DNA of 28,232 bases from Myxococcota bacterium (GTDB taxonomy: Bacteria; Myxococcota_C; UBA6777), in the NCBI GenBank assembly GCA_023150835.1, contig JAKLKB010000091.1, forward strand, positions 1 through 28,232. Reading direction: 5' to 3'. Positions 1-28,232 of this stretch are shown here, piece by piece. How positions within the stretch are numbered: the stretch's first letter is position 1; each line of letters starts with the position of its first letter. The notes beneath the pieces were generated by a model. That model made no database searches, was not told the origin of the DNA, and was given only the letters and a program-made list of their open reading frames with translations. The position numbers and the translations under genes are program-made.

Positions 1-60
1 GCTCCTCCCCCTGCTGCGGCTTTTACACCTCCTCCTCCCCCTGCTGCGGCCTTTACACCC
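1..60 (+). repeat. Two tandem 30-bp in-frame repeat units
   Basis: Units 1-30 and 31-60 differ at only a few positions and share the core CCTCCCCCTGCTGCGGC. They encode a Pro/Ala-rich decapeptide repeated in frame. The array probably continues left of the window. Confidence 0.8.
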
Positions 61-297
61 CCCGCACCAGACTTCGCGCTTACTCCCGATCGAAACTATC
101 TTGCCAAAGCCCTCGAAGGCTCGCGCAAACGCTTCCGCCACCCTGCCGCTGCCCCTTCCTCGGCAGTCGAAAGCGCTCAAACCGAGTACATCCGCCAACT
201 TTCACAAGACGTCATCACCCGCATCGCTTGGGAAGTGGTCCCCGAACTCGCCGAGATCATTATCCGCGAAGCCCTTTCCAAACAACCCCGCTCCTAA
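1..297 (+). CDS. C-terminal fragment of Pro/Ala-rich protein with WEVVPELAE-type tail
   Basis: This gene is open from the first base of the window (frame 1) to a TAA at 295-297, so its start lies outside. The visible 98 residues begin with two copies of a 10-residue unit (PPPPPAAAFT-like). A short linker follows, then an amphipathic end containing ITRIAWEVVPELAEIIIREA. From memory, that terminal motif is common at the C-terminus of deltaproteobacterial and myxobacterial response-regulator, zinc-ribbon and GYF-type regulatory proteins, where a long Pro/Ala linker precedes it. The N-terminal domain that would name the protein is not in the window, so no function is assigned. The next gene starts 110 bp downstream on the same strand. 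Confidence 0.6.
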   Translation, partial: APPPAAAFTPPPPPAAAFTPPAPDFALTPDRNYLAKALEGSRKRFRHPAAAPSSAVESAQTEYIRQLSQDVITRIAWEVVPELAEIIIREALSKQPRS

Positions 298-407
298 TCC
301 CCCCATGCAAGTGTTCCTCACAGATACACCACACAAACAGCTTGCGACTTTCCACCCCCTCCCTTCCCCTTTGCGTAACATCTCTCGGAAAAAAGAAGGC
401 TGATCGC

Positions 408-890
408 ATGGAATGGCTAATTCGTTTACGACTGAGTGGTATCGTGGTGTTATTGGGCCTTTTCGTCGGAGGCATCGGGGCCTTGGTCGGAGCAAAACTC
501 CCGTTTTGGTTGATCGGCTTGTTGATCTTTGGTGCGTCCATGTTGTTTTTGCCCGTCCCACGGCTTCCACACGCTTATTCACAAGAGGACTTGGAGAAAG
601 AACTCCATGATATGCAGCGCGCCCTCTCCGAGATCCGCCTGCTCGAAGAAAAACTCACTCCGATCCAACAAGAGATCCAAGACGCTGGCCTCCTCAAACA
701 AGAACAGATCAAAGCCCTCGATCTGCGCTTTCAATCTCTGCGACAGATGACACCCGAAACCACCACCACCCTCCGAGAGCTGTTGTTTGGCGACCAACGG
801 CGCACGCTTTCGGTGATCGTCGTGATGCTTTCTCTGATGGCCCTTGCCGCCGCTGGCTTTGTCCCAACCTTCGGACGTTGGCTCTTTTAA
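408..890 (+). CDS. Small membrane protein with central coiled coil, function unknown
   Basis: This is a 160-residue protein. The ATG at 408 is preceded by an AGAAGG-type ribosome site at about 394-399 and begins directly with a membrane segment. In-frame codons further upstream would translate the end of the previous gene and a spacer, so I reject the longer form. Visible layout: two hydrophobic segments at about residues 9-28 and 31-50, a charged heptad-like helix at about 60-115 rich in Glu, Leu and Gln, and a third hydrophobic segment at about 134-156 near the C-terminus. This suggests an inner-membrane protein with a coiled-coil domain between its membrane segments. I do not recognise a family. 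Confidence 0.7.
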   Translation: MEWLIRLRLSGIVVLLGLFVGGIGALVGAKLPFWLIGLLIFGASMLFLPVPRLPHAYSQEDLEKELHDMQRALSEIRLLEEKLTPIQQEIQDAGLLKQEQIKALDLRFQSLRQMTPETTTTLRELLFGDQRRTLSVIVVMLSLMALAAAGFVPTFGRWLF

Positions 891-1156
891 TCAGACAATA
901 GGCCCATTCCGCACCTCGTAGGACTTACTCTCCCCCCCTCGCCTCTTCGACAGAAGGGAGAGGGGGCCGGGGGCCGAGGACGACGCGACCTCTGCTCCTG
1001 TCAGATTCCCCCGCCTTTTGGGCTTTACAGAGAAGGTGTCCGAGCGTTCGCAACCTGTCGCTGCCCAAGCACAGGGCATCTGTGTACTCTCCTTCGATCA
1101 CAGATCACTCGGGTATCGTCTAAGTCCTCTCACACCTCAGATATCTGGAGCCTGTC
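891..1156. other. Intergenic spacer with hairpin and dispersed-repeat remnant
   Basis: No gene is supported here. The spacer holds a G/C-rich inverted repeat, CTCTCCC at 928-934 pairing with GGGAGAG at 956-962, followed by a run of G and C. It also holds a diverged copy of a dispersed repeat at 1060-1120 (listed separately). The hairpin may end transcription of the small membrane gene, but it lacks a T tract. Confidence 0.5.
1060..1120 (-). repeat. Dispersed intergenic repeat family A, diverged copy
   Basis: Read on the minus strand, this stretch follows the same order as copies at 6001-6063 (+) and 14392-14455 (-): GATAYCCGRGTGAT, then GGAGAGTAC, then AGAYGCCC, then GGGCAGC. It is the most diverged of the three. 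Just beside it (about 1030-1053, minus strand) is a sequence resembling the terminal repeat of the 5893-6228 element, sharing CTCGGACAC. Confidence 0.55.
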
Positions 1157-3523
1157 GTGCTAGAACATCCATCCAAGACACCCGCCCCGTGGACCCACGC
1201 TGAACTCGATCAACTCATCACCAAAGCGTTCGAGGAAGACACCACAGGCGGCGATATCACCTCCGAAGCGATCTTCCGCCCTCACCAACGCGTCATCGCA
1301 CGTGCGATCGCCAAAGCCCCTCTCGTGGTCTGTGGCCTCCCCGTCGCTGAGCGCGTCTTCTCTTGGCTCGATCCAGCCACCCGCTGGACCGCTCATTGCG
1401 AAGAAGGCCAACTCGTCACACCTCAAACGGTCCTGTTTACCGTCGAAGGAGCCGTACGCTCGGTGCTTTCCGCAGAACGCATCGCCCTCAACTTGCTCCA
1501 ACATCTGAGCGGTATCGCGACCCACGCACGACAATTCGCCGAGGCTGTCGCAGACACACACACCCGCGTCGTCGATACACGCAAGACCTTGCCCGGGCTG
1601 CGGGTATTCCAACGCTACGCTGTCCGTGTCGGTGGATGCTTCAACCACCGCTATAACCTCGGAAGCGGCGTCTTGATCAAAGAAAACCACATCCGCGCCG
1701 CTGGCTCGATCGCACGCGCCGTCCAAGCCGCCCGACAATACGCCCCTCACCTCCTCAAGATCGAAGTCGAAGTGACGAATCTCGATGAACTCTTACAAGC
1801 CCTTTCTGTCCAAGCCGATGTGATCTTGCTCGACAATATGTCCAATGAGATGATGCGCGAAGCCGTCCAATTGACCGACAAACGCGCCCTCTTAGAAGCC
1901 TCGGGTAACGTCTCCCTCGAACGTGTCCGTTCTATCGCAGAAACGGGCGTCGACTTTGTCTCTGTGGGCGCACTCACACACTCCGTCCGCGCTGCCGATA
2001 TCAGCCTGCTTGTTCACCTCGAAGACCTTTCCGCGAATCCCTCTCACACCGAATCCCCTGCTTTTCTTTCCACACAACCGAGTGCATCGACCTCCTCCCC
2101 TCCCCTCCAACCCGCCCCTCGCACTTCGTTCTCCTCGCTCTCCCCCAAACAGGCCGATGCCTCCGCCATGACCTCGGATGCCTCCTCCGCCTCATCCAGC
2201 CCTCCTGCTCTGCCCTACCTGAACCTTGACCAAGCCCTCGCCAAACAAGAAGCCCCCGTCGGTCCCTATCTCCCCGCTGTGCAACCCTTCTACATCGAAG
2301 TCGCCTCCGATCTCGCAAAGCGCCTTGGCATCCCTCCGTCTCCATCCCAAAAATCCGAACTATCCGACGCCATCGAAGCCGCAACTTCTCCATCCCAAAA
2401 ATCCGAACTATCCGACGCCATCGAAGCCGCAACTTCTCCATCCCAAAAATCCGAACTATCCGACGCCATCGAAGCCGCAACCAAGAAACAGACCGATCCT
2501 CCCGCACAAAGCCTGCCTCCCTCGCGCTTTCAAGAGACCCTACTTCCAAAACTCCGAGAGTCTTTGTTTCTCTCACGAGGCATCCGTATCCCGAGTGGTC
2601 TGATCGAAGAAAATCCGCAGATCCGCTCGGGGCACTTTGCTTGCTGGATCGAAGGAACCCACGCAGGCAGCGGCGAGATCCCCGTAGATCGGCTGTTGGT
2701 GGGTGCCACCCCTCAAGAACTTCGGATCTTTCAGATCGAAGGCCGTAAAACCCTCCATCCCCTCAGCATGCGTGATGCCTCATTTGTCGCAGAAACCCAC
2801 AAAGCGCGGCTCAAAGAAGCCTACATCCCGATGTGGAACGCCGAAGAACTCCTCGTCCTCCATCTGACCGCGATCTTGGAACGTCACGCCGAACGCTTCC
2901 TTGGCACACAAGCCCTGCGCGCCGCACTCGATATCGTCGCTCATCACGAGCCTACACTCGTCGCACAAGCCCTCGATCGCTACCCGCTCAGCACGCTCCG
3001 CCGCATCCTCTTGTTGCTCGCCGAAGACCGCCTCTCCTTGTGCAACCTCCACCGCATCCTTGAGTCGCTCCTTGAGATCCCCCTCGATATCCAAGATATC
3101 GAACCCCTCGCAGACGCCACGCGCCGATCCATGCGGCGATATCTGTGCCAGCCCTTCGCTGTTCAAGAAACCCAACTGCTCGCCTATAACCTCGCCCCCC
3201 ACCTCGAACTTCTGCTCCAACACCTTTTCCTTGGGCGTCCCCTACCCGAAGGGATCTCTGCCCCCACAAGCATGGCCCCGATCCAAGCACTCTACAGCAC
3301 CTTACAACGGCGCTTTCGGGCCCTACCTTCGAGCGCAACCCTCCCGCTGCTGCTGGTTCGCGATCACGCCCTTCGGCGCCCCCTCCAACGTGTCCTTCAA
3401 CGCGCCTTTCCTTACTGCGGCGTCTTGTCTTGGCAAGAGATCGATCCCGATTATGACGTGATGATCATCGAAACCTTGGATCACGACGTCCTCGAATTTT
3501 CATCCCACAAAGATACCCCATAA
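1157..3523 (+). CDS. nadC: Quinolinate phosphoribosyltransferase (NadC) fused to FlhA-type export-gate cytoplasmic domain
   Basis: This is a 788-residue single reading frame. The GTG start at 1157 has GGAG six bases upstream. Residues 1-287 are a complete NadC, which makes nicotinate mononucleotide from quinolinate and PRPP in NAD synthesis. It shows TRKT (141-144), NHR (163-165), KENH (175-178), EVEV (203-206), LLDN (224-227) and SVGALTHS (269-276). A Ser/Pro/Ala-rich linker covers 290-370. Residues about 375-780 match the cytoplasmic domain of FlhA/EscV (FHIPEP family): PFYIEV, then LRESLFLSRGIRIPSGLIEE, a GxxxGSGEIPVDRLL strand, LLVLHLTAILERHAERFLG, the STLRRILLLLAEDRLSL helix, and an ending LLLVRDHALRRPL with VLSWQEIDPDYDV. 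The eight-helix FlhA membrane domain is absent. Three 16-residue repeats are inserted at 395-442. NadC is normally about 280-290 residues and stands alone. The fusion is seen directly; the FlhA assignment rests on pattern recognition. Confidence 0.85.
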   Translation: MLEHPSKTPAPWTHAELDQLITKAFEEDTTGGDITSEAIFRPHQRVIARAIAKAPLVVCGLPVAERVFSWLDPATRWTAHCEEGQLVTPQTVLFTVEGAVRSVLSAERIALNLLQHLSGIATHARQFAEAVADTHTRVVDTRKTLPGLRVFQRYAVRVGGCFNHRYNLGSGVLIKENHIRAAGSIARAVQAARQYAPHLLKIEVEVTNLDELLQALSVQADVILLDNMSNEMMREAVQLTDKRALLEASGNVSLERVRSIAETGVDFVSVGALTHSVRAADISLLVHLEDLSANPSHTESPAFLSTQPSASTSSPPLQPAPRTSFSSLSPKQADASAMTSDASSASSSPPALPYLNLDQALAKQEAPVGPYLPAVQPFYIEVASDLAKRLGIPPSPSQKSELSDAIEAATSPSQKSELSDAIEAATSPSQKSELSDAIEAATKKQTDPPAQSLPPSRFQETLLPKLRESLFLSRGIRIPSGLIEENPQIRSGHFACWIEGTHAGSGEIPVDRLLVGATPQELRIFQIEGRKTLHPLSMRDASFVAETHKARLKEAYIPMWNAEELLVLHLTAILERHAERFLGTQALRAALDIVAHHEPTLVAQALDRYPLSTLRRILLLLAEDRLSLCNLHRILESLLEIPLDIQDIEPLADATRRSMRRYLCQPFAVQETQLLAYNLAPHLELLLQHLFLGRPLPEGISAPTSMAPIQALYSTLQRRFRALPSSATLPLLLVRDHALRRPLQRVLQRAFPYCGVLSWQEIDPDYDVMIIETLDHDVLEFSSHKDTP
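2339..2482 (+). repeat. Three tandem 48-bp in-frame repeats inside nadC fusion gene
   Basis: Units are 2339-2386, 2387-2434 and 2435-2482. They are essentially identical, the visible difference being ACT against ACC in the last codon. Each encodes SPSQKSELSDAIEAAT. The array lies between the first strand and the first helix of the FlhA-like domain. Near-identity implies recent expansion or ongoing homogenisation. Confidence 0.95.
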
Positions 3524-3569
3524 CCCCAAGACGCTCAACTCAGTCTCCCTATCCTCCGAAAGGATCGGT

Positions 3570-4328
3570 ATGTCACAACTCAGCGAAACTCCGCTCGACA
3601 CCGAAGACTTCACCCCCGAAGATCTCCAAGTGGCCGACCCCGTCGTCTTCCCGCTCGACGATCCCCCCGAAGATACTCAGCGCTCCCTCCGCAAGATCTG
3701 GGCGCGCCACCAACTCACACCTTACCTCCGCCGTTGGGAAGAAGCCTACGTCCCCAACTTCCCCAACGCGATCTGGGCCTTCGATTGGCGCGCTTGTGAC
3801 GTGGGCTGTGGCTTCGGAATGTTTGTCCTGCGCGAAAGCGCCCACCATCCGTCCCGCGCCTACCTCGGCATCGAAAAAGGTACACGCCGAGGCATCGGCC
3901 TCGCCAAACGCGCCCAAGCCTCCGGGCAAAACAACCTCTTCGCGATCCACGGAAACGCCATCCCCTTACTCGCCGAGATCCCCGACCAAAGCTTCGACTT
4001 GATCACTCTCTTTTATCCGAATCCTTGGTGGCCCACCAAGCACCGGAAAAAACGTTGGGCTTTCCATCCGCTCTTGCCCAAACTGGTGTCTCTGCTCAAG
4101 CCCGACGCCACCCTGCTCCTCGCCGCCAACGAACGCTTCTACCTCTGCGAGTGGTTGTACGCCTTGCGCCATCACCCAGACGTCGCTCCTTTCCTTGTCG
4201 AAGACTACGTCGGCCCGATCCAAGAAACCGTCGGAAGAACACACTTTGAGACCAAATACCTCGAACACGGCATCGCTTGCGGAGAGATCCGCTTCAAGAA
4301 AAAGTACGATAAAAGGATAGACGAATGA
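3570..4328 (+). CDS. trmB: TrmB-like tRNA (guanine-N7)-methyltransferase
   Basis: This is a 252-residue SAM-dependent methyltransferase. The ATG at 3570 follows GAAAGGA at 3558-3564. The SAM site is CDVGCGFGMFVL (residues 76-87), followed by GIEKGTRRG (100-108), the position where TrmB proteins bind the SAM ribose. The family block FYPNPWWPTKHRKKRW is at 148-163. The terminal THFETKYLEHG (224-234) corresponds to the TxxE-containing block. Known family role: forming m7G46 in the variable loop of tRNAs. Most TrmB proteins have PDPW where this one has PNPW, and it carries a roughly 40-residue acidic N-terminal extension, so a diverged paralog is possible. It lies 46 bp after the nadC fusion, and its TGA overlaps the next start (ATGA), indicating translational coupling. 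Confidence 0.75.
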   Translation: MSQLSETPLDTEDFTPEDLQVADPVVFPLDDPPEDTQRSLRKIWARHQLTPYLRRWEEAYVPNFPNAIWAFDWRACDVGCGFGMFVLRESAHHPSRAYLGIEKGTRRGIGLAKRAQASGQNNLFAIHGNAIPLLAEIPDQSFDLITLFYPNPWWPTKHRKKRWAFHPLLPKLVSLLKPDATLLLAANERFYLCEWLYALRHHPDVAPFLVEDYVGPIQETVGRTHFETKYLEHGIACGEIRFKKKYDKRIDE

Positions 4329-5839
4329 ACCGACCTCATGCGCGTATTCACCCCTTTGATTGCCAAACCGCTGCCATCCATTCGACGCGAGGGATCTTTT
4401 GCAATCGTACGCTGAACCTACGAACCATCCGAGCGATCGGCTACGATATGGACTACACCCTCGTCCATTACAACGTCGAACGATGGGAAGAACAAGCCTA
4501 CGAGGCCACACGCCTTCGGCTCGAACGCGAAGGATGGCCTGTCAAAGGACTCACCTTCGATCCACAACGCATCGTGCGCGGTTTGGTGCTGGATCTCGAA
4601 CTCGGAAACATCATCAAACCCAACCGCTTCGGATACATCACACGCGCTGCTCATGGCACGCAGATGATGGACTTCAACGAGATGCGCGAAGTCTACGCTC
4701 GCACCCTGATCGATCTCTCGGATCGACGGTATATCTTCCTCAATACCCTGTTCTCGATATCGGAAGCATGGCTGTTTGCGCAACTCGTCGATCTCATGGA
4801 TCACGGCATCCTCACCCAAGTCCCGACCTACGAAGCTCTCTACAAAACAGTCCGCCACGCCATCGACACCACCCACATGGAGGGCGAACTCAAAGCCGAG
4901 ATCATGCAGCACCCCGAGCTTTATGTCGAACCCGACCCCGATATCCCGCTTGCGCTGCTCGATCAAAAAAGCGCAGGCAAACGACTTTTGCTGATTACAA
5001 ACTCCGAATGGTTCTACACACGCTTTATGATGCGTTACGCCTTTGATCGCTTTTTGCCCAAAGGGATGACGTGGCGCGATCTGTTTGAACTGGTCGTCGT
5101 TTCCGCACGCAAGCCGGACTTCTTCTCCCTGCGCGCCCCCGTCTTTTCAGTCGTGGACGAAGAAAATGGTCTCTTGCAGCCCTACATCTCCAAACTACAA
5201 AGCGGTGGCGTCTATCTTGGCGGAAATGCCGGCCTCATCGAATCTTCTCTCGCTCTTTCTGGCGAAGATATCCTGTATGTCGGGGACCACATCTACGGCG
5301 ATGTGACGGTTTCCAAAAGCACGCTGCGTTGGCGCACGGCCTTGATCTTGCGCGAACTCGAAGCAGAACTCGAATGTGTCGAATCCGCCCGCCTTCAGCA
5401 AGAACAAATCAACGTCATGATGGAAACCAAGGAAGCGATGGAGGCCGAACTGTCAGCACTCAAACTCGATATCTTGCGCAAAGAACACCACTACGGACCC
5501 ACCACCGAAACCCCCGAAGCCCAACTCCGTCAACGCGCCAAACAACTCCGCGAAGAACTGGTCGCCCTCGATAACCAGATATCCCCTCTTGTTGCCGAAG
5601 ACTCCGAGCGCGTCAACCCTTACTGGGGCTATCTGATGCGCGCTGGCAACGACAAAAGCCATCTCACCCGCCAAGTCGAGCGCCATGCCGATATCTATAT
5701 GTCCCGTGTCTCCAACTTCCTCTTCTATACGCCATTTATGTACTTTCGCTCTCCTCGCGGCTCCATGCCACATGATATGCCCACCCTTGAGATCCCGCCC
5801 TCTCCCCACCTCACTCCCCGCCCTCCGACCCTCTCCTAG
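4325..5839 (+). CDS. HAD-superfamily 5'-nucleotidase (NT5C2-like, HAD-IG)
   Basis: This is a 504-residue protein whose ATG overlaps the trmB stop by four bases. HAD motif I is GYDMDYTLVHY (Asp41 as nucleophile, Asp43 as acid/base). Motif II is LLLITNSEW near residue 220. Lys in SARKPDFFS follows near 264, and motif IV is YVGDHIYGDV near 318. This order and the size match the cytosolic purine 5'-nucleotidase family (HAD-IG), which dephosphorylates nucleoside monophosphates such as IMP and GMP. The segment from about 345 to 435 is rich in Glu, Leu and Gln and probably forms a helical hairpin. The C-terminus is proline-rich. The substrate is not determined by sequence. The genes before it deal with NAD synthesis and tRNA modification, so the cluster has a loose nucleotide-metabolism theme. 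Confidence 0.85.
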   Translation: MNRPHARIHPFDCQTAAIHSTRGIFCNRTLNLRTIRAIGYDMDYTLVHYNVERWEEQAYEATRLRLEREGWPVKGLTFDPQRIVRGLVLDLELGNIIKPNRFGYITRAAHGTQMMDFNEMREVYARTLIDLSDRRYIFLNTLFSISEAWLFAQLVDLMDHGILTQVPTYEALYKTVRHAIDTTHMEGELKAEIMQHPELYVEPDPDIPLALLDQKSAGKRLLLITNSEWFYTRFMMRYAFDRFLPKGMTWRDLFELVVVSARKPDFFSLRAPVFSVVDEENGLLQPYISKLQSGGVYLGGNAGLIESSLALSGEDILYVGDHIYGDVTVSKSTLRWRTALILRELEAELECVESARLQQEQINVMMETKEAMEAELSALKLDILRKEHHYGPTTETPEAQLRQRAKQLREELVALDNQISPLVAEDSERVNPYWGYLMRAGNDKSHLTRQVERHADIYMSRVSNFLFYTPFMYFRSPRGSMPHDMPTLEIPPSPHLTPRPPTLS

Positions 5840-6000
5840 TATAATTCCCCCCAATGATCGGCACTTTGCGTCCGAACTCCCCACCTCACTCCCTAACATT
5901 CGGACACATCGTCTGTGCTGTCGAAAAGGCCGTACGTTTGTACGTCAAAAGGCCAACCAAACGCAAAAAAGCGGATGTTCCTCGCTCGAACCACTGCTCA

Positions 6001-6063
6001 TACGATATCCGAGTGATGTACACAGCAAAAGAGAGCACCCAGACGCCCGATGGTTGGGCAGCC
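6001..6063 (+). repeat. Dispersed intergenic repeat family A, copy inside the MITE-like element
   Basis: Reads TACGATATCCGAGTGATGTA and continues to GACGCCCGAT and GGGCAGCC. It matches 14392-14455 on the opposite strand at about 55 of 63 positions by eye, and a more diverged copy at 1060-1120. Confidence 0.75.
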
Positions 6064-6174
6064 ACAGGGGGCTGCCCCTACGTCTTTACGATAACGCAAC
6101 GGGCGGATCTCGTATCATACCACATTCTGTGGTGGTGTGAGCCTGTCCATTCGCTGCTCTATGTCCCGATACAC

Positions 6175-6194
6175 GGGCGGTTCACGAACCGCCC
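6175..6194. repeat. Perfect 8-bp stem hairpin GGGCGGTT/AACCGCCC
   Basis: The two arms are exact complements around a four-base CACG loop, inside the MITE-like element and close to its right end. There is no T tract, so it need not be a terminator. Confidence 0.8.
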
Positions 6195-6228
6195 CTACGC
6201 CAACATAGACGATGTGTCCGAGTGTTAG

Positions 6229-6311
6229 CCACACAGGGCTGCCCCACCCTGTTTACGATCACACACCCTGCGGATCTCGTATGACGCAATCCACACGTTT
6301 TTGTGGAGTGC
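6229..6311 (+). repeat. Imperfect second copy of 6061-6145
   Basis: Both copies share GCCACA...GGGCTGCCCC, then TTTACGAT, then GCGGATCTCGTAT, then a CCACA/TGTGG hairpin, in the same order. The second copy begins directly after the right terminal repeat of the 5893-6228 element. Confidence 0.65.
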
Positions 6312-6430
6312 CACCCCACACCCCTCCGTAGACGTTCGTCCCTTGACCCCGCGAGGGGCAAACAGATCACTGTTTTCCAAACCAACAGCGTTCTCGCTTG
6401 AACAGGTGCAAACACGAGTTTTTTGTCAAC
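6311..6430 (+). repeat. Dispersed intergenic repeat family B, copy 1
   Basis: Shares, in order, CCCCACACCCC, CCCTTGACCCCG, TGTTT...CAAAC, CGCTTGAA, CGAGT/CGAAC and TTTGTCAAC with 8021-8150. The stem region is partly deleted relative to that copy. It lies just downstream of the HEAT-repeat gene stop. Confidence 0.6.
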
Positions 6431-6448
6431 CGCGTAAGCCCTATCCTT

Positions 6449-7969
6449 CTACGGACGTAGCGTTTTGCGCAAGATATCGCGAACAAAAGGCGCGATGATA
6501 CCTTGGATATACCAACGTTCTTCGATTTTTCTCAGAAAAAGAAACACATCATTTTTATTACTATCTACCTCAGAAAAAAAGAGAATATTGTACGAACCAA
6601 AAAGCTGCTCTCCGCCTTCTGCGATGCGCCTAGTGACATCTTTTTTCGCATGAACAGCGTGAGAGCGTGCGATATAGGCGTGTAAGAAGACGGTTTGCAG
6701 ATCTTTGGTCAAAGCGGGAAGCTGTGCCTTGAGCGCCTCGCGCAAGGCGGGCTTCATCGTGGGTGCAAGAACATCTTGATAAGCACCGTCTTTGCGCAAA
6801 AGGCTTGCGAAAAAGTGCAAGATCGCCGCTGTGGGACTTGCTTGTCCCGGGGACAACCTCTTCGCTTGCTTCGCTCCGTACACCAGCGGCTGCACGCCAA
6901 AGGTGTGCCATCCCGCAAAGTCCCCATCGACCGCGATCGATGTCGCCGGCTCCACCCAAGGCGACGCGACCACGCCTTGCGGCTTCCATATCGTCGCTCC
7001 CATCGGCTTTTTCAACGGAACGACCGCTCCCATCGGCTTTTTCAACGAAGCTGCCCCTCCTATCGGCTTCTTTGAGGATACGCCTGCTTGTGTTTTTGAC
7101 ACAGCGACCGTCCCCGTGTGCTGCTTTAAGGGGGCTGCGACATCGCGTTTTGTCTTGGGTGCGCCCTGAACGTCGCTCAACGCAACGACCCGTCTCACCG
7201 AGGAAAGCCCACGCGATCTTAGTGGAGAAGTTCTGTGGGAGATGGCCGCAACGGCTCTTGTGGGTCGCGCAATGGCCGCGATGCGACGCTGTTTTGGACG
7301 AGTACGCAAAGAAGGAAAAGCGACCTGCGATGTGGAGAGAGCCTTCTGATGGGCCTGTTCGATCATCTTGAGCAACAGCGGGATCGCAGGAGTCCCGATC
7401 TTTTGAATGGCTTCTGCTGCGTAGCGACGGACGATACTGCTTGGATCATGAAGCGCACGGCCAATCTCTAGGAGCGCAAGACGGCTTTTGGGACCGATGT
7501 TTCCGAGCGTACGGATCACATAACCGCGCACAAGGGCTTGCGGATCTTGAGTGGCCTTGATCAGCGCATCGAAGGCTTCTTGCGCCTCTTGCCCCATCTC
7601 GCTCAAGGCCGATGCTGCACCGATACGGAAGTTTTCGCTGGGATGAACCAACGCCTCACGCAACGCAGCAAGGGCCGCTCCCCCCATCTGTGAAAGAGAA
7701 AAAGCCGCAGACGCTCGGACTTGGCTCACAGGATCCGCAAACATCCCGATCAACAAAGGGATCGTCGCGATCGCCCGCTCGCCCAAATCCCCCAAACGAG
7801 AAGCCGAAGCCGCACGAACACGCGCCTCTGCGTGGCGCAGCCCCAAACGCAGCATCGCGATATCTTTCGTTTGCTTGATCTGCCCGATCAACGCATCATC
7901 CGCATGGCCCACCGCCGCCATCCACCCACTAAAACAAATAAACAAGACAAAAAACAGAAAATTTCGCAT
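6449..7969 (-). CDS. Secreted HEAT-repeat protein
   Basis: This is a 506-residue protein. The ATG at 7969 is preceded by a perfect AGGAGG at 7977-7982 with seven bases between. The frame continues upstream to 8149, but that part would translate repeat family B, so I reject the longer form. A signal peptide is obvious (MRNFLFFVLFICFSGWMAA, cut near GHA at 23). Residues about 28-205 contain about five HEAT-like helical pairs (for example VRASAAFSLSQMG, RIGAASALSEMG, VRGYVIRTLGNIG, VRRYAAEAIQKIG), which suit a protein-binding scaffold. A basic, Ala/Pro/Lys-rich linker follows, containing three decapeptide repeats of the KKPMGA type. The C-terminal about 130 residues (from FFASLLRKDG to FVRDIL) form an alpha/beta domain that I cannot name; it recalls NTF2-like folds. 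It probably acts in the periplasm or at the envelope. Confidence 0.85.
   Translation of the reverse strand: MRNFLFFVLFICFSGWMAAVGHADDALIGQIKQTKDIAMLRLGLRHAEARVRAASASRLGDLGERAIATIPLLIGMFADPVSQVRASAAFSLSQMGGAALAALREALVHPSENFRIGAASALSEMGQEAQEAFDALIKATQDPQALVRGYVIRTLGNIGPKSRLALLEIGRALHDPSSIVRRYAAEAIQKIGTPAIPLLLKMIEQAHQKALSTSQVAFPSLRTRPKQRRIAAIARPTRAVAAISHRTSPLRSRGLSSVRRVVALSDVQGAPKTKRDVAAPLKQHTGTVAVSKTQAGVSSKKPIGGAASLKKPMGAVVPLKKPMGATIWKPQGVVASPWVEPATSIAVDGDFAGWHTFGVQPLVYGAKQAKRLSPGQASPTAAILHFFASLLRKDGAYQDVLAPTMKPALREALKAQLPALTKDLQTVFLHAYIARSHAVHAKKDVTRRIAEGGEQLFGSYNILFFSEVDSNKNDVFLFLRKIEERWYIQGIIAPFVRDILRKTLRP
6996..7085 (-). repeat. Three tandem 30-bp in-frame repeats in the HEAT-repeat gene
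   Basis: Units start at 6996, 7026 and 7056. The plus strand shares GCTCCCATCGGCTTTTTCAA in the first two units, with a more diverged third. They encode Lys-Lys-Pro-Met/Ile-Gly decapeptides in the linker of the HEAT protein. Confidence 0.85.
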
Positions 7970-8020
7970 GGATCGACCTCCTATCCAGTCGCAGTAAGAG
8001 TCACATAATTCAGTAGAGGC

Positions 8021-8150
8021 ATGGGGCTTTGCCCCACACCCCACAAGGGAGCGCGGCTCCCTTGACCCCGTATGGGCCTCCGTGATCGGGGGTGTTTCAA
8101 ACAAGCAGCACAGCCGCTTGAAGTGCCGCGAACACGCGGCCTTTGTCAAC
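8021..8150 (+). repeat. Dispersed intergenic repeat family B, copy 2 with two hairpins
   Basis: Contains GGGGC/GCCCC (8022-8034) and AAGGGAGC/GCTCCCTT (8045-8062) stems, followed by CTTGACCCCG, GTTTCAAACAAGCAGC, CCGCTTGAAGTGC and TTTGTCAAC. It aligns with 6311-6430 (same orientation) and 24241-24351 (opposite orientation). It lies between the HEAT gene start and the restriction-modification cassette. Confidence 0.8.
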
Positions 8151-8402
8151 TACGTAAACTACAGCAAGCGACACTGTTGTTGTCCAAAAAAACATCGAAC
8201 TCGTCGCCTTGTGTTGTGGAAAAGTCAAACCGCGTGCTTGACACGGAGACGAACGCCACCCACATGGTAATGGCTTGGTTATGCTGGACGTCTCAACGAA
8301 GCACCAAACTTTCTGCTCAAAAAGAGATGGAATGTTGCGCAGACTGTCTGGTATAGAAAGCCCCGTTATTCCTGTAAAGCACACAAGGATCACAAAGTCG
8401 GC
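8151..8402 (+). other. Leader region upstream of the restriction-modification genes
   Basis: No gene is supported. A TTGACA hexamer occurs at 8239-8244, but no good -10 box lies at the usual distance, so I do not call a promoter. No C-protein operator-like repeats were recognised. Confidence 0.4.
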
Positions 8403-9059
8403 ATGAAAAAAACGGAACTCAACCGCCTTTTCCTAACAGAAGAAGCCTGCCATTTTGCGGCGATAGAGTCGTGCCACAAAGAAGCTTCCCTCTACAACGT
8501 CACCGACGGTAAGGCTGTAGGAACATACCTAGAACACAAATTTCAAAAATTTTTAGAACAGAAATACAACTACCAAAAAGGCAGTTCTGCGGAAGGCTTG
8601 GACTTCCCGCAACTTCTTGTAGACATGAAAGTCACCAGTATACGACAACCGCAGTCTTCTTGCCCTTTCAGTTCCGCAAGGCAAAAAATCTATGGGCTAG
8701 GCTACTCTCTTCTACTTTTTGTTTACCAAAAGTTGGACGATCTTACATCAAAAACATCGACACTCGATATCCAACATATTGTGTTTATAGAAGAAAACCG
8801 CACAGCCGATTTTCAAATGACCAGTGGCCTTTGCCAGATTATCGATAATCAAGGGAACAAAGAAGATCTTATCGCGTTTATGATGGATCGAAACCTTCCA
8901 ATCGACGAGATTCAAGCCGACCAACTCGCCGAGGAGATCTTGCAGAAAAAGCCGACCATCGGTTATTTAACGATCTCAAACGCCCTTCAGTGGAGGCTGC
9001 AATATCGGCGCGCCCTTGACAACGCAGGTCAAATCGACGGGATCCTAAAGGTCAGATAG
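8403..9059 (+). CDS. Putative type II restriction endonuclease (PD-(D/E)xK-like)
   Basis: This is a 218-residue protein lying three bases before a DNA methyltransferase gene, the usual arrangement of a type II restriction-modification pair. A PD-(D/E)xK-type core can be read: Glu44 in YLEHKF, Asp67 in GLDFPQLL, and Asp74-Met-Lys76 in VDMKVTS. The block QPQSSCPFSSARQKIYGLGY (82-101) follows. This order (acidic helix, buried strand DFP-xxxx-DxK, then a conserved helix) fits many restriction enzymes, but I cannot name the specificity. The coding sequence is visibly richer in A and T than its neighbours, with long A runs, which suggests transfer. The ATG at 8403 has only a weak, distant AAGGA (about 8389-8393). 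It could also be another type of nuclease; the partner gene is the main support. Confidence 0.65.
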   Translation: MKKTELNRLFLTEEACHFAAIESCHKEASLYNVTDGKAVGTYLEHKFQKFLEQKYNYQKGSSAEGLDFPQLLVDMKVTSIRQPQSSCPFSSARQKIYGLGYSLLLFVYQKLDDLTSKTSTLDIQHIVFIEENRTADFQMTSGLCQIIDNQGNKEDLIAFMMDRNLPIDEIQADQLAEEILQKKPTIGYLTISNALQWRLQYRRALDNAGQIDGILKVR

Positions 9060-9062
9060 ACA

Positions 9063-10571
9063 ATGGCAAAAAAAGATTCTCGAAAAGCGGCTTTTGGAGA
9101 TTTTCAAACGCCGTACAACTTGGCTCTAGAAGTCTGCTCTCGCATTTTTCATTACGAACCCACGCCCGCATGTATCGTCGAACCCACCTGCGGAAAAGGA
9201 AACTTTTTGGCTGCTTCCCTTGCTACATTTCGTTCTTGTTCGTTGTATGGATTTGAAATCAATGAAGGTTATTTATTCGAAGCACAAAAGAATCTGGTTC
9301 AAGCAAATCATCATTTTTGCTCTGTGTTTTTCAAACAAGCCGATTTTTTTGATGTTGACTGGGAGTCCTTTTTTCAGAGTATACAGGGTTCCATCGTTGT
9401 GATCGGGAATCCTCCGTGGGTGACCAATTCAGAATTAGGCCAGCTTAATTCTTCGAATCTACCTCAAAAAAGTAATTTTCAACAGCTTACGGGCGTCGAT
9501 GCGATCACAGGAAAAAGTAATTTCGATATCTCGGAATGGATTAGCGTCCGATTGCTCAACGCATTGTCATCGAGAAAGGCTACGTTTGCTTTCCTTTTAA
9601 AAACAACTGTGGCGAGAAAAATACTAGAATACGCTTGGCTGCATGACCTTCCCATCCACAACACCTCGATTTTTAACATCGACGCCAAATCACACTTTGA
9701 TGCAGCCGTAGACGCTTGCCTTTTTGTTTGCCAAACAGGCACAACAGGCGAAAAGACCTGCCCCGTTTACAAAGACATCTGTTCAAACGAGAGTGTCCGT
9801 ACGATCGGCTACTCAAACGGTCGTTTGGTCGCCAACGTTTCGGCAAGTAAAATCGTCGCTCAGCTCAGAGCAAACACAACAGAAGAAGACTGGCGCTCGG
9901 GGATCAAACACGACTGCGCGCCCGTACTAGAATTAGTCCGAACAAATAGCACCCTGTTCAATCAATTGGGTGGGGCAGTTGAAATAGAAGAGCAGCATTT
10001 GTTTCCTTTGTTCAAAAGTTCTGACGTTGCCCACCAAAAACAACAGCAAGAGCGTTTGTTGATCGTGACGCAAAAAAAGCCAAACGAAGACACCAACCTA
10101 CTAATTCAATCTGCTCCAAAGGCTTGGGCGTATTTGATGCAACACTCCAGTTTTTTTGAAAAAAGGAAAAGTAGCATCTACCAAGGAAAATCTAGTTTTT
10201 CCATATTTGGGGTGGGCGAGTACACTTTTTTTCCTTGGAAAGTCGCGATCTCTGGGCTGTACAAGTCATTGCACTTTTTAGTGATTCCACCCATCAACGG
10301 AAAGCCCGTCGTTTTTGATGATACCGTTTATTTCATACCTTGCCACTCCGAAGAAGAAGCCGCATTGAAAGCACGTTTATTAAACTCTGAGATTGCTCGC
10401 GACTTCTTCTCTGCGTTTGTTTTTTGGGACGCAAAGCGTCCGATCACAGCCCAAATCCTCAAGCAACTCAGCCTGCGCAAAGTTGCGGAAGAACTCGGCT
10501 GTTTGCGTGACTTTGATGGAATTACATCAAAAACCAACCCAGAACAAAAGCAGTCTTCCTTCCATTTTTGA
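9063..10571 (+). CDS. Type II N6-adenine DNA methyltransferase (NPPW class)
   Basis: This is a 502-residue methyltransferase. Motif X is FGDFQTP (11-17). SAM-binding motif I is IVEPTCGKGNF (38-48), followed by LYGFEINEGY (61-70). Catalytic motif IV is VVIGNPPWVTN (112-122), typical of amino-methyltransferases acting on adenine N6. A long block SNFDISEWISVRLLNAL follows. The C-terminal half, with FGVGEYTFFPWKVAISGLYK and a DDTVYFIPC segment, resembles the target-recognition region of TaqI/Eco57I-like enzymes. It should protect the site cut by the upstream nuclease; the recognition sequence cannot be read from the protein. AAAGGT precedes the ATG by about nine bases. The gene is A+T-rich, like its partner, and ends 12 bp from the convergent RDD gene. 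Confidence 0.85.
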   Translation: MAKKDSRKAAFGDFQTPYNLALEVCSRIFHYEPTPACIVEPTCGKGNFLAASLATFRSCSLYGFEINEGYLFEAQKNLVQANHHFCSVFFKQADFFDVDWESFFQSIQGSIVVIGNPPWVTNSELGQLNSSNLPQKSNFQQLTGVDAITGKSNFDISEWISVRLLNALSSRKATFAFLLKTTVARKILEYAWLHDLPIHNTSIFNIDAKSHFDAAVDACLFVCQTGTTGEKTCPVYKDICSNESVRTIGYSNGRLVANVSASKIVAQLRANTTEEDWRSGIKHDCAPVLELVRTNSTLFNQLGGAVEIEEQHLFPLFKSSDVAHQKQQQERLLIVTQKKPNEDTNLLIQSAPKAWAYLMQHSSFFEKRKSSIYQGKSSFSIFGVGEYTFFPWKVAISGLYKSLHFLVIPPINGKPVVFDDTVYFIPCHSEEEAALKARLLNSEIARDFFSAFVFWDAKRPITAQILKQLSLRKVAEELGCLRDFDGITSKTNPEQKQSSFHF

Positions 10572-10583
10572 GAAGCGCCTTTT

Positions 10584-11114
10584 TTATGGGCGGCGTTTTA
10601 CAACAACCACAGTCCTCGCAAGGATATCCGCCAAGGTCTGCAAACGGCTATGCTTCGAGATCACCGTCGCGTAGCCTATCGGCGCAAGGAACAGGCACAA
10701 TGCGCGCCCCAAGACCTCGCGCAGCACAGCAGCCACCCACGATATCGGCGCAGCGTCTTCAGCCCGCACCACCGAGAACCCAAGCAACCGCTTGGCAGGA
10801 CTGCCGCCCCATCCCCAAGTGGTCGTCGCAAAATAAGCGAGATACGCCGATATCTGCACCACCGCCACCCACCGAGCCGAGAGCGACCACCCAAGGGCGA
10901 AAACATGACGAAAACAAGACTCCACCAACCACCACGCCGTAAAAAACAGCAGATGATCCCACAACGACGCAAAAAAACGCCATCGCATCGACACGATACG
11001 ATACGCCCGCCAGATCGCAGGATCTGTCAACGCGCCGCAAGTCGAACAACGCGCAGGAGCGGGTCCTTCGGGAAAAAAGCCAGCACCACAAGCAGGGCAA
11101 CGATGTTGTCTCAT
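10584..11114 (-). CDS. Zinc-ribbon RDD-family membrane protein
   Basis: This is a 176-residue protein. I place the start at the ATG at 11114 because it opens directly with a zinc ribbon, Cys6-x2-Cys9 and Cys23-x2-Cys26. The longer in-frame form would run back into the upstream peptidase gene. The ribosome site is weak. After the ribbon come hydrophobic segments near residues 48-68 and 80-100. Then comes the RDD signature region GGSPAKRLLGFSVVRAED with the following helix VAAVLREVLGRALCLFLAP, and a terminal LADILARTVVVV. RDD proteins are small inner-membrane proteins of mostly unknown function; some act in ion or solute transport. It starts 26 bp after the M16 peptidase gene stop and is probably co-transcribed with it. 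Confidence 0.75.
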   Translation of the reverse strand: MRQHRCPACGAGFFPEGPAPARCSTCGALTDPAIWRAYRIVSMRWRFFASLWDHLLFFTAWWLVESCFRHVFALGWSLSARWVAVVQISAYLAYFATTTWGWGGSPAKRLLGFSVVRAEDAAPISWVAAVLREVLGRALCLFLAPIGYATVISKHSRLQTLADILARTVVVVKRRP

Positions 11115-11140
11115 CTTTGAACTCGATCTGGATAAACCGA

Positions 11141-14100
11141 TTAGGGCTTGGATTCGACGATCTGTGGCGTGCCGAACTGCTCCAAGGGCAGATCGAACTG
11201 CGGAGCCCATCCCACGACGACGATCACAAGGCGCTTGGGATCGATAAACTTCTTGGCGGCTTGTTGGATCTGTTCGGCTGTGACAGCGGCCAACTGCGCC
11301 CGATAGCGGATCAGGTGATCGGACGGATAACCGAGCAGATCGAACAGCGCTTGTTGGTACACGATCTGCGCGGGAGAATTGAAACGGAAGACATAACGAT
11401 TGAGTAGCGTCTTGCGTGTCAATGCAAGCTCTTGTGCCGTCACATCAGCTTTTTCGTGCATCTTGGTCACCATCTGCTTCATCAACGCAAGCGAACGGCC
11501 CGTCGTACTCGGCTTTGAACCCGTGTAAGCAATAAAAAGTCCCCGATCTTTGGCGTCGGACAACTGTGAACCCGCAAAATAGGCCCATCCACGCATACTT
11601 CGGATCTCGGTGGTGAGACGGCTCGAAAAGCTCCCACCACCGAGGATATGATTCATAAACTCACCCGCTGCGGCCAATGGATCATGCCGTCTGGGGCCGA
11701 TATTTCCGAACAAAACAAAGCTTTGCGGAAGAGGCTTGGGTACATAGATCAGCGCGGGCGGATGTTGTCGGGGAGCGGGTTTGAGCGAGGGAGGCCGAAC
11801 GGGTTGGGGCAGCCAGTCTCCAAAGACCCGCTCGATCGCCGCTTGCATGGCTTGGGTCTTGAAGTCGCCCACGATCGCAAGACGGATGTTGTTGGGAACG
11901 AAATAGTGCTTGTGAAAGGCGATCAGATCAGCGCGTTGAATCGATTGAAGAGTCCTTGGATCGGCGATCTGCGCCCATCGAGAATCCTTCCCGTAGATCG
12001 CACGGCGAAGCTGACGAAAGCCGATCGCAAACGGATTGTCGTTGCGCCGCCGATACTGCTCCAACATCTGCGCTTTCTTGAGGTCGATGCGCTCTTGTGC
12101 AAAACGCGGAGAACGCAACATCGCCGCAAGGCGTTGCAACCCCCACGACAAGTCTTTGCGATGCACAGAAAGCCGAGCCAAGCCAGTTTCTTGCTCAATC
12201 GAGCTTTCGAGACGTGCAGCCTTTTCTTCGACAGCCTCGTTTAGCGCGTCAGGATCGAGTTCTCCGCTTCCGCCGCTACGCAACGTGGTTCCGACGATCT
12301 CCGCAAGCCCCGTCTTTTCGGGCGGATCATACAGCCGACCTGTGTGCGTAATCGCATAGATATCCACCAACGGAAGCTCCCGATCCTCCATCAAGTACAA
12401 CAACATCCCATTTTTCAAACGAAGGATCGTCGGCTTGGGAGGCGTAAACCGCAGCGGGGCTGCTTGGATCTGCGCAGGGTGACGGCGCAAGCCGTGTGGA
12501 AGGGGCCGCAAGATCGGCGAAGGGACCGACGTTTCCGCCAACAATGCCCGCATCTGCTGATCCGCTCGCTTGCGTTGTGCTGCCGCCACCACAGGAGACT
12601 TGTGCGCCAGCCTGCCACGCCGACGCGCAAAACGCCCACCCCGCCGCGATGGAGCCTTGGCCACCGAAGTATCGCGGATCAACGTCCCAACGGTGCGATT
12701 GCTCTCCACAAAGTACGCCTTGGCGATACGCATCACATCGTCAGGCGTGATCTTTTCGATCTCCTTGTAGTGGTATGTAAAATAACGCCAATCCCCGATC
12801 GCGGCTTGGCTGTACGTCAACTGGGACGCAAGTCCCTCGTTCGAACGCAAGCCCTTGATCTGCTGCATCACCAGCTCGTTCTTGACATTTTGTAGTTCTT
12901 TGGCCGTCACAGGCTGCGCCTTGAGGCGCTCCAGTTCTCGATACAAGACTTTTTCGATATCTTGTGTTGTGTGCGGTGCGATGGGTTGTGCCGCAAAGGT
13001 AAACAGATTTGGATAGCGCGCCCCGGGATAACTGGAGGCCGAGATGCTTTGGGCGATCCGCGCCTTGACAAGGGCTTGATAGAGGCGCGAGGTACGCCCC
13101 GATGTCAGCAGGTTTTCGATCACGTCAAAGACATAATCGTCCTTGTGCGGAGCCGTCGGTTTATGGAAGCCGATCATCACGCTCGGACCCGCATCAAAGC
13201 GAACTTGGACACGGCGCTCTCCTTGCTGCTTGGGTTCGCGGGTGTGGACTTCGGGCGGCGTCTCTCCTTTGGGGATGAACGCAAATGTCCGATACAACAA
13301 AGCTTTGGTTTTCTCGATATCGATATCACCAACGATCGCCCCCACCATATTGCTCGGGACGTAGTAGCGCAAAAAGAACTTGCGCACTTCAGAGAGCGGA
13401 AGCACCGTTAGATCGCTTTGCCAGCCCACTGTCGGATAACGATACGGATGTGCGGAAAAGGCCGTCGCGATGAACTGCTCATACAAGCGGCCCATCCCAC
13501 GAGACATCGCCATCCGCCGTTCTTCGATCACCACATCGCGCTCGCGGTAATACTCGCGAAACACAGGAGCCGCCAGACGACTCGCCTCTTGATGCGCCCA
13601 CAACTCCAACCGATTGCTCGGCAGATTGATAAAGTAGCTGGTCAAATCTTTTCCCGTCGTTGCATTCAAGCCCGTCCCTCCGGCGGCCTGATACAAACGG
13701 CTAAACTCTTCTTTCTTGACGTAGGCTTCGTGTTGCTTTTGCAGCTTACGCAGACGCCGCTCCAAAGCACGCACCAAAAGCGTCTTCTTTCCGCGACTTT
13801 GGATCATCGCTCGCGACAACGCTTCGCCCGTACGATTGATCTCCAACAACACCTTGTGTTCTTTGGCCCAATCCCGCGTCCCCACCACCGTTGTTCCTTT
13901 GAACGCCATGTGTTCAAAAAAATGCGCGATCCCCGTCAATCCGGTCTTTTCATCCACGCCCCCCACTCGGATACGCAGATACCCCGAAAAAGTCGGCGTT
14001 GCAGGACGACGCACCAACAAAAACAACATCCCGTTCGGCAAGCGCACTTCGACCACACGCGCCCGCAACTGTGCCCCCGGATCGCCCAAAGTCTCTTGTG

Positions 14101-14296
14101 TCGTTGACGCGGCGGGCTGCTTCGGCGGATTCGACGGAACCACCGAATAGACGGGGCGCGATGTCGGCGGCGAGGCGTACACCGAAGCAACACAAAGCAG
14201 TCCCACCCAAAACACCGAAGAGGCGCAAAGTAAGGCCAAACCCCCGCGCCACCACGTCACGCAAAAAACACAGCGTCGTATCCAAACAAAGCTCAT
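11141..14296 (-). CDS. Exported double-domain M16 (pitrilysin/insulinase) metallopeptidase
   Basis: This is a 1051-residue protein. The ATG at 14296 has ACGGAGG six bases upstream, which decides against the in-frame codons up to 14377. A hydrophobic signal or anchor spans residues about 16-41 (GGLALLCASSVFWVGLLCVA). The first M16 unit carries the zinc site HFFEH (125-129), then NATTGKDLTSYFINLPSNR and YRERDVVIEERR, as in active M16 peptidases. A basic Arg/Ala-rich linker separates it from a second unit beginning near LRLKNGMLLYL. That second unit lacks HxxEH (GLAEIVGTTLRSGG stands at that place) and is presumably the inactive, clamp-forming half. Known role: zinc-dependent degradation of peptides, here in the periplasm or at the inner-membrane surface. 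Its length, about 1050 residues, suits a fused pair of subunits that are separate proteins in other M16B enzymes. Confidence 0.9.
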   Translation of the reverse strand: MSFVWIRRCVFCVTWWRGGLALLCASSVFWVGLLCVASVYASPPTSRPVYSVVPSNPPKQPAASTTQETLGDPGAQLRARVVEVRLPNGMLFLLVRRPATPTFSGYLRIRVGGVDEKTGLTGIAHFFEHMAFKGTTVVGTRDWAKEHKVLLEINRTGEALSRAMIQSRGKKTLLVRALERRLRKLQKQHEAYVKKEEFSRLYQAAGGTGLNATTGKDLTSYFINLPSNRLELWAHQEASRLAAPVFREYYRERDVVIEERRMAMSRGMGRLYEQFIATAFSAHPYRYPTVGWQSDLTVLPLSEVRKFFLRYYVPSNMVGAIVGDIDIEKTKALLYRTFAFIPKGETPPEVHTREPKQQGERRVQVRFDAGPSVMIGFHKPTAPHKDDYVFDVIENLLTSGRTSRLYQALVKARIAQSISASSYPGARYPNLFTFAAQPIAPHTTQDIEKVLYRELERLKAQPVTAKELQNVKNELVMQQIKGLRSNEGLASQLTYSQAAIGDWRYFTYHYKEIEKITPDDVMRIAKAYFVESNRTVGTLIRDTSVAKAPSRRGGRFARRRGRLAHKSPVVAAAQRKRADQQMRALLAETSVPSPILRPLPHGLRRHPAQIQAAPLRFTPPKPTILRLKNGMLLYLMEDRELPLVDIYAITHTGRLYDPPEKTGLAEIVGTTLRSGGSGELDPDALNEAVEEKAARLESSIEQETGLARLSVHRKDLSWGLQRLAAMLRSPRFAQERIDLKKAQMLEQYRRRNDNPFAIGFRQLRRAIYGKDSRWAQIADPRTLQSIQRADLIAFHKHYFVPNNIRLAIVGDFKTQAMQAAIERVFGDWLPQPVRPPSLKPAPRQHPPALIYVPKPLPQSFVLFGNIGPRRHDPLAAAGEFMNHILGGGSFSSRLTTEIRSMRGWAYFAGSQLSDAKDRGLFIAYTGSKPSTTGRSLALMKQMVTKMHEKADVTAQELALTRKTLLNRYVFRFNSPAQIVYQQALFDLLGYPSDHLIRYRAQLAAVTAEQIQQAAKKFIDPKRLVIVVVGWAPQFDLPLEQFGTPQIVESKP

Positions 14297-14391
14297 CAAG
14301 AACCTCCGTTGAACATTCAAAAATGTCCATAGATCGGTGTCTATGGTGGACAAAAACCCACGTTCGCGCCACATCAAGCGGCTCCGTTGTC

Positions 14392-14455
14392 GGCTGCCCT
14401 ATAATCGGGCGTCTACGTACTCTCCTTTGCTGTGTACATCACCCGGATATCGTAT
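14392..14455 (-). repeat. Dispersed intergenic repeat family A, copy beside the hydrolase stop
   Basis: On the minus strand it reads ATACGATATCCGGGTGATGT and continues to GGAGAGTAC, AGACGCCCGAT and GGGCAGCC. It matches 6001-6063 at about 55 of 63 positions and begins right at the alpha/beta hydrolase stop codon (14455-14457). It occupies 64 bp of the 158-bp gap before the M16 gene. Confidence 0.75.
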
Positions 14456-15216
14456 TACAGGGCATGAGTATTTTGCAAAAACTTACGGATGGTGCGCCAG
14501 TATTTGTGCCAGTTGTAGGGCAAGATCGAGTTGTGGTCACCCGCTTCAAACAAGACGATCTCCTTGAGAGAACTCGCAACCCAGTCGTGGTTGCGTTGTG
14601 CGTGCGTCCAATGGATCAGATGATCGTGGAGCGTATGTAAGGCCAGAAAAGGCCCGTGATATCGGGAGAGTTTGTCTTGATGGTTGAAGTGCAAAGCCAC
14701 TTGTGCAGCAAGATCTTGCTCGGAACATCCGAGGTCTTTTTCAGGATGAACACGCACAAGCAGACGTTCGAGCAGATCAGCGATCCCGCTTTCAAGGATC
14801 AGCCCACCGAGCGCAGGAACGCACGAAGCCAGATGGATCGCTGGCAACGAACCGATGGATCGGCCAAAGACGATCACTTGTTCGGGCGGTAAAGCCAGCG
14901 CACGCAAGATCGCTTCGGCATCCTGCAGCAAAGAAAGCAGCGTCGGCGAACCGCTAGAGGCCCCATAACCCCGATACTCGGCAAAACACACATCCACCCC
15001 AAGGCCAAGCATCGCTTCCGCGATATCACCGAGATAATCCCCAACGATCTCGCCATTCCCGTGAAAATGAAGGATCGTCGGAGCGTCGGGATGGCGGCGA
15101 AACCAAGCACACGCAAGATGCGCTCCCTCCACCGGCACAAAAAAAGCATCGGCAAGCTCGGAGGCACGGGGAAAAAAGTAACGGCTGCATATCGTCGGAT
15201 GGTCGAGGAGGCTCAT
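14455..15216 (-). CDS. Alpha/beta hydrolase (ABHD13/17-like)
   Basis: This is a 253-residue protein, last gene of a four-gene operon; its ATG overlaps the previous stop (ATGA). The oxyanion-hole motif is ILHFHGNGE (48-56). The nucleophile elbow is FGRSIGS with Ser120. The acid is probably Asp198 in HTLHDHLI, and the base His228 in EAGDHNS. The YRGYGASSGSPT block (81-92) is typical of the Bem46/ABHD13/ABHD17-like group, whose known members include serine hydrolases acting on acyl thioesters or lipids. There is no signal peptide, so it is probably cytoplasmic. Its place after an isoprenoid-synthase-like gene hints at a lipid-linked substrate, which is inference only. All catalytic residues appear intact. 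Confidence 0.85.
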   Translation of the reverse strand: MSLLDHPTICSRYFFPRASELADAFFVPVEGAHLACAWFRRHPDAPTILHFHGNGEIVGDYLGDIAEAMLGLGVDVCFAEYRGYGASSGSPTLLSLLQDAEAILRALALPPEQVIVFGRSIGSLPAIHLASCVPALGGLILESGIADLLERLLVRVHPEKDLGCSEQDLAAQVALHFNHQDKLSRYHGPFLALHTLHDHLIHWTHAQRNHDWVASSLKEIVLFEAGDHNSILPYNWHKYWRTIRKFLQNTHAL

Positions 15217-16043
15217 GGTTCGTCCTCACGTTGTCGTGGTGTAGAAGGTGTGCAGCGATAACGGCAAAGAGAGCGATCGCCAAGCTTGCAAGCGCGCTGA
15301 TAATACGTGTTCGCCTTAGAACAACGGGCTGCGTCGCTGTGGTCTTGTTCGTAAAAGATGCCGAGATTGCGGCATCCTCCCGAATCACCGAGTGTACAGG
15401 CTTCTTGGTAGGCTTGTTGAATCAACCATCGCGCACTCGGTCGCAAACGCTCTCGAAGCAGAGCAAGATTGCGACAGGCTTGTGCGTTGCGAAGAGAACA
15501 GGCTTTTTGATACGAAGCTTCGGCGTGTTTGTGGTGTTCTTGCCGATGCTTGGGTTGTTTGGAAGCACGTTGCTCATAAAACGTTGCGAGGTTGTTGCAT
15601 CCCTGCGGATCTTGTAAGTGACAAGCACGCTGAAAGCTAGAGAAGGCGGTCTGTTTGAAAGGATAAGAAGAAGGGGCTCGGATGTGCGATTCGAGCAAGT
15701 AGCCCATATTGTTGCAAGATTGGGGGATATCGCGCTCGCAGGCTTTGTGGTAATGCACCAAAGCCTGTTGCAAAGCATCCGCTGTTCCGACGCGATGAAA
15801 CGCAGATCCTGCTCTCCAACAAGCCGCGCCGATCTGTTTGGGCGGCGTCGATGCGTGATGGCATCGCTGCCATGCCGCGCAGATATCCGCATCACGGAGA
15901 GGGCAATCTTGAAAACGATAACGCTCCACCACGCTCATCAACAACGGAAACAGAACCATCAAGATCAACAACGCCCCAAATCCAAGCATCGAACGTAAAA
16001 AACACCCCATCGGTCGGGGTTTGTGCGAAGGGTCTGTGATCAT
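15213..16043 (-). CDS. Membrane-anchored cysteine-rich Sel1-repeat protein
   Basis: This is a 276-residue protein. The ATG at 16043 lies nine bases after the DUF5685-like stop, with AGAGG overlapping that stop. A single hydrophobic segment spans about residues 17-39 (LGFGALLILMVLFPLLMSVV), so the rest probably lies in the periplasm. Then come about five Sel1/TPR-like repeats of about 36 residues with paired cysteines, for example ACERDIPQSCNNMGYLLE, ACHLQDPQGCNNLATFYE, ACSLRNAQACRNLALL and ACTLGDSGGCRNLGIFYE. The Cys-x7-Cys spacing repeats regularly, as in Helicobacter Hcp-type proteins, where each pair forms a disulphide. Sel1 repeats bind proteins and act as scaffolds. The stop overlaps the downstream hydrolase start, so the two are translationally coupled. 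Confidence 0.85.
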   Translation of the reverse strand: MITDPSHKPRPMGCFLRSMLGFGALLILMVLFPLLMSVVERYRFQDCPLRDADICAAWQRCHHASTPPKQIGAACWRAGSAFHRVGTADALQQALVHYHKACERDIPQSCNNMGYLLESHIRAPSSYPFKQTAFSSFQRACHLQDPQGCNNLATFYEQRASKQPKHRQEHHKHAEASYQKACSLRNAQACRNLALLRERLRPSARWLIQQAYQEACTLGDSGGCRNLGIFYEQDHSDAARCSKANTYYQRACKLGDRSLCRYRCTPSTPRQREDEP

Positions 16044-16052
16044 CCGCGCCTC

Positions 16053-17513
16053 TCAACAGCCAAGGGGAGTGGTATCGCTGCCCGACTTTCCGCAGTTTTC
16101 GCAACCTTTGCAGTCTTTACAACACTGATCACAACAAGGCGGATTCCCCCCCTGCTCTTTTGGACAACAATTTTTACACCCTCCACAAGGCTCACAAGCT
16201 TTCCCACAATCTTTGCCACAAGACGAACAACCCTTCTGACAGGATTGACCGCATTGTTGGAAAGGTTCGGTGCATGTCTTGGTGCAATTTCCGCAAGTCT
16301 GGTTGCAAGACGCAACGCAAGAGCAACTTTGACCGCATGCTTCGGTGATCTTTCCACACTCTCGAAAGCAAGGGCGGAACAGATCCTCACAGCAGCTACA
16401 CGAAGCCCCCTCCCCACCGCCTTTTGGAGGCTCCCCAAGAGGACTCATCTGGAGGCCCGTAGCTTTGGCCTTTCCACCCGGCGGGCCTTGTGTCGCCGCC
16501 CAAAGCAGGTGTTGGAACCAAACAAACCACGCCGCCACCGCCACAAACAGCCTTGTGCTGAAACGGTCGAGCCAGTGGCGTTTTTGCCATGCTTCCAAAC
16601 GTTGCCGCGCTTCTTCTTCGATCAGCCCTTGCGCTCGGGCTTTGGCTTGTTGAAAGCTGCGCTCAAAGCGTTGGCAAAGGATGTTTTCAAGCAACGCTTG
16701 ATGCTGTTGCCACGGCACACACGGCAAGATCAACGCGATCTCTTCGAGGGCTTGTTGCGTGTGTACGATGGCGTCTTGGATACGATGCGGATCGATACGG
16801 ATCGCCCCATCCCAAGGGTCTCTTCGCAAACATGGATTAAACGCTTGCTTCAAAAAGTCCTCGTGCAGATCTTCGAGCGCGTCTACAAAATAGATCACCC
16901 GCCCCACCGCTCGCCCAAGCCGATCGAGCTGGCCTCGATGCAAGGGGTCTTTGAGATCGGGCAGACTCTGCGGAAGATCCGCGATACTTGAAAACACCAC
17001 CCCAAGCGCCCATGCCGTCGGCTGCGCAGCGTCGAACACAGAAAGCTCACGATGTTGTTCGGTCGCTGCTTGTTTTTCTTCAAAGCCACAAAGAGCCGAA
17101 AGATCGACTTGGAGCTGCTCAAGGATGGTATGCGCCCGCTCAACGGGGCGTTTGAGCAGAGGCCGTGCCACCCGCGCCAAGACTTGACCTTCGACGGCAC
17201 GATCCGCAACCCATTGATCGGCAAGCAACATCTGCACAGCCGCTGCGTAACGCAACGCAGGGCTGCGCGGCGACACCGTCGAACGCTGCACGATCGGCAA
17301 CATCGGACAACGGCATCGATCCGATTCGGCGGGAGCCGTCGAAACAGCATCCGCAAGGATCGCCACAAACACCGCATCAAAATTCAAGGTGACACGGCTC
17401 GCCTGCGAATATTCGTCGCCAAGCGTCTTGCACAGACCGCAATAAAACCGCTGATGCGCGTCTTTTTGCTGCGAAGGAAGGCCGCAAGCATGGGGACGAA
17501 GAGTACCAAACAT
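16053..17513 (-). CDS. DUF5685-like protein with 30-cysteine C-terminal tail
   Basis: This is a 486-residue protein whose ATG at 17513 directly follows the upstream TAG without spacing. The N-terminus MFGTLRP, then YCGLCKTLGDEYS (24-36), a later RCRCPMLP, and YFVDALEDLHEDFLKQAFNP all match the DUF5685 family as I remember it, an all-helical family of unknown function. The last block resembles the Asp-rich region of isoprenoid synthases. A hydrophobic stretch follows (about 340-360, LFVAVAAWFVWFQHLLWA). The final about 120 residues hold 30 cysteines in CxxC, CC and CxxxC spacings. That density suggests metal or cluster binding or heavy disulphide cross-linking. A membrane segment next to the tail leaves it open whether the tail faces the cytoplasm or the periplasm. 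Confidence 0.75.
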   Translation of the reverse strand: MFGTLRPHACGLPSQQKDAHQRFYCGLCKTLGDEYSQASRVTLNFDAVFVAILADAVSTAPAESDRCRCPMLPIVQRSTVSPRSPALRYAAAVQMLLADQWVADRAVEGQVLARVARPLLKRPVERAHTILEQLQVDLSALCGFEEKQAATEQHRELSVFDAAQPTAWALGVVFSSIADLPQSLPDLKDPLHRGQLDRLGRAVGRVIYFVDALEDLHEDFLKQAFNPCLRRDPWDGAIRIDPHRIQDAIVHTQQALEEIALILPCVPWQQHQALLENILCQRFERSFQQAKARAQGLIEEEARQRLEAWQKRHWLDRFSTRLFVAVAAWFVWFQHLLWAATQGPPGGKAKATGLQMSPLGEPPKGGGEGASCSCCEDLFRPCFRECGKITEACGQSCSCVASCNQTCGNCTKTCTEPFQQCGQSCQKGCSSCGKDCGKACEPCGGCKNCCPKEQGGNPPCCDQCCKDCKGCENCGKSGSDTTPLGC

Positions 17514-18635
17514 CTAGATCCCCTCGACAGGTGGGGCAAAGTATGAAGCAAGCCAAGGATCCGAAGGCAAGGCCCCGTCCATTGTGTACGCAACAAAAGA
17601 AGCATGAGAAGACTCTCGTGCGCACAACGGATGATGCAGATAGCGCTGTATCAAAAAGCGTTGTATCCACCGCAGCATCCGAACCAAAGACGGAAGAGAA
17701 GACAACCGACGCTCCAGATCTTCGACCGCCGAAACAGGCGGTAGCAACGAGGTATCCGTTTGTGTCTCCTCAAGCATCGCATACAACCGAGCCAGATCCC
17801 CCCGTTTGTAGGCATCCAAATACCGAGCAGGACGCGCCAGCCACAACCGATGCCCCGCAACCGAATTGCCCATCCCCTCGGCACAATCTTTTGCAAAATC
17901 TGCAAGCGCATCTGCGCTCTGAATCCACCGCCCCCACGCCCCGTACGCCCCCTGCTCGTCTAACGTCAACATCCGCGAAGCATCCTCTGGCAACGTCCCC
18001 ACCAGCGTGATCATCAACAACCAAGCCCCGCTGATCTGTGCGGTGATCTCTTCGATGGCCGTAAGCTGTTGGGGCGCGGGATGTGCAGACAACCACGCCA
18101 CGCCTTGCGCTTGGATCTCCCAGCCTTTCTCGATCCATTCAAGCAAAGACGAAAGGCGCGCAGGATGCGCAGAGATCGCACGCAAGCTACGCCCGAACTC
18201 AGCCGCCAACTCACAACGCGGCTCCGCTGTTTCCGCTTTGGCTTCGAGGATCGAGCGCAGCGTCGGCGCAAGATACGCACGAACACGCGCCACCACCGAC
18301 GCACGATCTCCATGCAAACGGCCATGAAATCCCAAGCCATCGATCACTTGATCATCGAGTTTCGTCAGCAAAGAAAGCAACGCAGCCGCCCGCCCCACCG
18401 CTTCTTGATGCGCCGCCCCGCCCACTTCTGCATAACACGCCTGTGCCAACGCCCCAAGAGACGCACACAACCTCCGACTCTGCGCAGAGATCGTCCCCTC
18501 TGGGTCTGCTTGTTCTAGCAACGCAACGATCGAAGGAAACAGCGCTTCCCCCACCGAAAAGATCTCCTTTGCCACCGCATCATCCAAAAAAGAAACCACC
18601 TGCTTTGACGCAGAAGCAACCGATGACTCGCGCAT
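17514..18635 (-). CDS. Class 1 isoprenoid-biosynthesis-like enzyme
   Basis: This is a 373-residue all-helical protein and the first gene of the operon. The ATG at 18635 has GGGAG six bases upstream; an in-frame ATG at 18674 lacks such a site. LLSLLTKLDDQVIDG (87-101) contains a DDxxD motif, Asp94, Asp95 and Asp98, as used by class I prenyl and terpene synthases to hold Mg2+-diphosphate. The helix QSADALADFAKDCAEGMGNS near residue 250 offers a second acidic site. From memory, similar proteins are labelled 'class 1 isoprenoid biosynthesis enzyme' in myxobacterial genomes. No product can be predicted. The following DUF5685-like gene begins at the very next base. The gene is divergent from transketolase, sharing a 225-bp intergenic region. 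Confidence 0.6.
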   Translation of the reverse strand: MRESSVASASKQVVSFLDDAVAKEIFSVGEALFPSIVALLEQADPEGTISAQSRRLCASLGALAQACYAEVGGAAHQEAVGRAAALLSLLTKLDDQVIDGLGFHGRLHGDRASVVARVRAYLAPTLRSILEAKAETAEPRCELAAEFGRSLRAISAHPARLSSLLEWIEKGWEIQAQGVAWLSAHPAPQQLTAIEEITAQISGAWLLMITLVGTLPEDASRMLTLDEQGAYGAWGRWIQSADALADFAKDCAEGMGNSVAGHRLWLARPARYLDAYKRGDLARLYAMLEETQTDTSLLPPVSAVEDLERRLSSLPSLVRMLRWIQRFLIQRYLHHPLCARESSHASFVAYTMDGALPSDPWLASYFAPPVEGI

Positions 18636-18860
18636 CCAACGCTCCCTAAAACAAAAAGCTAAAGATACCCTCAAGACCGATCACACAACCATTTCTTCGA
18701 CCAAAAGTCCAGCCCAAAGGCGTTTCTTGATCGCGTCTCACCCAAACACGACCTCTTCTTGCCAAAACGCAAAAGCCTCTTCCAAAACAGTCAAAGCAGT
18801 GGTATCTGTGCGTGGTTTCTTTCAAGACACAAGCCCCCCCCAAAAAACAAGGAGAAGGCG

Positions 18861-20858
18861 ATGGTATCACGCAAAGAGCGCGCAGATGCGATCCGTGTAT
18901 TGAGTATGGATGCAGTTCAAAAGGCCAATTCAGGACATCCCGGGATGCCGATGGGGATGGCCGATATCGCAGAAGTCTTGTGGTGCGATGTTTTGCGCCA
19001 TAACCCCGGCCATCCCGAATGGCCCAACCGCGATCGCTTTGTCCTGTCCAACGGCCACGGCTCGATGTTGCTGTACTCGCTGCTGCATCTGTCGGGCTAC
19101 GCGCTGCCCATAGAAGAACTCGAACGCTTTCGCCAACTTCACTCGATGACCCCGGGCCACCCCGAGTATGGGATGACCCCGGGCGTGGAAACCACCACGG
19201 GCCCGCTCGGTCAAGGTTTGGCAAATGCCGTCGGGATGGCCTTGGCGGAAAAACTCACGGCTGCGCACTTTAACCGCGAAGGCTTTCCGTTGGTGGATCA
19301 TTACACCTACGTCTTTTTGGGCGATGGTTGCTTGATGGAAGGCCTCTCACACGAAGTCTGTTCTCTCGCAGGAACTTGGAAACTCGGCAAGCTGATCGCT
19401 TTTTACGACGACAACGGCATCTCCATCGATGGCGAAGTCGAAGGCTGGTTCACCGACGATACCACCAAGCGCTTTGAATCCTACGGATGGCACGTCGTTT
19501 CAGGCGTCGATGGTCACAACGCCGACGCGATCCGCCGCGCCATCGAACAAGCCCACGCCCAACACGAAAAACCCACCTTGATCCGTTGCAAGACCATCAT
19601 CGGCTTCGGCGCACCCAACCTCCAAGGGACCGAAAAAACCCACGGAAGCCCCCTTGGACCCGCCGAAGTCGCCGCTGCCCGCCAAACTTTGGGCTGGTCT
19701 CACCCTCCCTTTGTGATCCCTGCGGATATCGCCGCCTCTTGGGATGCTCGCGCCAAAGGCCAAGCCCTCGAAGAGGCTTGGGAATCCATGCTCAATCGCT
19801 ACCACCAAGCCCATCCCGACCTCGCCCAAGAATGGCAACGCCGCCAAGAAAATGCCCTCCCACAAGACTTCGCCGAAAAGACCGAAGCTTGGCTCGCTAA
19901 GCTCCAAAAAGACGGCAAAGTCATGGCAACTCGCAAAGCCTCTCAAGCCGCGCTAGAATTTTTCTGCGCAATGCTTCCCGAGATGATCGGCGGTTCAGCG
20001 GATCTCACGGGTTCGAACAACACCAACTGGTCGCGCTCTAAGCCCTTTACAGGCGAAGATGCCCACGCAAACTACATCTATTACGGCGTGCGTGAGTTCG
20101 GGATGGCCGCGATCATGAACGGCATGGCCTTGTACGGTGGCCTGATCCCTTACGGCGGGACATTCTTGGTCTTCGCCGACTATTCGCGCAACGCGATCCG
20201 CCTCGCAGGTCTGATGCAACGCAAAGTCATCCACGTCCTCACCCATGACTCCGTTGGCTTGGGCGAAGACGGACCCACCCACCAACCCGTCGAACACCTC
20301 AGCGCCCTGCAAGTGATCCCCAACGTCTCGGTCTGGCGCCCCTGCGACACCGTCGAAACAGGCGCCGCGTGGAAGGTCGCCTTGACACGCGAAGCGGGAC
20401 CGACATGCTTGGCATTGACACGGCAAAACCTTGCCCACCAACCGCGCACCCCCGCACAAGTCGAACAGATCGAGCGCGGCGGGTACATCTTGCAAGATTG
20501 CCCGGGCATCCCTGAGATCTTGATGATCGCCACAGGCTCAGAGGTCGAGATCGCCCGAAAATCCGTCGAGGCGCTCACCAAAGAAGGCCGCAGAGTTCGT
20601 CTGATCTCGATGCCTTCCCTCGACACTTTTCTCAGCCAAGACGAAGCCTACAAAGACAGCGTGATCCCCGAAGGCGTGACGGCCCGTCTCGTCGTCGAAG
20701 CGGGTGCGTCGATGCGTTGGGGTCGGATCTTGGGCCTGCGCGGAAGAATGGTTGGGATCGATCGCTTTGGAGAATCCGCCCCCGGTGAACAAGTCCTCGA
20801 TCTCTTCGGATTTAACGTCGAATACATCACCCGACAAGCGCGTATGCTCTTTGTCTAA
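18861..20858 (+). CDS. tkt: Transketolase
   Basis: This is a 665-residue, full-length transketolase. The ATG at 18861 has AAGGAGA at 18849-18855; codons back to 18759 give non-conserved sequence and are rejected. Characteristic residues: [10 protein letters not shown] (His26), SNGHGSM (His66), GPLGQG, the thiamine-diphosphate motif [19 protein letters not shown] with the catalytic Glu, and [20 protein letters not shown]. The enzyme moves two-carbon ketol units between sugar phosphates in the pentose phosphate pathway, in the cytoplasm, using thiamine diphosphate and a divalent metal. The 225 bp upstream, shared with the divergent isoprenoid gene, show no promoter I can call with confidence. 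The downstream outer-membrane gene appears to start inside this gene's last codons. Confidence 0.97.
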
Positions 20859-22389
20859 ACAGCGAACCGCCCCCCTCTTCCAACAGCTCCTTGCTTCCAT
20901 CCGACCGAGGCTCGGGGGTTTCCTCGCTTTTCTTATTGCACTCGGATGGCTCCCCCAAAGCTACGCCCAAAACCCACCTCCTCCCGCCTCTTCCACGAGC
21001 CGCTCTATCGCACCGCCCTCTTCCCAATACGAGGTCAAGAGGGCTTCGCTCCCTTGCGGGGCATACGACAGCGCCCCACAACACAAACCCCACCCGCTCG
21101 ATCCAAAAAAGAAGAAAAAGCTGCAGATCCTGTTTCGCAGACCGTTCAAGAAACAAAAAAGAGATCCTGAACGCTTAGAGATTGGGGGATTTCCAGCGCT
21201 TGGCTACAGCATTGACCGAGGATTGGGGCTGGGCGTGTTGTTAAACTTGGCGCGTTTTTCGCGGGGCTATTATCCGTATCGTTGGCGTTTGCGCTTGCGA
21301 GTCCAATTCACGGCACGCATCGATCTCGCGGGGGGGATCGAGATCCCTTATCACGATCATTTCGTGGTGTTGGATCTGCCCAAAGTCAGCGAAGGCGTAA
21401 GATTACAGCTACAAGCGGGCTTTCGGCGTTTTTCGACAGCAGGGTACTTTGGTTTGGGCAACGCCGCCCCGACTGCTTCGCCTTGGGAGGGCATCGATCC
21501 CGAAAAAGCGCCAGAGCAGTATCGAGCCGCTCGGCGCTATCAACAATACGATCGGATCTACCCGCAGATCGCTTTTGCAGCGCGGATCGCCTTGTGGCGG
21601 CGGGGCAGACAGCGCCTCGAATTGTTTTTGTCCACCGATCTGACTTACAACGTATTGACGATCTACCCGGGTTCTCGGCTCGAAGAAGATGTGCGAGAAA
21701 GCACACAAGACACCCAACGCGGCGCGGTGTTGCGCGGCCATCTCAAGGGCCTCGCACCGCATTTTTTGTGGATGAGTGCAGCGGGTCTGCTGTGGGAGAC
21801 GCGGGATCACGAATTCAACCCGACACGCGGGGGGTTCCACGAGATCTCGCTGCGCGGTTCTCCCGGCGTGGATGCGCGGCTTGCGTTCGGTGGAGTGAAC
21901 GCCACGTTTCGGTGGTATGTCCCGATCTATCGGGAGTATCTGGTTTTTGCTGCGCGATTGTTGGGTGATATCTTGTGGGGAACGGTGCCCTTTTACTTGT
22001 TGGCGGAGCATGGCGGTTTTTTTCCTGCGGGAACCTTCGGATCATCCGAAGGATTGCGCGCTTTGCCGTTAGGCCGAATACACGGAAAGATCAAGCTACT
22101 TGGCACCATCGAGTTGCGGTCGATGTTCTGGTCGTTTCGGTTGTTTTCGCTGCCGATGCGTTTGGGAGCGCATCTGTATGCAGACGTTGGACGCGCATGG
22201 TTGGACGAAACCGAAGCCGCCAAGCGGTTCGATGGACTCACTTCTACCGAGACGCTTTGGGGGTTAAAGATCGCTGGCGGAGGCGGTCTGCGCTTGCAAT
22301 GGGGAGAAGCCATCGTCGTGCGCCTTGATCTGGGGTATTCCAACACAGGCGATATCGGGTTTTATTTGGGGACGGCACAAGCTTTTTAA
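20851..22389 (+). CDS. BamA/TamA-type (Omp85) outer-membrane barrel protein, paralog 1
   Basis: The start is uncertain. No ATG in this frame lies between the transketolase stop and the signal peptide. The best choice is a TTG at 20851, overlapping the transketolase end by eight bases, giving 512 residues. The only longer option, a GTG at 20704, lies deep within transketolase. The TTG form gives a clean signal peptide ([19 protein letters not shown], cut near residue 39). A Pro/Lys-rich stretch follows, then from [19 protein letters not shown] a series of alternating amphipathic strands. These end in [24 protein letters not shown], with the terminal Phe typical of outer-membrane barrels. The C-terminal half resembles the bacterial surface antigen (Omp85) domain. 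No POTRA repeats are evident. It is a close paralog of the next gene. Confidence 0.7.
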
Positions 22390-22566
22390 CGAAGGTCTTG
22401 TCTTGTGGAGCGTTTTGGGCCACAATCCGGCCTCTTGCCGTTGTTTTGTTGAGGGGTCCTGTGGAGTGTCTGTGGGAACCTTGACGCTGGATGCTCTCGC
22501 AAAAGCGAGACGATCTTGCGCGTGGATGGATGAAAGACGCAGTTGCACAGTTGAGGAGCGAGTGGA

Positions 22567-24240
22567 ATGAGGGAGAAGTTGAAGGTTCAACGTCGAGCGA
22601 AGAAGACACACAAGGTTTCAAGCGAAAAGCCAGAGACGCTTTTTGTGCGCCGTGGCGGCGCAAAAGCCGGCCTGAGCCATCTGTTGTTGTGTGCGATGGG
22701 GATCGGCGTGTGGCTGTTGTGGGGAGGACTGGCGTGGTCCCTGCCTCAAAGCTTTCAAGAGACGGGCAGTTCGGGATTTTTAAAGAACAGAGGTGAACGC
22801 TCGCTGTATGCACGCCTTGCGGGTTGGTCGCTTGAAGAGACCCCACCACGCCACGTCGCACAAGCCCCCAAAGCCGCCGAGGACGCAGCCAAAAAAACGG
22901 AGCGCAACATCAAAGACACCCAAGAAGCGCTCGAAGCACAAAAAAACAAAAAGACGCAGATCTTTGTCAAACGCCCACTCAAAGCCCTCGCAAGCAAAGA
23001 GCCGCCCAAAAAAGATCCCAATCGCCTAGAGATTGGGGGACTTCCAGCCGTCAACTACAACATCGACACGGGCTTTGGTGTGGGTGTGATCTTGAACCTT
23101 GCGCGGTTTGCGCCCGGCTATTACCCCTATCGTTGGCGTCTCTTTTTGCAGATCTACACCACGCTTCGCCCTGATCCTGCGGGTGGCGTCGAAAACCCCT
23201 ATCACAGCCACTTTTTGGAATTGGATATGCCCGGGATCATCGAAGGCGTGCGACTTCGTGCGCGTGTCGAGTTTCGGCGCTTTTCCACAGCGGGCTATTT
23301 CGGGCTTGGCAACGACGCCCAGAAAGCAGAGCCTTGGAACGCCATTGATTCTGCAGCCGATCCCGAAGGCTACCGCGCCGCCCGCCGCTACCAACAATAC
23401 GACCGCATCTATCCCTTTGCGTCCTTGGGAGCGCGCATTGCGATGTGGCAACGCGGCAAAGAACGCCTCGAACTCTTCTTAACAGGCGCGTTCACCTACA
23501 ACTTTATGAACGTCTACCCGGGTTCGCGCCTTGAACAAGACATCAACGAAAGCAAAACCAACACCGCAAGAGCCCAAGAGATCCGCCAACAACTGCGCGG
23601 CGTCACACAGCACGCTCTGCTCGAAGGCGGCGTCGGCTTGTTGTGGGACACCCGCGACAACGAATTCACCCCCCAACGCGGTATCTTGCACGAGATATCT
23701 TTTCGCGGCTCCCCGGGCGTCGATGCGAACCTCTCTTATGCCGGATTTAACGCAACTTTGCGCTTTTACCAATCGATCTACAAAGAATATCTTGTGATCG
23801 CCTTCCGCATCTTGGGCGATATCATGCTTGGCAACGTCCCCTTTTATCTGATGGCCGAGCATGGGGGCTTTTTTGCAGGAAACACGCTTGGCGCGGGCGG
23901 TGGGTTGCGTGCCATACCAACAGGCCGATATCACGGCAAGATCAAGATGCTCGGAAACCTCGAACTGCGCTCCAAGTTCTTGACCTTCAATATCGGAACG
24001 GTCCCCTTTAGCCTCGGCGTGTTGGCCTTTTTTGACTTTGGCCGAGCATGGTTGGACTTCTCAGGCAAAACAGATATCTTCGACGGCATCGACAACGCCG
24101 CAAACTTGTTTGGGATGAAGTTTTCAGGTGGCGGTGGTCTGCGTATTCAATGGGGCGAATCCTTGGTCGTCCGCCTTGATGTGGGGTACTCCAATATCGG
24201 TGAATTGGGCTTTTATCTCGATATCGCACACATCTTCTAA
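22567..24240 (+). CDS. BamA/TamA-type (Omp85) outer-membrane barrel protein, paralog 2
   Basis: This is a 557-residue protein. The ATG at 22567 has GAGGAG eight bases upstream. A long basic N-terminus precedes a hydrophobic signal at about 37-58 (LSHLLLCAMGIGVWLLWGGLAWS). A Lys/Glu/Ala-rich, probably helical segment follows (about 95-130), then the barrel from RLEIGGLPAVNYNIDTGFG to the terminal Phe. It follows paralog 1 almost block for block: [32 protein letters not shown], [12 protein letters not shown], PFYLxAEHGGFF, GYSNxGxxGFYL. The two therefore arose by tandem duplication, and their N-terminal regions have diverged. Likely role: assembly or export of proteins or lipids at the outer membrane; the substrate is unknown. 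The 177-bp gap before it holds only a small CTCGC/GCGAG hairpin. Confidence 0.8.
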   Translation: MREKLKVQRRAKKTHKVSSEKPETLFVRRGGAKAGLSHLLLCAMGIGVWLLWGGLAWSLPQSFQETGSSGFLKNRGERSLYARLAGWSLEETPPRHVAQAPKAAEDAAKKTERNIKDTQEALEAQKNKKTQIFVKRPLKALASKEPPKKDPNRLEIGGLPAVNYNIDTGFGVGVILNLARFAPGYYPYRWRLFLQIYTTLRPDPAGGVENPYHSHFLELDMPGIIEGVRLRARVEFRRFSTAGYFGLGNDAQKAEPWNAIDSAADPEGYRAARRYQQYDRIYPFASLGARIAMWQRGKERLELFLTGAFTYNFMNVYPGSRLEQDINESKTNTARAQEIRQQLRGVTQHALLEGGVGLLWDTRDNEFTPQRGILHEISFRGSPGVDANLSYAGFNATLRFYQSIYKEYLVIAFRILGDIMLGNVPFYLMAEHGGFFAGNTLGAGGGLRAIPTGRYHGKIKMLGNLELRSKFLTFNIGTVPFSLGVLAFFDFGRAWLDFSGKTDIFDGIDNAANLFGMKFSGGGGLRIQWGESLVVRLDVGYSNIGELGFYLDIAHIF

Positions 24241-24351
24241 TCGCGACACTTCAAGCGGTGCCGTTGTTCGTTTGAAAAAAACTAGGGTTGTTCCGCCGAT
24301 ATGGGGTCAAGGGGCGACAGTCCCTTGTGGGGTTTGGGGCAACGCCCCAAA
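24241..24351 (-). repeat. Dispersed intergenic repeat family B, copy 3 (inverted)
   Basis: On the plus strand it reads CACTTCAAGCGG, GTTTGAAA, GGGGTCAAGGG, CCCTTGTGGGGT, TTGGGGCAACGCCCC. This is the reverse complement, block for block, of 8021-8150. The CAAGGG/CCCTTG and GGGGC/GCCCC stems are kept by matched sequence in both copies. It fills most of the gap between outer-membrane paralog 2 and the MFS/spermidine-synthase gene and could act as a terminator. Confidence 0.8.
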
Positions 24352-24400
24352 ACAACCCGAGATGCGTCACTTCTAATCAAAAAGACGGCAGGTAGAGACA

Positions 24401-27400
24401 TTGCGACGGTCTTGGTTTGTAGGGTTAGGGTTGTTGTTTGTGGGATCGGGTGCGTGTGGGGTGGGGCTCGAACTGCTGTGGACACGGATGTTGATGGGCG
24501 TGTTTGGTGGAACGACCTTGGCGGTCGTCACCGTATTAACCGCCTATATGGGGGGATTGGCGTGGGGATCTTGGTGGGGAGGGCGTTGGGTGGATCGCCT
24601 CGGTGGGGGGCAGCGGGCAGCTTGGCAAGCAGCGTGGTTGTATGGTCTTTGCGAGATCAGTGTGGGTTTGTGGGCGCTTAGTTTGCCTTGGTGGATCGGG
24701 GGGTTGCCCAGCCTTCAACGCGCAGTAGCCGAAGGGTGGGGATCTAGTGGTTTAACAGCGGGCCGATTTGTGATCTGCGTCTTGTTACTGGGCGTTCCCA
24801 CAACGCTGATGGGTGCGACGCTTCCGCTGATCAGTCGAGCTTTTTTGCGAGATGCCCGATGGTTGGGGGCAGAAGTCGGGCGCTTGTACGCACTCAACAC
24901 CGCAGGAGCGGTCTTTGGGGCCTTTGTGCTGGGATTTTTTCTTTTGCCATCGTGGGGGATCTGGCGTTCGTTGTGTTGGCTCGCAGGGATCGATATCTTG
25001 ATCGGCGTCTTCGCGTGTGTCGCCGCGATGTGGATGCGCACACAAAAGCCCCAGACATCGGCAGAGATCGAACAGCAGGCTCTCGATTCTACCCCGATCT
25101 TCCCTTCGGCCTCGAAACAGCCGCATACATCGGCAGCGATCGAACAACAGGCTCTCACTTCGACAACGACACCTCCCGCGCTCCCCCATACTCGTGCGAA
25201 AAAGACCATGCCTTCGGAGGAATCGAACCGCGATATCTCAAACGAATGGGACAACGAAGACATCGAACAGGCGGCGAAGATGCAACGCTTGCGAGAGGCC
25301 CGACGGATGGTGGGTTGGGGGTTGGCGTGCAGCGGATGCTTGGGGATGATCGCACAAGTTGCGTGGACACGGGCTTTTTCGATGATCTTGGGATCGTCGA
25401 CGTATGCTTTTTCGATGATCTTGGTGGTGTTTTTGACGGGGCTGGCGCTCGGCGGTGCGGTGGGCGGGTGGCTCGCTCAACGCAGCGAGCGAGCGGGAGG
25501 GATCTTGGGGCTGGTCTTTGGGATCGCTGCGCTCGGAGTGTACTGGACCGTGTTGTCGATGGATGCTTTACCGCTGCTTTTTTTCCGATGGACTCGGGGT
25601 TTAGAGCTATCGACGTGGGCCTTGTTGGGGATCAAAGCCGCGTTGTGTGGTGGGATGATGTGTGTGCCGACCTTGGCGATGGGGATGTCTTTCCCGTTGG
25701 CTTTACAAGCATGGTGGCGTCTCGGCCAACAGATCCAAACCAACGAACGCACCTCCCCAAAAGCCTATCCATCGGCAGAATCAAGCCTCACCGCCAAAGA
25801 AGCCTATCCATCGGCAGAATCAAGCCTCACCGCCAACGAAGCCTATCCATCGGCAGAATCAAGCCTCACCGCCAACGAAGCCTATCCATCGGCAGAATCA
25901 AGCCTCACCGCCAACGAAGCCTATCCATCGGCAAAATCAGACGAAACGACGGAGAAGGTGCAGCCGTTGGGTTCCGAAGTAGGTCGGTTGTACGCACTAA
26001 ATACGTTGGGAGCGATCGTGGGCTCTGCGTCGGTGGGTTTTGTATGGATTCCGTGGTTGGGCGTGCAAGGGTCACTGGGGTGGGTGGCCTTTGGGTATGG
26101 TTTGTGGAGCCTTTTGCTTTGGAGCGAAGAGGCGGAAGAGCGGGGATTTTGGCGAGCATTGAGTTTGACAAGCGGCTTGATGGTGATGGGCGTGGTGTGG
26201 TTTTGGACGCCTGCTTGGTCACCGCATCGGATGAGTTTGGGGTTGTTTCGCGTGGCCCATCTCAAGCGCATGACCGAAGAGGCATTGCGCCAACCCGCTC
26301 CTGTCTTGTTCTACCGCGAAGGACTCCATACGACTGTGACGGTCGAGCGGTTTGGCCCGCACATCGGCCAAAAAGTCAACGGCAAGACAGACGCTTCGAC
26401 CGCAAGCGATATGCCGACGCAGATCTTATCGGGGGCGTTGCCACTGCTGCTGCACCCAAAAGCCCGAGAAGTCGCGGTGATCGGTTGGGGTTCAGGGGTC
26501 ACGGTGGGTTCGGTGTTGCAATTCCCCGTCAAGCGGGTGATCGCGATCGAGCTAGAGCCTGCGGTTGTTGAAGGGGCAAAGTTCTTCGCGCCTTGGAATC
26601 ACCAACCCGAGCGCGATCCGCGTTTGCAGATCCGCTTGGATGACGGCAGAAACTTTCTTGCGGTATCAAGGGAGCATTTTGATGTCTTGATCTCGGAACC
26701 TTCGAATCCTTGGATGAGCGGTGTGAGCGCTTTGTTCACCGTCGAATTTTTTCAACTGGCGCGGGCGCGGCTTCGCCGTGATGGGATCTTGTGTCAGTGG
26801 GTTCAATTGTACGAGCTTTCACCCGATAATATCCGTGCGCTGCTGCACTCGGTAGCACGGGTATTTCCGCACGTTTATTTGTTTGCTCTTTCCAGACGTA
26901 GCCGCGACACGCTGTTGATCGCAACCTTACAACCGCTCCAGATCCAACGTGACGCCATCGCCCAACACTTCGCACACAAACGCAGCCGAGCCGAGTTGCT
27001 GCGGGGTGGGATGAATCACCCGATCGATCTTTTGCCCCGACTGCTCGCAGACGACGAAGCCTTGCGGCTGTTAACACGAGGAGCCGCCCTCAACACCGAT
27101 GACAACGCACGATTGGAGATGCGCGCTCCATTTGAATTATTAACACACGTCGAAACAGACGGTGCCAAGGTCTTGTTGAACGATCTTGGATCTCGCGCCC
27201 ATCGCTGGTCTCGGCTTTTTCCGTTGCCTGTTCTCGCCAAAGACGCCCCTCCCTCCTTGCGTGCGGCCTTTGAAGCCGAACTCGCCCTCGCATGGCTACG
27301 CTTTGGCGATCCACAACGCGCCACTCTCTCCCTTCAAATCGCCCACCGCAAACTCCAACAAGCCCTCTCGATTCCGATCACCACACACCAACCCTCCCTT

Positions 27401-28015
27401 TCGCTTCCAAGCACCCACTCCAAACCCCAAGCAGCCCCCGCACGCTCGACTCTGCCCAAAGCCACTTCCGCGCTTTCGACCTCTGCATCTGCAATCAAAA
27501 CGCCTGAACATCCGCCCAAATCCACACCGACGATTTCGACTTCCGCATCTACGCTCAAAGCGCCCGAACATCCGCCCAAAAGCACGCTACTCAAGAGTGT
27601 CCATCAAGCCCAACAAGTCTGGTCTCTGTTAACACAAACCAGCACAGCCGCAAAGATCGAGGTCTGTGTTCCCGCCTTACAAAACGAACAATTCCAGCCC
27701 GCTCCTCCCGACTGTCCCACGCTCTTTCCCCAACTCCCGATGACCACACGCGATCGCGCCCGTGTGATGACGCTTTCCAGACGTCACCCTCAGCGGATCA
27801 TGACGCGGGGCTTGCTGCTCTATCGAAAAGGTCGAAAAAAGGCGGCGCTTCGTGAACTTGCGCATCTGATCCAAGAACCCGCTTTTTTGCGCCAAAATCC
27901 CGGTGGATACTTCCTATTGGGCCAACTCTACCAAGCCGCCCAGATCGAACCCGAAGCCGTCTGGTTCACCCGCCTTTTTGTCCAATCCACCGAGGCGAAC
28001 CCTCCGCAGCCCTGA
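24401..28015 (+). CDS. Fused MFS-type membrane protein / spermidine synthase-like methyltransferase-fold enzyme
   Basis: This is a 1204-residue protein. The TTG start at 24401 has GGTAGAG shortly upstream and opens directly on a membrane helix. Residues 1-210 hold about six helices ending in EVGRLYALNTAGAVFGAF. A polar loop (about 215-300) precedes a second membrane set (about 310-450). A repeat-bearing loop (455-515) follows, then EVGRLYALNTLGAIVGSA and the last helices, to about 620. Residues about 636-870 form a spermidine-synthase fold: VIGWGSGVTVG near 693, IELEPAVVEGAKFF near 716, LDDGRNFL near 746 and SEPSNPWMSGVSALFTVEFF near 765. The final about 330 residues are low-complexity with a helical end. 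The fusion of MFS-like helices with a spermidine-synthase domain is a known family of uncertain substrate. Its size here comes from inserted loops and the tail. Confidence 0.85.
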   Translation: MRRSWFVGLGLLFVGSGACGVGLELLWTRMLMGVFGGTTLAVVTVLTAYMGGLAWGSWWGGRWVDRLGGGQRAAWQAAWLYGLCEISVGLWALSLPWWIGGLPSLQRAVAEGWGSSGLTAGRFVICVLLLGVPTTLMGATLPLISRAFLRDARWLGAEVGRLYALNTAGAVFGAFVLGFFLLPSWGIWRSLCWLAGIDILIGVFACVAAMWMRTQKPQTSAEIEQQALDSTPIFPSASKQPHTSAAIEQQALTSTTTPPALPHTRAKKTMPSEESNRDISNEWDNEDIEQAAKMQRLREARRMVGWGLACSGCLGMIAQVAWTRAFSMILGSSTYAFSMILVVFLTGLALGGAVGGWLAQRSERAGGILGLVFGIAALGVYWTVLSMDALPLLFFRWTRGLELSTWALLGIKAALCGGMMCVPTLAMGMSFPLALQAWWRLGQQIQTNERTSPKAYPSAESSLTAKEAYPSAESSLTANEAYPSAESSLTANEAYPSAESSLTANEAYPSAKSDETTEKVQPLGSEVGRLYALNTLGAIVGSASVGFVWIPWLGVQGSLGWVAFGYGLWSLLLWSEEAEERGFWRALSLTSGLMVMGVVWFWTPAWSPHRMSLGLFRVAHLKRMTEEALRQPAPVLFYREGLHTTVTVERFGPHIGQKVNGKTDASTASDMPTQILSGALPLLLHPKAREVAVIGWGSGVTVGSVLQFPVKRVIAIELEPAVVEGAKFFAPWNHQPERDPRLQIRLDDGRNFLAVSREHFDVLISEPSNPWMSGVSALFTVEFFQLARARLRRDGILCQWVQLYELSPDNIRALLHSVARVFPHVYLFALSRRSRDTLLIATLQPLQIQRDAIAQHFAHKRSRAELLRGGMNHPIDLLPRLLADDEALRLLTRGAALNTDDNARLEMRAPFELLTHVETDGAKVLLNDLGSRAHRWSRLFPLPVLAKDAPPSLRAAFEAELALAWLRFGDPQRATLSLQIAHRKLQQALSIPITTHQPSLSLPSTHSKPQAAPARSTLPKATSALSTSASAIKTPEHPPKSTPTISTSASTLKAPEHPPKSTLLKSVHQAQQVWSLLTQTSTAAKIEVCVPALQNEQFQPAPPDCPTLFPQLPMTTRDRARVMTLSRRHPQRIMTRGLLLYRKGRKKAALRELAHLIQEPAFLRQNPGGYFLLGQLYQAAQIEPEAVWFTRLFVQSTEANPPQP
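25055..25156 (+). repeat. Two in-frame copies with 72-bp period in the first MFS loop
   Basis: ACATCGGCAG followed by GATCGAACARCAGGCTCTC occurs at 25055-25084 and 25127-25156. They encode TSAEIEQQAL and TSAAIEQQAL in a predicted polar loop between membrane halves. Confidence 0.8.
25763..25940 (+). repeat. Four and a half tandem 39-bp in-frame repeats
   Basis: Units begin at 25763, 25802, 25841 and 25880, with a partial fifth at 25919-25940. They are virtually identical and encode AYPSAESSLTANE. The array lies in a loop between membrane segments of the MFS/spermidine-synthase protein (residues 455-513). Confidence 0.95.
27476..27595 (+). repeat. Two 60-bp in-frame repeats in the C-terminal tail
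   Basis: Units 27476-27535 and 27536-27595 encode STSAS-(A/T)-(I/L)-K-(T/A)-PEHPPKST blocks. They are more diverged than the 39-bp array, so probably older. Confidence 0.8.
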
Positions 28016-28093
28016 AACAGGCAGGGACAACAGAGAAAAAGCCGTATTCGTGTCGCTTCGAGCGGCATTATCATCCTTCGCTTAATAGCTGGG

Positions 28094-28232
28094 TGAACCA
28101 CCCAAGGCTAAAGCACTTGGGCTTCCTTTCTGCTTCACAGACGGCAGCGCCAACCTTATGGGGTTAGACGTCTTACGCAGTCTCCACAGACATCAAATCG
28201 GTGGGTTCCAACCCTAGAGAAGACAAGGCTTT
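28094..28232 (-). mobile_element. Right end of an IS200/IS605-type (tnpB) element, probably including omega-RNA sequence
   Basis: On the minus strand the sequence runs GGAAGCCCAAGTGCTTTAGC, then CTTGGGTGGTTCAC, forming a CCCAAG/CTTGGG hairpin and ending in TTCAC at about 28097-28093. This GGAAGCCC-hairpin-GGTTCAC arrangement is the familiar 3' end of tnpB elements, where the guide scaffold RNA ends at the transposon right end. The rest of the element lies beyond the window. The boundary is inferred from that pattern. Confidence 0.6.
28156..28230 (-). CDS. tnpB: C-terminal end of TnpB-like RNA-guided nuclease/transposon protein (partial)
   Basis: Only the last 24 codons are inside the window, ending in TAA at 28158-28156. 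They read SLVFSRVGTHRFDVCGDCVR plus four more residues. The VGTxxxxxCGDxVR pattern is characteristic of TnpB C-terminal tails (VGTTG...ACGD.VRP). The supposed omega-RNA end and hairpin follow directly downstream, as expected for this family. Another frame stays open to a stop at 28173, but it gives no recognisable sequence. The short visible length limits certainty. Confidence 0.55.
   Translation of the reverse strand, partial: SLVFSRVGTHRFDVCGDCVRRLTP

What the first reader, a model, noticed from the sequence alone, without database searches (positions are those of the whole stretch)
1157..3523. NadC enzyme fused to a soluble FlhA-type export-gate domain
One uninterrupted frame joins a catalytically complete quinolinate phosphoribosyltransferase to a domain matching the cytoplasmic part of FlhA/EscV, without the FlhA membrane domain. 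In flagella and injectisomes this domain forms a nine-membered ring that docks chaperone-cargo complexes. I know of no described link between NAD synthesis and that ring. The domain may give NadC (normally a dimer or hexamer) a ring scaffold, a protein-binding surface, or NAD-linked control of export.
Basis: partly seen in the sequence, partly recalled or inferred. Interest (0 to 1): 0.9.

Follow-up and report, generated by a model that had tools for sequence, protein, structure and literature searches.

The report
NadC enzyme fused to export-gate domain
In one little-known group of uncultured bacteria, the gene for an ordinary NAD-making enzyme has had the soluble part of a protein-export gate added to its end; both halves are kept intact by selection, so it is a real and, as far as I could find, undescribed two-part protein whose joint purpose is unknown.

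Summary
ORF 1157-3523 encodes one 788-aa protein: residues 21-284 are NadC (TIGR00078, E 4e-97); residues 463-765 match only the cytoplasmic half of FHIPEP (PF00771 357-655, E 4e-40), without the membrane half.

It is not an artefact. A second species of the genus has the same fusion. Synonymous:nonsynonymous changed codons are 42:10 (NadC) and 52:13 (FlhA_C), but 8:20 in the linker, where the second species has no possible internal start.

Origin: in this five-genome phylum the cytoplasmic half of FlhA gave rise to a soluble paralogue. It is free-standing in a sister genus; in this genus it sits between nadC and the next gene, where a third genus has nothing. The fusion is the only NadC found. 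A full-length FlhA and a flagellum-free, type III-like export apparatus are encoded elsewhere.

Most likely: a working NadC flexibly tethered to a soluble export-gate paralogue, without intimate coupling. NAD-linked control or a NadC ring is unsupported but not excluded.

Unexpectedly, soluble FlhA_C also occurs in two unrelated lineages, joined to FlhB_C, a ClpX-like AAA+ ATPase or TPR arrays. I found no description of these in the paper library.

The parts
1157..3523 (+). nadC-flhA_C fusion gene, 788 aa, GTG start
   Evidence: same fusion in L033
1190..2020 (+). NadC domain, residues 12-288, with the motifs AERIALN (106), DTRKTLPG (140), NHR (163), LIKENH (173), EVEV (203), LLDNM (224)
   Evidence: TIGR00078 and Pfam; motif positions; their catalytic role is from knowledge of QAPRTase structures; dN/dS 0.07
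2021..2206 (+). Flexible low-complexity linker, residues 289-350
   Evidence: 8 synonymous to 20 nonsynonymous changed codons; no start codon in the second species
2207..2314 (+). FlhA_L-like segment and first strand of D1 (residues 351-386, ...PYLPAVQPFYIEVASDL...)
   Evidence: Aligns with LVPIVTPIAMEVSNAL of the genome's FlhA and with the free-standing proteins; better kept between the two species than its surroundings
2339..2481 (+). Tandem repeat, 48 bp x 3, 100% identical; encodes a 16-aa unit (SPSQKSELSDAIEAAT) inserted in the FlhA_C domain between first strand and first helix
   Evidence: about 4 copies in L033; place from alignment
2522..3484 (+). FlhA_C/SctV_C domain D1-D4, residues 456-776 (D2 about 508-561, D3 583-669, D4 670-776)
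   Evidence: PF00771, PDB matches, dN/dS 0.09 over 345 codons; subdomain limits carried over from YscV through the alignment
3..890 (+). Upstream neighbour, also upstream of nadC in G002-G004; the true gene is probably the C-terminal part with a membrane segment (start not determined, frame runs off the contig)
3570..4328 (+). TrmB-like methyltransferase; stands directly behind nadC in G003, so it marks the landing site of the flhA_C stretch

Best explanation
A genuine two-domain protein made by gene insertion. (1) Shown: within this phylum a soluble paralogue of the cytoplasmic half of the lineage's own FlhA/SctV-type export gate exists. (2) Shown by synteny: in this genus that domain stands in frame at the 3' end of nadC, between nadC and the trmB-like gene, so the only NadC found now carries it. 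(3) Inferred: NadC works as usual in NAD synthesis and FlhA_C folds independently on a long flexible linker. (4) Inferred, weaker: the soluble domain still works as a cytoplasmic docking or competitor version of the export-gate face, binding substrates, chaperones or sorting-platform proteins of the cell's flagellum-free type III-like apparatus. The NadC part then mainly gives it steady expression, solubility or multimerisation rather than chemical coupling. The confidence is for steps 1-4 together; steps 1-2 alone I hold at about 0.95.
For: NadC family and sole copy, NadA present. FlhA_C homology. Both halves under strong purifying selection, linker not. Free-standing soluble FlhA_C in G002 and G004; tree puts them with the fusion at 100/99 and 98/96 and next to the phylum's FlhA at 89/94. 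Synteny of the landing site in G003. Export apparatus present and rod/hook absent. FlhA_C/SctV_C is the known docking platform for chaperone-cargo (papers).
Against: No T3SS gene was seen beside the fusion or beside the free-standing paralogues in the stretches read. Several docking-site positions named for YscV differ, though they also differ in the phylum's own FlhA; the equivalent of YscV R551 is kept in the phylum's FlhA and lost in all soluble forms. Identity to the own FlhA is only 22-33% per subdomain. No binding partner is known.
Confidence: 0.5

Rival explanations
1. Repurposed domain: the soluble FlhA_C lineage has left secretion altogether and serves as a protein-binding or oligomerisation module for an unrelated partner; fusion to NadC is one of several uses.
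For: Soluble FlhA_C also occurs with a ClpX-like AAA+ ATPase, TPR arrays and FlhB_C in other lineages; long branches of the soluble clade; loss of the R551 equivalent; no T3SS gene nearby.
Against: Every genome with a soluble form in this phylum also encodes a full FlhA and other export parts, and the domain keeps all four subdomains.
Confidence: 0.25
2. Ring scaffold or NAD-linked control: FlhA_C still forms a nonameric ring that arranges NadC subunits, or docks NadC at the export gate so that NAD synthesis and export influence each other.
For: FlhA_C domains form nonamers (papers); a segment in the position of the ring-stabilising FlhA_L is better kept than the linker around it.
Against: Long variable linker makes tight coupling unlikely; free-standing relatives have no NadC; no published link found.
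Confidence: 0.15
3. Accidental fusion without joint function: insertion behind nadC removed the stop codon, and the two domains merely share a transcript and a chain; each does its old job.
For: Insertion at an operon position, flexible linker, independent existence of both parts in sister genera.
Against: The joined state has been kept since before the two species split, with no stop or start arising between the halves; this overlaps with the best explanation and differs only in denying any benefit of the join.
Confidence: 0.08
4. Assembly join or frameshift artefact.
For: The genome is a draft of 239 contigs.
Against: The same open frame in a second species' assembly, 94% identical in each half, with a different number of linker repeats; dN/dS 0.09 across the FlhA_C half.
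Confidence: 0.02

Closest known systems
NadC, carboxylating nicotinate-nucleotide diphosphorylase (TIGR00078)
   Same: Residues 12-288 are a full-length NadC above the family cut-off, in the conserved nadC neighbourhood of the phylum
   Different: About 500 extra residues carrying an export-gate domain; none of the other NadC matches in 60 relatives extended into FlhA_C
Cytoplasmic domain of FlhA / SctV (YscV, CdsV, InvA, MxiA), PF00771 C-terminal half
   Same: All four subdomains, PDB matches over about 310 residues
   Different: No membrane half, joined to an enzyme, a repeat inserted in D1, R551 equivalent lost
Free-standing soluble FlhA_C proteins of the sister genus (L035:7746-9449 -, L036:3218-4375 -, L037:2301-3656 +)
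   Same: Same clade (100/99 and 98/96), no membrane half, disordered N-terminal extension, one with short repeats
   Different: Not joined to NadC and at other places in the genome
Needleless T3SS* of Myxococcus xanthus (PMC12075869)
   Same: The cell's full-length FlhA and export apparatus look like it: export apparatus and sorting platform, no rod/hook
   Different: Here the genes are spread over several contigs; secretin, needle and predation role not tested; the fusion itself has no reported counterpart there

Membership tests
NadC (TIGR00078) | Score above the curated cut-off over the whole domain | tested here: met
   324.6 bits against 198.4, profile 2-267 of 269
NadC (TIGR00078) | Catalytic motifs and pathway context | tested here: met
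   Motifs at 106, 140, 163, 173, 203, 224, roles from knowledge; sole NadC, NadA present
NadC (TIGR00078) | Quinolinate phosphoribosyltransferase activity | not testable with these tools
   Needs an assay
FlhA (TIGR01398) / SctV (TIGR01399) | Full-length equivalog score | tested here: not met
   115.5 against 772.1 bits and 111.1 against 692.25 bits
FlhA (TIGR01398) / SctV (TIGR01399) | Membrane half with the FHIPEP motif region | tested here: not met
   Profile match starts at 357 of 657; no membrane-like stretch
FlhA_C / SctV_C domain | Homology across D1-D4 | tested here: met
   PF00771 E 4e-40; hhalign probability 100, E 2e-62 over 321 columns; PDB matches
FlhA_C / SctV_C domain | Nonameric ring | not testable with these tools
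   Model too poor (pLDDT 42.5); FlhA_L-like segment kept but no structure
FlhA_C / SctV_C domain | Known docking-site residues | tested here: inconclusive
   SD1/SD2 positions listed for YscV vary also in the phylum's own FlhA; the R551 equivalent is lost in all soluble forms and kept in the phylum's FlhA
Needleless T3SS* (for the cell's export apparatus) | Export apparatus and sorting platform present, no needle, secretin or rod/hook | tested here: inconclusive
   FlhA, FlhB, FliP, SctJ, SctN, FliH, FliK-, FliM/N-, FliO-like; rod/hook absent; needle and secretin not searched

The most novel reading that the evidence does not exclude
Soluble export-gate domains are an undescribed, repeatedly evolved class of cytoplasmic docking modules: bacteria detach FlhA_C (with or without FlhB_C) from the membrane gate and join it to enzymes, AAA+ unfoldases or TPR arrays, so that a type III-like docking surface works away from the membrane; here it is built into the only NadC found in the cell.
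Probability: 0.25. Interest if true: 0.85.

Novelty: new variant of a known kind. Interest (0 to 1): 0.62.

Why it matters
FlhA/SctV is studied as a membrane gate whose cytoplasmic ring receives cargo. A selected soluble paralogue, here built into a housekeeping enzyme, shows that the docking domain can be worth keeping without its channel. It makes the question of what FlhA_C does by itself testable on natural proteins, and gives a step-by-step example of how a gene fusion may form: a domain is detached, lives free, lands behind nadC and is joined to it.

Tried and rejected
Naming the relatives gave only 'Myxococcota bacterium KLAP109' for G001. Assembly join or frameshift: rejected by the second species. 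Internal translation start making a separate FlhA_C: the window has ATG 338 and GTG 375, but the second species has no start codon in the linker. Flagellar origin of the cell's FlhA: no rod/hook proteins in any of the five genomes. Papers on FHIPEP, soluble FlhA paralogues, NadC fusions and NAD-export links: nothing relevant found. Searches failed on wrong input.

Full report
Observation. The frame 1157-3523 is open throughout and encodes 788 aa. The first part is NadC (TIGR00078, 324.6 bits, cut-off 198.4). The second part matches only the C-terminal, cytoplasmic half of the FHIPEP family (PF00771 positions 357-655 of 657, E 4e-40) and aligns with solved YscV, CdsV, FlhA, InvA and MxiA cytoplasmic domains. 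The equivalog models for complete FlhA and SctV are far from met and there is no membrane-like segment. So it is an FlhA_C domain, not an FlhA.

Is it real? A second species of the genus (G001, held publicly as Myxococcota MAG KLAP109, contig CAUJFU010000092.1) has the same fusion. Between the two species NadC shows dN/dS 0.07 and FlhA_C 0.09, the linker 0.57 and the repeat insert 0.54. Changed codons are 42 synonymous to 10 nonsynonymous in NadC, 52 to 13 in FlhA_C, and 8 to 20 in the linker. The linker of the second species holds no ATG, GTG or TTG in frame. Both halves are therefore selected for, and a separate FlhA_C product from a conserved internal start is unlikely. A 48-bp tandem repeat in three identical copies (about four in the relative) falls between the first strand and first helix of D1.

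Where it came from. The phylum holds only five genomes, all in one family. All five have a full-length type of FlhA gene (in G002 interrupted by an apparent frame break). G002 and G004, of a sister genus, have free-standing soluble FlhA_C proteins of about 385-570 aa with disordered N-terminal extensions, their starts uncertain. In G003, of a third genus, none was found. In a maximum-likelihood tree the fusion groups with two of these proteins (100/99) and with the third, more divergent one (98/96), and that clade is sister to the phylum's own FlhA (89/94). The soluble rows have long branches, so the sister placement is less sure than the clade itself. The fusion and the two closest free-standing proteins share derived residues in D4 (LRRPLQ). 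Synteny shows the landing site: in G003 the order is upstream gene, nadC, trmB-like gene, the last starting right behind the nadC stop; in G000 and G001 the flhA_C stretch stands between them. In G002 and G004 the upstream gene and nadC are kept, without a trmB-like gene behind.

Cell context. The fusion is the only NadC found in G000 and G001, and NadA is present, so the NadC half is very probably the working enzyme. The genome also encodes a type III-like export apparatus: FlhA, FlhB, FliP, SctJ/FliF and SctN/FliI, and FliH, FliK-like, FliG-like, FliM/N and FliO proteins. No rod/hook proteins were found in any of the five genomes, although the control genomes were positive. This resembles the needleless T3SS* of Myxococcus xanthus, an export apparatus and sorting platform without needle or secretin that takes part in predation (PMC12075869). 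Secretin and needle were not searched here.

How it may work. Shown: two selected domains, a flexible join, descent from the export-gate family. Inferred: NadC acts as usual and FlhA_C folds separately and still offers a docking surface. Isolated SctV cytoplasmic domains form nonamers in a concentration-dependent way and bind chaperone-cargo (PMC9163089), and the FlhA_L/SctV_L segment stabilises rings (PMC8213127; PMC8166844). A segment in that position is better kept than the linker around it, which leaves ring formation open. Against a plain copy of the gate's function, the equivalent of YscV R551 is kept in the phylum's FlhA and lost in all soluble forms. I rate a soluble docking or competitor protein carried by NadC at 0.5, repurposing away from secretion at 0.25, and a NadC ring or NAD-linked control at 0.15.

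A wider pattern. A search of 386 diverse genomes and a closer look at 20 of them found FlhA_C without the membrane half in two more lineages: in family f30, joined to FlhB_C, to FlhB_C plus DUF6745, or to a ClpX-like AAA+ ATPase; in family f99, joined to a TPR array. The f30 forms fall elsewhere in the tree, so such detachment seems to have happened more than once. I found no description of such proteins in the open-access library; most subscription papers could not be searched.

Limits. Structure prediction failed for want of alignment depth. Ring formation, binding and enzyme activity are untested.

Noticed in passing
L104:8062-10626 (-): In G033 (family f30) a ClpX-like AAA+ ATPase is joined to a soluble FlhA_C domain in one 854-aa frame.
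   Followed up: partly
L104:5145-7943 (-); L105:6227-7441 (+); L107:1226-2950 (-); L108:1207-3147 (-): In family f30, frames hold the cytoplasmic part of FlhB (PF01312 C-terminal) together with all or part of FlhA_C, one also with DUF6745; an unlinked FlhA_C-only frame is at L109:5736-7037 (+).
   Followed up: partly
L106:1795-6138 (-) and L106:2-1528 (-): In G102 (family f99) a 1447-aa frame has a long TPR array followed by a truncated FlhA_C, next to a second frame with FlhA_C and no membrane half.
   Followed up: partly
window 890-1157: The gap before the fusion gene is about 266 bases here but about 36 in the second species (L033), so roughly 230 bases were gained or lost right upstream of nadC.
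   Followed up: no
window 3570-4328: The methyltransferase scores well below the TrmB equivalog cut-off (60.8 against 112.65 bits), so its substrate may differ.
   Followed up: no
L042:8653-10857 (-): The full-length FlhA stands apart from the other export genes, beside a TPR protein and an acyl-CoA dehydrogenase; its cytoplasmic half is identical in G000 and G001, and its D4 is 99-100% identical between genera.
   Followed up: partly
window 24401-28015: A 1204-aa frame with a spermine/spermidine synthase domain in the middle (residues 680-829) and a 39-bp tandem repeat at 25761-25939.
   Followed up: no
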